Source: Enterococcus sp. DIV0212c
GTDB taxonomy: Bacteria > Bacillota > Bacilli > Lactobacillales > Enterococcaceae
NCBI RefSeq assembly: GCF_017377505.1
Contig: NZ_JAFREN010000004.1
Location: 124,001-188,000 of the forward strand
Length of the DNA: 64,000 bases
Direction of reading: 5' to 3'
In this document: piece after piece, positions 1 through 64,000 of the stretch
How the letters are laid out: each line of letters opens with the position of its first letter
How positions within the stretch are numbered: the stretch's first letter is position 1
Translations under genes and position numbers: made by a program
Notes under the pieces: model-generated
Told to the model about the DNA's origin: nothing
What the model saw: only the letters and a program-made list of their open reading frames with translations
The model's database searches: none

Positions 1-1
1 T

Positions 2-169
2 GCTCTTAGTATATTAGGGCTGCATTTTTTACTTAACTGGTTATACAAAAACAATAGTTTGAGTCGAACTTTGACTTGGTCGATCATTAGCGTACCTTAT
101 GCGATATTGATCCTATTTTTACCGACTCGTTTCCGTAAGTTTAAATCAAATAAAAAACTAAAATTTTAG
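2..169 (+). CDS. C-terminal end of an unidentified membrane protein (partial)
   Basis: An open frame enters from the left edge and ends at TAG (167-169). The 55 visible residues include two hydrophobic stretches (around ALSILGLHFLLNWLY and ISVPYAILILFLP) followed by a very basic tail (TRFRKFKSNKKLKF). This looks like the last membrane helices and cytosolic end of an integral membrane protein. No family can be assigned from so short a piece. The palindromic terminator at 213-269 follows it. Confidence 0.55.
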   Translation, partial: ALSILGLHFLLNWLYKNNSLSRTLTWSIISVPYAILILFLPTRFRKFKSNKKLKF

Positions 170-212
170 TAGATACTCCAACGAAGTATAGAAAAAGGTG
201 AGTTGGATAAAC

Positions 213-269
213 GGTGGGAACAGAAGCTATCCCTGATTATTTGTCGGGATTAAACACTTCTGTCCCACC
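213..269 (+). terminator. Nested palindromic terminator / intergenic repeat
   Basis: The outer arms ggtgggaacagaag and cttctgtcccacc enclose an inner hairpin (atccc...gggat). A short T-rich stretch follows on the + strand. GTGGGACAGAAG-type palindromes recur between genes in enterococci and relatives. Here it lies between the upstream partial gene and the convergent GNAT gene and probably ends both transcripts. Confidence 0.7.
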
Positions 270-282
270 CTCATTTTTCTGA

Positions 283-786
283 TTATAACTCAATCCAATA
301 TCTCTGAATCATTTCTCCTTCAATCAAATATTCATCAGATAAAATACCACCATTTTTCTGGATTGTTTTTTGTGAGCCTATATTCTTTTTATCACACGTA
401 AGCATTACTTTAGAGAAACCACGTTTGTGAAAAATAAGTAGAGCTTGTGCAAGTATCCAATTCGCATATCCCTTTCTTCTTTCGGAAGGAACAATTCCGT
501 AACCAATATTCCCACCGATTTGTAGCAGTTTATCTGTTAATTCATATCGCAACTGAACAGCGCCAACCAACTTTCCTTCTACTTCAAGAAACAATGTATC
601 TGCTGGAACAAACGAATTATTGATAGTACTTTTATCTTTTTTCAGTTTATTTAACCATTCTTGAAAAGTAAGCCCATTTAAATTAGCCGATGTTGGCGTT
701 ATTTGAGACACTCCTGAAGCTATCCATTCATTTATAAAATCTGAGTAGCGTTGTTCATCTGCTAACGTTAATTCTTTTAAAAGCAC
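283..786 (-). CDS. GNAT-family N-acetyltransferase (RimJ/RimL-like)
   Basis: Predicted acetyl-CoA-dependent N-acetyltransferase of about 167 residues. The acetyl-CoA-binding region is seen as GYGIVPSERRKGYANWIL, followed by the usual late strand and helix (VMLTCDKKNIGSQKTIQKNGG). The substrate is unknown. The start is placed at a GTG (786) because a strong GGAGGG Shine-Dalgarno lies 6 nt upstream. An in-frame ATG at 876 would add about 30 residues not expected for the family and overlap the neighbouring terminator. It is transcribed after that terminator, so probably from its own promoter. Confidence 0.8.
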   Translation of the reverse strand: MLLKELTLADEQRYSDFINEWIASGVSQITPTSANLNGLTFQEWLNKLKKDKSTINNSFVPADTLFLEVEGKLVGAVQLRYELTDKLLQIGGNIGYGIVPSERRKGYANWILAQALLIFHKRGFSKVMLTCDKKNIGSQKTIQKNGGILSDEYLIEGEMIQRYWIEL

Positions 787-844
787 TGCATTCCCTCCAT
801 TTTGAATCATTATACCTAAATTCTTTAAATCTGAACACATTGCT

Positions 845-907
845 AAAAAAAACGATGTTCTCTCCATGCTAACCAAATCTAAGATTTGAGCACAAAAAAC
901 ATCGTTT
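845..907 (-). terminator. Terminator of the lipoprotein gene
   Basis: The arms aaacgatgtt and aacatcgttt enclose a smaller palindrome (caaatct/agatttg). A run of T follows on the minus strand, just past the stop of the upstream lipoprotein gene. Confidence 0.75.
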
Positions 908-921
908 CTTTTACTTTTATT

Positions 922-2154
922 TTAAACTGTTCCAGCTTTTAACGCTTTGTCTAAAGCCTCATTTAATTTTTTCATTTGCTCTTCATTAAAAATTTCTTTC
1001 GCACCTTCGCGCGCTTCTTTTGCATTTTCTTCTGTTACAGCGCTAGGATTGGCTTCGATTTGTTTGATCATTTCATCTAATTGCTCGTCCATCAACTTTT
1101 GAATTTCTGGATCATCTTTTAAACCACTATAATCAACCGAATCATCATCTAAATCTAGGTCTGAATCATCTGAAGTTGTTCCTGTAATATTCGATAAAAT
1201 ATCTTCCAATTCATCTTGGCTGATGATTTCTTTCTTACTTGGCATTTTGATGTTTCCGTTATTTTTTTGCGGTGTAATAGAAAGTGTCAGAACCATGCTC
1301 ATTTTAGCATCTTCTTCATCTACACTTGCTAAAGACATTTCCATATCAATGACGTTTGTCTTTTGGTTAATACTGACTTTTACATCCATTTTATCCATAT
1401 CATTTTTTAATGACTTGATGGCATCTTTTATTTCTTTCGAATCACCTGATTTTTTGTAATCTTTATCTTCTTTGGCAATTTCATCGAATTTTTCCATCAT
1501 TTTGATGATTTCTTTTTTAGTAAATGTATGTGTCACGACATCTTTGTCTTTTTTAAATGATTTTTTATCGAAGCTTTCGATTAGCTTTTTCATTTCTCTG
1601 CCCATTTTAGAATTTTCGGCATTTGTAAATGTCTTATCTTTCAATGGATTTGATTTTTTATCATTCTTGTCTGAAGTTAGTGTGTCGCTGGCTTCAGCAA
1701 TATCGATATATTTTCCTTTTAGTTTATTCAAGTCACTCTTGCTTAGTTCCAATGGATAATCAAAAGAATTGGCTAAATCCATTATCCCTGTAACAAAGCT
1801 AGTCGACATATAATACTTGTCTTTATTACCAACAAATTGGAATGGGATTTTCTCGCCAAATAGATTCGCTGTAATTTCCATTTCCATCGTGTCTTTTTTA
1901 TCATCCATCGCATATTTCCCATCGATGCTCATATCTTTTAATTGACTGACCAACATTTTTGCATATGCTCCACCTTCGTCACCATCGTAAGTTAAATCTT
2001 TGAGCTTCATTTTAAAGCTTGCCGCGTTGTATTCCTCACCTTTAGAGTTAAATAGCTCTTTGGTGAAATCTTTTCTTGGATCTGATCCACAGGCTGCTAA
2101 TAAAAAAATTGCAACGCCTGTAATGATCCCCAACAGATACTTCTTCATTTTCAT
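922..2154 (-). CDS. Putative lipoprotein of unknown function, 410 aa
   Basis: The N-terminus is a type II signal peptide: MKMKKYLLG, a hydrophobic stretch, then the lipobox LLAAC with the lipidated Cys at about residue 22. The mature protein is very rich in Lys, Asp and Glu and ends in an acidic, helical, possibly coiled region (residues about 325-405, with an Asp-rich block DDSDLDLDDDSVD). The middle resembles enterococcal and staphylococcal lipoproteins that carry beta-rich domains of unknown role, but I do not recognise a named family. AAGGAG precedes the first ATG at a good distance. It is monocistronic, with a terminator after it. Confidence 0.75.
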   Translation of the reverse strand: MKMKKYLLGIITGVAIFLLAACGSDPRKDFTKELFNSKGEEYNAASFKMKLKDLTYDGDEGGAYAKMLVSQLKDMSIDGKYAMDDKKDTMEMEITANLFGEKIPFQFVGNKDKYYMSTSFVTGIMDLANSFDYPLELSKSDLNKLKGKYIDIAEASDTLTSDKNDKKSNPLKDKTFTNAENSKMGREMKKLIESFDKKSFKKDKDVVTHTFTKKEIIKMMEKFDEIAKEDKDYKKSGDSKEIKDAIKSLKNDMDKMDVKVSINQKTNVIDMEMSLASVDEEDAKMSMVLTLSITPQKNNGNIKMPSKKEIISQDELEDILSNITGTTSDDSDLDLDDDSVDYSGLKDDPEIQKLMDEQLDEMIKQIEANPSAVTEENAKEAREGAKEIFNEEQMKKLNEALDKALKAGTV

Positions 2155-2319
2155 TCTACATTCTCCTTATTACATTTATTTGATTTTTTTGACCCTAAGT
2201 AATAATAATACAGTAAAATGCAATTTATTAACACTCATATTTACTATTTTTATATTTTGGCGAAAAATTTCTTCATTATTAATTCGAAACAAATGTAACA
2301 TACTTATCCAGACCTACAC

Positions 2320-2390
2320 AAAAAAACGATCCACAGCCGCTGCTCTCTATTTTATAGACAAGCAAACTTCTGTGAATCGTTTTTTATTTT
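2320..2390 (-). terminator. Terminator after metG
   Basis: The arms aaaaaacgatccacag and ctgtgaatcgtttttt form a long stem with T-runs on both sides. It lies just downstream of the metG stop. Confidence 0.75.
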
Positions 2391-2424
2391 ATATCTGCAT
2401 TTTCTTATTCTATTGTTAAATCAA

Positions 2425-4467
<2,043 letters not shown>

Positions 4468-4532
4468 TTACTCCTAAATAGTATACCATACTTGGCTTTA
4501 TTGAACTAGAAATCCTTACGTTTTCTCTACAC

Positions 4533-4582
4533 AAAAAAGCTTCCTTCAGATTCATCTTAATTAAAGCTGTTGGAAGCTTTTT
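4533..4582 (-). terminator. Terminator after maeE
   Basis: The arms aaaaaagcttcc and ggaagcttttt lie between maeE and metG. The T-run is on the minus strand, so it ends the fumC-maeE transcript. Confidence 0.75.
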
Positions 4583-4594
4583 GGGTATTTTTAT

Positions 4595-5773
4595 TTAAGC
4601 TCTAATAACGCCATCTTGCACAGCTGTTTCAGCGACTTCGCGAATAATAACATCCACTAATTCTTGGTTAAAAGCAGATGGAATAATGTATTCATTTGTT
4701 AATTCAGATTCTGGAATAATCTCCGCAATGGCTTTTGCTGCAGCTAATTTCATATTTTCGGTAATTTTCGTTGCACCTGCTACAAAAGCACCTTTAAATA
4801 ACCCTGGGAAAGCTAAAACATTATTGATTTGATTTGGATGATCAGAGCGGCCTGTTCCAACCACCGCAGCACCTGCATCGATTGCATCTTGATAATCGAT
4901 TTCTGATTCTGGATTAGCCATTGGGAAAACGATAGCGCCTGAATTCATCGAAGCGACCATTTCTTTTGTCACAAGTTTAGGAGCTGAAACCCCAATAAAA
5001 ACATCCGCGCCTATCATTGCTTCACTTAATGAACCTTGGAAATCATTTTTATTCGTGATTTCAGTGATTTCTTTTTCTAAAAAATTCATTGGTCTTGTCA
5101 TCGTTTTACTTAATGCACCATCGATATTGAATGCAATGATATCCTGTACACCAAAATGATTCAACATTTTAATGATTGCACTACCCGCTGCTCCTGTCCC
5201 TGACACAACGACTTTGATTTCATCTACTTTTTTATCAACAATTTTCAAGGCATTGATCAACGCTGCAATTGTAACGATTGCTGTACCATGTTGATCATCG
5301 TGGAACACAGGAATATCTAACTCTTCCATCAATGTCCGTTCAATTTCAACACAGCGTGGTGCAGAGATATCTTCTAAATTGATTCCGCCAAACGTCGGTG
5401 CCATTGCTTTGATAATATTGATGATCTCTTTGGGATCTTTTGTATCTAAACAAATTGGAATTGCATCGATTCCAGCAAATTCTTTAAACAATAACGCCTT
5501 GCCTTCCATAACTGGTAATGCGGCTTTAGGGCCAATATCGCCTAATCCAAGAACAGCTGTGCCATCGGTCACTACAGCTACGGTATTGCCTTTCCAAGTA
5601 TAATCATAGACTGAATTCGGGTTTTCGTGGATTTTTCTACAAGGTTCCGCAACTCCTGGTGTGTAAGCCAAAGATAGATCCTCTTTTGTTTTTACCTCCA
5701 CTTTTGAATGAATATCGATTTTCCCACGCCATTGCGCGTGTGCTTTTAACGCTTTTTCATAAATATCTGCCAT
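4595..5773 (-). CDS. maeE: NAD(P)-dependent malic enzyme
   Basis: Oxidative decarboxylation of L-malate to pyruvate and CO2. The 392-residue short bacterial form has an N-terminal catalytic domain (LAYTPGVAEPCRKI, and VFHDDQHGTA with the metal-binding acids) and an NAD-binding Rossmann domain (VVSGTGAAGSAIIKML). It is the second gene of an operon with fumC, 31 bp downstream. Fumarase makes malate from fumarate and this enzyme converts it to pyruvate, so the pair is a short C4-acid route. The symbol follows lactic-acid bacterial usage for the NAD enzyme. The cofactor has not been proved. Confidence 0.92.
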   Translation of the reverse strand: MADIYEKALKAHAQWRGKIDIHSKVEVKTKEDLSLAYTPGVAEPCRKIHENPNSVYDYTWKGNTVAVVTDGTAVLGLGDIGPKAALPVMEGKALLFKEFAGIDAIPICLDTKDPKEIINIIKAMAPTFGGINLEDISAPRCVEIERTLMEELDIPVFHDDQHGTAIVTIAALINALKIVDKKVDEIKVVVSGTGAAGSAIIKMLNHFGVQDIIAFNIDGALSKTMTRPMNFLEKEITEITNKNDFQGSLSEAMIGADVFIGVSAPKLVTKEMVASMNSGAIVFPMANPESEIDYQDAIDAGAAVVGTGRSDHPNQINNVLAFPGLFKGAFVAGATKITENMKLAAAKAIAEIIPESELTNEYIIPSAFNQELVDVIIREVAETAVQDGVIRA

Positions 5774-5804
5774 GTTTTCCCATCCCTTTCCAAGTTAACC
5801 CTAT

Positions 5805-7169
5805 TTATTTGCCTAACATTTGCTCTGATTTGACCCAACTGTCGTATTCTTCTTCTGTCACTAGACCTGAAGTCAAAGCTGCCTGTTTTAGCGTTGTATT
5901 TTCTTCAAAGGCTTTTTTAGCGATCTTCGCACCATTATCATAACCGATATGGGGATTCAATGCAGTAACAAGCATCAATGATTGCTCCACATATTGATTC
6001 ATTTTTTCTTGATCCGCTTTGAGTCCAACTAAACAGTTTTCGTTAAAAGAACTCACTCCATCGGCTAAAAGTTCAATACTTTGGATCAAATTATATGCCA
6101 TCACTGGCATATAGACATTTAATTCAAAATTCCCCTGTGAAGCGCCGATTCCAATCGTTGTGTCATTGCCCATAACTTGAATGGCAATCATAGTCAGTGC
6201 TTCACATTGGGTTGGATTGATTTTCCCAGGCATGATTGAGCTACCTGGTTCGTTTGCTGGAATTGTGATTTCTCCCAAACCACTTCTGGGGCCACTAGCC
6301 ATCCAACGAATATCATTCGCCATTTTCATGACGTTAGCAGCAAGCGCCTTTAATGCACCCGAGGTAAAAACAATAGCATCTTTGCTTGCTAATCCATGGA
6401 ATTTATTTGGATCTTCTGAAAATTGGTTGTTAGTTTCTTCATTCAAGTAGCTAAAGAATGATTTAATGTATTCTTTCGAAGCATTCAGCCCAGTGCCCAC
6501 AGCTGTGCCGCCAAGTGCCAATTGTTTGAGTTCATTTAAAGTCAATTCCAACATCTGATAATTATGTTCTAGACCTGAGCGCCAACCACTGATTTCTTGA
6601 GCGAAAGTAACTGGCGTAGCATCTTGTAAATGAGTTCGACCGATTTTTATGATTTTTTCATTCTCTGATTCAAGTTTTTTCAGCGTTTGAATCATTTGCT
6701 TCATCACTGGAAATAATTGCTGTTCAATCAATCTCACCGCTGCTATGTGAATCGCGGTTGGGAAAACATCGTTTGAGCTTTGAGACATGTTCACGTGATC
6801 ATTTGGATGAACTGCCACATTATTTTTTGCCGCTAAATGTGCAATAACCTCATTAACATTCATATTCGTTTGCGTACCGCTACCTGTTTGCCACAAAGAC
6901 AATGGAAAATGCTCATCAACGTCTCCCACAATAATTTTATCTGCTGCTTGCTGAATCGCTCGGCTGATCGTCGTATCTAATTTCCCTGTTTCTTCATTTG
7001 CTTTAGCCGCATTCTTTTTGACTAAAGCCAGAGCTTGAATAAGAGCCAGCGGCATTTTTTCGATACCAATATTAAAATTTTGGCGACTACGCTCGGTTTG
7101 TGCTCCCCAAAGTGCAGCTTCTGGCACTTGAATCTCTCCCATAGAATCTTGTTCGATACGATATGACAT
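5805..7169 (-). CDS. fumC: Fumarate hydratase, class II
   Basis: Reversible hydration of fumarate to L-malate by the homotetrameric, iron-independent fumarase. The superfamily signature GSSIMPGKINP is present. HGGT-region equivalents are seen in GSGTQTNMNVNEV, SQSSNDVFPTAIH and GRTHLQDATPVTFAQE. The start is set at the ATG at 7169 (MSYRIEQDSMG), which has GAGGAG 7-8 nt upstream and matches the usual FumC N-terminus. An in-frame ATG 39 nt further upstream has no comparable site. It is first gene of the fumC-maeE operon. Confidence 0.95.
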   Translation of the reverse strand: MSYRIEQDSMGEIQVPEAALWGAQTERSRQNFNIGIEKMPLALIQALALVKKNAAKANEETGKLDTTISRAIQQAADKIIVGDVDEHFPLSLWQTGSGTQTNMNVNEVIAHLAAKNNVAVHPNDHVNMSQSSNDVFPTAIHIAAVRLIEQQLFPVMKQMIQTLKKLESENEKIIKIGRTHLQDATPVTFAQEISGWRSGLEHNYQMLELTLNELKQLALGGTAVGTGLNASKEYIKSFFSYLNEETNNQFSEDPNKFHGLASKDAIVFTSGALKALAANVMKMANDIRWMASGPRSGLGEITIPANEPGSSIMPGKINPTQCEALTMIAIQVMGNDTTIGIGASQGNFELNVYMPVMAYNLIQSIELLADGVSSFNENCLVGLKADQEKMNQYVEQSLMLVTALNPHIGYDNGAKIAKKAFEENTTLKQAALTSGLVTEEEYDSWVKSEQMLGK

Positions 7170-7266
7170 TCTTTCACTCCTCTTCTTTTCTTCTCTATTT
7201 ACTATCACTATACTGTAAACAAATCACGATTTACAGTGAAATTCTTGTTTTTATGAAAAAGAAACA

Positions 7267-7302
7267 TAAAAAAATCAGCAACCACTATGATCACTGATTT
7301 CT
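7267..7302 (-). terminator. Terminator after the amino-acid permease
   Basis: The arms aaatcag and ctgattt have an A-run on the + strand side (T-run in the transcript). It lies just past the permease stop. Confidence 0.6.
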
Positions 7303-7306
7303 TCCT

Positions 7307-8695
7307 TTAATTTTTGATTTTACCTTCATTACTATGCTTGTACCCATACGCAAAATAAATAATGAATCCTAAAACCAAGGCTACTGCAAAAGCTTTCCAC
7401 GTTGCAGCCTGTAATTGCAGCATCAAACCAATACTCACGATAACAAGTAAAATCGGCACAAACGGAACAAATGGAATTTTAAATTCGCCTGGTTTAGGAT
7501 CTCCAGCTACTTTTCTCAAACGAATAATACCGATCGCCATCACGATCAAATACATCAATGTCACGATATTCGTCAATTCAGCTAAAAGCTCCATTGGAAC
7601 TAGCCCGGCAAAAATCATTGTACATACACCAGCTACATAGGTTGCATTTTTTGGCGTACGATTTTTTTCATCTATTTTACTCATGAATTTCGGCAATAAT
7701 CCATCTTTACTAATTGCATAAATGATCCTAGCTAAACTGTACATCATAGAAATTGTCACAGTCAACAGCGTCAAAATAGCACCCACAGAAATCACAGCTG
7801 CCACGCCATCACGCTGAACAAAACGCATTGCAAAGGCTACGGGATCTTTCACACCAAGCACATCAAATGGCACGATTCCAGTTAAAATCAACGTCACGAT
7901 CACGTATAAAACGGTAGCTATAATGATCGATCCGATAATGCCTTTAGGGATATCCTTTTGGGGATTTTTCACTTCTTCAGCTGTCATACTGACTGCATCA
8001 AATCCTAAAAAGGCAAAGAAAACCACTGCAGCTCCGCTGACCACACCTGAAAAGCCAAAAGGCATAAACGGTTGCCAATTAGTTGGTTTCACATAAAAAA
8101 TACCTACAACTAAGAACAATGCAATGATACCGAATTTAACAAAAACCATTACGTTATTCAAACGCAAAGCGGTTTTAGCCTCTAACGATACCCAAAATGT
8201 AACTGCTAAAAGAACTAACATCGCAATCAAATCAACATAAGTCCCATTTGCTGGATTATATGCGCCACTCAACGCTTTAGGTAAATCTACCCCAAGACTG
8301 TTCAAAAATCCATGTACATAACCAGACCAGCCCGAAGCAACTGAAGATACCGCTAGAAAGAATTCACAAATCACTAACCAGCCCGTCATCCAAGCCACCA
8401 ATTCTCCAAACACAACATACATATAAGCATAGGGTCCGCCAATTGCGGGGATTCTTGAAGCGAACTCCGCATAACATAAACCTGCTAAAATAATTGCTCC
8501 TGCTGCAACTAAAAATGAAAGTGACAACGCAGGTCCTGCATATTGCTCAGCAGCAACACCTGTCACCACAAAAATCCCTGTTCCAACAATCGCACCGATC
8601 CCGAGCATAATCAGATCCATTGTTTTTAAATCCTTTTTCATTGAACTTGGCTCACTTGATACCGCCGTCAGCTCTTTTTTCCGAAACATTGACAT
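7307..8695 (-). CDS. APC-family amino acid permease (YfnA/CAT-like)
   Basis: Integral membrane amino-acid transporter with about 12 predicted helices. The first helix carries the APC signature MLGIGAIVGTGIFVVTG, followed by AGPALSLSFLVAAGAII and AIGGPYAYMYVVFGELVAW, typical of the cationic-amino-acid-transporter branch. The substrate cannot be fixed by reading. The start at 8695 (MSMFRKKEL) follows GGAGG by 8 nt. An upstream in-frame ATG at 8728 lacks such a site. The gene stands between two terminators. Confidence 0.88.
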   Translation of the reverse strand: MSMFRKKELTAVSSEPSSMKKDLKTMDLIMLGIGAIVGTGIFVVTGVAAEQYAGPALSLSFLVAAGAIILAGLCYAEFASRIPAIGGPYAYMYVVFGELVAWMTGWLVICEFFLAVSSVASGWSGYVHGFLNSLGVDLPKALSGAYNPANGTYVDLIAMLVLLAVTFWVSLEAKTALRLNNVMVFVKFGIIALFLVVGIFYVKPTNWQPFMPFGFSGVVSGAAVVFFAFLGFDAVSMTAEEVKNPQKDIPKGIIGSIIIATVLYVIVTLILTGIVPFDVLGVKDPVAFAMRFVQRDGVAAVISVGAILTLLTVTISMMYSLARIIYAISKDGLLPKFMSKIDEKNRTPKNATYVAGVCTMIFAGLVPMELLAELTNIVTLMYLIVMAIGIIRLRKVAGDPKPGEFKIPFVPFVPILLVIVSIGLMLQLQAATWKAFAVALVLGFIIYFAYGYKHSNEGKIKN

Positions 8696-8758
8696 TACTT
8701 TTCCTCCAATAAATCGTTTCATTTTCAAGCATTAATAATTGCAAAATTTTCTCATAAA

Positions 8759-8786
8759 AATAAGCGTAAATATATCATTTACGCTT
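8759..8786 (-). terminator. Terminator overlapping the end of the sugar transporter gene
   Basis: The hairpin aagcgtaaa/tttacgctt includes the last codons and stop of the upstream gene. T-rich sequence follows on the minus strand. Confidence 0.6.
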
Positions 8787-9642
8787 TCATATACCCTAAA
8801 AGAATACCACCTAAAATAACGAATAAGCAACCAATAATGACATATCTCATTTCTTTTTTAGACTTGCGCTCACCAAGTAAGTAGATTCCGCCTAAAGTTG
8901 AGATGATGATTCCCATTTGGGACAATGAGAAGCTAATTGCTAAACCGATTTGACGCATCGTTAGTAACATACAAATATTGCCTAAGCCCCATAACAAGCC
9001 ACAGCTCATATTCTGCCAAACATAGCGATCCAGTTTGACCTTTTTAAACGCAAAGAAACTGGCGCCGATCACCATACCAATACTTTGAGGCAAAATAATG
9101 CCCATAGGATCAAGCCCTGCAGCGTTGATAATGATCGTGTACGCACCATAACCAACTGTCGACATCAATAATGCCCGAAATCCTTTGCTGAAATCAAGCA
9201 TTGAATTGGTTGTTTTTACACCACTGTCATCATCTTGACGAGCGGTTAAATACGCACCAAAAACCAATAACCCTAGAGCGATAAATCCTAAAAGATAATC
9301 TCTACTGCCTTTCCATTCATGAAAAAATACAGCTCCAGCGATCGTATTGACAATCAACTGCATTCCAGTCGAAACAGGCAGTCCAACAGATACGCCTAGA
9401 TATTTCATGCCATGAAACTGCTGATTTTGTCCTACACTCCAGAATAAACCAGATAAAATTCCAACTACAATCATTTGAATGCTGATTGCCGGTTGGACAA
9501 CAAAAAAGATAATTATTGAAAAGAATAAAGCACCAATAGTCATGCCGAGTGTTTGTTGATTCGCGCTACCACCGATTTTACCACTGACCAGACCTATACT
9601 GCCCCAAGCAAACATCGGAATCAAAGCCACTAATATCTCCAT
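8779..9642 (-). CDS. GRP-family sugar uptake protein (GlcU/RbsU-like)
   Basis: A 287-residue protein with about ten membrane helices of the drug/metabolite superfamily, glucose/ribose porter branch. The start MEILVALIPMFAWGSIGLVSGKIGG is characteristic. QNQQFHGMKYLGVSVGLPVSTGMQL is the conserved central region. It probably imports glucose or ribose by proton symport. It is separately transcribed, upstream of its own overlapping terminator. The alternative is another DMT substrate such as rhamnose. Confidence 0.82.
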   Translation of the reverse strand: MEILVALIPMFAWGSIGLVSGKIGGSANQQTLGMTIGALFFSIIIFFVVQPAISIQMIVVGILSGLFWSVGQNQQFHGMKYLGVSVGLPVSTGMQLIVNTIAGAVFFHEWKGSRDYLLGFIALGLLVFGAYLTARQDDDSGVKTTNSMLDFSKGFRALLMSTVGYGAYTIIINAAGLDPMGIILPQSIGMVIGASFFAFKKVKLDRYVWQNMSCGLLWGLGNICMLLTMRQIGLAISFSLSQMGIIISTLGGIYLLGERKSKKEMRYVIIGCLFVILGGILLGYMKA

Positions 9643-9760
9643 AATATGCTCCTATCAAAAAATATGATAGGTTAAGTCTAACAATAAAAGCGCTCTCTAT
9701 ACAACCATAATAAAGAAAAAAGTTCAATAGAATTTCTCTCATTTAAATTAAAAAATAAAA

Positions 9761-9804
9761 AAGCCAGCATTGAGAAATATTTGTTTAATTTCTCAACGCA
9801 GCCT
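9761..9804 (-). terminator. Terminator of the two-component operon
   Basis: The stem formed by agccagcattgagaaa and tttctcaacgcagcct is followed by a T-run on the minus strand, directly after the kinase stop. Confidence 0.75.
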
Positions 9805-9805
9805 A

Positions 9806-10831
9806 TTATCTTCTCTCATTAAAATAACTCAAAAACGGAAACAACAACTTCATCGTCGTTCCTTCTCCTTCAACTGACTCCATCGTCAATTGGTGACCTA
9901 ATTTATCCGCCAGACTTTTTGCTAAATATAAGCCTAACCCAGTCGAATGCTGTTCGCTCATTCGACCATTTTCACCCGTAAAGCCTTTATCGAAAATACG
10001 TCGCTGATCTTCTTCTGGAATCCCGATCCCTGTATCTTTCAATGATAACCAAGCGCCTTCTTTTGTACGTGATAACGTCACGACGATCTCACCGCCAGCA
10101 GGTGTATACTTGATCGCGTTGCTGACCAATTGTTTGAAAATAAAAGCAACCCACTTCGCATCAGTTAGAATCATTTGATCGTTTCCTTCTATGGAAAAGC
10201 GCAAGTTCTTTTGAATAAAATAATTCCCTTGCGTTCGAATCACAGACTGAACAATTTCCTTTAGTGAATATTCCTGAATCAAATAGTCTCTAGAAAAACT
10301 GTCCAATCGAGCGTAATAAAGGACTTGTTCTACATACTCATCGATTTTACTCAACTCATTTTCGACTAAATAATATTTCTTTTCAGGAATATCATCTTCG
10401 ATCGATTGTAAAATCAAATTCACAGCAGCCAATGGTACTTTGATTTCATGGACCCATGAATCGATATAATCTTTTTGATCCTGTTGATTATTGATTGCCT
10501 GCTGCATGATTTGCTGATGCTCTACCAACAAGCCATTGATATAGTTCTGCACTAGCGTTTCTTCTGACTTTGAAGCCTCACTCAAATAATGTTCCAAAGA
10601 AGGCGGCTGTTCTGAAATATCCAAAGAACGCCACCAACGTTTTTTTAAGGAATAATCGATTGTCATAAAAAGCAGTAAAAATAATCCTTGCAATAATACC
10701 AAATAACCAATTACGGAGGGATTCACAACCATATCTGGAGATAGCCATAAAATAAAACAAGTCACTCCAATAAAAAATAGCCAGCCAATCAACAGAAGCC
10801 AATGATCTTTTAAATATTTATAAATTGTCAT
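9806..10831 (-). CDS. Intramembrane-sensing histidine kinase (BceS-like)
   Basis: Membrane sensor kinase of 341 residues. Two N-terminal helices with a very short outside loop (WLLLIGWLFFIGVTCFILWL and VIGYLVLLQGLFLLLFMTI) are the hallmark of intramembrane-sensing kinases that read transporter flux. The phosphoacceptor His is in SWVHEIKVPLAAV (about residue 128). The HATPase domain follows, with an N box (VSNAIKYTP) and G boxes (DTGIGIPEEDQRRIF and GLGLYLAKSLADKLG). These kinases detect cell-wall peptide antibiotics such as bacitracin through a BceAB transporter. No such transporter gene is in the window. In E. faecalis SapS has this arrangement, so it may be the ortholog. Confidence 0.88.
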   Translation of the reverse strand: MTIYKYLKDHWLLLIGWLFFIGVTCFILWLSPDMVVNPSVIGYLVLLQGLFLLLFMTIDYSLKKRWWRSLDISEQPPSLEHYLSEASKSEETLVQNYINGLLVEHQQIMQQAINNQQDQKDYIDSWVHEIKVPLAAVNLILQSIEDDIPEKKYYLVENELSKIDEYVEQVLYYARLDSFSRDYLIQEYSLKEIVQSVIRTQGNYFIQKNLRFSIEGNDQMILTDAKWVAFIFKQLVSNAIKYTPAGGEIVVTLSRTKEGAWLSLKDTGIGIPEEDQRRIFDKGFTGENGRMSEQHSTGLGLYLAKSLADKLGHQLTMESVEGEGTTMKLLFPFLSYFNERR

Positions 10832-10844
10832 TTTCTTCTCCTAT

Positions 10845-11519
10845 CTACGGTACGATGTACCCTTGACCAACTTTTGTCTCAATATACCCTTCAAGACCTG
10901 CTTGTTCAATTTTTTTCCTCAAACGATTGATGTTAACTGTCAACGTATTATCATCCACAAAACGTTCATCTTCCCACAACGCACGTAACAATTTCTCTCT
11001 CGTTAAAATTTTCCCGTGTTTCTTGATCAAAATATACAATAGGCGATATTCATTTTTACTTAAATCGATCACTTCGCCATTGATCTCCATACTACCATTA
11101 TCAACATTCAACGTGATTCCATTATGAGACATGATCTCACTGCCGACTTCTGAATAATTATATGAACGACGCAATAATGCATTGATTTTTGCGATCAACA
11201 CATCGATTTGAAATGGCTTTGTAACAAAATCATCCGCACCCATATTCATCGCCATGATCATATCCATATTCGTATTACGGCTAGAAATAAAAATGATGGG
11301 GATCTTAGAGATTTCACGAATCTTCTGACACCAATAATAACCATCAAACACAGGAAGATTGATATCTAATAAAACCAATTGAGGCTCTTCACGCTGAAAA
11401 TCCTCTAAAACATTATTAAAGTCTGTCGTTCCAAAAGTCTCAAACTGCCATTTCTGTAGTTCTTCGCTGATCAGCTCACGAATCGTTGTTTCATCTTCTA
11501 TAATCATGATTTTTGCCAT
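10845..11519 (-). CDS. OmpR-family response regulator (BceR-like)
   Basis: Receiver domain (residues 1-115) with the acidic pocket IIEDE, phosphoacceptor Asp in LVLLDINLPVFDGY, Thr/Ser switch (IFISSRN) and Lys (DDFVTKPF), then a winged-helix DNA-binding domain (KNEYRLLYILIKKHGKILTR). Partner of the downstream kinase, with only 13 bp between them. The second of two adjacent ATGs is preferred because GGAGG is 7 nt upstream of it. Predicted targets are cell-envelope transporter genes elsewhere. Confidence 0.9.
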   Translation of the reverse strand: MAKIMIIEDETTIRELISEELQKWQFETFGTTDFNNVLEDFQREEPQLVLLDINLPVFDGYYWCQKIREISKIPIIFISSRNTNMDMIMAMNMGADDFVTKPFQIDVLIAKINALLRRSYNYSEVGSEIMSHNGITLNVDNGSMEINGEVIDLSKNEYRLLYILIKKHGKILTREKLLRALWEDERFVDDNTLTVNINRLRKKIEQAGLEGYIETKVGQGYIVP

Positions 11520-11603
11520 CATTTACCCTCCAGTTGTTTCTATCTATTGTACCTTATCAGAAAATCCACGTCATTCATATAGGACTTTTAGCCGAAATTT
11601 TAA

Positions 11604-11647
11604 CAAAAAAAACATACTAAGAGTAGAGGGGAAACTTAGTATGTTTT
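11604..11647. terminator. Bidirectional terminator
   Basis: The arms aaaacatactaag and cttagtatgtttt form a perfect 13-bp stem flanked by A- and T-runs. It lies downstream of the small membrane protein gene. Confidence 0.8.
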
Positions 11648-11652
11648 AAACG

Positions 11653-11862
11653 TCATTCCAAAACAGCTACACCACTGTCAGCAATCGCTTTTCCAATAAA
11701 CAAAAAAACCCCATTCAAAAGTAAAACCGTCATATTCACACAAAAAAAGATAGATAGTTTTTCAATTCCTTGGATTTTTTCTTTTGTCCTAAGAATTAGA
11801 TATAAAATAAAGTTACTGCCATATGTAAAAATCGTCAGTACCATAATTAGCTCTATCAACAT
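11653..11862 (-). CDS. Small membrane protein, 69 aa, unknown function
   Basis: Two predicted membrane helices (IELIMVLTIFTYGSNFILYLIL and IFFCVNMTVLLLNGVFLFIG) are separated by a short basic loop (RTKEKIQGIEK). GGGGAG precedes the ATG at a proper distance and a strong terminator follows, so it looks like a real gene. I recognise no family. It lies upstream of the Bce-like system but is separated from it by the terminator. Confidence 0.55.
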   Translation of the reverse strand: MLIELIMVLTIFTYGSNFILYLILRTKEKIQGIEKLSIFFCVNMTVLLLNGVFLFIGKAIADSGVAVLE

Positions 11863-12772
11863 TTTTTTCTCCCCACAAATCCATTCATTTTTGTATCCAC
11901 TTTCATTTTACGCTAATAAATACTTTTTTTAAAGCAGGAATGATTGATTATCCTTATTTCTATAAACTCCCCTTAAAAATGAGTATCTTAGCAAAATAGA
12001 CTGCAGATTAAACCTATTTATCATTACTCTTTTGCTAATATTTTCTATCGAAGAATAGTATATTCTATTTTATTTCATCTTTTTAAATTGATACTATTCT
12101 ATAACTCTTCATATAGAACGAATAAATAAAGTAATTTTTTTCCAACACTTTATTGACCCTAAATGGGTTTTCCTATAAAATGGATGATAGATAGAAACGA
12201 ATAGGATAAAAAAAAAGCACTTCACAATTTAGCTACCAACTAAATCATGAAGCCCTGAACAGTCAGTGAACACCTGACCAATCAAGTTGCTTAAGCCAAT
12301 ATTTATACATTGACATCTTCCATTTTACTCAATTTTGACAGAAATTTCTAGAGGTTTACACTAGTTTTTTTCTGACATGGAAATGTTTGTGGTTATTTAT
12401 TGAACTTACAATGGCGTTGGATGTGTATCCAACGCCATTTTTTTATTTATTCGTTTCTATCTGGAAGGAACGCTTGCTTGCTTTTTTAAATCATAATATA
12501 TAACTGTCAACCAACCATTGACTATATTAAACGCTGATCCCAACCAGCCTTTTACCCATTCTCCTGGATGATTTAATTAGTAAGCAGCAATCCTTTTAAA
12601 ATAATAGTCAATTACTACTCCCAAGTATTCATTAAGAAAACACAATGAGAACAATCAATGTAACCTTTTTCAATACTTCCTTTTATACGAATATCATTGT
12701 TTGTATTTTCTTTATTGATGACTATTAAGACTGGAAATAAGCCTCGATGCTTATTTCCAGTTTATTTTTGTT
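11863..12772. other. 910-bp gene-poor, AT-rich stretch
   Basis: No reading frame with a ribosome-binding site and family resemblance was found. It contains a promoter-like pair and terminator that could delimit a short transcript (separate entry). Imperfect inverted segments around 12215-12260 (cttcac...ctaaatcatgaag) may be the remains of an insertion or of a structured RNA. Confidence 0.5.
12335..12446 (+). ncRNA. Candidate small RNA: promoter plus intrinsic terminator
   Basis: TTGACA (12335-12340), 16-bp spacer, TACACT (12357-12362). About 45 nt later a perfect 10-bp hairpin (ggcgttggat / atccaacgcc, 12413-12436) is followed by seven T. This would give an RNA of about 75 nt. It holds only an 8-codon open frame (ATGGAAATG...TGA) with no clear ribosome-binding site. 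The hairpin alone is certain as a + strand terminator. The transcript is inferred. Confidence 0.4.
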
Positions 12773-13057
12773 TTACTCGGAACAGCTAATTTTTATTGTC
12801 GGATCTTTTTCCAGATATAAAGATATCTCACTAAGAAATTTTTTTAAATGAGGTGTCTCGTTGTGTCTGTCTACCATAAGCCTATCTTGCCAATTCTCAA
12901 CAATAATAAACTGGTTTTGTTGGCTAACATTTTCAAAATGATCGTAAAATAGACAGCCTTCATCTTGTTGCGAAGCTGCTACCAATTCAGTTACAAATGC
13001 TATATAAGCTGCTCTTTTTTCTGGTCTAACTTGTAAAAAAACATTGATCGTAACCAT
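12773..13057 (-). CDS. Antibiotic biosynthesis monooxygenase (ABM/YgiN-like) domain protein
   Basis: A single ABM-fold protein of about 94 residues: MVTINVFLQVRPEKRAAYIAFV, then EEGCL-type QDEGCLFYDHFENV and FIIVENWQDR, with the family's ferredoxin-like alpha-beta pattern. Members act as quinol or small-aromatic oxygenases or as dimeric heme-binding proteins. The actual substrate is unknown. The start at 13057 has GGTGG 5-6 nt upstream and is better than the ATG three codons earlier. Confidence 0.85.
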   Translation of the reverse strand: MVTINVFLQVRPEKRAAYIAFVTELVAASQQDEGCLFYDHFENVSQQNQFIIVENWQDRLMVDRHNETPHLKKFLSEISLYLEKDPTIKISCSE

Positions 13058-13094
13058 AATTTCCACCTTTTTCTTATCTGCTATTTTAGCTTAA

Positions 13095-13583
13095 TTAACC
13101 AAAATATAGTTTTTTCAGTAACTTTACATCCCTATTTTCCGTTAAGTTAATAAAATACGGCTGTTGCCATTTTTGAGTGGTTGATGCATTTTTATTTAGT
13201 CCTGATACCCAGTCAGGATATACACGCAGTGCCATCTTCCCTGAACTTGTTTCACTGATTAAAATATTATTTTTAGCCAATATTGCTTTCGGAAATATAA
13301 ATTGCCCGACTTTTTCTTGATCAAAAATAGTAATAATTAATTTATCTGGTGCACTAGCTAAATCGTACGGTTTATTTTTATTTGCTTTGTCCTTTTCCCA
13401 AAACACAACAAAATAACCAAGCTTTTTAGGAGTTATTTTTGCCCTTCTACTACGAAATGACTGGCTGCCTATGGAAAAAGTTGCTCCCTCGTAGTCACTA
13501 TTTTGGGTTTCCAGATTCATGTTCTTAAAAGACTCATCACTAAATTCTTGTAATAGTTCAGATATAAATTTGATTGATTCCAT
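13095..13583 (-). CDS. MepB-like protein
   Basis: About 162 residues resembling the MepB family (the gene following mepA in the staphylococcal mepRAB operon). Conserved-looking stretches are YEGATFSIGSQSFRSRRAKITPKKLGYFVVFWEK and FPKAILAKNNILISE, with RVYPDW near the end. The biochemical role of MepB proteins is not established. Start chosen at 13583, with GGAG 6 nt upstream. It is apparently monocistronic, about 35 bp upstream of the ABM gene in the same direction, so the two may be co-transcribed. Confidence 0.75.
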   Translation of the reverse strand: MESIKFISELLQEFSDESFKNMNLETQNSDYEGATFSIGSQSFRSRRAKITPKKLGYFVVFWEKDKANKNKPYDLASAPDKLIITIFDQEKVGQFIFPKAILAKNNILISETSSGKMALRVYPDWVSGLNKNASTTQKWQQPYFINLTENRDVKLLKKLYFG

Positions 13584-13682
13584 CGCTAACTCCATTCATC
13601 TTTAGAATACTTAAAACTAAAACAAGATTTAATTACTTTAATAAATTTGTATCATGAAAAGTAACTTATTATTTGAACGTAG

Positions 13683-14582
13683 TTAGTCTTTCCAAATAAT
13701 CGGGATAAATGCTTTTCCAACAAAAGAATAATTTCCTTTACTAACTTCCCATTCAAACGAAAGTTGTTCTGTTCCATCAGTATAATTATCCTCTTGTTCT
13801 GAGGGGCTTACAAGATCAGTCCAAGTGAAGACATCTTTATTTTCAATTACAATATTATCAAAACTAGTATAAGAAATTTTTGCTCCATCAAATTGAGAAG
13901 AAAGCTGGATTGGAGAAACCATTTGATACTGAGTCATTCCTTTTTTTAGAACAATCGGCTGCATTTCACCTCTAGTCCTTATAGTAGCATTTTCTAAATT
14001 AAGCATATTATTTAAAGCTGTAATATCAACTAAAGCTAAATGCCCGTTACTCTTGTCTTCAATTTGGCTATGTCCATTCACCCTAGACTCCAAACCTAAC
14101 CATAATTCTTTAACCTTTGTTAACTTACTAAAAACATTTAAATTTGGAACACTTATATTTTGATCAATATTTAATATCTCTATCTCAGTTAAGTTAGACA
14201 ATGGACGCATATCAACAACTTTTCCCCCCTCTATATCAACTAGTTTGAGGTTTTTCATTTTTTGAACGCCTTCATAACTTCTCGTCAAAGAACTACTAAG
14301 TTCACCACCAAACGCAGTAACTATTGGCGCATAAATCTCTTTCATTATTCCGTACTTCTCGTATAAAGAAATTGCCTCTTGACGCTCCTGATCTGTATAC
14401 GGCCATTCTTTATCATCCATATAACGTAATTCATATCCGATACTCTTATTTCTTAAGGTTTCGTCCGCCAATCGAATATATTCATCTTTTGGGGGTGCTG
14501 CCATTGTAAACTCAGATTTTACTAGAAAAACTCCACCAATCAACAATATTCCTAGCATTGTTACAAATTTTCTTTTTTTCAT
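13683..14582 (-). CDS. Secreted leucine-rich-repeat (internalin-like) protein
   Basis: A signal peptide (MKKRKFVTMLGILLIGGVFLV...) with cleavage near AAPPKDE, then an internalin-type cap and a few LRR units (MKNLKLVDIEGGKVVDMRPLSNLTEIEILNI, FSKLTKVKELWL, LVDITALNNMLNLENATI), then a beta-rich C-terminal domain (from about residue 205) like the inter-repeat Ig-like region. No LPXTG sorting signal, GW or transmembrane anchor is seen, so it is probably released. At 299 residues it is shorter than typical enterococcal internalin-like proteins. The ligand is unknown. Confidence 0.75.
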   Translation of the reverse strand: MKKRKFVTMLGILLIGGVFLVKSEFTMAAPPKDEYIRLADETLRNKSIGYELRYMDDKEWPYTDQERQEAISLYEKYGIMKEIYAPIVTAFGGELSSSLTRSYEGVQKMKNLKLVDIEGGKVVDMRPLSNLTEIEILNIDQNISVPNLNVFSKLTKVKELWLGLESRVNGHSQIEDKSNGHLALVDITALNNMLNLENATIRTRGEMQPIVLKKGMTQYQMVSPIQLSSQFDGAKISYTSFDNIVIENKDVFTWTDLVSPSEQEDNYTDGTEQLSFEWEVSKGNYSFVGKAFIPIIWKD

Positions 14583-14954
14583 TTTCTCTATCTCCTTCTA
14601 CTAAATTGTAATAAAATAATGTCATCACTCTTTGATTATACATTAATTCTTTCAAAAAAAAAGTTAATTTCAGTTATTTTTCTATTAAAAACAAAGCGAA
14701 AAAAACTATTTTAAATAACTTTAAATAAATATAATTCTTTTTTCGAAATTTATTATTAGTTATTTAATTATTAGAAAAGAATTTAAATTCCCCTTTTTTA
14801 AATCCTTTAACAATTTTAATCCTTCCTACAAAAAAAAAGAGAGCTGACAGCCCTCTAAATTTTATTCTATCTACTCCAATTGCTTACTTTTTTACAGAAC
14901 TATTCCAATGAATTCTCCACAACAAGTCTAAACTTATATGTACTGCTGGAAGGA
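14583..14954. other. Very AT-rich intergenic region
   Basis: It contains poly-A and poly-T stretches and the hairpin at 14829-14856 (separate entry). No coding frame was found. Upstream of 14582 it presumably holds the promoter of the LRR gene, but no convincing -35/-10 pair stands out. Confidence 0.5.
14829..14856 (-). terminator. Terminator downstream of the 118-aa protein gene
   Basis: The stem agagggct/agctctct is followed by a run of nine T on the minus strand. It is about 100 bp past the stop of the gene at 14955. Confidence 0.6.
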
Positions 14955-15311
14955 TCAATGTATTCTTTGAGAAATCGACAATGCCTCATATTCTGGTAAA
15001 TCAAATATATATTTTTCTCTATGTGTCTTCTTATATTCTTGTTCAATCACTCGAATCGTTCCTAAAGCGTCGCCATCTTCCAATGCAGATCCGTTAAGAA
15101 TATAAAAAATAACTAGCGTGCATTTTTCATCAATAGCCATTAATTTGGGCAAAGTCATCGCTAAGGTATTAGGATTTATCTGCTCAACCAGACGATTTCC
15201 TTCATCTGTCAGTCCTTGATAGTAATTAATATATTCTTGTTCTACTTCGATTGTCTGATCCATCATCGCGATATATGTTTCTAATTGAATGTTCCATAAA
15301 AATGGTTCCAC
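14955..15311 (-). CDS. Hypothetical protein, 118 aa (possible DUF6508-type)
   Basis: A small, mostly helical, soluble and acidic protein with no signal peptide. Segments such as YYQGLTDEGNRLVEQINP and CTLVIFYILNGSALEDGDALGTIRVIEQ suggest a compact domain. The pattern recalls small conserved Firmicute proteins of unknown function such as DUF6508, but this is tentative. GGAGGA lies upstream of the ATG, so translation is likely. Confidence 0.5.
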   Translation of the reverse strand: MEPFLWNIQLETYIAMMDQTIEVEQEYINYYQGLTDEGNRLVEQINPNTLAMTLPKLMAIDEKCTLVIFYILNGSALEDGDALGTIRVIEQEYKKTHREKYIFDLPEYEALSISQRIH

Positions 15312-15519
15312 GATATTCTCCTCCTATTTTACAGCTATGGCAATCGAATGAAATACCGTTTTCTGTTCAAACGATGCAAACATCTCTGTCGAACAACCAT
15401 TCTAACGATTTTCTGTTGCCTACTATCTCCAATAAGATATCACAAAACAGTCTCATTTTTCTATTAAAACGATTATCATATTTAGAATAAAATTAGTACG
15501 TTTTTGTTTTAATGTACGA

Positions 15520-16329
15520 TTAATAGTAACGCTTGATAAACAATTCCACCTCACGCAATTGCTCAGATTCGATACGTTGTCTTTTGATGAAGTAAAAATT
15601 TCTTTGATAATCATCGGTTAACGGCTGCCAATTGATTTTTTCCGATACAGCTTTTTTTGAAATAAGCGATTGACCAATTCCCTGTTCTAAACAACGAACG
15701 ATCATTTCATTATTTTTGATGATCATTTTTTCTGGTTCTAAATTATGCTCTAAAAAATAATGCTCAGTATAATGAAAAACACCAGAATTCTCTTCTCGCA
15801 CTAACCACAAGGATTGGGAAAAATCGCCTGCATGCACTAGCTCATCTGATATAATTTTTTGGCGAATGATCGAATCAGTGATTAAAGGTTTCTCAATAAA
15901 CCCAAAATGTGCTTGATGTTTCTGAATTTTATCCAATACTTGTTCTGAATTATCCATATCCAATACAAAGGAAACTTCTGGAAATTGCCGAACCAGCTGT
16001 TCCATCAATTCAGGCAGATAATACACAGCAAATGTATTCGACGCAACAATTTTACACGTCTCTCTCGGCATCTCTTGTATACGCAACGCTTGCAAGACAT
16101 CTTCCCAATCATCTGATAAATTGAGCAAGTGATGATATAAAATATCAGCCTGCTTTGTTGCAATGATTTCCTGGCGTCCATTTCGAACAAACAGCTCGAT
16201 ATTCAACTCTTCTTCTAGTTGTTTGACTTGATTAGAGACAGCCGGTTGAGAAATAAATAAACGTTCGGCTGCTTTTGAAAAATTTTTTGTTTCGTAAACA
16301 GTACGGAATGTTTTCAGTAATTTAAACAT
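15520..16329 (-). CDS. LysR-family transcriptional regulator
   Basis: The N-terminal winged helix-turn-helix ([41 protein letters not shown]) is typical of LysR. The rest is the periplasmic-binding-protein-like effector domain. It is divergent from a YeiH-type membrane protein gene 106 bp away. In many bacteria a LysR regulator controls that exporter, which suggests the same here. The start at 16329 is preferred (GAAAGG 6 nt upstream) over the ATG five codons earlier. Confidence 0.88.
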
Positions 16330-16435
16330 AGGTAGCCTTTCCATTCGTTTTGATTATAGATATTATTGTAACTATTTATTTCTCAAATGCAAATTATTTC
16401 GTTATACTAGACTCATAGATAAACAAGGAAAGAAG

Positions 16436-17482
16436 ATGAATGATTTAGTGGAAAATAATAATTCAAAACATTCTTATTTAACAAAGACCATGGTCATTTT
16501 ACCTGGATTGATTACGTCTTTTATCGTAGCAGTTATTAGTAAAATCGCAGCAATTTGGCTACCGACCCTAGGAGCTGCAACGATTGCTATTTTATTAGGA
16601 ATTTTACTGGGTAATACTTTTTTGAAAAATCCAGTTTTGGAAAAAGGAACGAAAGTTGCAGAAGGCAAGCTATTAGAATTTTCGGTTGTGTTATTAGGTG
16701 CAACCGTTACTTTTCAAACCATCGCTCAAATTGGTATCCCAGGCGGTATCTTTGTTCTTTTACAAATGAGTTTGACGATCGTTGCCTCTTATATACTTGG
16801 TAAAAAGATGCAGTTTTCAGATAATATGTCTTTGCTGATGGCTGGTGGAAATGCGGTCTGCGGTTCATCTGCAGTTGCTTCGATTGCCCCTGCCATTAAT
16901 GCAAAAGAAGAAGAAAAAGGTCAGATCATTACATTGGTCAATTTGCTAGGAACGATCCTAATGTTGCTGTTACCTATTATTGGCTCTCTTATTTATGGCA
17001 GTGACATTCTAACTAAAAGCGCCTTGATCGGCGGTATCCTACAATCTGTAGGACAAGTCGTAGCAAGTGCCAGTATGGTCAACGGAGAAGTTGTAGAGCT
17101 TGCTATGCTATTTAAAATCATGCGTATCATGCTGCTTGTGGTCGTTGTTTACTTCTTTGGTAGATTTAAACAACAAAGATCTTCTGTCACCTCAGCTGTA
17201 GAAGAAACACCTAAGAAAAAGAACTCTGCTTTACCTTGGTATGTAGTGGGATTTGTTTTATTTTGTGTGATCAATAGTCTAGTCCATTTACCAGCACAAT
17301 TAAGTGAAACGGCTCATTTCTTTAGTGGTTGGTTTGAAATTACCGCATTAGCTGCGATTGGCTTACGCTTAGATTTCCAAAAATTCTTCAAAGAAGGCAA
17401 ACGTTTCTTGATTTATGGATTATCAGTTGGCGTCATTCAAGTTATTTTGGCTATCGCGCTGATTGCTTTATTAAGAATTTAA
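16436..17482 (+). CDS. YeiH-family (UPF0324) putative sulfate exporter
   Basis: A membrane protein of 348 residues with about ten helices. Family features are [35 protein letters not shown] and [18 protein letters not shown] with a conserved Cys. The last helices read [20 protein letters not shown]. The family is annotated as a putative sulfate or sulfur-compound exporter, with limited biochemistry. It is divergent from the LysR regulator, which probably controls it. A TATACT -10-like box lies about 35 bp upstream of the ATG. Confidence 0.85.
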
Positions 17483-17491
17483 TTTAAACTC

Positions 17492-17531
17492 AAAAAAAGG
17501 TCACTCAAATTTTCGTTGAGTGACCTTTTTT
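17492..17531. terminator. Bidirectional terminator between convergent genes
   Basis: The arms aaaaaaaggtcactcaa and ttgagtgacctttttt form a perfect stem with A/T tails on both sides. It serves the yeiH-like gene and the convergent psiE gene. Confidence 0.9.
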
Positions 17532-17537
17532 CTGATT

Positions 17538-17990
17538 TTATTTATCTGTTTTTTGACTATCATCTGTATGAGATTTAAATCCCACATACGATTTATTCCC
17601 ACTTAAATTAAGCACAAACAACACAATAACCAGTGATAAAATCGATACGGATAATAATAATGTTTGGACCGCATCACCATGCAATACCATTAGCTGTCTT
17701 AAAATAGCCGTAATACAAATCAGAATCAAATATCTGATTGGGATATGATGACCTTCTTGAATATAGCGAATGACCATCATAATAAACTCAAATAACATGA
17801 AAAATGCCACAACTTCTTGCATTACGATCGATAAGTTTTTAGGTGTCATTGGCTTGTTGATAAATGTACTGATATCAATCAATTGACGAATCATAAAAAT
17901 TAAAATTAGTAAGGCAAGTACGCCTAAAACAATATCCAACGCCCAATTGACGTATTTTTTCATTATTCCAAATCTCTGTTCCTCTTTCAT
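17538..17990 (-). CDS. psiE: PsiE-family phosphate-starvation-inducible membrane protein
   Basis: About 150 residues with four predicted helices (LDIVLGVLALLILIFMI, IVMQEVVAFFMLFEFIMMVI, IPIRYLILICITAILRQLMV, LLLSVSILSLVIVLFVLNLS), the pattern of the PsiE family. The role is unknown beyond phosphate-starvation induction in Escherichia coli. The start at 17990 (MKEEQRFG) has GGGAG 6-7 nt upstream. An ATG seven codons earlier lacks a site. Confidence 0.8.
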   Translation of the reverse strand: MKEEQRFGIMKKYVNWALDIVLGVLALLILIFMIRQLIDISTFINKPMTPKNLSIVMQEVVAFFMLFEFIMMVIRYIQEGHHIPIRYLILICITAILRQLMVLHGDAVQTLLLSVSILSLVIVLFVLNLSGNKSYVGFKSHTDDSQKTDK

Positions 17991-18252
17991 TTTTTTCTCC
18001 CTTCGTTTCAATGCAGTTGCATCGGTCTATCCAAAGACGTTTGCTACTCTTTCATTATAAGAATAATATAACATTTTTTTAAGATGATGTAAAAATCTAA
18101 ATCTGGAAGAAAGCCACTTATGTCAATCACTTAGGATCTTTTTTCACGAACTCAACGTAAAAAGTCTGAATGAAAAATAAAACTAAAGTCCCAATCTTTT
18201 GTAAATTACGTATGTTATTTTTGAATTAGAAAAAGTTTGAGGGAATTTATTT

Positions 18253-18982
18253 ATGAACAAGAAATTAGACGCGTTTCACTTGAAAGTTATTGCAATTGTT
18301 GCTATGTTACTTAATCACATAGGCAGTGGATTTGGATTGTCCGAGTATTCAGATCAGTTATTTTTCTTTACTGAATTTATTGGTAAATTGACGTTTCCGA
18401 TCATGGCTTATTTATTAGTTGAGGGATTTCATTATACGCGAAATGTTAAAAAAATATGCTGCTCGGCTCGCCTTTTTCTGGATCGTTTCGATTTATCCAT
18501 TTCATGCCTTGTTTTATCCAGATTCTCTTTTTAGTCCGATGGAATTAGTTAATAATATCTTCTTTACACTTTTAATAGGGCTTATTTTGATTACGTTATA
18601 TGATAAAACTAAAAATACGGCTCTCCACATTTTGTTAGTTATTGTCTTTTCACTTGCAACAATTATGTCTGACTGGAATTTAATTGGCGTCTTGATCATT
18701 TTTGGATTTTATCGTATTCAAAATGTTAAACTTAAGAAAATTCTGCCACCAGTCTATGCTGCTGCATTTTTATTTTTATTAATGTTGCTTGTTTACTTGA
18801 TTTCGCCTAGTTCAGTTCCTTGGTATGAACTTCTATCTGGTCTTGGTATTTTAGGAACCATTCCGTTACTTTTAAATTATAATGGCAAACGGGGCTACTC
18901 TCCAAATTGGGTCAAATGGGGCTTCTATTTATTCTATCCACTGCACATGATTGTACTGATCTTAATCCGTGGAATGATATAA
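18253..18982 (+). pseudogene. TraX-family membrane protein, interrupted by a frameshift in an A7 tract
   Basis: The first frame (18253-18534) starts MNKKLDAFHLKVIAIVAMLLNHIG and runs through LVEGFHYTRNVKK, the TraX/acyltransferase-like N-terminus. The rest (KKYAARLAFFWIVSIYPFHAL ... LFYPLHMIVLILIRGMI) is in the next frame up to 18982. The switch lies in a run of seven A (18448-18454); six would rejoin the frames. TraX proteins are multi-helix membrane proteins. The pilin N-acetylase role is known only for F-plasmid TraX. It may be a real loss, slippage-based phase variation or a sequencing error in a homopolymer. Conservation on both sides suggests a recent event. Confidence 0.75.
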
Positions 18983-19011
18983 GCTTTTATCTGTTTTGTA
19001 ATCATTACTGT

Positions 19012-19053
19012 GTTCAAATCATTGTGGTTCCAATGATTTGAACGCAATGATGA
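19012..19053 (+). terminator. Terminator after traX
   Basis: A perfect 12-bp stem (gttcaaatcatt / aatgatttgaac, 19012-19043) is followed shortly by a T-run. Confidence 0.7.
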
Positions 19054-19216
19054 TTTTTTGTTAGTAATCATCGTATTAAAAATAAATCACTCTTTTTATC
19101 TAAATAAAACGACTTCACTCTATTGATTTTAGTAAAACCATACTATAGAATAAATTTATAGATCTTTTTATTGCTTAAATTGTAAGGGGTTTCATAAAAA
19201 TCAAAGGAGGAACATC

Positions 19217-20530
19217 ATGAATACTTTTTTAGATAAGCTACAAGCAAAGTTAGGTCCCATCGCTTATAAACTTGATTCCAATCGTTATCTTTCAGCAATC
19301 AAAAACGGTTTTTTTGTCGCAATGCCATTATTGATCATTGGCTCTATGTTTTTATTAGTCACACAATTGCCGATAGAACCTTATACTAATTTTATGGCGT
19401 CCATTTTAGGTGAAAACTGGATGTCTCTATTTCTACAAGTCAATGATATGACCATGAACGCGATGACCTTATTTGTAATTTTAGGGATTGCTAGTGAGAT
19501 GGCAAAATATTATGCTGTCGATCGAGGTTCGACCCAGGCAATTGCCCTTGTTGCTTTTTTAGTACTAACGCCGATCACCTCAACGGATGACGGTTCATTT
19601 CTGCCATTAGGAAACTTTGGTGCCTCAGGTTTATTTGTCGGTATGATCACAGCTATTCTAGCTACTGAAATTTTCCGTTGGGTCGTGCAAAAAGGCTGGA
19701 CGATCAAAATGCCTGATTCTGTTCCTTCTAACGTTGCAAAATCTTTTTCAGCGCTGATTCCTGGATTTTTCGTGGTAATTGCATTTAATCTGATTCGGAT
19801 TGGTTTTACCTTCACCTCTTATGAAACGGCTCAAAATTTTATTTTTGAGGTGCTGCAAACGCCACTCTTAGCTTTAGGCAGTTCACTTCCAGCAACATTG
19901 ATTATCTTACTATTTGAAGCATTGTTGTGGTCATTTGGGATTCATGGGGCAAATATCGTCGGCGCTGTAATGCAGCCAATTTGGATCGCACTCACTGTAG
20001 AAAATGCCCAAGCGTTTGCTACAGGTGAAAAACTCCCCAATATCGTGAACTATCAATTTTATAGTAACTTTGTCAAACTTGGTGGATCGAGCGCAACCAT
20101 TGGCTTAGCTATCGCTTGTCTATTTTTCGCAAAATCTTCTCAGTTTAAAACTTTAGGCAAATTATCCTTTGCACCAGCCATTTTCAATATCAATGAACCT
20201 TTAGTTTTTGGAATTCCAATCGTGTTAAATCCAATGATGCTGATTCCTTTTATTATTGCACCACTTTTGATGTGTCTTTTGGCTTATACTGCAATGGCAA
20301 CCGGAATTGTTCCCTTAGCAAATGGTGTGAATTTACCTTGGACCATGCCGCCTGTCATTGCAGGATTGATGGTCAGCGGTTGGCGAGGAGCTCTTTTACA
20401 AATCGTGCAAATTTTACTGAGCTTTGGGTTGTATTATCCATTTTTTAAGATGGAAGATTCAAAAGCCTATAAGATTGAAATGGAAGGAGAAGCAGCCTAC
20501 GACAAGGATATCGCTGCTGAAGTTGGATAA
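19217..20530 (+). CDS. PTS lactose/cellobiose-family IIC permease (CelB-like)
   Basis: A 437-residue membrane subunit of a phosphotransferase system for beta-glucosides or chitobiose. The N-terminus MNTFLDKLQAKLGPIAYKLDSNRYLSAIKNGFF and the signature FAPAIFNINEPLVFGIPIVLNPMMLIPF, which contains the conserved NEP substrate motif, mark the IIC of the Lac family. It has strong AAAGGAGG spacing. No IIA, IIB or hydrolase gene is adjacent, so it must share cytosolic subunits with another system. It is a single-gene unit ending at the terminator at 20548. Confidence 0.92.
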   Translation: MNTFLDKLQAKLGPIAYKLDSNRYLSAIKNGFFVAMPLLIIGSMFLLVTQLPIEPYTNFMASILGENWMSLFLQVNDMTMNAMTLFVILGIASEMAKYYAVDRGSTQAIALVAFLVLTPITSTDDGSFLPLGNFGASGLFVGMITAILATEIFRWVVQKGWTIKMPDSVPSNVAKSFSALIPGFFVVIAFNLIRIGFTFTSYETAQNFIFEVLQTPLLALGSSLPATLIILLFEALLWSFGIHGANIVGAVMQPIWIALTVENAQAFATGEKLPNIVNYQFYSNFVKLGGSSATIGLAIACLFFAKSSQFKTLGKLSFAPAIFNINEPLVFGIPIVLNPMMLIPFIIAPLLMCLLAYTAMATGIVPLANGVNLPWTMPPVIAGLMVSGWRGALLQIVQILLSFGLYYPFFKMEDSKAYKIEMEGEAAYDKDIAAEVG

Positions 20531-20547
20531 AAACTTTAGATACATAT

Positions 20548-20587
20548 AAAAAAGAGCGAAAATCAGTAACGGTTTTCGCTCTTTTTT
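20548..20587 (+). terminator. Terminator after the PTS IIC gene
   Basis: The arms aaaaaagagcgaaaa and ttttcgctctttttt flank a short loop. It is symmetrical enough to work in both directions. Confidence 0.85.
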
Positions 20588-20628
20588 GTATGACTATTTT
20601 TTTCGGCTATGTTTATTTTTCTCTTTTA

Positions 20629-21297
20629 TTAAATCATGCCAAATGCTATTGCTATTGCTCCAAAAATATTATTTAAAAAGTGGATTGACATGCTGATTTC
20701 TAAACGTTGTGTTTTGTAATATGCCATAGATAAGATCAAACCCATTGACGCATAAATCAAAAAACTAACTAGGTTGGTCGGTCCATGGATCAAGCCAAAT
20801 ACAATAGAGCTTACTGCAACTCCAATAAGAGGGAATTTTTTCAACCAAAACCCGATAATTCCTCCTCTAAAGACGATTTCTTCCATAATTGGTGCAGAAA
20901 TACCTATCAATAATATAATCAACAAGGGATTTTCCCCAGTAAACATCATTTGAATTGCAGCATCATTTGCTGTAGACTCCGAGCCTTGATTGTTTAATAA
21001 AAGAGTTCCTACAATAGCAACAATTCTCGCTAAGACAAACCCTCCCACAATAATTCCCACATTTTTTAGTGTAAGAAAATCAAATTTAATCGTCAAAAAA
21101 CCTAATTTTTTCCCTAAAAATATCAACAGCCAAATATTTCCAATAACCAATAGTATTAACACTATTGATGCAACTAATGACAATGTAGCTTCACCCATTC
21201 CAAGTGAAAATCCTTTCGCTACTCCAAACAATGTCATACTAATTTGACTTAATAAAAACAAACCAACTACAATAAAAAAATTTTTAACATACGCCAT
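20629..21297 (-). CDS. CPBP-family intramembrane metalloprotease (CAAX/Abi-like)
   Basis: A 222-residue membrane protein with about six to seven helices. Catalytic motif 1 is EEIVFRGGIIG (Glu-Glu and Arg), motif 2 is FGLIHG with the His, and motif 3 is SIHFLNN. Members act as CAAX-type proteases. In lactic-acid bacteria they are often linked to bacteriocin maturation or self-immunity. There is no bacteriocin gene adjacent. It is the last chromosomal gene before the composite island. Confidence 0.85.
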   Translation of the reverse strand: MAYVKNFFIVVGLFLLSQISMTLFGVAKGFSLGMGEATLSLVASIVLILLVIGNIWLLIFLGKKLGFLTIKFDFLTLKNVGIIVGGFVLARIVAIVGTLLLNNQGSESTANDAAIQMMFTGENPLLIILLIGISAPIMEEIVFRGGIIGFWLKKFPLIGVAVSSIVFGLIHGPTNLVSFLIYASMGLILSMAYYKTQRLEISMSIHFLNNIFGAIAIAFGMI

Positions 21298-21461
21298 TTT
21301 ATTATTCTCCTTCTTATATAAAATAATATGATATATTTCTCTTTTATAATAGCAAACTACAAGTAGATAGTAAAATGCTCTTGTGTGTAAAAAATATGTA
21401 CACTTGTTGTATAGTAAAAAAGTTCCTTTCAGTGAAGAAAGAAACGTTTCATTTAAATAAT

Positions 21462-21511
21462 TATTTTGTTAACGCACCTTTAACTTGTTTAGTTGAGATT
21501 TAGTGTATCAT
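21462..21511. repeat. Degenerate outer attachment-site-like repeat of the island
   Basis: It aligns without gaps to 24307-24356. After a shared AACGC, 28 of 36 positions match by eye, including agttgagat-tagtgt-tcat. The segment resembles the last codons of rplT plus an adjoining element arm. The reading is that this is the far (left) att site of a first integrated element. It is weaker than the 195-bp repeat pair, so moderate certainty only. The rest of the 21298-21651 gap shows nothing else recognisable. Confidence 0.45.
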
Positions 21512-21651
21512 GATAATTGTTTTTTATACCTCATAATTAGAACTATAAATACCACTTCTGCCAGCTGTTTGTACAATTCCCCTTAATTGTCTTCTTTTTG
21601 AAAGGCTATTTATTTTCTGAGAAACTATTACAAAAATCAATAGCAATGGCA

Positions 21652-22647
21652 TTACATTTCTTTTTTTGAGGCTATCTCTTTGAGTGCTTTAAAGTAATCT
21701 GGTGCAAAAATTTTTCTAGGATTAAAAATTGATTCTACAACTGTTATGCTACTATCTTTTTGATGCCTTGGTTTTAACATTCTATGTGTCGCATTTGAAA
21801 TTGGATAAACAGTTAAGTAATCTCTGCTTACATGATCTCTATAAATTTTTTCTGTTTCTTTCGTATCAACATTAATATCATGGTCACCTATTAATAAATA
21901 ATATGGTTTACTAATTTGTTCAAGCTCTGAAGTATTATCTAAGTTCATATTTTTATGAATAAATTCCCATCTATCTTTTGCTAAAACATCTTTTTCCAAC
22001 TTGCTATCAATGTACCCTTGATAATCATTTTCTTTTAAATACTCATTTACCTGGATTTCTATCAACAATTTTTCATTAATTTGCTTTTGAGAATACCCTT
22101 CATATTCCATGTCACTAATTGTATTAAACCTACCTTGTCTCATCCAGTTGACCGCCGGGGCAACACCAATTGCAAATTTTACATCTTTATTTTCATTTAA
22201 TAGTTTTGTGATGACCCAACCACCTTGACTGGCTCCCCAAACACCAACTTTATTTGGATCTATATCAAATTTTGCAAGTGCCCACTCCAATACTTTTTCC
22301 GCTTCCTTCTTCCGATCAACCATATCTTGTTCCAGCCAATTTCCTGTTGAGCCCCCAACACCTGCTTTATCCCAACTAATAGATATGTAGTTTTCTTTTG
22401 CAAGTGTCTCCCAAGCTGGATAATATCCTTCATCACTATTCTTATTAGTTGGTCCATCACCATGTATAAATAACATTAAACCAGGTTTCTCTCTATTCTT
22501 TTTAGGCTGAGCATATTCGACTGCCATTCTTCCCTCTTCAATATTAACAGTTTCATCTTTGACAATCATGTCGAACTCATTGTTATAAGTAATAATACTT
22601 ATTAAACTAATGATTATTACCACAATTAAAATAATAGATTTTTTCAT
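21652..22647 (-). CDS. Membrane-anchored or secreted alpha/beta hydrolase
   Basis: One N-terminal hydrophobic segment (KKSIILIVVIIISLISIITY) acts as signal or anchor. The hydrolase fold follows, with the oxyanion region LMLFIHGDGP, nucleophile elbow GVWGASQGGWV (Ser), acid in LIGDHDINVD and catalytic His in NATHRML. It resembles dienelactone-hydrolase/BAAT-type esterases acting outside the membrane. The substrate is unknown. The start is at the ATG at 22647 after AAGGTG; a GTG three codons earlier is possible. It belongs to the first island module with the GNAT and MerR genes. Confidence 0.8.
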   Translation of the reverse strand: MKKSIILIVVIIISLISIITYNNEFDMIVKDETVNIEEGRMAVEYAQPKKNREKPGLMLFIHGDGPTNKNSDEGYYPAWETLAKENYISISWDKAGVGGSTGNWLEQDMVDRKKEAEKVLEWALAKFDIDPNKVGVWGASQGGWVITKLLNENKDVKFAIGVAPAVNWMRQGRFNTISDMEYEGYSQKQINEKLLIEIQVNEYLKENDYQGYIDSKLEKDVLAKDRWEFIHKNMNLDNTSELEQISKPYYLLIGDHDINVDTKETEKIYRDHVSRDYLTVYPISNATHRMLKPRHQKDSSITVVESIFNPRKIFAPDYFKALKEIASKKEM

Positions 22648-22696
22648 TTTACTCACACCTTATTCATTATTAACATACTTTTAAAAAAATAGATGT

Positions 22697-23266
22697 CTAC
22701 CCCAAAAATTTCTTCATTTTATACCATTTTTTTTCGCCAATAAAGTGTTCTGTAAGAAACGAATGTAGTTGGCTATCAATTTCAAATCCTTGATGTTCAT
22801 ATAATTGTATAGCTCTACTATTTTCAGTTGAAACAAATAATGTGATACAATTTATTTTATTTAAATTCAATGTGAATTTTTCAATATATTGTAAACAACT
22901 TTTTCCTATACCTTTACCTTGAAAATCATTATCAATAACAAGAAATGATATATAACACTCATTTCTGGCAATTTTATTACTTAATAAATTTATACCTATA
23001 TGCCAACGCCAATCAGAAAACTTTCGAGTTCTAATAGACGTTTGTTTCTTTTTAGAAAAATCCCCACTAATAGCAAAAAGACCAGCCAAACGCCCGTTAT
23101 AAATAACTCTATAGTATGTCTCAGTTAGACTTGTGCTTTTATATAATCTACAAAATTCTTCAAAGGAATCTACTTTTAGTATCCTCTGCCATTTCGATTT
23201 GAATCCTTTGTATAAAAGCTTTAAATCCATTTCATTCAACAAGTTTATTTGTTCAATCTCTATCAT
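22697..23266 (-). CDS. GNAT-family N-acetyltransferase
   Basis: A 189-residue acetyl-CoA-dependent transferase. The acetyl-CoA loop is seen in FLVIDNDFQGKGIGKSCLQY (Q-x-x-G-x-G/A). The C-terminal strand pair is ITLFVSTENSRAIQLYEHQGFEID. Its ATG overlaps the upstream MerR stop by 4 bp (ATGA), so the two are translationally coupled. Such a pairing suggests that the regulator senses a compound which the acetyltransferase modifies. The target compound is unknown. Confidence 0.85.
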   Translation of the reverse strand: MIEIEQINLLNEMDLKLLYKGFKSKWQRILKVDSFEEFCRLYKSTSLTETYYRVIYNGRLAGLFAISGDFSKKKQTSIRTRKFSDWRWHIGINLLSNKIARNECYISFLVIDNDFQGKGIGKSCLQYIEKFTLNLNKINCITLFVSTENSRAIQLYEHQGFEIDSQLHSFLTEHFIGEKKWYKMKKFLG

Positions 23267-23985
23267 CTTTTCTCCCCCAAGACCTTAATAGAGATTCGAT
23301 TTCCCGTTATTAAAAACCGTTCACTATCTTCAATAGCAATTAAAGGTAGTCCTTGATTTATTATTACATTTTCTAATTTTTTATCTAATTCTTTTTCGCT
23401 ACCTATTTCAATTACTTGAAAATTATATGTTCCTGATTCGATTCTAGAGTGTTCCCCATTTCTTTTTTCAATGCAAATATCATAAAATGTCTCATGAATA
23501 ATATAATATATTTTCTGCATAAGAAGTCCTGTATTCAATTTGATTTCAACTAAATCAGATATACTAAAACTTTCTGATACTGGCACACGCTTTAGTAAGC
23601 TTAAATTAATAGCATGATTGACCGTGTACATTTCATCTTTCGATTTTGAACTAATTTCAATTTGTTCATCAACCATTTTACTTAACTTCTCTAAACGTAG
23701 TTTTTCCTCCATAATTTTTGCTTTTTTCTCTAACAAAACATTTGTGTAATCACTTCTTGATCCCTCTTCAACAAGCATTTTAATACTTGCCAAACTTAAT
23801 CCTAATTCTCTTAAAAATAATATAAACGATAGCTGATACGCTTCCGATAACCCATATTTTCTATACCCATTTTCACTTATTTCAGATGGTGGAAATATTC
23901 CTTTTTCTTCATAGTGTCTAATAGTGTGTGGATTTATTTTAAATACTTTTGCTAACTCTGAAATCGTCATTAATTTTTCTGACAT
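23263..23985 (-). CDS. MerR-family transcriptional regulator
   Basis: The N-terminal winged helix (MTISELAKVFKINPHTIRHYEEKGIFPPSEISENGYRKYG) and dimerisation helix (LEKKAKIMEEKLRLEKLSKMVDEQIE) are followed by an effector domain of about 120 residues that may bind a small ligand. It is first gene of a MerR-GNAT-hydrolase unit. Its own promoter has the 19-bp spacer typical of MerR-activated promoters, so it is probably autoregulated and activated by its ligand. Confidence 0.9.
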   Translation of the reverse strand: MSEKLMTISELAKVFKINPHTIRHYEEKGIFPPSEISENGYRKYGLSEAYQLSFILFLRELGLSLASIKMLVEEGSRSDYTNVLLEKKAKIMEEKLRLEKLSKMVDEQIEISSKSKDEMYTVNHAINLSLLKRVPVSESFSISDLVEIKLNTGLLMQKIYYIIHETFYDICIEKRNGEHSRIESGTYNFQVIEIGSEKELDKKLENVIINQGLPLIAIEDSERFLITGNRISIKVLGEKR

Positions 23986-24002
23986 TTTCTCACCTCATAC
24001 AT

Positions 24003-24033
24003 ATTATAAACCTTTGGGTTACCCGAAAGTCAA
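24003..24033 (-). promoter_or_regulatory. MerR-type promoter with 19-bp spacer
   Basis: TTGACT (24028-24033), 19-bp spacer, TATAAT (24003-24008). The spacer holds a dyad, ctttgggttacccgaaag (24012-24029). Over-long spacers with an internal dyad are the standard signature of promoters twisted open by MerR regulators. Confidence 0.8.
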
Positions 24034-24142
24034 CGAACATATTTTATCGAAATAGCATTTAATCATCTTAATCAAGGCATAGTCTATAAACCTCCGTTCA
24101 AAGATTTCAATCTTTTTTTTAAACGCAAATATGATGAGATGA

Positions 24143-24337
24143 CTTCTACATTAAAAATCCTAATGTGTTTAAAATTTCTCCTCCTAGATTTAGATATACT
24201 CATGACTCACCCTTATTTGCTGATGAAGCAAGTTAAAAAATCTGGACAAAAAAATCCCTACTCAAATGAGTAGGGACAAACGTTGTTATATCAATGTCTT
24301 TAAGACTATTTGTTTAACGCTGTTTTAGCTTGGTCAG
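24143..24337. repeat. 195-bp direct repeat, left copy (island junction)
   Basis: An ungapped, near-identical copy of 42014-42208. Within it are, in order, the C-terminal codons of a tyrosine recombinase on + (NPNVFKISPPRFRYTHDSPLF, cf. the family box SPHGFRHTHAS), the rplT-type terminator (tccctactca-aa-tgagtaggga), and the last 32 bp matching the 3' end of rplT (24306-24337). It therefore marks an attachment site, shared between a first element on the left and the biosynthetic element on the right. Confidence 0.85.
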
Positions 24338-24783
24338 TTGAGATGTAGTGTGTCATTATTAATAATATGATTTAAAAATCGCGTTCTAACAAGAAAAATA
24401 ACTATACTCACTTCAACTAACATCAATAAATTTCATATTAAACTTGGTCATTTTCTGGGTCAATCTATGAATTCACCAAATAAACATCTGAGTCAAAAAA
24501 TTGTGGGCATATGGGAAAGAAAAATAATAGATTTTTTGCAAATAAATACTTCGTAGTACCCTTTTCTAGAGTAAGTTGGAAAATAGATTAAATTCCATAC
24601 TTGACTAATCATATGCCGTTTTATAAACAGGAATACTCATACTTTTCCTGATTGTCATAAACTTATATATATATGTGCAGTTTATATAAATATAGATTTC
24701 TATAGGCACTGCAGTCATATATTACGATATTTCCTTGCTTATATTAGAGTTAGATATTGATTTCATGTATCTCTAAAAAATTA
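24338..24783. other. Left arm of the second element, no gene found
   Basis: AT-rich. The first 19 bp (ttgagatgtagtgtgtcat) are shared with the site near 21511 and presumably form an element att arm. No start codon with a ribosome-binding site leads a plausible frame. Confidence 0.45.
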
Positions 24784-25650
24784 TTATAGGCAATTTTCGG
24801 TTGTTTTTGCTTCAATGATCAAATTAGTAGAGTTGAAACTCTCAGAAAACAATTGTCCTAATTTTTCTAATTCTTCAATGTGTTTTTCAAGTTGAAGATA
24901 AATTAAATGTAGATAAAAATCTGTTACATAGCCATTTTTAACAAAAGGTTTTTCAATACTCTTGTAAGATTGTATGTATCCAGAAACATTGGCAATAGTT
25001 GTTTGTACAATCATAATAGAGTTAGGTATAACTCTATAAGTATAGTAGCATTTGTCTGACAATCTCATTCTATTACAAACAATTAAAGCTTTTACATTAA
25101 AAGCTGCATCTTCATGTATATAATTTTCATCAAAGTCTAGTTTATTTTTCAGTAAAAATTCTCTACTAAAAATAAATATCCACACACCATATCTCATTCA
25201 TCATTAGAAGCTATTAAGTAAAAAAACTCTTTTCCATTTAGAACATTTGTACTTTAAAGCTCATTTATCAATAACTTCTTATTTTTTCCAGAGACCATTT
25301 ATTGACTGAAGTTACTTTGAATTTTGCGTTAAATTGCAGAATATCCAACGATTCTTTTTCGAGTTCATTATATATTCTCTAATGCATCGCATTCTTTGAT
25401 AAAATCATCGGAATCAATAAAACAGATATATTTACCTTTACAAATTTCTAAAGCTTCGTTTCGAGCATATAAAACTCCTCTATTTTCTTGCTTAAGATGG
25501 TCATATTATTTACTGTTTACTTATATTTTCGGAACCATCGTACACACTAATCACTTCATAACTAGTATATGTTTGATTTTGAATACTTTTTAAACATTTT
25601 TCAATCTAAAGTTCAGTATTAAATATCGGGATAATTAAAATTAAATTACA
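24784..25650 (-). pseudogene. Decayed GT2-family glycosyltransferase
   Basis: On the minus strand the start region reads IIPIFNTEL-stop-IEKCLKSIQNQTYTS. A later frame reads ENRGVLYARNEALEICKGKY followed by CFIDSDDFI, and the C-terminal part (24784-25197) reads FSREFLLKNKLDFDENYIHED. Together these are the nucleotide-sugar-binding start, the DXD-like motif and the acceptor part of a capsule-type GT2 enzyme, broken by stops and frameshifts. Only the last 137 residues remain open. It lies at the left end of the biosynthetic element and follows the adenylation gene. Confidence 0.75.
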
Positions 25651-25686
25651 TCCATCTCATAATTATAAAATTATAAAATAAAAGGT

Positions 25687-27156
25687 TTAAGTTGGTAAAA
25701 GTATTTTCGTATTTTCATTTCTATCAAATTTATTTTGATAAATCCACTTAGCTGGAATCTTTTTGTCTTCTATAATATTTGTTAGAAACTCTTTAATATC
25801 ATCAGATTTTTTTAAACCACTGAAACGATTGTATTCACAGACTATTTCACTATCTTTTTTATAAACAATTGCCTCTTTGATATCATTGAACAAATAGACT
25901 GCTTCTCGTATTTCTTCTAGATTTATCCGATACCCGTTTATTTTCACTTGGCTATCTGTTCTTCCTATAAATTTTATATTTCCATCTATATACTTTCCAA
26001 TATCTTTTGTGAAATATGCTTTCTGTTTTTTTTCTATAGGATTTTCTCTGATAACTTCTTTTGTTAAAATTTCATTTTTCCAATATCCATTCATCAGTGT
26101 ATCACCAGAAATTACAATTTCACCTGTTTCACCATCAACACAGATACGATTTTCTTTTTGGTTCCATAAAAATACACTAGCTGACTCAATAGGTTCGCCA
26201 ATAAACACTTCTGTAGCGTTGGGAGAACACAAATAATATGTTGTAGCAGCAAAAGTCTCACTAGTTCCATATCCATTGATAAACTTAACTCCTGGGAGTA
26301 TAGTCTGAATTTTTTTTAATAAGTTGACGCTCATTTTTTCATATCCAAAATAGATTTCTTTTAATGAACTTAAATCATATTTTTTTACGATTTCTTCAGA
26401 TTTAATCATAAGATCAAATAAGGAAGGTCCACATCCAAAATTAGTAATTTTTTTATTTTGAATCAGTTTTAGAAGACTAATCAATGAAGCATTCCTATTT
26501 TGTAGAAATACTTTACCTCCACTAATAATACTTGGTAAAATTTCAGTCAAAAATGGATCAAATGAAACTGGAGTTCTACAGATTGTTCTATCATTAAACG
26601 TGTGATTAAACCTTTTAACTACGTCGAGAGTGAAACTAATTATGCTCCCGTGTGACATTGTAATTCCTTTTGGATTTCCTGTTGTACCAGAACTAAAAAT
26701 AATGTACGCAGGATCGTCTTTAAAAACTTTTATATTATCTGATAAAGTCTCATTGAATCCATAAATTAATGAGTTACTATTTTCATTTACAACTATAATT
26801 TTCATATTCTTTAAATTATTTTTCTTAATATCATTTCTATCAGTAATTAAAATTTTTGCATCTGTAAAAGAAAGGATAGACTTCATTTGTGTCAATTTTT
26901 TACTTTTATCGACTGGAACATAAATAGCTCCAATTTTCAAAATGCCAAATATAATACAAATCAAATCGATTGAATTATCCATACTAATTCCAATCCTATC
27001 TCCTTTTGATATACCTTGACTAATAAAAAAGTTTGCAACTTTATTAGAATTCAAGTCTAGTTCTTTATGTGAAAGACTTTGTTCCTTGTAATTCAGTAAC
27101 AAATTCAAATTATTATCTTCATTATTCTTTAATAATGATCCCAAATTTTCATTCAT
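25687..27156 (-). CDS. Stand-alone amino-acid adenylation enzyme (ANL superfamily)
   Basis: Activates a carboxylic acid, probably an amino acid, as acyl-AMP for loading onto a carrier protein. The 489 residues cover one A domain: A3 YIIFSSGTTGNPKG (151-164), A4 around SFDPF with Asp200 in the place of the alpha-amine-binding Asp, A5 NGYGTSE (294-300), A7 GEIVISGDTLMNGYW, A8 FIGRTDSQVKINGYRI, and a likely A10 lysine at 484 near the C-terminus. There is no carrier or condensation domain. The only carrier in the cluster is fused to the QueC-like protein. Its start overlaps the carbamoyltransferase stop by one base. Diaminopropionate made by the same operon is the first candidate substrate. Confidence 0.85.
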   Translation of the reverse strand: MNENLGSLLKNNEDNNLNLLLNYKEQSLSHKELDLNSNKVANFFISQGISKGDRIGISMDNSIDLICIIFGILKIGAIYVPVDKSKKLTQMKSILSFTDAKILITDRNDIKKNNLKNMKIIVVNENSNSLIYGFNETLSDNIKVFKDDPAYIIFSSGTTGNPKGITMSHGSIISFTLDVVKRFNHTFNDRTICRTPVSFDPFLTEILPSIISGGKVFLQNRNASLISLLKLIQNKKITNFGCGPSLFDLMIKSEEIVKKYDLSSLKEIYFGYEKMSVNLLKKIQTILPGVKFINGYGTSETFAATTYYLCSPNATEVFIGEPIESASVFLWNQKENRICVDGETGEIVISGDTLMNGYWKNEILTKEVIRENPIEKKQKAYFTKDIGKYIDGNIKFIGRTDSQVKINGYRINLEEIREAVYLFNDIKEAIVYKKDSEIVCEYNRFSGLKKSDDIKEFLTNIIEDKKIPAKWIYQNKFDRNENTKILLPT

Positions 27157-28871
27157 CAGCTATCCCTACTTACTATAAATTTATTATTAAAAATCACTTT
27201 ATCAATATATCTAGTTTTCATGAAATCAATTGCAGATTCCAACTTGTAAATAATTGGTGTATCTGCATTAAAGGATGTATTAATTAGAATTGACGAACCA
27301 GTTACTTCTTTAACTTTTTGTAACTGCTTATAATAAATTGGATTATCATTTTCAAATACACATTGCGGTCTAAATGTATTATCAACATGAATAATGGAAG
27401 AATTATCTGTACTTATCTTTGAAGCTCTGTGAGCTACATTCATATACTTACCAAATATCTTCGGATCAGATGTGAGTAATAAGTTAAGATCGTACGATAT
27501 CATACTAGGTGCCAATGGCCTCCCCAATTCCCTGCATTTCACATTTTTATTTATAAAATCTAGTTTTCCTTCAGATGGCAAGGATAAAATAGTTCTATTC
27601 CCAAGCGCACGTGGCCCCCACTCATTTCTTCCTTGAAAAACTGCAATTACTTCATTATTTTTAAGGTGTTGACTTAATTCTTCACTTGCATCGTCAATCT
27701 TCTTAAAAGATAAATTTTTGCTAACTAAAAATTCTTCAATTTCCTCATCTTTAAATTCTTTACCAATGTACGGACTAAAACTTTCAATATTACAGTTATA
27801 GTTATTTTGATATCCATATTCAATAGCGGCACCAAGCGCAACACCAGAATCACCCGCAGCTGGCTGAACAAAAACATTTTCAACACTATCTAATTCTAAA
27901 ATTTTTCCATTGAGTATACAGTTTAAACCTACACCTCCTGAAACTGTAATATTATGAATATCAAGCTCATTAGCTTTTTGATGAACATACGCCAATATTT
28001 TTCTTTCCAATACATCCTGAACTGACGATGCTAAATTTTTCAAATCATCTGAAAAATCATAGAAAGAAGAAAGTTTAGATTTTGATTTTTTTATACCTAA
28101 TTCATACTCAAAAATATATCGCCACATTTTTATACATATTTCTTGATATGGCATTAGTAAATTTGTCTTACCAGCAGCTATAGCAAACTTCTTATATAGT
28201 TTTTCCAATTTTTTTGAAGGTGTAAGATTATCTCCAAAGTATTTTAATATTTCAGTTGAATATTTTGGTTTTCCATAACCCGCCAGCCCCATTGTTTTGC
28301 CAGATTCATTTTCTCTAAACCCTAGCATTGTGTTTGTTGCCTCAAACAAAAAACCGAATGAAGAGATTGGACTAAAAGTATCAATAAATAGTCTATTCCC
28401 ATCTTCATATCTCCATAAGGAGGAAGATTCCAATTCCCCATTCCCATCCACAACAAGTGACAATGAATTATTTAAATTACTAGCAAAATGGGCTGAATTA
28501 GCATGTGCTATATGATGATTTACATATAAAATAGGAATTTCTAAAAATGCTTCATCAGGAAAAATCTGAGAAATAATTTTTTCAGATGAAACATCGAATT
28601 TTTTATTCATTGATTTATAAACTAAAGGATAATCCCATCCAATTGCAATAGCTGATAATTCTGAAGGATCTATACCAGCAATATCGAGAACACATTTAGC
28701 TGCATTTTTAGGAAAAACATCAAATATTCCTTTTTTTCCTATCACTTTTTCTTCTTCTAATCCTGCAATTATTTTCGCTAGATTATTTCGTTTAAATTCT
28801 ATCAAAATTGCTGAAGCATCATGCGATCCTTCAAACCATCCATTTATTCCTAATACATATTGCTTTTCCAC
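27156..28871 (-). CDS. NodU/TobZ-family O-carbamoyltransferase
   Basis: Transfers a carbamoyl group from carbamoyl phosphate through carbamoyl-adenylate to a hydroxyl of a small molecule. A Kae1-like N-terminal domain starts LGINGWFEGSHDASAI. The metal-site histidines are in NHHIAHANSAHF and the ATP site in TVSGGVGLNCILN. The C-terminal domain carries FQGRNEWGPRALGNRTIL. The length of 571 aa matches TobZ, NodU and NovN types. Relatives decorate tobramycin, novobiocin and nodulation factors. It overlaps the upstream GT2 gene by 22 bp. The substrate is presumably the cluster product. Confidence 0.9.
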   Translation of the reverse strand: MEKQYVLGINGWFEGSHDASAILIEFKRNNLAKIIAGLEEEKVIGKKGIFDVFPKNAAKCVLDIAGIDPSELSAIAIGWDYPLVYKSMNKKFDVSSEKIISQIFPDEAFLEIPILYVNHHIAHANSAHFASNLNNSLSLVVDGNGELESSSLWRYEDGNRLFIDTFSPISSFGFLFEATNTMLGFRENESGKTMGLAGYGKPKYSTEILKYFGDNLTPSKKLEKLYKKFAIAAGKTNLLMPYQEICIKMWRYIFEYELGIKKSKSKLSSFYDFSDDLKNLASSVQDVLERKILAYVHQKANELDIHNITVSGGVGLNCILNGKILELDSVENVFVQPAAGDSGVALGAAIEYGYQNNYNCNIESFSPYIGKEFKDEEIEEFLVSKNLSFKKIDDASEELSQHLKNNEVIAVFQGRNEWGPRALGNRTILSLPSEGKLDFINKNVKCRELGRPLAPSMISYDLNLLLTSDPKIFGKYMNVAHRASKISTDNSSIIHVDNTFRPQCVFENDNPIYYKQLQKVKEVTGSSILINTSFNADTPIIYKLESAIDFMKTRYIDKVIFNNKFIVSRDS

Positions 28872-29773
28872 GAGGAGTCATCTCCTTTGTTTAAGTTTAC
28901 ATCATTGAATAATTCACTAACTTTTAAGGATTTATCAAAGTTCATTGAGTTTTTAAAAAAATTAGGAAAGACAATTTGAATTCCACATGACACTTGTTGT
29001 AATGATATCCAAAAAACTGAATAAAACATTTCTAAAATTGACAGATTGTGTTTACTTGATTTATTTTTCATTTCTCGAATTTCTTTGAATGGATTCCATT
29101 CTTCTTTAGTCCTCTTTATTCGGATTCCTTTTCCGAAACCGTATAAAATGGCATCTTTTACATCTTTTTTTAAAGTTATTTTATCGTGGTAAAAATTCGC
29201 TTCACAATATTTAAAAGGAATATCTTCATTTATTACACGGTACGCAAACTCTGCATCTGAACACCAGACCACATCAACTGCAAATACAAAATTGTCTTTT
29301 AATAATTTGAAAATATCTTTTTTTATTAATATAACTGGTATATAGGGAGGAATATCTTTAGTTGTGTTGCAAAATCTTGCTTTTTCCACAAAACCATTCA
29401 TATTTTTATAAATCAGATTTGCCTTCACAAGTTGAGTATCTTGATCCATACTCTCAATTATTTTTTCAATAGCATACGGTTCACAAATAATATCAGAGTC
29501 AAGAAACATTACATGATCAAAAGATGATGCTTGCAATCCAATATTATATAAATATCCTAAATTTTGACGATCTGTATATATAAAATTAAATAAGAATTTA
29601 TCTTTATATTCAGAATGTATATTCTCACACTGCTCTTTCAGTTCTTTTGTAGGATTGTTTAAAACAATTACAAGTTCAACTTTTTTTTTTGAATCGCATG
29701 TATAATCAATACTTTGTATGAGGTTTTTCATTCTTAAGTCATTATGGTTTGGTATTAGAATGGAAATATTCAT
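28850..29773 (-). CDS. GT2-family glycosyltransferase
   Basis: The GT-A fold starts MNISILIPNHNDLRMKNLIQSI with the nucleotide-binding strand. LGYLYNIGLQASSFDHVMFL leads into the DXD-type metal site DSD. Downstream acceptor region W-S-D-A-E-F (VVWCSDAEFAYRVI) follows. The last 80 residues include a hydrophobic segment (SILEMFYSVFWISLQQVSCGIQIVF) that could bind the membrane. The donor and acceptor are unknown. Its position between exporter and carbamoyltransferase suggests it adds a sugar to the product, possibly the sugar that is carbamoylated. Confidence 0.8.
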   Translation of the reverse strand: MNISILIPNHNDLRMKNLIQSIDYTCDSKKKVELVIVLNNPTKELKEQCENIHSEYKDKFLFNFIYTDRQNLGYLYNIGLQASSFDHVMFLDSDIICEPYAIEKIIESMDQDTQLVKANLIYKNMNGFVEKARFCNTTKDIPPYIPVILIKKDIFKLLKDNFVFAVDVVWCSDAEFAYRVINEDIPFKYCEANFYHDKITLKKDVKDAILYGFGKGIRIKRTKEEWNPFKEIREMKNKSSKHNLSILEMFYSVFWISLQQVSCGIQIVFPNFFKNSMNFDKSLKVSELFNDVNLNKGDDSSWKSNMY

Positions 29774-29783
29774 CTTTACTCCT

Positions 29784-31385
29784 TTAAATCTTTTTTTTTA
29801 GTTCAATTACTTCATCAACAATTTCTAGATTCTTAGGTCGATGTGTAATCATAAGCACAATTTTATTTTTAAATAATTTTGTTACTTCAATTAATACCTT
29901 TTCCTCTGTTGCCTCATCTAAGGCAGAAGTTGCTTCATCAATAACTATTACTTCAGCATCAGAAAAGAACATTCTAGCAAATGCGATACGTTGCTTTTCT
30001 CCACCAGAAATATTTGAACCTTTTTCACCAATTTGTGTGCATAATCCATTTTCAAGAGATTGATAAAAATTACCTAATTGGCATTTTTCTAGCGCCTCTA
30101 CTACTTGAGCGTCAGAAACATTTTTGTCAAAAATAATATTTTCTTTTAACGTTCCCTGAAAAATAGGCGCATCCTGTGAAAGATAAAAAATATGATCATA
30201 GTATTCATTTAAATTGTAGACCGATAATTTCTTATGATTCACTAAAACATCACCTTTAGTTGGTTTAAATAATCCTAGTATAACTTTCATTAATGTCGAT
30301 TTTCCTGCTCCACTTTCCCCAACTAGTCCATAAATTTTATTATTTTCTAATTCTAGGTTAAAATCATTCAATATTTGTTTATTTTCAATGGTTAAATTTA
30401 AACCGCTTATGTTAATATTTTTAATTTTCTGCACTGGTTCACCTTCAATAAACAAGTCTTCATCATTCGAAGTATTGTAAAAATCTTGTAATCGTTTGTA
30501 AGTAACTTTATCCAAATTATACTGAACAAAAATCACATTGAATATAGCAACTGGTGTATATACCCTATCAACATAGGTAACTAACGCAACTAATCCACCT
30601 AAACTGATGGTTATAACATTTGTAAATGTCAATACAACAATCACTAATTTAATAACCGCGACAAGAAGAGCAAAAAAACCGAAGAAAAACTCATGTATCA
30701 TTGTCATTTTTGTTAGATCATTAGTCGTTGATGTTGCCATTTCATCGTACTTACTAATTTCTTTTTTATATCTTTTATTAATTCTGAAAGTGATCATCTC
30801 TGTTATGCCACGAATTAAAGTACTATTCATAGCCTCCTCAGAAATTAAAGAACTTTCTTTTATTGCTTGTAAAATTTTCAGCAAGTATTTAGTCACAATA
30901 AATACCACAATATATCCAATCAAGATTGCTGGAATTAATTTCACATCTATTATTGCAATAAAAAATAAATTGAAAAAAGTTTCTGGTATTAACTCTCTAA
31001 ATAATCTTCCATAAAAGTTCAAATTAATGTTTCTACCAGCATTTGAACCAGCTTCAACTTTTTGTAGAAGTGAACCAGAACCAATTTTCAGATATTCTGA
31101 ATAAGAAATTTTACTAATTTTAACCAATGCCATTTCTTTTAGATAAAAGAATACTCCATTTTGAAGTTTAGTTCTCGGTTTTTGTTCCATATATGCAAGT
31201 ATTGGGACAAAAATTATCGTCAGCCCGTAAACTAATATGTTTCCAATATCTAGTCCATTGCCAAATTCATCCAATAGTTTTTGAAAATAAAATACATTAA
31301 TAGCGCTTAGAAATGAAACTATTATCCCTATTCCTATATATATTGAAAAATCTTTTTTAAAATGCTTCCATAAATCAATATTCAT
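29784..31385 (-). CDS. ABC exporter, fused membrane and ATPase domains
   Basis: The N-terminal half (residues 1-300) has about six helices of the type IV exporter fold. The C-terminal ATPase has Walker A GLVGESGAGKSTL, signature NISGGEKQRIAFAR, Walker B AEVIVIDEATSALDE and the H-loop MITHRP. It is a 533-aa half transporter that should act as a homodimer. No peptidase domain is present, so it is not a bacteriocin-processing exporter. Within this operon it is the natural candidate for product export and self-protection. Confidence 0.88.
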   Translation of the reverse strand: MNIDLWKHFKKDFSIYIGIGIIVSFLSAINVFYFQKLLDEFGNGLDIGNILVYGLTIIFVPILAYMEQKPRTKLQNGVFFYLKEMALVKISKISYSEYLKIGSGSLLQKVEAGSNAGRNINLNFYGRLFRELIPETFFNLFFIAIIDVKLIPAILIGYIVVFIVTKYLLKILQAIKESSLISEEAMNSTLIRGITEMITFRINKRYKKEISKYDEMATSTTNDLTKMTMIHEFFFGFFALLVAVIKLVIVVLTFTNVITISLGGLVALVTYVDRVYTPVAIFNVIFVQYNLDKVTYKRLQDFYNTSNDEDLFIEGEPVQKIKNINISGLNLTIENKQILNDFNLELENNKIYGLVGESGAGKSTLMKVILGLFKPTKGDVLVNHKKLSVYNLNEYYDHIFYLSQDAPIFQGTLKENIIFDKNVSDAQVVEALEKCQLGNFYQSLENGLCTQIGEKGSNISGGEKQRIAFARMFFSDAEVIVIDEATSALDEATEEKVLIEVTKLFKNKIVLMITHRPKNLEIVDEVIELKKKI

Positions 31386-31475
31386 TTTGCCCTCCCGCCT
31401 GCTCTTTTATTAAAAATGTATTACCTTTCATTATCTATTAGAAGTAACAAAAGCTTTACTTTAAATTTATATTCT

Positions 31476-32042
31476 CTAAATCAACCTAAAAAACTCCTGT
31501 CTTGACTCACTTGATTCCTTGAATACTCCCGATGCGAAATATGTGCTTGTCATAGAATTTCCTGATCTAATTCCTCTTGCTCTCATACATGAATGCTCTC
31601 CTTCGACACAAACAATAACATCTTCAGTATCTAAAATTTCTTTTAAAATCTCGCAAACATCCTTTCCAATTCGTTCTTGAATTTGCAATCTTTTACAAAC
31701 TAAGTCTACGATTCGAGCAATTTTAGATAGACCGATTACTTTTCCTTTTGGAATATAGCCAACACTTATATCCATATTAAACATTAATGCTAAATGGTGT
31801 TCACAATAACTAAAAGCTGGCAGTTTTTTAACTATTACAATTCCAGATTCTTCATTATCAAAACATTTATTAAACTTTTCTGCAATTTCATGGTTTGTAT
31901 ATTTAATTCCAATAAAAACTTCTTCATACATTTTTGCAACACGTCTTGGTGTCTCTTTCAACCCTGGCCGGTTTATATCTTCACCTAAAGCAACTAAAAT
32001 ATTTTTTACTGATTCTTCGATTATTTCAATTTGGTTATTCAT
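31476..32042 (-). CDS. folE: GTP cyclohydrolase I (deazaguanine pathway copy)
   Basis: GTP to 7,8-dihydroneopterin triphosphate, the first step to 7-deazaguanines (and folate). The zinc site is Cys80-Glu-His-His83 plus Cys152 (GEHSCMRARG). Substrate-site stretches are GYIPKGKVIGLSKIARIVDLV and QERIG. The length of 188 aa is usual. It is 9 bp downstream of queE. Because it sits with queD and queE, it serves preQ0-type synthesis rather than being the housekeeping folate enzyme. Confidence 0.95.
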   Translation of the reverse strand: MNNQIEIIEESVKNILVALGEDINRPGLKETPRRVAKMYEEVFIGIKYTNHEIAEKFNKCFDNEESGIVIVKKLPAFSYCEHHLALMFNMDISVGYIPKGKVIGLSKIARIVDLVCKRLQIQERIGKDVCEILKEILDTEDVIVCVEGEHSCMRARGIRSGNSMTSTYFASGVFKESSESRQEFFRLI

Positions 32043-32051
32043 TTTTGTCCC

Positions 32052-32684
32052 CTATCTAATATCCATAATTTTATGAGATTGAATGCTTAGAAGCCAGTCT
32101 ACTTTTTTATCATCTCTTTCATTTAATCTTCCCAAAACGTTTAAAGCATCAGCCCATTGAATTTTATTTTCTACCTCACATGGCGAAATATAATATTTTT
32201 GTGACTTTACTTTTTTTTCAATGAACTGGCAAAAATCAAATCCTCCTTCTACTTCGTCTATAACAATTCGAACTTCATCGGCATCAGTAACACAGTGTTT
32301 TTCATAAATGCTTTGATATAATCGTTTAGGACTAATTGCAACATAGTCAATTGAGTTAGGAATTTCTCGAATGCCATTTGATTCAATCCAAACTTTAAAA
32401 GAATTTTCTTTTAATCGATCAATAAACAAATTCAGATTTCTATGAATTGTCGGTTCACCCCCGGTAATAATAATATTTTTAGTATCTAAAAAACTTTCTA
32501 ATTTATTAAATATTTCATCAAAACTCATCAAAATAAATTCGTTATAATTAGTATCACACCAAGGACATTTTAAATTACACTGACCAAGCCTAATAAATAT
32601 TGCTTTTCGTCCAGTATTGAACCCCTCTCCTTGTATTGATTCAAAAATTTCAACAATTGGTAGCTCTTCCATTTTTTTACTCAT
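32052..32684 (-). CDS. queE: 7-carboxy-7-deazaguanine synthase (radical SAM)
   Basis: Converts 6-carboxytetrahydropterin to 7-carboxy-7-deazaguanine (CDG). The [4Fe-4S] cluster motif CX3CX2C is Cys36-Cys40-Cys43 (GQCNLKCPWCDTN). SIQGEG precedes it and IITGGEPTIH is the SAM-binding GGE motif. The chosen start at 32684 overlaps the queD stop by 8 bp and has GGTG 7-8 nt upstream. The longer in-frame version would only read through queD. Length is about 210 aa. Confidence 0.93.
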   Translation of the reverse strand: MSKKMEELPIVEIFESIQGEGFNTGRKAIFIRLGQCNLKCPWCDTNYNEFILMSFDEIFNKLESFLDTKNIIITGGEPTIHRNLNLFIDRLKENSFKVWIESNGIREIPNSIDYVAISPKRLYQSIYEKHCVTDADEVRIVIDEVEGGFDFCQFIEKKVKSQKYYISPCEVENKIQWADALNVLGRLNERDDKKVDWLLSIQSHKIMDIR

Positions 32685-33105
32685 TGTAATCACCAAAGTA
32701 GGCAGAAGAACTTGGTGTTTCAAAAACTTCAACAAATATTAAATTGGGAATTTTTCCTTTTAGTATTTTATAAATATGTTTACTTAAATTTTCCGCAGTA
32801 GTTCTTTCCTCAAAACAATAGACTTTTTGATTATTTTTAATAAGGATACTTGAAATTTCTGATTCAACTTTACTGTTCTTATCAAATATATAAGCATGAT
32901 CCATCTTAGATAAAATATTTTCATTTACAATATCCTTAATTTCTCCATAGTCCATGACCATTCCTTTTTTGGGTCCATTTTGAACAAGATCACCCTTAAT
33001 TCCCGTTTTTAATTTATAAGTATGTCCATGCAAATTTCTACATTTTCCATCGTGCCCATCAAGCATGTGTGCCATATCAAATTGAAAAATCTTTGTAATA
33101 ATCAT
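32677..33105 (-). CDS. queD: 6-carboxytetrahydropterin synthase
   Basis: Converts dihydroneopterin triphosphate to 6-carboxy-5,6,7,8-tetrahydropterin. The zinc ligands are His13, His26 and His28 (NLHGHTY). The catalytic Cys22 is in GKCRNLHG. The pterin-anchoring Glu is in VEVFETPSSS near the end. Length of 142 aa is slightly above the family norm. It lies 9 bp downstream of the SbnA-like gene and overlaps queE. Confidence 0.93.
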   Translation of the reverse strand: MIITKIFQFDMAHMLDGHDGKCRNLHGHTYKLKTGIKGDLVQNGPKKGMVMDYGEIKDIVNENILSKMDHAYIFDKNSKVESEISSILIKNNQKVYCFEERTTAENLSKHIYKILKGKIPNLIFVEVFETPSSSAYFGDYNE

Positions 33106-33114
33106 ATTACCCTC

Positions 33115-34020
33115 CTAAAGTTTATTGTAAATTGTATCCATGTATTTATATCCTCCATCAGCAAAAATACATAATATTTTTTTATTATTTATCTCAAAAT
33201 GCTTAGATAAATATTTTTTCATTCCCAAATAAACAGCTCCAGATGATCCTCCTAACACTAAAGAATATTTAGAAATTAATTCTAAACATGTTTCAATCGA
33301 TTCACTCTCATCAACAAGTTCAAAGTCACTTATGTCATCAACATTTAATATCGGAGATTTCCTATTTGATCCAATACCAGGAATAAATCTTTCTTTTGAA
33401 TAGTTACTAAAAATAACTGATCCTTCTACATCTACTGCAACAACCTTAATATTAGATTTTTGTTTTTTTAAGTAATTATTAATTCCCACGATCGTCCCAC
33501 ATGAGCTAACAGCTAAAAACACAATATCGCAATTTGAATTTATAACTTCTTTTCCAAGACTTACAGAATATGCTTCTTGCACTAATGGATTCTCATACTG
33601 ATTCATCCAATAGCTATTTGGATTATCATTAATAAATTTTTGTACTGCAGACAATCTAGCAGATAGATAGTTGTTGCATGAATCTTTTTCTGTCACTTCT
33701 ATTAAATTTGCTCCATAGGCTTTTAGAAGTTTTTTATTTGCATTCAAAATTTTGGGATCAATAACACACCAAAAATCTAACTTATTTTCTCTGCAAAAAT
33801 GTGCTAAAGCAACACCAAAATTTCCAGAAGAAGACTCTACAATTTTCGTTTCACTCGTTATTTTATTCGAAGCTAAAAGATTATTAATAACATACTGAGC
33901 TGCTCTGTCCTTAATGCTACAAGTCGGATTAAAATATTCTAATTTTCCATAAATTTGATTATCTCTTATCTTGTCAATATAAATTTCAGGAGTATTGCCA
34001 ACTAAATTACTCAGCTTCAT
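33115..34020 (-). CDS. SbnA-like PLP enzyme: O-phosphoserine + glutamate condensation
   Basis: A fold-type II PLP enzyme of the cysteine-synthase family. The PLP lysine is Lys37 in CSIKDRAAQ. The substrate loop is ESSSGNFG, close to the SbnA form and unlike the TSGNTG of CysK. The PLP-phosphate loop lies around AVSSCGTI. FIPGIGSNRKSP is also SbnA-like. SbnA makes N-(1-amino-1-carboxy-2-ethyl)-glutamate from O-phosphoserine and L-glutamate, which SbnB then splits. An SbnB-like gene two genes upstream supports the assignment over plain cysteine synthase. Confidence 0.85.
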   Translation of the reverse strand: MKLSNLVGNTPEIYIDKIRDNQIYGKLEYFNPTCSIKDRAAQYVINNLLASNKITSETKIVESSSGNFGVALAHFCRENKLDFWCVIDPKILNANKKLLKAYGANLIEVTEKDSCNNYLSARLSAVQKFINDNPNSYWMNQYENPLVQEAYSVSLGKEVINSNCDIVFLAVSSCGTIVGINNYLKKQKSNIKVVAVDVEGSVIFSNYSKERFIPGIGSNRKSPILNVDDISDFELVDESESIETCLELISKYSLVLGGSSGAVYLGMKKYLSKHFEINNKKILCIFADGGYKYMDTIYNKL

Positions 34021-34048
34021 ACTATTCCTCCGTCCTAACGGAATAAAT

Positions 34049-34684
34049 TTATTTTATTTGGAATCTTGTTGATCCCGATGAACATAAACCTTTTCTACCT
34101 TCCAATATTTCATCTAATTCTATTTTTTTAAATATCACAATAGTTTCATTGCAATTAGTTTCATCTTCGTAACACGGTATTTTATTGTAATTCCCTGATA
34201 GTAAATAGTAATTTATTAAGCTATCTACAAGTAATTGTTTTTCTCTATCATTTCGTTTCCTTACAGAATATATATAGTACCTTATATTTCTATTGATTAT
34301 TTCAAGTATAAAATCATTCTTTTCAAATCTAGAAACATAAATTTTCGAATTATTATATAGAAATTCCAGAAAATCCTCTTCATAAACTATATGATTCCAG
34401 TAAGAAAAACTAATTTGTTCTTTTTTTACAACTTCACAAATAATATGATTAGATCCCAGATTTTTTAAACAAGCAATTCTATGATGACCATCCAAAATGA
34501 TATATTTTTCATTACTTTTTTTGTATACTAAAGGTTTGCAAAGCAGTTCTTTTCTATAAGAAAGCTCTTTTTCTAAACATCTCAGTTTTCTCATATCAAG
34601 AGACTCGTGTGGATATAGGTAAACTGATTTTATTAGAACTAACTTAGTTTGTTCTATCTGATTATTGGATACTTGAGTCACCAC
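34049..34684 (-). CDS. SbnI/SerK-like ParB-fold free serine kinase (putative)
   Basis: The ParB/sulfiredoxin-like N-terminal half contains YIILDGHHRIACLK. The DGHHR motif (65-69) is the phosphate-transfer signature of free-serine kinases SerK and SbnI. Glu27 in YPHES may match their catalytic Glu. Serine kinase activity would supply the O-phosphoserine used by the SbnA-like enzyme. Its start overlaps the sbnB-like stop by 7 bp. At 211 aa it is a little shorter than SbnI. The C-terminal half is unlike anything I can name. A DNA-binding or ParB-like role is less likely in this setting. Confidence 0.7.
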   Translation of the reverse strand: MVTQVSNNQIEQTKLVLIKSVYLYPHESLDMRKLRCLEKELSYRKELLCKPLVYKKSNEKYIILDGHHRIACLKNLGSNHIICEVVKKEQISFSYWNHIVYEEDFLEFLYNNSKIYVSRFEKNDFILEIINRNIRYYIYSVRKRNDREKQLLVDSLINYYLLSGNYNKIPCYEDETNCNETIVIFKKIELDEILEGRKGLCSSGSTRFQIK

Positions 34685-35619
34685 TCTTCATTATCCTTTC
34701 CTCGGAAATATGATTCTAAATATAAATCTGCTACAGTAATATCATAAACTGCCATACCCATAGGATTAAAAAAGTAGAAGTCATGTTCATTTAATCTGGG
34801 AAAGCTAATAATTGCGTCAGCAAAAGAAATAGCATCTAATTCATTTATTCGTTTGGAAACAACCATATTCTCTATATTGGTTCCTCGGCGATTAACCTCT
34901 TCCCAGCTATCTACTATTATTATTGGTGAAATATTCTCATCGAATAGACAAAAATCTCTAAGAGAAATATTACACACTAAACTCCCTTCCTTAGGTAAAA
35001 TATCTATATATGGTTCTATTACATCAGTACATGTGATCAAAATATCTGATTTTTTTATTAGTGCCTTCATATTACTATTTTTTTCTGATAACGGTAGATT
35101 ATCTAGCGCTCTGTAATTTTTATCGTATACATTTATACTGGTTATTGAATCTTTAAACATACTAGAAATCATTTTATGATGTAATTGCCCAATCGGCCCA
35201 AACCCTATAATACCTATATTAAACAGTTTTTTATCATTGTTGTTCATGTATTCCTTAATCATCAAATAGGTTACTGCAACAGTTCTTATAGAACTCAGAT
35301 GTTCCGAATTTATTATAGCTTTCGTTTGTCCCGTTTTTATATCATTAATTATTGTTGTTGAACTTACCCTAGGTAAATTATCTTTTTTATTGTCAGGAAA
35401 ACTTGCAATCCATTTTATACCTGCTACATTAACACAACCTCCTAACCTCGCTGGCATAGCAATGATTCTATTTTTCTTATCATCAAAATCTAAATAGGGT
35501 TTGACTGGTTGTGAATAGTCTGCATTCGATAATGCTTCATTACATTTGATAATTTGATTTCCGATTAAATCCCATTCTTCTTTTATACTGGTAATTTCTT
35601 CATTTGAAATTAGTCGCAT
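34678..35619 (-). CDS. SbnB-like dehydrogenase forming L-2,3-diaminopropionate
   Basis: A member of the ornithine cyclodeaminase/mu-crystallin family, 313 aa. AGIKWIASFPDN and LSSIRTVAVT hold the substrate Lys69 and Arg112. The NAD-binding motif is GIIGFGPIGQLHH (residues 136-148). SbnB oxidatively hydrolyses the SbnA product to L-2,3-diaminopropionate and 2-oxoglutarate with NAD+. The pairing with SbnA-like and SbnI-like genes makes this reading more likely than ornithine cyclodeaminase. It lies 8 bp downstream of the racemase gene. Confidence 0.85.
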   Translation of the reverse strand: MRLISNEEITSIKEEWDLIGNQIIKCNEALSNADYSQPVKPYLDFDDKKNRIIAMPARLGGCVNVAGIKWIASFPDNKKDNLPRVSSTTIINDIKTGQTKAIINSEHLSSIRTVAVTYLMIKEYMNNNDKKLFNIGIIGFGPIGQLHHKMISSMFKDSITSINVYDKNYRALDNLPLSEKNSNMKALIKKSDILITCTDVIEPYIDILPKEGSLVCNISLRDFCLFDENISPIIIVDSWEEVNRRGTNIENMVVSKRINELDAISFADAIISFPRLNEHDFYFFNPMGMAVYDITVADLYLESYFRGKDNEEW

Positions 35620-35627
35620 TAATTAAT

Positions 35628-36686
35628 TCATCTCACTTTTCTTAATATTTGCTTACTCAATTGACAAAAAAATTCATCTTCATGAATTCCTAAGTGATTT
35701 GTTGCGTCAAATAATGTGTTATTACAAGTTTCCCCTGTTCCAATAAGAATAACTTTTTCATTTATTTGTGGTTTTTCTTCAACAAAAATCATCGTTTGAT
35801 TCATACAAACACTAGCAATTATTCCAATTTTACTCCCTACCTGAACTTTAAAATTTTTCATCCGACTTACAAATCCATCTCCATAACCTAGCGGAATATT
35901 TACAATCCATCCTTCTCTTGGACACACATATTCAGAATTATAACCAACTGCACATCCAGCTTTTATTTTTTTCAAATGAACAACTTTGGAACATAACATA
36001 GCAATTGGTCTATTTTTAAAAATTGAATTTTCTTGATACATTCCAAAGATAGCTGCCCCAATTCTATAAATATTACCTTTATCTAACTTAGAAGAAAAAC
36101 TTGAACTACTACCACTATGAAATGAATTTACTATTTCCATTGCGTTTATTAAATATTCATTAAATAACTCATTTTCATGTTCAATAATTTTTTTATTACT
36201 TGAAGAATGATGTGTATAAATTCCTTTAAACTTTATCTTTTGATCTAAAGCTATAGAAATGATTTCATCTAATTCTTTTTTTTCAGTAATCCCTATTCTT
36301 CCTAAACCAACATCAACTGCTAAATGAGCTAAGCTACATTCCTTGGGTTTAATTGATTTAAAAAAATCTAAACTTGGGATTACAAATTCAAAGTTCAATC
36401 TATGAATTATTTCTAAATCAGTGGCGATATCAATAATTCCAAGGATAATTACTGGTTTTAAAATCCCTTTTTTTCTAAGATGAACTGCTTCTTCTAAATC
36501 AGATACACAATAGCCATCTATATAATCATCATATTTTTTTAGCAAATGAAGAATATCATTACCCAAACCGTAATTATCCGATTTACAAACCACATATAAT
36601 TTCTCTGGAGATATTAATTTAGATAGCTCCTTAATATTAGATTGAACGTTTTTTTCATTTATAATTATACAATTTTTATCATTCAT
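35628..36686 (-). CDS. Alanine-racemase-family PLP enzyme
   Basis: A fold-type III enzyme of 352 aa. The PLP lysine is Lys35 in VVCKSDNYGLG (VKANAYGHG in housekeeping Alr). The second catalytic base region is VGYNSEYVCPREGW, followed by VNIPLGYGDGF. VCMNQTMIFV matches the substrate-side Met motif. The changed PLP motif and its place inside the diaminopropionate operon suggest a dedicated amino-acid racemase acting on alanine, serine or diaminopropionate, not the cell-wall enzyme. It overlaps the stop of the queC-carrier gene by 8 bp. Confidence 0.82.
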   Translation of the reverse strand: MNDKNCIIINEKNVQSNIKELSKLISPEKLYVVCKSDNYGLGNDILHLLKKYDDYIDGYCVSDLEEAVHLRKKGILKPVIILGIIDIATDLEIIHRLNFEFVIPSLDFFKSIKPKECSLAHLAVDVGLGRIGITEKKELDEIISIALDQKIKFKGIYTHHSSSNKKIIEHENELFNEYLINAMEIVNSFHSGSSSSFSSKLDKGNIYRIGAAIFGMYQENSIFKNRPIAMLCSKVVHLKKIKAGCAVGYNSEYVCPREGWIVNIPLGYGDGFVSRMKNFKVQVGSKIGIIASVCMNQTMIFVEEKPQINEKVILIGTGETCNNTLFDATNHLGIHEDEFFCQLSKQILRKVR

Positions 36687-38052
36687 TAATTAATCTCACC
36701 TTATTAATCAATAGACCTATTTCTATTGGATTTTTATAGTTAAAATCAATCAAATATTCACCATCTATTTCAATGTCATATACATCTTCCAACAATGTTA
36801 TAAGATGTATTGCCATTAACGAATCAAATCCGAATTCTTCAAGTGGTTTAGAGGCATAGGAAGATAAATCGTAATTTTCTTCACTTTCTTTTATTTTTTT
36901 TATTAAATCTAAGATTAAATCAACATGCTCCATATCTTGTTCTACTTTATTTGTAATTTCTAAATATGCAGTTTGCATTGGGTCTACTAGATGATTTTGT
37001 TTAAATGCTTCTTCTCTTACCTTACAATCATTACAATTTCCGCATTGAATAAGTGTTTTATCACCTATCGATTTATTATGACATGTCCATGTCTGACTAA
37101 AGTCAACGTTTAAGTCGTGCCCCAACTGTACTACTTCTGTTTTCCCTCCGAATTTAAAAAGAATTGGTAAAACAGAAATATGATTGTAGTGTTGTGTCAA
37201 CTTAAGTAAATTATTCCAAATATTATAATACAGTGGATTGTTATCAGGCGAATTTACATCGTCTAAATGACTTCCGGTAATTATGTGCGTAATATCTTTA
37301 TCTTCTGAGTATGCATAATTTAAAGAGTATGCTATGAATAAAGAATTTCTAAAAGGAACATATTCATCTTTTTTATTTTTTAGAGTGATCTTCTTGTTTG
37401 ATAAGAGACCCGTAGAAAATTTAATATGATTAAAAAAAAGTTTTAACTCTTTATCAAAAGTTATATCAGCAACATCAATATTTCGTGAAACACATTGTTT
37501 TTTTACACACAATTTCTCTTCTTTAATATTATTCTGTCCATAATCATAAAAAATATATTGTTGCTTTATTTTCTCTTTTTCTAAATAAGCCGATGCAACC
37601 GTACAATCTAATCCCCCACTATAAATATTCAAAGCCGATTTAATATTTAAATTTGATAATATTTCATTTAAATAGTTTGCATTGAATTTATATTCCCTGA
37701 AATAATTATCGCTTTCAGAGAACCTTACGTTTATCTTTTTTAATGTTCCAGCATGTGCTAACCTTTTTAATGCATGTAAAAAACCACTTACATTGTCTGT
37801 TTGTTGAGCGATATACGCAATATTAACTGGGATAATAATTTCATCAGCATCATATGCTTCAGCGATAGCAATACTCAAACAATATTCAAGGATAAAATCA
37901 TTTTTGATTTTATTGCGTAATTCACTACTTAATTCAAAATACAAATCTGTTTTTGTTGTCTCTTCAAAACTATAGGAGCTATCAACAAGATTTTTATTTT
38001 CTTCAACTAAGGAAATATTTGCTGAGACCGGAATATACATTAATTTCTTCAT
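36679..38052 (-). CDS. QueC-like ATP pyrophosphatase fused to a C-terminal carrier domain
   Basis: First gene of the 12-gene operon, 457 aa from the ATG at 38052 (GAGG 6 nt upstream; an earlier in-frame ATG at 38088 has none). Residues 1-140 are an N-terminal extension absent from ordinary QueC. The PP-loop is SGGLDC (145-150), then YVPFRNSLF and GSHLDDVNSPD. The zinc site is Cys324, Cys337, Cys340, Cys343. Residues about 385-457 form an acyl/peptidyl carrier: GFDSLMAIHL with Ser411 for phosphopantetheine. QueC adenylates CDG and adds ammonia twice to give preQ0. Here the carrier suggests that a tethered amine may be used. Confidence 0.88.
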   Translation of the reverse strand: MKKLMYIPVSANISLVEENKNLVDSSYSFEETTKTDLYFELSSELRNKIKNDFILEYCLSIAIAEAYDADEIIIPVNIAYIAQQTDNVSGFLHALKRLAHAGTLKKINVRFSESDNYFREYKFNANYLNEILSNLNIKSALNIYSGGLDCTVASAYLEKEKIKQQYIFYDYGQNNIKEEKLCVKKQCVSRNIDVADITFDKELKLFFNHIKFSTGLLSNKKITLKNKKDEYVPFRNSLFIAYSLNYAYSEDKDITHIITGSHLDDVNSPDNNPLYYNIWNNLLKLTQHYNHISVLPILFKFGGKTEVVQLGHDLNVDFSQTWTCHNKSIGDKTLIQCGNCNDCKVREEAFKQNHLVDPMQTAYLEITNKVEQDMEHVDLILDLIKKIKESEENYDLSSYASKPLEEFGFDSLMAIHLITLLEDVYDIEIDGEYLIDFNYKNPIEIGLLINKVRLINE

Positions 38053-38123
38053 AAAGTACCTCACTTTTAGTATTAATAACTTATTCAATTAGATCAATTC
38101 AAAAATTAACTATTTTTATTTCC

Positions 38124-38150
38124 CTAATTGATCACTAAATCACAAATCAT
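38124..38150 (-). CDS. Possible 8-residue leader peptide upstream of the operon
   Basis: ATG ATT TGT GAT TTA GTG ATC AAT TAG is preceded by AAGGGGATGGTG. It would be the first translated frame of the queC-carrier operon leader. It may be chance. No attenuator hairpin with a T-run is obvious between it and 38052. Confidence 0.2.
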   Translation of the reverse strand: MICDLVIN

Positions 38151-38274
38151 TACATCACCATCCCCTTTTGTCCATTTTTTTAACATACTTTTATGTCTGA
38201 TAAGAACATCATCAATAAAACACGTAGTTAAAATAATTTTCAAATATTAAAAAACATCCATTATCTTTTGTAAC

Positions 38275-38327
38275 TTTAGTTGTCCTTTTAAAAATATATT
38301 GACAACTAAAAGGATTAATTGTATTTT
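38275..38327 (+). promoter_or_regulatory. Promoter with overlapping inverted-repeat operator in the divergent region
   Basis: TTGACA (38299-38304), 17-bp spacer, TATTTT (38322-38327) drive the + strand BtrH-like gene. A perfect 10-bp inverted repeat (tttagttgtc 38275-38284, gacaactaaa 38301-38310; 16-bp gap) overlaps the -35. It lies about 225 bp upstream of the leftward operon start. It is a likely operator for a regulator not encoded in the cluster. I could not fix the leftward promoter. Confidence 0.6.
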
Positions 38328-38381
38328 ATGTTATAAGAGTAACATTATTTTTTTACTAAAACAACATTAGAAGGTGATAAA

Positions 38382-39446
38382 TTGAAAAAAATACTTCCAT
38401 TTGAACATTTAACTTCAAACTTTTCTCCACCGTTAACAACTGTTCTTTCTATACTAAGTACTCGTAAAGAAACTAAGCCATGGTTGGTTAATAATCTTTT
38501 GAATATCGTTATTTCTCAGGAAAATAGCGAAGAATCTTTAAATGATTTTTTTAGAACCTCTGAATTTTTCGACTGTCAACCACTCTTGGAGTATAGATTC
38601 CCATATGCAATTATTGACACTTTAGACTATTCTTTATCAGAGATTATAGCTTTTTTACTCACTAAGAATTATTACGTCTATGGAATGTTTAACAGAAAAC
38701 ATTTTTCTGCTCTTAAAAATGATAATAGTATACATAACATGTTATTCTACGGTGTAAATGAGTTAGAAAATACTTTCTATTTTTGTGATTTTTCACCCTT
38801 AGATACGGTCATCGGTGCTCAATTAAAGCATTTTGAATGTAGCGCTTCGGAATTGGATTTAGCTATTAATGATTTTAATATCCGATCAAAAACAAGTAAT
38901 TATAAACGCAATGAAGATTCAATCATTGCGCTAAAACCTCGTGAAGTGATTAATTGTGAGTTTTCACTGACAGATCTCAAGCAATCCATTAATCTTTTTC
39001 TAGAAAGTAAAAATCTCTACTCTTTACAAATCGGCAAACCAATTCAAACACAATACAAATTCATTCCATTTTCAGAAAAAGATTCTTATATTTTTGGTAT
39101 CAATTGCTACGATAATATTTCAAAGTTTGTATTGGAAGACAAAATAGATAATCTAAAACAATTAGCTTTACTACGAGAATATGCTGCATTTTGGGATATA
39201 AGGATTGATATTTTAAACGAGTTAGGTATTTTTCCAGATCAATCTATTTTTTTAAAACTAAAACAAACCATACAAATAATCTCTAGAGATTCTAACATCT
39301 GTGTTTTATCTTATCTCAAACTAAAGCTCTCAAAAAATTACTCTATTGACAAAAAGAAACATCAACTTGAAAAAATTGCCTGTTCCGTTATTCAACAAAA
39401 AGTCAACATGTTACTCTTACTTGATACACTTTCACAAAATATTTAA
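38382..39446 (+). CDS. BtrH-like protein 1 (putative aminoacyl/acyl transferase), 354 aa
   Basis: TTG start with AAGGTGATAAA just upstream. The N-terminal half has the pattern of BtrH N-terminal and C39-like proteins: a strand series ending in NYYVYGMFNRKHF, then IHNMLFYGVNELENTFYFCDF (His, then Asp about 18 later). The C-terminal half is helical (about residues 240-350). In butirosin synthesis BtrH moves an acyl group from a carrier protein to the aminoglycoside. Here the carrier would be the one on the QueC-like protein. I see no conserved catalytic Cys with certainty. It is divergent from the operon and distantly similar to the protein at 39918-41000. Confidence 0.5.
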   Translation: MKKILPFEHLTSNFSPPLTTVLSILSTRKETKPWLVNNLLNIVISQENSEESLNDFFRTSEFFDCQPLLEYRFPYAIIDTLDYSLSEIIAFLLTKNYYVYGMFNRKHFSALKNDNSIHNMLFYGVNELENTFYFCDFSPLDTVIGAQLKHFECSASELDLAINDFNIRSKTSNYKRNEDSIIALKPREVINCEFSLTDLKQSINLFLESKNLYSLQIGKPIQTQYKFIPFSEKDSYIFGINCYDNISKFVLEDKIDNLKQLALLREYAAFWDIRIDILNELGIFPDQSIFLKLKQTIQIISRDSNICVLSYLKLKLSKNYSIDKKKHQLEKIACSVIQQKVNMLLLLDTLSQNI

Positions 39447-39529
39447 TATATAATTACTTTCTTCCATTTTCTTAATCGAAATCAGGAAAAAATCAATGTA
39501 TTCTATATTTTTTCCTGATTTTACTATAT

Positions 39530-39909
39530 GTTTTTGTTTGAAAGCTTCTTCTCTTCCTCTACAGCCATTGTGATTTCCACAACGGTTAAGTGTTTCATTA
39601 CCTGTCGATATATTATGATTTGCTCATGTCTGACAAAAATCAATGTTTAAGTTGGAGCTTAGCTGTACTACTCACCAATTTCAAAAAAAGTTTGTAAAAC
39701 AGAAGTATGTTTGTAGTAGTTTCTCAACTGACAGTAAATTATTCTTAATATTATAATATTTTGGGTAGAAAATTTAATATAATAAAAAAATTTTTACTCT
39801 CAATCAAAATTTATATTTTCCGTTCACTTATAGGAACTTTCAATAAAACACTCATTTTCTTTAACTAAAAAATGTTTGCTGAAACTAGGACATTCATTAA
39901 TATCTTCAT
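39530..39909 (-). pseudogene. Decayed second copy of the queC-carrier gene
   Basis: From the ATG at 39909 the frame reads MKILMNVLVSANIF-stop-LKK, matching MKKLMYIPVSANISLVEE of the intact gene. Upstream, the same AAGTGAGGTAC ribosome-binding region is kept. Further segments at 39745-39800 and 39530-39700 match the intact gene around 37410-37450 and 37000-37230 at the DNA level, with stops and large internal deletions. No carrier domain remains. It directly follows the BtrH-like gene at 39918, so BtrH-like and queC-carrier once formed a two-gene unit that was duplicated. Confidence 0.8.
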
Positions 39910-39917
39910 GAGGTACC

Positions 39918-41000
39918 TCACTTTTTAATAATTAATTTGAGTTTCAAGGTGAGATCAGCTAAAAAACTTTTTTCAACTTTTTCAATTATATCTATCAAAC
40001 TCAGACATTTTCCAAGTTTATTTTTATGAGATTTTTGAACATAATTTTTTAAACAAATTACTTCAAGTTGCTTAGAGTAGTTGATCATAATCTCAATACT
40101 ATCTTGATCCAAACCATCTAAAAGTAATTTATTTTCTATAAAAATAACTGCATCTTTCAGAATTTTAAAATGTGAAACTAGTAGACTACAAGACTGAACG
40201 GTTCTATACTCTCCCTGTTCAAATTCTGCCTTAAGATGTTTTCTCAAAAAATTGTATACACTGTTTCCACTACCTACCTCCAAAAGTTCTGTTTCTTCAA
40301 TTGGTCCACCTATTCCTTGAAGTCTGTGCGAAACTAAATGGAAAGAAGAAACTTGCTTTGATGAAAATTTGACATGTGTTGGATTAGAATACTCTTGAAT
40401 ATCATCAATAACGTTATTTAGATTAAATTCTAATTTTAATTTATTTGATTGAATTAAACTGGTTTTCCTTATCCAATCATCATTACCATCTTTTGGAAAA
40501 ATACCCATATATTTTTCTATAACTTCATATGCATTATAAACTTCATTTAAAGGTATCCACTGTACGCTATAGTGTTTAAAATCAAAAAAATCTCCCAATA
40601 ATACCCTTTCATTTTTTAGGTCAATGCCTATCACTATAGGACTATGAATTGTTATTTGCGCTTTAAAGTCATAAGCCTTAATTTTTGAAACATCAAGATC
40701 TAAAATTATATAGTATTTTTTAGATAGCATAGTAAACAAGAAATTACTAAATTGATTAATATTTCTGAATATTTCTTTTTCAATTTCAATATGATCTATT
40801 ACTTTTTCCTGTTTGATCTTTAAATAGGAATCATATATATGACCGTACTTTGTTTTTGTAATACTAAAACCTAGATTTAAAGCATTTAAACTTAAAAAAT
40901 TTTTTTGCTCTAAATTCATTGCAGCTAAACAAAATAAATGCGCATCATTTGTTGAAAAAGATATAAAAGGATTGCCATGAGATAATATTAATTCTTTCAA
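39918..41000 (-). CDS. BtrH-like protein 2 (putative aminoacyl/acyl transferase), 360 aa
   Basis: Same layout as the gene at 38382. The N-terminal domain has FLSLNALNLGF, KKYYIILDLDV and IHSPIVIGIDLKNERVLLGDFFDF, the His...GID...Asp pattern of C39-like and BtrH-type N-terminal domains. A helical C-terminal half follows. AGGAGTG precedes the ATG. The stop overlaps the ribosome-binding site of the queC relic. It is predicted to work on carrier-bound intermediates or to tailor the product. Function is not proved, and identity to the other copy is low. Confidence 0.5.
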   Translation of the reverse strand: MKELILSHGNPFISFSTNDAHLFCLAAMNLEQKNFLSLNALNLGFSITKTKYGHIYDSYLKIKQEKVIDHIEIEKEIFRNINQFSNFLFTMLSKKYYIILDLDVSKIKAYDFKAQITIHSPIVIGIDLKNERVLLGDFFDFKHYSVQWIPLNEVYNAYEVIEKYMGIFPKDGNDDWIRKTSLIQSNKLKLEFNLNNVIDDIQEYSNPTHVKFSSKQVSSFHLVSHRLQGIGGPIEETELLEVGSGNSVYNFLRKHLKAEFEQGEYRTVQSCSLLVSHFKILKDAVIFIENKLLLDGLDQDSIEIMINYSKQLEVICLKNYVQKSHKNKLGKCLSLIDIIEKVEKSFLADLTLKLKLIIKK

Positions 41001-41690
41001 TTCACTCCTCCTTAATTTGTCAAAACATACTCAATGCATTATAAAAAAATAGTAATCGGTTACAATTAAAATTCTACTCTTACTAAAAATAAAAAAACAT
41101 AGACAAACTATAGGAAAAAATGAACAAATTATAGTATTATTTTGTAAAAACCAAGAAAGATTTAAATTATTTATACTTCAAACAAACGAAAGCAATAAAT
41201 AGACTCTACTATTTTATTTAAATCACGGAACTTAAAAAATGGATATTAACAGTGAAAATCTTTACTTTACAAATAATATTTCTTTAAAAAATAATTATTC
41301 CTTTTAGATATTAATTTCTTAGAAAGTTATATTCTCATATATATCACAGCAACCCATCAAAAATAGCGATTAAGGTTACTGTATTTTCTTTTACTATTTT
41401 ACTTCCCTTCAAATATCTGCATTTTATCTACTTTAAAATTTCTTTATTCGTAATCGGATTGTCTTAACTATTCACTATCACTTAAGTCGATTTCTTTCTG
41501 TAATTACTCTCTGTGATCGTCACCAAATATTTATACCAAACGATTTCATCCGTATTTAATTTTCTTGGCTTCCCATCCTGTCCCATAATCGTTTTTCGTT
41601 TTCCTTAGTCATTTGTTCGTTCTTCTGTCGCAAATTTGGGTGTCACCTCATCTAATTCAATGGAAAACAAATTTCCTATTGTAAAATACA
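41001..41690. other. Degenerate region upstream of the integrase relic
   Basis: AT-rich with no intact gene. Around 41640-41465 on the minus strand a broken frame reads IMGQDGKPRKLNTDEIVWYKYLVTI, possibly a remnant of a mobile-element protein, which I cannot name. The promoter of the 39918-41000 gene should lie at 41020-41150. Confidence 0.45.
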
Positions 41691-41699
41691 TATTTTCTT

Positions 41700-42107
41700 C
41701 ACTACCAGCATATACCGAATTACAAAAAGGCGAAGCATTAGCTATTCAATTGGTATGTATAAATCTTGTAGATAAGATAGCAAAACTCTAGCTAGTGAAA
41801 AAAAGAGTTACTTATCCAAACTCCTAAAACAAAAGCCAACAATAGAGCTATTAGTGTCGATCAGCATACAGTTGATTTATTAAAGAATTAGCGAACAGCC
41901 CAATACCCAGAACTGAAATTACTTGATATACTGGCTGAACCAACTCAACTTATCTTCACAAATTTTGATAATCATTTGATGTACCCTAGAACACCACGAT
42001 CTTGATTAGATAGCTTCTACATTACAAATCCTAATGTGTTTAAAATTTCTCCTCTTAAGTTTAGACATACTCATGACTCACCTTTATTTGCTAGTAAAGC
42101 AAGTTAA
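41700..42107 (+). pseudogene. Tyrosine-recombinase (integrase) remnant
   Basis: Fragments of a phage/ICE-type integrase appear on the + strand. YTELQKGEALAIQ matches box I (TGLRxGEALAL). NRAISVDQHTVDLLKN-stop and TPRS-stop-LDSFYITN continue the catalytic domain. VFKISPLKFRHTHDSPLF matches the box II motif with R-x-x-H (here KFRHTH). Stops interrupt it, the box I Arg is Gln, and it ends before the catalytic Tyr. It is probably the integrase that brought in the element, now dead. The last part lies inside the 195-bp repeat. Confidence 0.8.
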
Positions 42108-42208
42108 AAAATCTGGACAAAAAAATCCCTACTCAAATGAGTAGGGATAAACGTTGTTATATCAATGTCTTTATGACTATTTGTTTAACGCTGTTTTAGC
42201 TTGGTCAG
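42014..42208. repeat. 195-bp direct repeat, right copy (island junction at rplT)
   Basis: Ungapped match of 24143-24337 with a few substitutions. It contains the integrase C-terminal codons, the rplT terminator and the last codons of intact rplT. Similarity stops within the rplT coding sequence at 42208, so the element used the rplT 3' end as its attachment site and re-created it. Confidence 0.88.
42117..42147 (-). terminator. Terminator of the infC-rpmI-rplT operon
   Basis: A perfect 10-bp stem (tccctactca/tgagtaggga, 2-nt loop) is followed by nine T on the minus strand, 30 bp past the rplT stop. A duplicate lies at 24246-24276. Confidence 0.9.
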
Positions 42209-42536
42209 CTAATGCAGTAAATGCTGCTGCATCGTTAACTGCTAATTCAGCTAACATTTTGCGGTTGATATCAATCTCTGCCAATTTCAAACCGTGCATT
42301 AATTTAGAATAGCTCAAGCCATTCATACGAGCTGCCGCATTGATACGAGCAATCCATAATTTACGGAAATCACGTTTCTTTTGACGACGATCTCTGTATG
42401 CATAACTGTATGATTTCATTACTTGTTCTTGTGCTGTTTTAAATAATGTATGTTTTGATCCATAATAGCCTTTCGCTAACTTAAGAATCTTTTTACGACG
42501 TTTACGGGCTACTACGCCACCTTTAACACGTGCCAT
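42177..42536 (-). CDS. rplT: Ribosomal protein L20
   Basis: A 119-aa large-subunit protein. The basic N-terminus ([28 protein letters not shown]) and the globular part ([34 protein letters not shown]) are typical. It binds 23S rRNA early in assembly and, in Firmicutes, represses its own operon through the leader. Its last codons form the attachment sequence of the genomic island; the coding sequence is intact. Confidence 0.98.
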
Positions 42537-42668
42537 GGTTAATTCCTCCTAAATATCTGTTGTCTCTATGAGTTATTTTAATTGCTAAGTTGTTGCATGA
42601 ATTATTTCATTCTCAAATTCAGCAAGCTTTATTACTAAACGCTTCAGGAAATCATCCTAAAAGCTTTT

Positions 42669-42869
42669 TTATTTCATTCTTGCTAATTGTTGACGAATAC
42701 GTTTGAAATCGCCTGATGAAACCATTCCTGCTTTACGCAATTGACGGCGTTGTTTTTTTGTTTTACCGTGGAAACGGTGACTTGTAAACGCACGGAATCT
42801 TTTTAACCCGCCGTTACCAGTACGTTTGAAACGTTTTGCTGATCCGCGGTGTGTTTTTTGTTTTGGCAT
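42669..42869 (-). CDS. rpmI: Ribosomal protein L35
   Basis: The 66-aa protein begins [20 protein letters not shown], the standard L35 start, so the ATG at 42869 is used (AGGAGG upstream) instead of the in-frame ATG at 42911. It is the middle gene of the infC-rpmI-rplT operon. Confidence 0.97.
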
Positions 42870-42981
42870 GACTAATTTTCCTCCTACATTTTCATTTCGT
42901 ATACAGTTCAACTAAATTAGTTGAAAAAGTTGAACTAGCATCCTCAAAAAAATTTCATTAACTAATTATCAGCTTGTTAGC

Positions 42982-43503
42982 TTAATTTTCATTCTTCGGT
43001 GCCAGCGTTAGAAACATGCTGCGTCCGTCCATTTTCGCTTTTTGTTCAACTGTAGCGATATCTGCAGTTTCTTCAGCCAAGCGATCAAGAACTTTCTGAC
43101 CAATTTCTTTGTGGGTAATGGCACGGCCTTTGAAACGGATCGAAGCTTTCACTTTGTCCCCTTTTTCTAAGAATTTACGTGCATTACGAAGTTTTGTATT
43201 GAAGTCATTTATGTCAATTGTTGGACTTAAACGAACTTCTTTTACGTTGATCACTTTTTGTTTCTTACGAGCTTCACGCTCTTTCTTTTGCGTTTCGAAA
43301 CGGAATTTCCCGTAATCCATAATTCGCGCAACAGGAGGTTTCGCAGTAGGTGCTACTAGAACTAAATCCAAATTGGCAGTTTCAGCGATTTGTAATGCTT
43401 CCACTTTTGTTTTTACTCCTAATTGTTCTCCGTCTTGTCCGATCAAACGTAACTCGCGTGCACGAATGCCGTCGTTCACCATCATATCCTTTGCTATGGT
43501 CAT
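42982..43503 (-). CDS. infC: Translation initiation factor IF-3
   Basis: Binds the 30S subunit and polices start-codon choice. The N-domain ([22 protein letters not shown]), linker ([16 protein letters not shown]) and C-domain ([39 protein letters not shown]) are all present. The ATG at 43503 lies only 3 nt after GGAGG. The ATA at 43497 lies 9 nt after it and aligns with the AUU-type start of Bacillus infC, so the real start may be the rare codon AUA. The leader upstream suggests L20 control. Confidence 0.96.
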
Positions 43504-43743
43504 TCACCTCCAAGTTTATTAAGAGAAAATAAATGCTGAAACTCTTTCCTAAAGTCCGTTATTGTAAAAAACAATAAAAAACAGGCTCTGTATACAGATC
43601 CCGCGATTTTCTCGGACTCATATCAATTGATATAAAGAATCCAATATCCAGCCCAGTGACACTGTCAGCTAAGGCGAGAAGCGGGTGCTTCTGCTTTCAT
43701 TTCTCAACTTTAATAGTATATGATACATTCTTTCTTTTGTCAA
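43504..43743 (-). promoter_or_regulatory. L20-type leader with promoter and leader terminator
   Basis: The promoter is TTGACA (43738-43743), 17-bp spacer, TATACT (43715-43720). About 200 nt of leader follow, with a GC-richer structured core at 43600-43700. A terminator-like hairpin (ggatctg/cagagcc followed by a T-rich tract, about 43578-43602) comes before the infC ribosome-binding site. Position and layout match the Firmicute L20 leader, in which L20 binding favours termination. Confidence 0.8.
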
Positions 43744-43916
43744 TGATTTTTTTACTACCTATCCTAGATAAGCACTTTTTTAGCTATATATAACAGTGCG
43801 CCACAGAGGCATTCGTTTATTATATTTCAGGAATTCTAGTCACTATCATTTCTTGATATATACTTACCAGAAATCCCTAATTACAAATTAAATGTCAAAA
43901 AATACGTTAAAACGTT

Positions 43917-43966
43917 AAAAATTAGCGGTTCAGAATTCCTACTACTAATTCTGAACCGCTAATTTT
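43917..43966. terminator. Bidirectional terminator with 20-bp perfect arms
   Basis: The perfect arms 43917-43936 and 43947-43966 have a 10-nt loop and A/T-rich ends. It lies just past the stop of the secreted-protein gene. Confidence 0.85.
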
Positions 43967-43974
43967 AGTTTCTT

Positions 43975-44463
43975 TTAATTTTTAACAATACGTGCATGAG
44001 CATCAACTCTATAAGGCGTAAAGTCTGGTGGATAAATCGGACCAGTCTCAACACTTTCATAGGCAGTAACATCAAATTTGTATGATGAATCGTCTGCATT
44101 TATATCTGAAAATGTAACACTTTTAAATTTATTAACTGGCGTAAAAATTGATGTTGAACCTTCCGTGTACACCTTTCCAGAATCACTGCCCGTAACTTTA
44201 TAGAACACTTCATAAAAGAAGCTCGGGCTAGGCGAATTAAATTGTCTTCCTGGTGCTTTGTAATTAATTTTAAATAATTGAGTAGCCGGATCATACTCAG
44301 CGTTTACATTTTTTTCTTTTCCCGAAACGGCCCCCCATTTCCCATCTGGAAAAGTAGTAGTCAGGTTCCAGGTGTCATTTTGCTCGGCATGTGCTGCTAC
44401 TGGAAATAAAATACTAATCATTCCAGTAAGCATAGAAACGGTCATAAATTTCTTCACTTTCAT
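43975..44463 (-). CDS. Small secreted protein of unknown function, 162 aa
   Basis: A signal peptide (MKVKKFMTVSMLTGMISILFPVAAHA, cleavage after AHA) is followed by a beta-rich domain of about 135 residues with aromatic-rich strands (FFYEVFYKVTGSDSGKVYTEG). There is no anchor, lipobox or sorting signal. I recognise no family. GGAGAG precedes the start. It is monocistronic, with a strong terminator. Confidence 0.65.
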   Translation of the reverse strand: MKVKKFMTVSMLTGMISILFPVAAHAEQNDTWNLTTTFPDGKWGAVSGKEKNVNAEYDPATQLFKINYKAPGRQFNSPSPSFFYEVFYKVTGSDSGKVYTEGSTSIFTPVNKFKSVTFSDINADDSSYKFDVTAYESVETGPIYPPDFTPYRVDAHARIVKN

Positions 44464-44689
44464 CTCTCCATTCTTGTTTAAAGGTAATATTTTTCATTAC
44501 CTTTAAACATTATAAATGATAAATTTCAAAAAAACTTGAACATTTAATAAGAATAAAAGTATATTTTTAAAAAATATATGTGGATTTAATATCAAAAAAA
44601 TGATAACTTTTAAGTAATTCTATTGTATTTTTAGAAAGAAAGATATTACGAAGGGAAATATTCTATATTCTGCCTTTACTTTGCCATTT

Positions 44690-45490
44690 CTACTTTTTCA
44701 ATAATTCTTCAATCTTCAGCAACACACCACTTTCATCATTGGATAAAATAATTTCTTTAGCCGCTACTTTGACTTTCGGTTGCCCGTTACTCATGACATA
44801 GCTATATCCTGCATGTTTTAACATTTCCAGATCATTGCCGCTATCGCCAAAAGCTGCTACTTCATGATTTTTTATTCCCCACAACTCTTGTAATTTCATC
44901 AAGCCATGGGCTTTGTGAATACCAGGAATAATTAAATCAACATCACCATGCCCACTAGAAACAGGGATGACTCTATCACCTAAGGCTTCATGCAGCTGTC
45001 CTAAAACTTCTGCTACTTGCTCTACAGGAAAGCTCAATGCAAACTTAAATAAAGTATCGTCTTGAACTTTTAACAAATCTGGAACTTTTTTCAATCGATG
45101 ATAATATTTTCTGCCATGCTCTACAAATGAGGTAGGTTCGTCAGCTGCCAAGTAAGCACTATTTTTACCGCAAAGGATTGTATGTCCATCCTTAAATTTA
45201 GCCAAAATATGCAGAACTTCTCCAATAATTTTGGGATCGATTTCTCCACAAAAAATCTCATTGCCTTCACTGACAACATAGGCTCCATTTTCTGCTACAA
45301 AAGATAATTCATCTTCGATTTCTGGAAAAAAAGATTTAAGCTGGTAATATTGATTGCCGCTTGCCACAACAAAACGTATATCTTGTTGTTTCATTTGCTT
45401 ATAAAGCTGATTAAATTTCTTTCGATCATAGTCTTGTTGGCTATTCAAAAACGTTCCATCCATATCTACTGCAATCATTTTCACTGTCAT
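44690..45490 (-). CDS. Cof-type HAD-superfamily phosphatase
   Basis: Cytosolic sugar-phosphate or nucleotide phosphatase, 266 aa. Motif I is MIAVDMDGTFL (two Asp), motif II the Ser in VVASGN, motif III the Lys in IHKAHGLMKLQ, motif IV FGDSGNDLEML. It has a large C2-type cap. Substrate unknown. It follows another Cof-type gene by 14 bp, so the two form an operon. Confidence 0.9.
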   Translation of the reverse strand: MTVKMIAVDMDGTFLNSQQDYDRKKFNQLYKQMKQQDIRFVVASGNQYYQLKSFFPEIEDELSFVAENGAYVVSEGNEIFCGEIDPKIIGEVLHILAKFKDGHTILCGKNSAYLAADEPTSFVEHGRKYYHRLKKVPDLLKVQDDTLFKFALSFPVEQVAEVLGQLHEALGDRVIPVSSGHGDVDLIIPGIHKAHGLMKLQELWGIKNHEVAAFGDSGNDLEMLKHAGYSYVMSNGQPKVKVAAKEIILSNDESGVLLKIEELLKK

Positions 45491-45504
45491 TTTTCTACAT
45501 CCTT

Positions 45505-46290
45505 TCAGTCTAATAAACCAAAATGTTTTAATCCAAAGCGAATACCATCGTCTATGTGAGATTTGGTAATGAAATCAGCATGACTTTTTACATGTGCTGA
45601 GGCATTGTCCATAGCAATCGCTGTCTGAACTGCTTCAAACATACCTAAATCATTGTTTCCATCACCAAAAGCGAATGTCGGTAAGTGAGTTAAATTTAGT
45701 CTTTCAATTACTTGTTGAATCCCTACTTTTTTTGATTGCCCCTTCAATACAACAGCCATTGAATACGGACTATCCCTAAAAAAGGTCAATGTTTCAGAAA
45801 ATTTTTCCCGATATAAAGAATCTTTTTCTTCTTCTTCTGAAAAAAGATAACCCATGTAGATGTCATTTTTTTTATGAAAATCTTTTGAAATGAGCGGCAG
45901 CGGCGCATGATCTAATTGATATAATTTTTTCATACTTTCATTGGAGTAACATGCCGCATATTCTTCTTCTGTATAACAAGCTAATGAATGACCTAATGAT
46001 TTAGAAAACGCCATCAATTCTTGAATCTGCTTTAAAGGTATTGAATGTTTTGACACAACTTCGTTTTCAACCACATTAAACTGTCCATTTAAACTCACAT
46101 AAGAATCGATTGGCGTGTCTGAAGTAATTTGTTTGATTTCTTTTGGAGATCGGCCGCTTGCAATCAGTGGTAAGATATTGTTTTTCTTTAATTGTAAAAT
46201 TGCTTGGTGATTTTCTTTAGGAATTGTTGACTCTGTATCCAATAACGTACCATCTAGGTCAAAAAAGACCAGTGCTTTGTATTGTTTCAT
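45505..46290 (-). CDS. Cof-type HAD-superfamily phosphatase
   Basis: A 261-aa paralogue of the downstream gene. Motif I is FFDLDGTLLD, motif II LIASGR, motif IV AFGDGNNDLGMF. Lys in SKKVGIQQVIE is the motif III base. C2 cap present. AAAGGAG precedes the ATG. It lies downstream of the TldR guide-RNA region, separated from it by a hairpin terminator. Confidence 0.9.
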   Translation of the reverse strand: MKQYKALVFFDLDGTLLDTESTIPKENHQAILQLKKNNILPLIASGRSPKEIKQITSDTPIDSYVSLNGQFNVVENEVVSKHSIPLKQIQELMAFSKSLGHSLACYTEEEYAACYSNESMKKLYQLDHAPLPLISKDFHKKNDIYMGYLFSEEEEKDSLYREKFSETLTFFRDSPYSMAVVLKGQSKKVGIQQVIERLNLTHLPTFAFGDGNNDLGMFEAVQTAIAMDNASAHVKSHADFITKSHIDDGIRFGLKHFGLLD

Positions 46291-46344
46291 TAGGATTCTC
46301 CTTTTTATTTACTATTATTGTACTATACTTTTTTAACGACAGAA

Positions 46345-46401
46345 CAAAAAACTTCATTCTATATATTTAAGTAAAATATACTTCAATATATAAAACGAAG
46401 T
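46345..46401 (-). terminator. Terminator after the tldR / guide-RNA unit
   Basis: Long, nearly perfect arms (46351-46367 and 46385-46401; acttcattctatatatt and its partner) are followed on the minus strand by six T. It would end the guide-RNA transcript about 20 nt past the guide. Confidence 0.7.
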
Positions 46402-46417
46402 TCAACTTTTTATTTTT

Positions 46418-46560
46418 CATCAACTAATAATTAGTGAACTATTTCTATTACTAGAAATTTCCTAGAAAAAGATAAATGATCGACTAAACGCTATATCTAT
46501 CTTATATGCCCTAGGCTATCCCTGTAGTCCCTACAGTTCTTTTATTCATTTTCTATTTAA
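46418..46560 (-). ncRNA. Predicted guide RNA (omega-RNA-like) for the TnpB-like protein
   Basis: It follows and slightly overlaps the 3' end of the TnpB-like gene, where IS605-type omega RNAs lie. Elements seen: stem-loop CTGTAG-GGA-CTACAG (46536-46522) followed by GGGATAGCC; CCTAG and CTAGG segments that can pair as a pseudoknot; a final hairpin ATTTCTA-GTAA-TAGAAAT (46458-46441) then GTTCA, as at transposon right ends. The guide is then proposed to start at about 46433 (TAATTATTAGTTGATG). The exact scaffold-guide border is my inference. Confidence 0.6.
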
Positions 46561-47681
46561 TTAGCTACTGATTCTTTTAATCCTTGAACTAATACTTGTA
46601 TACTAGCTGCAGTTTCTGGATCCTGTATTCCTTTTTTTTCGTCAATATCTTGAATAAATATTTGGCTTATGCGTTTATTATCTGAATGTTCAGAACATTT
46701 TCCGCATGCAGAAACTTTGATCAATCTTTTATTATACCAAGAGGCTTTATATTCTAATTTGGATACAAACAGTGCCCAAGAGACATCTGAGATCCCACGA
46801 TGCAACTTATTATTTCTAAAAAAATCGGCTCGATGGATATCTTCAATGCAAATCAAATCATATTTTCTAACAATTTCTGTAGTGATCTTATTTAGAAAAT
46901 CGATTCGTTGATTCATTAGCTTTTCCCGCATTTTCGCTACTTTTAGTTTTTGTTTCTGATAATTCTTTTGTTGTGAAAGTTCTATTCCTTTTACTTTTGC
47001 AATTTCTTTACGCCTTGTTAATTTTCTTTCTTCTCTAGTGATCCGCTGTTCAAATTCTTTCGTATATTTATCATTGTCGATACGTCTACCATTTGATAAT
47101 ACAGCAAATTCAGAAGCTCCTAAAGTTATCCCGATTGCAGAATAAGTCTTCTCAACTATAGGAATGTCCTCTTCACAAAGAATCGAGACAAAATACTTTT
47201 TACTCGGAGTCAAAGAAATCGTTGCGGACTTTATTTTCCCTATTACTGGACGATGCATTTTCATTTTGATCAACGATTTTAGTTTAGGCACTTTTAAGTA
47301 TTTTTCGTCAATAATCTTAATCGTACCGTTTTGATTATTCGTTGTGTAAGATGTTACAGAGTTTTTCTTTTGTTTTAACTTAGGAAAACCAACTGATTTC
47401 TCTCTATGAAAATTTTTAAATGCCCGGTCCAAGTAAACTTGTGCGTTTGATAAGGCTAAACTGTCTACTTCCTTTAAACAAGGATGCTCTTTTTTGTATT
47501 GAGCTGGTGTTGGCAATTTAACTTTTAAACCAGGATTTTCTTTCAAATTTTTATATAATTGGATTCGTTCCTGTAATAAAAGATTATGCACAAGCCGTAC
47601 ACAAGAAAAAGTTTTTTTGATAAATTCTTCTTGCAATGAAGTAGGGTAAAGTCTGTATTTATACGCCTTTAATACCTTCAT
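46557..47681 (-). CDS. tldR: TnpB-like nuclease-dead protein (TldR candidate), oppF-associated
   Basis: A 374-aa relative of IS200/IS605 TnpB. The N-terminal wedge and helical parts (YKYRLYPTSLQEEFIKKTFSCVRLVHNLLL) are complete. In the RuvC domain the first Asp is Thr186 (GITLGASEFAVLSNG instead of GIDLG). Glu280 is kept (LICIEDIH). The last Asp (DRDxNAA) is lost (IQDPETAAS, Gln353/Pro355). One zinc CxxC pair (326-329) remains and the second is gone. There is no tnpA and no transposon ends. TnpB-like nuclease-dead repressors next to oppF are known from Enterococcus, so RNA-guided repression of opp is the likely role. AAGGTGG precedes the ATG. Confidence 0.85.
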   Translation of the reverse strand: MKVLKAYKYRLYPTSLQEEFIKKTFSCVRLVHNLLLQERIQLYKNLKENPGLKVKLPTPAQYKKEHPCLKEVDSLALSNAQVYLDRAFKNFHREKSVGFPKLKQKKNSVTSYTTNNQNGTIKIIDEKYLKVPKLKSLIKMKMHRPVIGKIKSATISLTPSKKYFVSILCEEDIPIVEKTYSAIGITLGASEFAVLSNGRRIDNDKYTKEFEQRITREERKLTRRKEIAKVKGIELSQQKNYQKQKLKVAKMREKLMNQRIDFLNKITTEIVRKYDLICIEDIHRADFFRNNKLHRGISDVSWALFVSKLEYKASWYNKRLIKVSACGKCSEHSDNKRISQIFIQDIDEKKGIQDPETAASIQVLVQGLKESVAN

Positions 47682-47770
47682 TATTTGACCACCTTAACAA
47701 GTAAGTGATGAAATATCGTGAAAAAATATTTCTATTAGTCATTTCTTATTTTTCATCCCGTTTTTTAAAA

Positions 47771-47810
47771 ATTCTAGCTAAGAAAAAATAGTGCTTTTTC
47801 CTAGCTAGGA
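47771..47810 (-). terminator. Hairpin between oppF and tldR
   Basis: The arms ctagctaagaaaaaa and tttttcctagctag are followed by a short T-run on the minus strand. It probably gives partial termination of the opp transcript before tldR. Confidence 0.55.
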
Positions 47811-47827
47811 TTTCGTTTGCAAAGCGA

Positions 47828-48787
47828 CTATTCTTGATTCGCTCTGGCTTTTTTCTCTTCAATTTTTTTACGATAACCTTCGACTTCATCTTCAGAACAA
47901 TATACATAATGTTCTGTTGTGATTTCTCTTAATTTACGTTCTTTGTTATCTTCTGGTTCAGGTTTATAAACGATACGCGTACGTGTACGTTCGTAATCTG
48001 GATCAGGTAATGGAATCGCAGATAGTAAACTTTCAGTATACGGATGCACACCAAAGTTATACACATCATCACTTGAACCCATTTCCAATAATCTACCGCT
48101 ATGCATAACACCGATACGGTCACTGATATGTTTTACCATTGATAAATCATGGGCAATAAACAGATAGGTCAGACCAGCATCTTTTTGTAAGTCTTGTAAT
48201 AAATTGACCACTTGGGCTTGAATCGATACATCCAAAGCTGAAATCGGCTCATCACAGATGATAAAGCGCGGATCAACAGCTAATGCTCTAGCAATTCCGA
48301 TACGTTGACGTTGACCACCGGAAAACTCATGTGGATAACGTGTACCATGACTTGGATCTAGACCAACGACTTTTAGTAATTCGTTGACTTTAGCTTCACG
48401 TTCAGCTGCATCTTTTGCCAAGTGATTAATGTCGATTCCTTCAGCAATAATATCATTGACTTTCATTCTTGGATTCAATGATGCATAAGGATCTTGGAAG
48501 ATCATTTGCACTTCTCGACGGAATGCTTGCATGCCAGATTTTGAACGAATTTTACTGATATCGTCACCATCAAAAATGATTTCTCCATCAGTCGGATCAT
48601 ATAAGCGAATCACGCTGCGACCAGTCGTTGATTTACCACTACCAGATTCTCCAACTAATCCGAATGTTTCACCTTCATAAATATGGAAGCTGATATCATC
48701 AACCGCTCTGACTTCATCAGGACGACCGACGTTAAAATATTGTTTTAGTCCTTTAACATCTAAAAGTACTTTTCTTTTTTCGCTCAT
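47828..48787 (-). CDS. oppF: Oligopeptide ABC transporter ATPase OppF
   Basis: Second ATPase of the oligopeptide importer. Walker [17 protein letters not shown]-loop MIFQDPYASLNP, signature [15 protein letters not shown] and Walker B FIICDEPISALDV are all present. The oligopeptide/dipeptide C-terminal region follows (HPYTESLLSAIPLPDP). 319 aa. Its start overlaps the oppD stop by one base. It is last gene of the oppBCDF block. Confidence 0.96.
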   Translation of the reverse strand: MSEKRKVLLDVKGLKQYFNVGRPDEVRAVDDISFHIYEGETFGLVGESGSGKSTTGRSVIRLYDPTDGEIIFDGDDISKIRSKSGMQAFRREVQMIFQDPYASLNPRMKVNDIIAEGIDINHLAKDAAEREAKVNELLKVVGLDPSHGTRYPHEFSGGQRQRIGIARALAVDPRFIICDEPISALDVSIQAQVVNLLQDLQKDAGLTYLFIAHDLSMVKHISDRIGVMHSGRLLEMGSSDDVYNFGVHPYTESLLSAIPLPDPDYERTRTRIVYKPEPEDNKERKLREITTEHYVYCSEDEVEGYRKKIEEKKARANQE

Positions 48788-49848
48788 TATTTAACGCCTC
48801 CTGTTGTTACGTTATGACGTTCAGCATAAATCGCCCAACGTCTCACAATTTCAGCTGGAGGGGTGATTTTTGGCGCTTGCGGTGCTAATAACCACGTTGC
48901 AGCTTTATGAGTTGGTGATACTTCAAAATATGGCGGCGCTTCTTCTGCGTCGATCTTCATTGCAAATTCGTTACGCGGATAAAAAGCATCTCCTTTTGGC
49001 GGGTCTAACAAATCGGGCGGTGAACCTGGAATCGCATATAATTTATCTTCGGTTCCCTCCATTGTCGGCATTGAGCCTAATAAGCCCCATGTGTACGGAT
49101 GTTGCGGGTTATAGAAGATTTCTTCTGATGTTCCTACTTCAACTAAACGTCCACCATACATTACCGCTACACGATCAGCAACATTCGCTACTACACCTAA
49201 ATCATGAGTGATAAAAATGATTGATGTGCTGATTTTTTGTTGTAAGTCTTTTAATAGTTCTAGAATTTGCGCTTGGATCGTTACATCCAAGGCTGTTGTT
49301 GGTTCATCGGCAATCAGAACTTCTGGGTAACAAATCAAAGCAATCGCGATCACGATCCGTTGACGTTGTCCACCTGAAAATTGGTGAGGATAGTTTTTCA
49401 AACGTTTTTCAGCGTTTGGAATTCCTACTAATTTTAATAATTCTAATGCTTGGTCAAGGCCTTCTTTTTTCGACACTTTATTGTGTTTGATCAAAGATTC
49501 AGCTACTTGTTTGCCGATTGGCATTGTTGGGTCCAATGAAGTCATTGGATCTTGGAAAATCATTGCAATTTCTTTCCCACGAATGGTTTGCATTTGTTTT
49601 TCCGTCTTGTGTACGATATCTTCACCTTTAAACAGAATTTCTCCATTGTCGATGTTTGCATTGCTGCTCAATAATCGCATGATACTTCTAGTAGTTACTG
49701 ATTTACCACTACCAGACTCTCCTACGATCGCTAGAGTTTCCCCTTTGAACAAATCAAAGCTAACGCCGCGAATAGCATTTACTTTTCCAGCAAACGTATC
49801 AAAAGAAATCTGTAAGTCTTTTACTTCTAATACTTTTTCCATAGTCAT
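48787..49848 (-). CDS. oppD: Oligopeptide ABC transporter ATPase OppD
   Basis: First ATPase of the importer, 353 aa. Walker [17 protein letters not shown]-loop [12 protein letters not shown], signature [15 protein letters not shown] and Walker [14 protein letters not shown]. The Opp-type tail has [12 protein letters not shown] and a proline-rich [16 protein letters not shown] segment. It starts 5 bp after oppC; a second ATG two codons on is an equally good start. Confidence 0.96.
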
Positions 49849-49853
49849 TCACT

Positions 49854-50906
49854 CTACTCTTTCATCTTAGGATCGAAGGCATCACGTAGTCCGTCAGCTA
49901 ACAAGTTGAAACAAATCATTACGACTGACAGTGTTACGGCAGGAATCCACATCAAATATGGAAGGAAACGGAACGTTTTATATCCTTCATTTAATAATGT
50001 TCCAAGTGAAGCGGTCGGCGGTCTTAATCCTAAACCGATGAAACTTAGAAACGCTTCGAAGAAAATTGCCGATGGAATACTGAACATCATTTGTACGATG
50101 ATCACACTAGAGATGTTCGGCAAAATATGTTTGATGGCGATCTTCAAACGAGATTCACCTAATGTTTGGGCAGCTAAAACAAATTCTTGATCTTTTAGTT
50201 TCAAGGTCTGAGCCCGAACAATTCTGGCCATTGAAATCCAGTTAGTAATAACCATCGCTAAAACGATTGATAAAATACCTGGATCAAAAACAGTCAGCAT
50301 CAAGATCATTACAACAAGGTTAGGAATTCCTGAAAGAACTTCTAAGATACGTTGCATCACTGTATCCACACGTCCGCCTAATAGTCCTGAAATCAAACCG
50401 TATGTTACACCGATCGTAATATCAAGTAAGGCTGCGATAAATGCGATCAATAATGAAATACGAGTTCCCATGAATAAACGGCTCAACACATCACGGCCTA
50501 AGCCATCTGTTCCTAAATAAAAGTTTAAGTTATCCGGAACATTTGCTTGCGCATACTTATCTACCATTTTACCAGCAACATTAGCTGTCCCGTTAAATCC
50601 ATTGATACTATCTAAAAATGGAATACGGGGTGGTAAATTGATGTACGCAACATTTTGCTGCGTTGGATCGTGTGGTGAAACCCAAATAGTAATAATCGAA
50701 ATAAAGATGATGATTCCTAGTAAAATCAAAGAAATTACAGCCGCTTTATTCTTTTTCAAACGGCGCCAAGAATCTTGTAAAAAGCTTAGTGACGGTGTTG
50801 CAATTCGTTCACGTTCTTTTGTTGTTGATGTATCCAAAGGTTGGAATTCATCTGCTGGAATCGTTTTGATTTTTTCTGGTACATTGTTTAAGTCAACTGT
50901 TTCCAT
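49854..50906 (-). CDS. oppC: Oligopeptide ABC transporter permease OppC
   Basis: An inner-membrane permease with six helices. A longer cytosolic N-terminus (about 50 residues) is followed by the OppC_N segment (SFLQDSWRRLKKNKAAVISLILLGIIIFIS). The EAA coupling loop is LAAQTLGESRLKIAIKHILPN. 350 aa. It overlaps oppB by one base (TAATG). Confidence 0.95.
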   Translation of the reverse strand: METVDLNNVPEKIKTIPADEFQPLDTSTTKERERIATPSLSFLQDSWRRLKKNKAAVISLILLGIIIFISIITIWVSPHDPTQQNVAYINLPPRIPFLDSINGFNGTANVAGKMVDKYAQANVPDNLNFYLGTDGLGRDVLSRLFMGTRISLLIAFIAALLDITIGVTYGLISGLLGGRVDTVMQRILEVLSGIPNLVVMILMLTVFDPGILSIVLAMVITNWISMARIVRAQTLKLKDQEFVLAAQTLGESRLKIAIKHILPNISSVIIVQMMFSIPSAIFFEAFLSFIGLGLRPPTASLGTLLNEGYKTFRFLPYLMWIPAVTLSVVMICFNLLADGLRDAFDPKMKE

Positions 50907-51856
50907 TAACCTTTGGCACCTCCTGAAACACGAATTCTTGGATCAATCAATCCATAAAGTAAATCAACGATCAAGATTACGAATACTAACAAAGCAGAGT
51001 ACAAAATTGTTACTGCCATGATCGTTGGGTAATCGTTTGTCATAATTGATTTTACAAACTGCTCCCCAATACCTGGGATAGCGAAAATATTTTCAACAAC
51101 CAATGATCCTGTCATCAAACCAACTGCTAATGGTCCTAATAAAGTAATCAAAGGAATCAAACTGTTTCTAAGTCCGTGTCTAACCGCTACTTGCCAACGG
51201 CTCAACCCTTTTGCTCGAGCTAACTCTACATAGTCACTATGTAAAACTTCAACCATCTCGGTTCGTATAAACCTGGCGGAATCGGCCATGGGACTCATCG
51301 CTAATGCGATTGTTGGAAGAATTGTGTAAGCAAATCCATTCCACATAGCAATCGGCAACACTTTTAATTTCATGGCGAATATATATTGCAACAATACCGC
51401 AAAGACAAAGTTAGGAATCGATCTCCCTAAAATAGCCATTAACGTTGCTAATGTATCTACCCATGTGTTTTGGCGCATCGCTGCAATGATTCCTAGTAAA
51501 ATACCGACTAGTGTACCAAAGATAATAGCTTGTGCCCCTAACTGGACTGATGGTCCGATACGGCCTGCTAAAAGTTTTGCAACTGGTTGATTTTTAAATT
51601 GGAATGAAATCCCAAAATCACCCACGACAAGATTCTTTAAGTAAATTCCATATTGAACGATTACTGGTTTATCCAAGCCAGATTGCTTGTTCAACATAGC
51701 GATTGTTTCTGGACTAAGTTTTTCTTGGTTGGTATAAGGAGTACCTGGTAATAATTGCATTAAGAAAAACGTAATCGTTGCGATCAACCACAATGTGACG
51801 ATCATAAAGAAGACCCGTTTAAGAAAATATTTTCCAAAACTGTTCAAGAATGACAC
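50906..51856 (-). CDS. oppB: Oligopeptide ABC transporter permease OppB
   Basis: A partner permease of 316 aa with about six helices. The N-terminus (YFLKRVFFMIVTLWLIATITFFLMQLLPG) and the coupling loop (YVELARAKGLSRWQVAVRHGLRN) are diagnostic. It lies about 500 bp downstream of oppA and is separated from it by a gene on the other strand, so oppBCDF either reads through from oppA or has its own promoter. Confidence 0.95.
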   Translation of the reverse strand: MSFLNSFGKYFLKRVFFMIVTLWLIATITFFLMQLLPGTPYTNQEKLSPETIAMLNKQSGLDKPVIVQYGIYLKNLVVGDFGISFQFKNQPVAKLLAGRIGPSVQLGAQAIIFGTLVGILLGIIAAMRQNTWVDTLATLMAILGRSIPNFVFAVLLQYIFAMKLKVLPIAMWNGFAYTILPTIALAMSPMADSARFIRTEMVEVLHSDYVELARAKGLSRWQVAVRHGLRNSLIPLITLLGPLAVGLMTGSLVVENIFAIPGIGEQFVKSIMTNDYPTIMAVTILYSALLVFVILIVDLLYGLIDPRIRVSGGAKG

Positions 51857-51928
51857 CTCCGAGATTATTTTGACTTCATCAGTTTTTTTCGATAAAGTAA
51901 GGATAGAAAATTAAGTAAGGATGAGCAC

Positions 51929-52276
51929 ATGAAAAATTTTAAATGGCCCTTGATTACCTCAGCGGTCTCAAGCATTGGTATTTTTACTTACCTATTGATA
52001 AAGCAGTCACTGACTATCCGTTCTATATCTGATACCTTTTTCATCGTTTCATTATTCTTTTTGATTATCGGCTTAGCCATGTGGATTATGTCCTCAGGAT
52101 TTTTTGATAATTTCCAACGTTTTATGAAAATGCATTTCCGTTTTAAGAAGAAAAATGAACCGAAAGAATTCATCCCATTTTCAGAGATCGGTAAAGCACA
52201 TCAGCTTTACTGGCTTGAAACTGGAGGTATTTTGCTGATCGTCTCTATCGTTTCTTTATTATTTTACTTTTTATGA
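51929..52276 (+). CDS. DUF3899-type small membrane protein
   Basis: 115 aa with three predicted helices (WPLITSAVSSIGIFTYLLI, ISDTFFIVSLFFLIIGLAMWIM, LYWLETGGILLIVSIVSLLFYF) and a basic loop, as in DUF3899 proteins. Function unknown. It lies on the opposite strand between oppB and oppA, head-to-head with oppB, so its transcript is antisense to any oppA-oppB read-through RNA. Confidence 0.7.
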   Translation: MKNFKWPLITSAVSSIGIFTYLLIKQSLTIRSISDTFFIVSLFFLIIGLAMWIMSSGFFDNFQRFMKMHFRFKKKNEPKEFIPFSEIGKAHQLYWLETGGILLIVSIVSLLFYFL

Positions 52277-52290
52277 GCAAAGATAGCAAG

Positions 52291-52332
52291 AGGACCGTTG
52301 CCTTTTTATTCAAAGAGGGCAAAGGTCCTTTT
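52291..52332 (+). terminator. Terminator after the DUF3899 gene
   Basis: The arms aggaccgttgcc and ggcaaaggtcctttt lie between the convergent DUF3899 gene and oppA. It may also reduce oppA read-through. Confidence 0.75.
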
Positions 52333-52352
52333 ACTATTGGCAAAATTTCAAT

Positions 52353-54029
52353 CTATTCTGAAATGTATGTCCATTTGTAATCGTATTGCGCGCCTGCTGG
52401 ATGGAAACCAACATCTTTTACTTTCTCAGCACGTAAGTGCGCTTCAGCTTTTTGATAAAGAGGAATTACACCCATGTCGCCCATGATTGTTTTCTCTGCA
52501 TCAACCATATTTTCCCAACGTTTTTCAGGATCATTCGCATTTGTAGTTGAAGCTTCTTTTATTAATTTGTCGTATTCAGGATTACTGTAACGTCCACGGT
52601 TATATGGTACGCCTGTTTGGAATAAATCTAAGAAACTACTTGGATCTACATAATCAGCTCCCCAGCCTCCGATAACAGCTTTGAAATCACCTTTATTTGA
52701 GCGGTCTAAACGTACAGAAAGTGGTACTGGACTAACAGTAACTTTGGTACCTTCTAAGGCTTCTTGAATCGCACCTTGAATGTACTCAACTGTTTTCTTA
52801 GATGAATCCGCATCAGAAGATAAGATATCGATATCTAATGTTTTAATCCCTAATTCTTTCTTCGCTTTTTCCCAATGTTCTTTGGCTTTTTCTTTATCGT
52901 AGGTAATCTTGTCTTCAGCTGCTACAGTAAAGTCTTCTTTTCCATCTGGAGATGTAGACATATCAGCTGGAACTAAGCCTTTAGGTTCTACTGAACCATC
53001 ACCAAGGATTTGTTCAACTAAAGATTTACGGTCGATTGAATAAGAAATCGCTTTTCTTAGGTTTTCATTTTTGTATGGTGATTTCTCGTCCATTTGATTT
53101 AATTCCATATATTGAGTTGTTGCTTCTTTTTGGATGACAAGTTGTGGATCATTCGCAGCTTGTTGAGCTAATTCGCCGGTCAAGGTTACATCATCTGCTT
53201 GTCCATCTTGGAATAAGTTGTATGAAGTCGGTGCTTCTTTCACTACATTTGTTTTTACTTCATCCAATTTTACAGAATCTACATCCCAATAATCTTTATT
53301 TTTCTTATATGACCACTCTGTATCTGTACCTGCTCCGTCGAAGCCGTCCAAGACAAATGGTCCATTATAAACTGATTTTTCACTTGTTGCAGCGTAGTCT
53401 TTACCATATTTTTCCACGATATCTTTTCTTTGTGGGAAGAATGATGGGAATGCTAATAGATAGTCAAAGTATGGTGTCGCTTTTTCTAATGTGATTTCTA
53501 ATTCGTAATCACCTACAGCTTTGATTCCTAATTCAGCTTTGTCTTTTTTACCCGCAGCGATATCTGCACCATTTTTTACTGATTCGTAAAGGTAAGCATA
53601 TTCTGAAGCTGTTGCAGGATCAACCGTACGTTGCCATCCATAAACGTAGTCTTCTGCTTTTACAGGTTTGCCGTCTGACCATTTAGCTTTTTCGTTTAAT
53701 TTGATTTTGTAAGTAATACCATCTTCACTGACTTCTGCTTTTTCAGCAGCCCCAGCAGGTTCTGGTTTATTATCTAAGTTCAAACGATAGATTCCTTCAT
53801 ATACATTGTTTAAAGCAGAAAAACTGATCGTGTCGGTTGCTAAAGATAGATCCGCACTTGGCATCTCCTGTAAAACATTAACACGGAAAACTTGCTCTCC
53901 ACTTGGTTTACCACCGGATGCTTTTGAGCTACTTGAATCGTCTGTTTTTGCGCCGCCATTACCACATGCTGCTAGTGATAAACTAAATAAAGTGATGAAT
54001 CCAAAAGCAAATGACTTCTTTAAGTTCAT
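52353..54029 (-). CDS. oppA: Oligopeptide-binding lipoprotein OppA
   Basis: Extracellular peptide-binding protein held by a lipid anchor. The signal peptide ends in the lipobox LSLAAC (Cys22). The mature part starts with a Ser/Lys-rich linker. The SBP_bac_5 fold follows: LNNVYEGIYRLN, KLNEKAKWSDGKPVKAEDYVYGW (family signature) and GGWGADYVDPSSFLDLF. 558 aa. It delivers peptides to OppBCDF for nutrition and possibly pheromone uptake. It is the best candidate target of the RNA-guided repressor downstream of oppF. Confidence 0.95.
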   Translation of the reverse strand: MNLKKSFAFGFITLFSLSLAACGNGGAKTDDSSSSKASGGKPSGEQVFRVNVLQEMPSADLSLATDTISFSALNNVYEGIYRLNLDNKPEPAGAAEKAEVSEDGITYKIKLNEKAKWSDGKPVKAEDYVYGWQRTVDPATASEYAYLYESVKNGADIAAGKKDKAELGIKAVGDYELEITLEKATPYFDYLLAFPSFFPQRKDIVEKYGKDYAATSEKSVYNGPFVLDGFDGAGTDTEWSYKKNKDYWDVDSVKLDEVKTNVVKEAPTSYNLFQDGQADDVTLTGELAQQAANDPQLVIQKEATTQYMELNQMDEKSPYKNENLRKAISYSIDRKSLVEQILGDGSVEPKGLVPADMSTSPDGKEDFTVAAEDKITYDKEKAKEHWEKAKKELGIKTLDIDILSSDADSSKKTVEYIQGAIQEALEGTKVTVSPVPLSVRLDRSNKGDFKAVIGGWGADYVDPSSFLDLFQTGVPYNRGRYSNPEYDKLIKEASTTNANDPEKRWENMVDAEKTIMGDMGVIPLYQKAEAHLRAEKVKDVGFHPAGAQYDYKWTYISE

Positions 54030-54078
54030 TCTTTTTTCCTCCCTATATAGACCCTAAGTATTTTCTGAAAAATCAGAA

Positions 54079-54096
54079 TTTAATAATTATTTATTG
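54079..54096 (+). promoter_or_regulatory. Candidate TldR target site at the oppA transcription start
   Basis: TTTAA (54079-54083), a canonical TnpB-type flanking motif, is followed by TAATTATTTATTG (54084-54096). The proposed guide TAATTATTAGTTG matches at 11 of 13 positions (1-8 and 11-13). The site lies just after the predicted oppA start point, where a bound complex would block RNA polymerase. The local sequence is near-palindromic, so the opposite strand also gives a 9-nt match (TAATTATTA) but with a non-standard flank. Confidence 0.45.
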
Positions 54097-54107
54097 TACT
54101 GAGGTAT

Positions 54108-54136
54108 AGTTTACAATTTTTAAATTAAAAAATCAA
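54108..54136 (-). promoter_or_regulatory. Predicted oppA promoter
   Basis: TTGATT (54131-54136), 17-bp spacer, TAAACT (54108-54113), giving a start near 54101 and a leader of about 70 nt before the GGGAGG ribosome-binding site. Confidence 0.6.
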
Positions 54137-54214
54137 GAATAATCTTATTTTTTTTTAATACTTACATCATGAGATTATCTATTCATTAGAAGTGATTTCT
54201 TAGAAATGAAAATA

Positions 54215-54463
54215 AAAAGTAGAACGGGCTCGTTCAGCCTTGACTGAAAAATAGGAAAACATGAGGGTGGCGCTTTTGGGCACAATCAGGTTTTATCTTT
54301 TTTCCGAAAGGCTAGCCCGTGAAGCTAGATTAGATAAAAAGTGGAACGGGCTCGTTCAGCCTTGACTGAAAAATAGGAAAACATGAGGGTGACGCTTTTG
54401 GACACAATCAGGTTTTATCTTTTTTCCGAAAGGCTAGCCCGTGATACTAGATTAGATAAAAAG
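54215..54463. repeat. Two tandem copies of a 122-bp structured repeat
   Basis: gaacgggctcg recurs at 54222 and 54344; the units differ at only a few positions. Each unit has long-range arms ACGGGCT...GCCTT and AAGGC-T-AGCCCGT that can pair over about 90 nt, with a conserved interior. No coding frame. It could be a MITE-like element or a duplicated structured RNA, lying between divergent oppA and the FUSC gene. Confidence 0.8.
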
Positions 54464-54623
54464 CGATTGTCATGTTATAAAAAAGTATGTTAGATTAGTA
54501 TATAGAAGAAACACAGTATGACGAGTTCCGAAATTTTTTTCTTTTTCAATCTCATGATTCAATTTCCAGCAGCTCATAAAAGATTTTTACTGTGCTTCTC
54601 CGTAATAAATAAGGAGTGATTAG

Positions 54624-55682
54624 ATGAATCGTTCATCTTTTTTTAAAGAATTAACTGTATTTCACAAACCTCAAAAAGCACCCTTTCGTCTGATTGGTGC
54701 AGGTATTTGTATGGCCGTACCTTTATTTATAGGCTATTTTTCAAATAATTTACTGATAGGTAGTTTTGGTTCTCTTGGGATTTTTACTTTTCTTTATTAT
54801 CAAACTCTTCCATTAAAGGAGTTACTGATTCGTTTAAGTTCGATTGGTACGTTTTTACTTTTAGGGAATTTGGTAGGTATGCTTAGTACTCATATTCCTT
54901 GGCTCATCCCAATTGCCATTGCGTTGATTTCTTTTTTCGCCCGAATCATTTTTAGATTGTACAGAATTGCTAAGCCGGGGGCTTTTTTTATTGTCATGGT
55001 TACTGCAATGGGCAGTGGTACGAAAATCCCTTTGGAAAAAGTTCCGCTTATGATGAGTTATGTTTTATTAGGCGTTTTAACTGCTCTGATAGTTGCAGTT
55101 ATCTTGTATTTTATTGAAGGGGAAGCTGTTGCGCCGCAAAAGAAAATTTCTTTACAGGAACGTCTTTATACTGACCCTGCAGCTCTTCTTGATGCGCTGC
55201 ATTATGCGGCTATTTTATTTTTAGCAACTTATATCAGTCAATCGTTGCATTTGACTAATGCTTATTGGATGATTGTTTCCTGTGCCGCCGTTTTACAAGG
55301 AGATAATTTACGTGCGGTCATGCATCGAAATATTCAACGAATTTTGGGTACGATGATTGGTTTATTGATTGCGGCTCTTTTATTGAGTATTTCATTTACT
55401 TCATTAGAAACGATTTTTTTGATCTGCTTTTTCTTTTTGACAGTAGAATTTTTTATTAAACGTAATTATACGATCGCAAACTTTTTTACAACGCCGATGT
55501 CCTTATTGTTAGCAAATTTAGCTCGTCATCAATATTCAGTAAGTCTGCTGAATTATCGTTTGATCGGTATTGTTTTAGGTAGTCTTTTAGGCCTTTTAGG
55601 CGCATTCGTATTGACGACTTGCCTGAAATTTTATAATCGCGCGTATCAATTGGATGAAAATTTAGATAAAGAAATCGAATAG
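54624..55682 (+). CDS. FUSC-family membrane protein
   Basis: 352 aa with two sets of helices separated by a soluble loop (about residues 165-195), the fusaric-acid-resistance/aromatic-acid exporter layout. The conserved second-half segment is NAYWMIVSCAAVLQGDNLRAVMHRNIQRILGTMIGLLIA. It is probably an efflux component for small aromatic or toxic compounds. Substrate unknown. AAGGAGTG precedes the ATG. It shares an operon with the pentapeptide-repeat gene 33 bp on. Confidence 0.82.
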   Translation: MNRSSFFKELTVFHKPQKAPFRLIGAGICMAVPLFIGYFSNNLLIGSFGSLGIFTFLYYQTLPLKELLIRLSSIGTFLLLGNLVGMLSTHIPWLIPIAIALISFFARIIFRLYRIAKPGAFFIVMVTAMGSGTKIPLEKVPLMMSYVLLGVLTALIVAVILYFIEGEAVAPQKKISLQERLYTDPAALLDALHYAAILFLATYISQSLHLTNAYWMIVSCAAVLQGDNLRAVMHRNIQRILGTMIGLLIAALLLSISFTSLETIFLICFFFLTVEFFIKRNYTIANFFTTPMSLLLANLARHQYSVSLLNYRLIGIVLGSLLGLLGAFVLTTCLKFYNRAYQLDENLDKEIE

Positions 55683-55715
55683 GTCCAGATAATCAATTAA
55701 TTGGAGGTTTTATTT

Positions 55716-56351
55716 ATGAAAACGAAAAAGCCCATCGCCCCTTTACTGCCTAAGCTTACTGAAACGGATTATATCTCTTTAGATGATGAAGTCATTATTG
55801 AAGGTTTGTCATTGAAAGATCAAGATCTTAGTTATCAAGATATACGTAACTTGGTCTTTAGAGAATGCCGCTTTGAAAAAATCACTATGAATCGAAATCA
55901 TCTAGAACGTTTTGAATGTAGTAATGTAATTTTCGATCATTGTGATCTGTCTAATACCGAATGGATCGGTGCCAGTTTTCATCAAGTTCATTTCCGCCAA
56001 TGTAAGTTGACTGGGACAAACTTTGCGGAGAGTTACTTACGAGATTGTCTCTTTGAAGATTGTTTGGCTGATTATTCCTCCTTTAGCGCGACAAATCAAA
56101 AAGTTATTCAGTTTAAACACACAAGTTTAAACGATACTGAATTTGTTGAAGTCGCTTGGAATAACCTTTTGTTCGACAGCTGTTCTTTAACTGGTAGTAA
56201 TTGGTTCCATACAAAGTTGGCAACACTTGACTTAACGAAAAGTACATTTGAAAAAATTGCTTTTTCACAAGAATTGCTCAAAGGACTAAAAGTAACGCAA
56301 GAACAGGCAATTACAATTGCGGCTGGTTTAGGCTTAGTTATTGAAGAATAA
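55716..56351 (+). CDS. Pentapeptide-repeat protein
   Basis: 211 aa. From about residue 45 the A(D/N)LXX-type repeats form a right-handed beta-helix (CEFSNVIFDHCDLSNTEWIGASFHQVHF-like blocks with repeated F/L every five residues). There is no signal peptide. Such proteins can mimic DNA and protect gyrase (Qnr, McbG) but most have no known role, and this one is close to the small YmgB/Qnr-like enterococcal proteins only in pattern. The start at 55716 follows GGAGG by 8 nt; an upstream TTG would overlap that site. Confidence 0.8.
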   Translation: MKTKKPIAPLLPKLTETDYISLDDEVIIEGLSLKDQDLSYQDIRNLVFRECRFEKITMNRNHLERFECSNVIFDHCDLSNTEWIGASFHQVHFRQCKLTGTNFAESYLRDCLFEDCLADYSSFSATNQKVIQFKHTSLNDTEFVEVAWNNLLFDSCSLTGSNWFHTKLATLDLTKSTFEKIAFSQELLKGLKVTQEQAITIAAGLGLVIEE

Positions 56352-56353
56352 AC

Positions 56354-56404
56354 AAAAGAAAGATTGGAGTCGAACTGAGTACGTTCAACTTTAATCTTTC
56401 TTTT
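56354..56404 (+). terminator. Terminator after the pentapeptide-repeat gene
   Basis: The outer arms aaaagaaagatt and aatctttctttt with an inner gagtcgaac/gttcaact stem form a long bidirectional hairpin. Confidence 0.8.
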
Positions 56405-56619
56405 CGTTGCTCCTATTCATTAAAGAGAAGTTAATTTTTTCCTTAAATAGCATATAAAAATTTTACTTCATAGGCTTTTTTGGTAAACTATTGTAGGTTG
56501 AGAACAATTCTCAGTTAATTCTTTAGAAAAAATCAAACTATATATGTGACTCCTATTGTTCTAACAGCAATAAGCACGAGTGAATCTACTCAGCTTTTAA
56601 TCTTAAGGGGGACGTTTTA

Positions 56620-56847
56620 ATGAAAAAGGATCTTATCGAAATCTGGGGTGACTTGGTTGCTTTAAAAGATTTGATCATAGCAATTGTTATATGCAGTGTA
56701 GCAACTATGGGGAGTTTCTTTTTAGCACCTGCACAAGATACAACAAAACAGTTGTTTTTTGGTCTGGGTGGTGCTGTCGTTGGTTTTATCATCAGTACGT
56801 TTTTGATCAAACCTAAACGAACGGTGATTGAGGAGGAAGACAACTAA
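56620..56847 (+). CDS. Small two-helix membrane protein beside the TctA-like permease
   Basis: 75 aa with two hydrophobic stretches (LIIAIVICSVATMGSFFLA and LFFGLGGAVVGFIISTFLI) and charged ends. The stop overlaps the next gene's ATG (TAATG), so the pair is coupled. By position it could replace the TctB small membrane subunit of tripartite tricarboxylate carriers, but it is about half the size and I see no TctB motif. Confidence 0.6.
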   Translation: MKKDLIEIWGDLVALKDLIIAIVICSVATMGSFFLAPAQDTTKQLFFGLGGAVVGFIISTFLIKPKRTVIEEEDN

Positions 56848-58205
56848 TGGATGTTGGACTGCTCTTTCAAATGCTTCTAGCCGTTATCAGTGCGATTGTT
56901 TTATATACATTTATCGGATTTGTACCGGGGACAGATGAAACGTCTGTTTTGATGCCTGTTACGTTAGCGATAGTTTTAGCAGGTGTTCAGCCAATTGTTG
57001 TGCTGACGTTCTTTATTTCAGCAATCATTACTTTAAATTTAATGAATGCTATTCCCACAGCTTTGGTAGGCTTGCCTGGCGGCGTGATGTCGACACCGAT
57101 GATTGAGCACGCTTTGTATCTAAAAGAACGCGGCATGGCCGCTATCAGTATAAAGAAAATGGCCACAGGATCGATCATTGGAACGACCGTTGCCATACCT
57201 GTAAGTTTGCTTTTAGCTAATATTTTGGCTCCTTTTTCTGATTCTGTAAAAGAGTATGCGCCTTTATTATTTGTTTTCGGTGCGATTTTTTTATCCTTGA
57301 TTGGTAAAAATAAGCTACTAGCTTTGATTAGTATTATTCCCCTTGGTTTGCTCTTTCAAGGACTGCGTTATCTTTATTGGGGCATTGGAGCTGTGCCTCA
57401 GGAAAAAAACGTAACTATTTCGTTTTTCCTAGGGATCACGATTGGTCCGTTACTTGTGTCTTTATTAAGCTTATTGAACAAACAAAACCGAGATGCTTTA
57501 CCTCGTCATGAAGTAAAAAAAATCACGTTAGACAAGATAGATGAAAAACAAGTGATATTACATCCTTTTCAAATAATTACAAAAAAAGAAGCTGGTACCA
57601 GTGCCGTTGTTTCGTTCCTTTCAAACTTCCTGTTCTTTTTGAGTCCAGTTGGTTTAACAATTTTATTTGGTGAAGCTGTAGCAAATAGAGAAAAAGATCC
57701 TGTGAAAAAAGCGAGTATGGCGATTACTTCAATGAGTGCATTAACTCATGCAACTTATCTATCAGGTGTAATCATCCCACTGATAGCATTAGGAATTCCA
57801 TTATCACCGGTAGCAGTGGGTCCAGCTAATGCCTTGTTCAATGCACCACCTGTTTTTACATTAGATCATAACCTTCATCATCTATTAAGTAGAGGTGAAT
57901 TTGTTTTTGCGATTCTATTTGCTGGGGTTTTAGCTTCTGTTATTACTTATTTTATTGCAATGAAATATGCCCGTCAGATGACAGGTTTTGTCTTAAAAAA
58001 AATACCTCATGAAGCGATATTAGGTTTGTTTATTGGGTTTATTTTATTGTTAGCTTATATGGATGCTGGTTTGATCAATATATTTGGGGTTTTGCTGGTA
58101 GGAATCGTTTGTGGTACTCTTAATAAGATGGGCGTAAATTATGGCGTTCAATTTATGATTCTGTATGCGGCACCTTGGATCACCACGCATTTGATACTTA
58201 AATAA
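56847..58205 (+). CDS. TctA-family tripartite tricarboxylate-type permease
   Basis: 452 aa with about 11-12 helices. Family features are FIGFVPGTDETSVLMP near the start (GxxPG-x-G-like), AIPTALVGLPGGVMSTPMIEHA, and LSPVAVGPANALFNAPPVFTL. It should be the large membrane subunit of a carboxylate transporter. No TctC binding protein is nearby, which is unusual. The start is the ATG overlapping the small upstream gene. The mevalonate genes begin 16 bp later, so they may be co-transcribed. Confidence 0.75.
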   Translation: MDVGLLFQMLLAVISAIVLYTFIGFVPGTDETSVLMPVTLAIVLAGVQPIVVLTFFISAIITLNLMNAIPTALVGLPGGVMSTPMIEHALYLKERGMAAISIKKMATGSIIGTTVAIPVSLLLANILAPFSDSVKEYAPLLFVFGAIFLSLIGKNKLLALISIIPLGLLFQGLRYLYWGIGAVPQEKNVTISFFLGITIGPLLVSLLSLLNKQNRDALPRHEVKKITLDKIDEKQVILHPFQIITKKEAGTSAVVSFLSNFLFFLSPVGLTILFGEAVANREKDPVKKASMAITSMSALTHATYLSGVIIPLIALGIPLSPVAVGPANALFNAPPVFTLDHNLHHLLSRGEFVFAILFAGVLASVITYFIAMKYARQMTGFVLKKIPHEAILGLFIGFILLLAYMDAGLINIFGVLLVGIVCGTLNKMGVNYGVQFMILYAAPWITTHLILK

Positions 58206-58221
58206 AGGACTGTTTATTAAA

Positions 58222-59166
58222 ATGAATAAAGAACAAATTGGCCATGGGCAAGCCTCTGGAAAAATTATATTGATGGGTGAACATTCTGTTGTTTATGGGG
58301 AACCTGCAATTGCTTTTCCTTTTCAAGAGACGTATATTTCAACAAAAGTCGAACCTGACACTACTATGATAGTAGATTGTCATTATTTTTCGGGAAAACT
58401 TTCAGAAGTTCCTGCGCAATTAAAAAGTGTAAAAGAAGTCATCGTTCAAACCTTGACCGCTCTTCATCATGAAACGGCAACCCTAAAAATTACTATTACT
58501 AGCACGATCCCAGCAGAGCGCGGCATGGGTTCAAGTGCAGCAGTTGCAGTTTCGATCGTGCGTGCATTGTTTGATTACTTTGATATTCCATGTACATCAG
58601 AAGACTTACTTCCGCTAGTCAATGGTGCCGAAAAAATTGCTCACGGCAATCCCAGCGGCATCGATGCGGCTGCGACAACTGGAAATGAACCCTTATATTT
58701 TATAAAAGGTCATCCATTAGAATCATTCCCAATGAATGTTTCCAATGCTTTTTTGATCGTGGCAGACACTGGCATTAAAGGTCAAACAAGAGCGGCAGTT
58801 AGCGATGTAGCGCATCTCTTTGAGCAAAACAAACAAGAAATTTCACAGCATATCACTGAGTTAGGGCACTTGACTAAATGTGCAAAACAAGCTATTTTAG
58901 CAGATGATGTTCATACTTTAGGAAAAGTCATGAATCAAGCACACGTTCAGCTTCAAGCGTTGACCGTCAGTAATGACCAATTAGACCAATTAGTCACTAC
59001 CGCTCGTGAAAACGGCGCTTTAGGAGCAAAATTAACAGGTGGTGGCCGCGGCGGTTGTATGATCGCCTTAGCTGACTCTAAGGAACAAGCTGAAAAAATC
59101 GCTGCATCCATAGAAACAGCTGGTGCTGTAGCAACTTGGATTCAATCATTAGGAGTGAAAAATTAA
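58222..59166 (+). CDS. mvaK1: Mevalonate kinase
   Basis: ATP + mevalonate to 5-phosphomevalonate. A GHMP kinase of 314 aa: N-terminal GKIILMGEHSVVYG, ATP loop PAERGMGSSAAVAVS, catalytic Asp in NPSGIDAAAT, and the last motif KLTGGGRGGCMIAL. First of four consecutive genes for IPP synthesis in the order K1-D-K2-fni, the usual streptococcal/enterococcal arrangement. Confidence 0.97.
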   Translation: MNKEQIGHGQASGKIILMGEHSVVYGEPAIAFPFQETYISTKVEPDTTMIVDCHYFSGKLSEVPAQLKSVKEVIVQTLTALHHETATLKITITSTIPAERGMGSSAAVAVSIVRALFDYFDIPCTSEDLLPLVNGAEKIAHGNPSGIDAAATTGNEPLYFIKGHPLESFPMNVSNAFLIVADTGIKGQTRAAVSDVAHLFEQNKQEISQHITELGHLTKCAKQAILADDVHTLGKVMNQAHVQLQALTVSNDQLDQLVTTARENGALGAKLTGGGRGGCMIALADSKEQAEKIAASIETAGAVATWIQSLGVKN

Positions 59167-60164
59167 TGTACGTTGGAAAAGCGCGAGCTTATACAAATAT
59201 TGCTTTGATCAAATATTGGGGCAAAAAAGATGAACACTTGATAATACCAATGAACAGCAGTCTTTCGTTGACATTAGATGCTTTTTATACAGAAACTAGT
59301 GTTTCTTTCGATGAAACACTAACTGAAGATACATTCTTTTTAGATGGAAAAAAACAAGATCCTAAGCAAACAGCCAAAATTTCCAACTTCTTAGACCTTG
59401 TACGTCAACAACAAAATCTATCACTATTCGCTAAAGTCGACAGTCGAAATTTTGTACCAACAGCAGCAGGGCTTGCTTCTTCTGCTAGCGGTTTGGCGGC
59501 TCTAGCTGGAGCATGTAGCGAAGCGTTAGATTTACAGTTAACTGAAACAGAGTTATCTCGTTTAGCTAGACGCGGCTCTGGATCTGCTTGCCGCAGTATT
59601 TTTGGCGGATTTGCTGAATGGCAAAAAGGCAACTCTGATAAGAACTCTTTTGCTCAACCTATTCCTTCTGATAAGTGGGAAGAAGAATTAGCAATGTTGT
59701 TCGTTTTAGTCGATGATGGCGTCAAAGATATTTCTAGTCGTGATGGGATGAAACGAACTGTTGAAACATCAAGTTTTTATTCTGGTTGGCTCGAAAACGT
59801 CGAACCCGATCTAGTAACAGCTAAACAAGCAATCAAAGAAAAAGATTTTAATAAATTAGGTCAAGTCACTGAAGCAAATGGCTTACGCATGCATGGAACA
59901 ACGTTAGCTGCTGTACCGCCGTTTACTTATTGGTCACCTGAGAGTTTGAAAGTTATGCAATTAGTACGCGCAGCTCGCAAGCAAGGTCTGCCATGTTATT
60001 TCACGATGGACGCCGGTCCAAATGTTAAAATTTTAGTAGAAAAGAAAAATTTGGCTGCTTTAAAGAATTTTTTAGCAGATCATTTTTCTGAGCAACAGCT
60101 GATTTCAGCTTTTGCAGGACCAGGAATAAAGAGAATTCCTGTAGAAAGGTCGGAAGAATTATGA
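59166..60164 (+). CDS. mvaD: Diphosphomevalonate decarboxylase
   Basis: ATP-dependent decarboxylation of diphosphomevalonate to isopentenyl diphosphate. 332 aa: NIALIKYWGKKDE at the start, VPTAAGLASSASGLAAL phosphate loop, RRGSGSACRSIFGG, and a C-terminal MDAGPNVKIL. The start ATG at 59166 overlaps the mvaK1 stop by one base (TAATG). Confidence 0.97.
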   Translation: MYVGKARAYTNIALIKYWGKKDEHLIIPMNSSLSLTLDAFYTETSVSFDETLTEDTFFLDGKKQDPKQTAKISNFLDLVRQQQNLSLFAKVDSRNFVPTAAGLASSASGLAALAGACSEALDLQLTETELSRLARRGSGSACRSIFGGFAEWQKGNSDKNSFAQPIPSDKWEEELAMLFVLVDDGVKDISSRDGMKRTVETSSFYSGWLENVEPDLVTAKQAIKEKDFNKLGQVTEANGLRMHGTTLAAVPPFTYWSPESLKVMQLVRAARKQGLPCYFTMDAGPNVKILVEKKNLAALKNFLADHFSEQQLISAFAGPGIKRIPVERSEEL

Positions 60165-61258
60165 TAGAAGTTTCCACACCAGGTAAACTGTTTATTGCTG
60201 GTGAATATGCCGTTGTTGAACCAGGACATCCGGCAATCATCGTTGCAGTGGATCAATTTGTAACAGTTACTCTTGAAACAGCGGAAAACGTTGGTAGTAT
60301 TCAATCTGCTCAATACAGCTCCCTACCTGTACGCTGGACGAGAAGAAATAACGAATTGGTATTAGATATTCGGGAAAATCCTTTTCATTATGTACTAGCA
60401 GCGATTCGTTTAACTGAAAAATATGCGCAAGAGCAACATAAAGAACTATCTTTTTATCATTTGAAAGTAACTAGCGAGCTAGACAGCTCTAATGGAAGGA
60501 AATATGGTTTAGGCTCTAGCGGTGCTGTAACTGTGGCAACTGTAAAGGCGTTGAGCCTTTTTTATGAGTTAGAATTGACTGAAGAAGAAATATTCAAACT
60601 TTCTGCCCTTGCACATTTGGAAGTTCAAGGAAATGGCTCTTGCGGTGATATTGCTGCAAGTTGCTATGGCGGCTGGATCGCTTTTTCAACGTTTGATCAT
60701 CAATGGGTCAATGAGCAATCACAAAAACAAACGTTGACAGCTTTACTTCAAGCAACTTGGCCAAAGCTAATGATTCACCCCTTAAATGTGCCGAAAAAAT
60801 TACGTTTATTGATTGGTTGGACTGGCAGCCCTGCATCTACTTCTGATTTAGTCGATCAAGTCCATCAATCAAAAGAAGATCAAGAAACAGCCTACCAACA
60901 ATTTCTAGATGACAGCAAAGCTTGTGTAGAAACGATGATCTCAGGCTTCCATTCAGAAAATATCTCGTTGATCCAAGCACAAATACGAAAAAACCGAAAA
61001 TTACTCCAACAATTAACATTGATCACAGGCGTTACGATCGAAACTCCGGCCCTAAAAAAATTATGTAATTTAGCTCAAACCTGCGGAGGTGCTGCTAAAT
61101 CCTCTGGCGCAGGCGGCGGCGATTGCGGAATCGTCTTATTCAAACAAAAATCTGGTATTTTGCCTTTAATGAGCTCTTGGGAAAAAGAAGGTATCACTCC
61201 TTTGCCATTACATGTATATTTTTACGGAAAGCAGGAACAAGATGAATCGAAAAGATGA
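60161..61258 (+). CDS. mvaK2: Phosphomevalonate kinase
   Basis: Phosphomevalonate to diphosphomevalonate. A GHMP kinase of 365 aa: [23 protein letters not shown] loop [29 protein letters not shown] and [14 protein letters not shown]. It overlaps mvaD by 4 bp (ATGA). Confidence 0.97.
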
Positions 61259-62291
61259 ACATATTTCTTTAGCAAAAGCCTTTCATAAAGAAAAAGCCAA
61301 TGATTTTGATCAAATCCGTTTTGTCCATCATTCCTTTTCAGAAACAACAATGGACGAAGTCAATATTTCAACTTCTTTTCTTGATTTTTCCCTCAAACAA
61401 CCGTTTTATATCAATGCAATGACTGGTGGTAGTGAACGGGCAAAGGAAATCAATCAGCAATTAGGTATCATCGCTAGAGAAACTGGTGTGATGGTAGCGA
61501 CTGGTTCGGTCAATGCTGCGTTGAAAGATCCTGAGTTAGCTGAAACTTATCAAATCATGCGCAAGGAAAACCCTAACGGTGTGATTTTGGCAAATATCGG
61601 CGCTGGACTTTCTTTAGAAGAAGCGAAACGAGCTGTTGATCTTTTCCAAGCTGATGGACTGCAAATTCATGTCAATGTTCCACAAGAATTGGTGATGCCT
61701 GAAGGAGATCGTGATTTTCATGGTTGGTTAGATAATATTGAGGATATTGTTTCTCATCTATCTGTTCCAGTTATTGTGAAAGAAGTTGGTTTTGGTATGA
61801 GCAGTGAAACGATCGAACAATTAGTTTGGCGAGGTGTGAAAGCGGTCGATGTCAGTGGTCAAGGTGGAACCAGTTTTACTCAAATTGAAAATGCCCGTCG
61901 TAAGAAAAGAGAACTGGGATTTTTAACTGATTGGGGACAATCAACGGTTCTTTCACTTTTAGAATCAATGAATTGGCAACGTGATCTTGCGGTTTTAGCC
62001 TCTGGCGGTGTGCAACAATCCTTAGATATTGTCAAAGCACTCAGCTTAGGAGCTAAAAGCGTTGGTGTGGCAGGAACTATTTTAAATCAACTGATGACAA
62101 ATGGTCTAGATGAAACGATCGAACTTGTTCAGCAATGGGAAAATGAACTTAAAATGTTGTATACATTACTCGGGAAGAAGACAACTGCCGAACTTACAAC
62201 TACTGATATTGTTTTTTCTGGTGAGATCATTCATTGGTGTGAAAGTCGTGGGATAGCTTATCAGCCGTTTGCGAAGAGAAGCGACAATTAA
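61242..62291 (+). CDS. fni: Isopentenyl-diphosphate delta-isomerase, type 2
   Basis: FMN- and NADPH-dependent isomerisation of IPP to DMAPP. 349 aa: [53 protein letters not shown], and FMN-phosphate loop [15 protein letters not shown] with [15 protein letters not shown]. The start is placed at 61242, inside the end of mvaK2 (17-bp overlap), with GGAAAG/AGGAAC upstream. Confidence 0.96.
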
Positions 62292-62336
62292 ATACCTACT
62301 GAATCTAATTGGAGAACTTAAATTAGATATAAGTAT

Positions 62337-62395
62337 AAAATAAGATATCCATGCATCCTTTATTTTCAACGAAGAATGCATGAATATCTTATTTT
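62337..62395 (+). terminator. Terminator of the mevalonate operon
   Basis: Long arms (62337-62356 and 62376-62395) with one mismatch are flanked by A/T runs. It also insulates the convergent ABC genes. Confidence 0.85.
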
Positions 62396-62478
62396 ATTAA
62401 AACATTGCTTACCATTTAACTTTATAGAGGAAGCAATTAGAGCTACCTTTAGAGTAAACTTGAATAAACAGTAAAAAA

Positions 62479-63084
62479 TTATAATTTATTCAAATTAATT
62501 ACTCTATCAAAATATTTAATAAACTCATGATTATGTGTAACTACTAAAACAATTTTTCCTTGCTTACTTAAATTTTTTAAAACTTGCATAACAAATTCAC
62601 CATTTTTATTATCTAAAGATGCCGTTGGTTCATCTGCAAAAATTATTTTAGGATCTTTTAATAACAATCTGACAAGCGCTACTCTTTGTTGTTCACCACC
62701 ACTTAACTTATAGACTTTTGAATGTAACAATTCTTCTATACCTTGCTTTTTCAATAGTGATATCATTTTTTTTTCATCATTAGAAACTATTTCTAAATTA
62801 TTTTTAACCGTCTCATTCTCAATTAAAGCAAAGTTCTGGAATAAAAAGCCAGCTTCATTTTTAAAAAAATTCTTCTTATTTTTTTTTGAAATTATATCAC
62901 CTTTAAAAACAATAGAACCATGGGTTAACTCCTCCAATTGACCTATACAATTTAACAAAGTCGTTTTCCCACAGCCACTGTCTCCAACTATTCCAATCAT
63001 TGTCCCACTTTCAACCGTAAAAGATAAATTTTCAAAGATGTATTTATCCTTATATTTTTTGCCTATATTATTCACTCTAAGCAT
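62479..63084 (-). CDS. ABC transporter ATPase of a bacteriocin-associated system
   Basis: 201 aa. Walker A GIVGDSGCGKTTLLNC, Q-loop FLFQNFALIENETV, signature LSGGEQQRVALVRLL, Walker B IIFADEPTASLDN and H-loop VVTHNH are in the MacB/LolD-type order. It follows the membrane-protein gene by 9 bp. Together they resemble the ATPase plus DUF1430 permease pairs found with lactococcin-972-like bacteriocins, where they serve in export or immunity. Confidence 0.85.
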   Translation of the reverse strand: MLRVNNIGKKYKDKYIFENLSFTVESGTMIGIVGDSGCGKTTLLNCIGQLEELTHGSIVFKGDIISKKNKKNFFKNEAGFLFQNFALIENETVKNNLEIVSNDEKKMISLLKKQGIEELLHSKVYKLSGGEQQRVALVRLLLKDPKIIFADEPTASLDNKNGEFVMQVLKNLSKQGKIVLVVTHNHEFIKYFDRVINLNKL

Positions 63085-63093
63085 AATCGTTTT

Positions 63094-64000
63094 TTAATTC
63101 TCCTTTTTTATACTATCTAATCGTTTAAATTTTTCTGAAATAATTATTGTAAAGATCAATAATATTGTCTCAAAAACTAACGAACCACCCGCAATAAGAA
63201 GATATTGTACGTTCATGCTAGATAATACTGCAAGTACGCCAGCAGATACCAACAAGATAGTAAGGCAATACAAATAATGTCTTACAAAAAAATTCACACC
63301 AAATATATACTGTAAAAACAATCTTTTTTTATTCAATTCTATATATGATACACTGATGTAAAATTCAATTAGAATGAAGATGATAAATAAAATAAATAGT
63401 GACATAATTTTTAGCGAGTACTCATTTCTATTTTTCTTCAGCATATTCATTGCAGTGTCCTTAGCTGAAATCAGCCCAAAAAACTCTTCTTCTAAGTTAT
63501 TTTTTTCAATAAACTGATTGACTTTCGTTTCATTTGAAAATAAGTAATGCCCTTGAGATATATTAGCTATCAAATTCCCCACATTAGGACCTATTGTGTT
63601 TAGAGAGACAATCAATATAATTGGATTTTTCGATAGACTATATTCAGGATACTCTGCATTAAAATTAAAGATTTGTTGATTTGATTTAATGTACATAATC
63701 TCTAGATTTCCTTTAAACTTACTTGCTGACTCATCGTATAAATTTTGGTAAAGTGATAGTACCTCTCCAACTTCTTGTTCAATTTTTTTTCTTTGGGCTT
63801 TCTCATTCATAGGAATTAAAACATAAAATTTATCGTCAGCGAGTTGTTCAATTTTTTTACCTGAATCATCAATAATGGAGACTGTTTCTAGAAAATTATG
63901 GTTTATAGTCATAAATGGAACAGAATCAATGTAGAGTGTACTTCCACCTAGTTCATTTAAAAAATGTTCATTGTTTACAGACAATATTGCACCATTTTTT
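63094..64000 (-). CDS. Bacteriocin-associated integral membrane protein (DUF1430-like), partial
   Basis: The C-terminal part of a larger permease; the frame is open to the right window edge, and the first start-like codon (TTG 63984) is probably internal. A large outside domain is followed by LISAKDTAMNMLKKNRNEYSLKIMSLFILFIIFILIEFYI and three more helices at the end. This matches the pattern of the roughly 680-aa bacteriocin-associated integral membrane family. It works with the ATPase downstream. The bacteriocin gene, if present, would lie beyond the edge. Confidence 0.65.
   Translation of the reverse strand, partial: KNGAILSVNNEHFLNELGGSTLYIDSVPFMTINHNFLETVSIIDDSGKKIEQLADDKFYVLIPMNEKAQRKKIEQEVGEVLSLYQNLYDESASKFKGNLEIMYIKSNQQIFNFNAEYPEYSLSKNPIILIVSLNTIGPNVGNLIANISQGHYLFSNETKVNQFIEKNNLEEEFFGLISAKDTAMNMLKKNRNEYSLKIMSLFILFIIFILIEFYISVSYIELNKKRLFLQYIFGVNFFVRHYLYCLTILLVSAGVLAVLSSMNVQYLLIAGGSLVFETILLIFTIIISEKFKRLDSIKKEN

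Follow-up and report, generated by a model that had tools for sequence, protein, structure and literature searches.

A nuclease-dead TnpB homologue downstream of oppF in an Enterococcus genome, its Ref70 guide RNA and a predicted target site at oppA

Introduction

What does a TnpB homologue with a degraded nuclease site do beside a peptide-uptake operon, and where would its RNA lead it? This question is raised by a locus in Enterococcus sp. DIV0212c, which we examined within a stretch of 64,000 nucleotides (hereafter the window) of a 3.54 Mb genome (G000). A preliminary description, made from the letters of the window, had proposed a nuclease-dead TnpB (TldR) with its own guide RNA behind oppF that represses peptide uptake in the same cell.

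An oppF-associated TldR group of enterococci was reportedly described by Wiegand et al. in Nature in 2024, and this group is reportedly likewise derived from TnpB, inactive in RuvC, adjoining oppF and provided with a guide RNA at its 3' flank. Our literature search, which did not reach as far as the founding TldR paper, found no report of targets for oppF-associated TldRs.

Results

A TnpB homologue with a degraded nuclease site

The gene, which we call tldR, and the opp genes beside it are laid out as follows.

46557..47681, minus strand: tldR, 374-aa nuclease-dead TnpB homologue (T186, E280, Glu at the RuvC-III Asp position, Zn ribbon mostly deleted)
47774..47808, minus strand: terminator-like hairpin between oppF and tldR (terminator scan)
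47828..48787, minus strand: oppF, ATPase (best models OppF, under the NCBIfam cut-offs)
48787..49848, minus strand: oppD, ATPase (ABC_tran and oligo_HPY)
49854..50906, minus strand: oppC (Opp3C, over the cut-off)
50906..51856, minus strand: oppB (Opp3B, over the cut-off)
52353..54029, minus strand: oppA, peptide-binding lipoprotein (SBP_bac_5), the predicted repressed gene

Comparing the 374-aa product with known proteins, we found it to be a full-length relative of TnpB, as first described. It matches Pfam HTH_OrfB_IS605 and OrfB_IS605, its residues 5-326 align with ISDra2 TnpB (8h1j) in phmmer at E 3.9e-48, and its AlphaFold2 model (mean pLDDT 84.7, pTM 0.62) has 8h1j (E 1.1e-22) and 8exa as best Foldseek matches. 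Fold and sequence are held in common with ISDra2 TnpB (8h1j, 8exa, 8bf8) at 29-30% identity by Foldseek, whereas TldR lacks the catalytic Asp, most of the Zn ribbon and the transposon left end.

Alignment with relatives bore out that Thr186 occupies the RuvC-I Asp position (GITLG versus GIDLG) and that Glu280 is retained, and revealed that the Zn ribbon is largely deleted. The third Asp had been called lost; the position is indeed no longer Asp, but it is filled by Glu (DPETAAS versus DRDINAS). The RuvC D-E-D triad of the active IS200/IS605 TnpB nuclease is thereby not intact in the tldR product, and from this loss of catalytic residues the TldR complex most likely does not cut DNA. Across the aligned proteins the RuvC-I Asp is absent from all 67 opp-linked homologues and present in all 26 close transposon TnpB copies. 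The reading frame is open in all 21 copies from the genus of the window, and dN/dS of 0.05-0.09, calculated for eight pairs of the window gene with a genus relative that we selected from the 20 possible, indicates purifying selection. Relatives of the window protein, at 91-73% identity, come from E. ureasiticus, E. ureilyticus, E. moraviensis, E. caccae and others.

Turning to its surroundings, tldR does lie directly downstream of oppF, the next gene upstream, with 146 bp and the terminator-like hairpin between them, and the promoter scan called no promoter directly upstream of tldR. Neither a tnpA nor element ends had been seen in the preliminary description. The former held across the entire genome, in which the Pfam Y1_Tnp profile (PF01797) had 0 matches. 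The latter held for the left end, since the left-end motif of the relatives found in the window a single, chance-level match with three mismatches, but not for the right end, the equivalent of which is retained in a scaffold ending TTCAC at the same point as the transposon copies end.

Evaluating the ancestry of these proteins by phylogeny (79 of 110 proteins, near-duplicates and fragments omitted), we found that the TldRs of genera g1 and g2 form one group and those of other genera another. In a second tree of 46 chosen rows that included TnpBs of other families, all TldRs fall on one side of a branch that has support 93/79 and is not starred. Independent domestication of the g1/g2 and the other oppF-linked TldRs was considered, since g1 is nearer to transposon TnpB in identity, and is disfavoured by this single branch. 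As judged from these trees, a single domestication, with later losses in some lineages, would be the simplest account, and it is the one we favour.

Additional tldR-like copies were also observed. One locus (L231; G057:C1:329000-341000, plus strand) is a second, divergent opp-like operon with its own nuclease-dead tldR, a guide starting TAATTAT and, roughly 130 nt before the oppA-like gene of that operon, a TTTAATAATTATT site. Copies away from opp (L232 to L238) lie mostly near rlmN-like or GNAT acetyltransferase-like genes in our reading of the ORFs; L232, L233, L235 and L236 keep the scaffold and the guide TAATTAT, and directly downstream of the tldR-like copy in L234, L237 and L238 we found no guide RNA.

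Elsewhere in the window, positions 35628-41000 hold a group of genes for, among others, a QueC + phosphopantetheine-binding protein (36679-38088) and two proteins (38382-39446 and 39918-41000) that had no Pfam match; the group may be an uncharacterised biosynthetic cluster.

A Ref70 guide RNA at the 3' flank of tldR

The flank downstream of tldR carries the following features.

46422..46542, minus strand: guide RNA, Rfam RF02841 Ref70 (scaffold and first 12 guide nt; Rfam match)
46522..46536, minus strand: first scaffold hairpin, CTGTAG-GGA-CTACAG (sequence and consensus fold)
46422..46433, minus strand, read 46433 to 46422: guide TAATTATTAGTT, nt 1-8 of which match the oppA site
46346..46400, minus strand: terminator-like hairpin plus T run beyond the guide RNA (by eye; not called by the strict scan)

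A structured RNA with this first hairpin (46536..46522) and a terminal hairpin had been described here from the sequence, and both were recovered, the latter as a terminator-like structure at 46400..46352 that we read by eye and that the scan did not call. Searching Rfam, we found that the region (46542..46422) matches RF02841 Ref70 end to end (model positions 1-122 of 122) at 131 bits, over a gathering threshold of 115, with E 1.4e-26. Rfam describes this family merely as an sRNA, 'Enterococcus sRNA 70', and the name ref70 is absent from the literature found by our search. Among six further sources searched for Ref70, L119 has it next to its tldR (117.6 bits), L231 and L171 have matches below threshold, and L163, L122 and L033, the last a transposon copy, had no match at E 0.01.

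All 21 genus copies share a strongly conserved 3' flank of tldR, the last letters of which before the guide are AGTTCAC, and the same AGTTCAC ends the RNA region in the 26 transposon TnpB copies, taken from other genera (one of them, L067, with an internal stop), after which the sequence varies copy by copy. Because all 26 turn variable after TTCAC, we place the guide start at window position 46433, such that the guide begins TAATTATT. All 67 opp-linked tldR loci have the guide start TAATTAT.

Consensus folding after identical rows were dropped (22 of 22, 43 of 45 and 24 of 26 kept) gave for the group of the window the first hairpin, a long-range helix (CCUAGGG with UUCUAGG) and the terminal hairpin; these scaffold helices have counterparts of different sequence in the transposon TnpB RNAs, and the fold of the 43 RNAs from outside g1 and g2 recovered the first hairpin only. 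In most transposon TnpB copies this hairpin reads CCGTAG-GAA-CTACGG, one pair differing on both sides. The left end was found by motif in 21 of the 26 transposon copies and not located by motif in the other five, and the boundary proved to be TTTAA in 20 and TTTAT in one; on the basis of these boundaries we presume that TTTAA is the TAM for the TldR guide.

A predicted target downstream of the oppA promoter

With TAM and guide start in hand, the window genome offers the following arrangement before oppA.

54079..54091, plus strand: predicted TldR target, TAM TTTAA (54079-54083) followed by TAATTATT (54084-54091) (genome search)
54108..54136, minus strand: predicted oppA promoter, -35 TTGATT (54136-54131), 17-nt spacer, -10 TAAACT (54113-54108)
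54059..54073, minus strand: CodY-like box ATTTTTCAGAAAATA beside the target (compared with the CodY consensus)

The 13-mer of TTTAA and TAATTATT has a single occurrence in the 3.54 Mb genome, at window positions 54079-54091, which places it 49 nt before the oppA start codon (54029, minus strand) and downstream of the predicted promoter. This promoter was not called by the consensus promoter scan; both of its boxes are retained in the window and 20 other loci of the genus, with the stretch from -10 to target varying. The match is nearly palindromic and permits readings on both strands, and we chose the strand by the TAM, dropping the coding-strand reading (TAATTATTA) because TTTAA stands 5' of the match on the opposite strand only. 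A second exact 12-nt guide match, intergenic at G000:C38:61205-61216 (L041), has no TTTAA flank and was not counted. The brevity of the match is a point against the specificity of targeting at oppA, as TAM plus the first six guide nucleotides occurs eight times in the window genome.

Beside the target lies the palindrome at 54059..54073, which resembles the CodY consensus. A related 11-mer, AATTTTCAGAA, occurs in 38 of the 67 upstreams with tldR and 11 of the 19 without. Farther upstream of oppA, near-identical repeats with a GAACGAGCCCGTTC hairpin were noticed by eye (window 54222-54480, minus strand), and several genomes of the genus have repeats of similar appearance ahead of livJ.

Target and tldR co-occur across Enterococcaceae

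We set out the presence of guide, target and tldR over all opp loci available. An oppC orthologue is found in 85 of 105 Enterococcaceae genomes, with two in G007, giving 86 opp loci, all of which were examined, and a TnpB-like ORF follows oppF in 67 of them. Counting TTTAATAATTA (TTTAA plus TAATTA) at 160 nt or less upstream of either of the two nearest oppA genes, we found the site at all 67 loci that have tldR and at none of the 19 that lack it. Of all 11-mers in the oppA upstreams of tldR loci, this one, counted together with its reverse complement, is the most frequent. Guide and target match over 6 nt in 12 loci, 7 in 34, 8 in 20 and 9 in one.

Smaller comparisons follow the same pattern. 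G007 (the L138/L183 pair) provides a within-genome control, with tldR and target at one opp locus and neither at the other, and two genomes (G024 and G058) have neither tldR nor site at opp whereas their genus-mates have both, each carrying elsewhere one TnpB-like gene (L190, L189) that keeps the RuvC-I Asp. On a tree of OppB plus OppC each trait changes four times, and the three supported independent contrasts all agree (p 0.25), which, though concordant, is too few for significance. A further point against targeting at oppA is that the oppA upstream sequences are A+T-rich and mutually related.

Two single loci stood out. The tldR-bearing opp locus of G007 sits on a long branch of the OppB plus OppC tree, which may mean transfer, and in L164 (G049) the opp-linked tldR appears broken (a 228-aa fragment) with guide and target still present.

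Our best explanation, which we put at a probability of about 0.85, is that the oppF-linked TldR is an RNA-guided, non-cutting DNA-binding protein directed by Ref70 to the oppA site, repressing oppA. TldR would bind Ref70, transcribed from the 3' flank of the tldR gene itself, the TTTAA TAM together with the seed TAATTATT would steer the complex to 54079-54091, just downstream of the predicted oppA promoter, and the complex would there sterically block RNA polymerase, such that less OppA peptide-binding protein would be made. The predicted direct target is oppA, and other transport promoters may also be targets. Control of oppBCDF and tldR is not implied, because an opposite-strand ORF (51929-52276) separates oppA from oppBCDF-tldR, and nor is negative feedback on tldR, because of that ORF and of the terminator-like hairpin between oppF and tldR.

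Further candidate targets and alternative readings

Could the complex bind as proposed and yet serve mainly another end? Evaluating the window genome for TAM plus the first seven guide nucleotides, we found three sites, namely at oppA, 196 nt before a livJ-like gene (Peripla_BP_6), and between M20 peptidase and NUDIX genes (L111/L266); none of the other sites read stood ahead of the gene that follows this last one. Upstream of livJ-like genes the site is present in 18 of 22 genus genomes (17 within 330 nt, the 18th at -436), where it directly follows a conserved -10-like box and has a CodY-like box upstream of it, and it is absent in the genus genomes G072, G075, G082 and G085. From this arrangement the livJ-like gene is tentatively a second TldR target in the genus.

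Setting aside 21 oppA and 18 livJ sites from the genus total of 82 leaves 43, of which 42 were read (all but G073:C15). Six of these lie 53-71 nt before an opp-type ATPase gene, and one lies 103 nt before a look-alike gene (L329). Sites at the opp-type ATPase gene occur in 7 of 22 genus genomes and at a second oppA-like gene in 3 of 22, and Pfam assigns ABC_tran plus oligo_HPY to the ATPase gene of L315 and SBP_bac_5 to the second oppA-like gene of L267. The others are scattered, two of them standing before a murC-like gene (L316, L319) in our ORF reading.

On these sites a guide match of 6-8 nt may act like a transcription-factor motif, one TldR with Ref70 running a nutrient-uptake regulon in parallel to CodY. 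Its members would be oppA at every opp locus that has tldR next to it, livJ in the majority of genus genomes and, for some species, an opp-type ATPase operon and a second oppA; during divergence of the clades, sites would have appeared, disappeared and changed strand or position within the promoter. We hold this regulon as a possibility and not a finding, because the 82 sites of the genus show no excess over the 106 of a reversed-pattern control. The livJ site, moreover, is found in 0 of 22 livJ loci of other genera (16 from genomes with an opp-linked tldR, six from genomes without), and G073 keeps its livJ site, yet no oppC and no tldR were found there (tldR searched to E 1e-5). That such a multi-promoter regulon, or something else than simple oppA repression, is the main role of the complex is compatible with our best explanation and seems to us somewhat unlikely.

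Placement of the sites bears on a second alternative, in which Ref70 is an ordinary antisense sRNA on the oppA mRNA leader and TldR at most a chaperone. Rfam classes Ref70 as an sRNA, and for the window and its genus the predicted 5' leader of oppA is complementary to the guide. The 22 loci of g1 and g2, the window included, have the site on the non-coding strand, downstream of the predicted promoter. In the remaining 45 of 67 loci (genera g3-g10 and g17), however, TAM and seed are on the coding strand, where no complementary oppA transcript would be expected; 44 of these sites fall between TTGNNN and NANNNT hexamers (-35/-10-like) spaced by 16-18 nt, and the 45th is cut by a contig end. These coding-strand sites still have the TTTAA flank and accompany tldR. 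Because pairing with oppA mRNA does not explain coding-strand placement, we consider a plain antisense sRNA improbable. Both site placements should hinder RNA polymerase.

That tldR is a decaying, functionless remnant of an IS200/IS605 tnpB, as its degraded RuvC and Zn ribbon, the absent tnpA and left end and the fragmented copies elsewhere (L164, L195) might suggest, is highly improbable given open frames in 21 of 21 genus copies, dN/dS of 0.05-0.09 and the joint conservation of guide and target.

Discussion

Sequence, fold, RNA-family match and the pairing of guide with target together support the preliminary description of a TldR with its own guide RNA behind oppF, and its proposal that peptide uptake is repressed gains comparative support from the 67 of 67 versus 0 of 19 loci. 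That the protein binds RNA and DNA, does not cut, represses transcription and serves to control peptide uptake alongside a CodY-like box is what we infer from these patterns. The evidence supports placing the tldR of the window in the known oppF-associated kind, and no feature contradicts its membership.

A functional parallel is the fliC-associated TldR of Enterobacter prophages, which is reported to repress with a seed of as few as 6 nt (PMC13418256). The two systems have in common an inactive RuvC, an adjacent guide RNA, a short seed and promoter targeting, with repression reported there and predicted here; the fliC-associated TldR sits in a prophage with a flagellin gene, whereas the tldR of the window is beside oppF and its predicted target is a nutrient transporter gene.

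For the oppF-linked TldR across Enterococcaceae, a specific and testable target is now proposed, and Ref70, until now an orphan sRNA family, is tied to a likely protein partner and function. The loci also form a natural series for comparing an RNA-guided repressor with its guide and target across many species, including clades with the site on the other strand and clades in which both tldR and site are absent.
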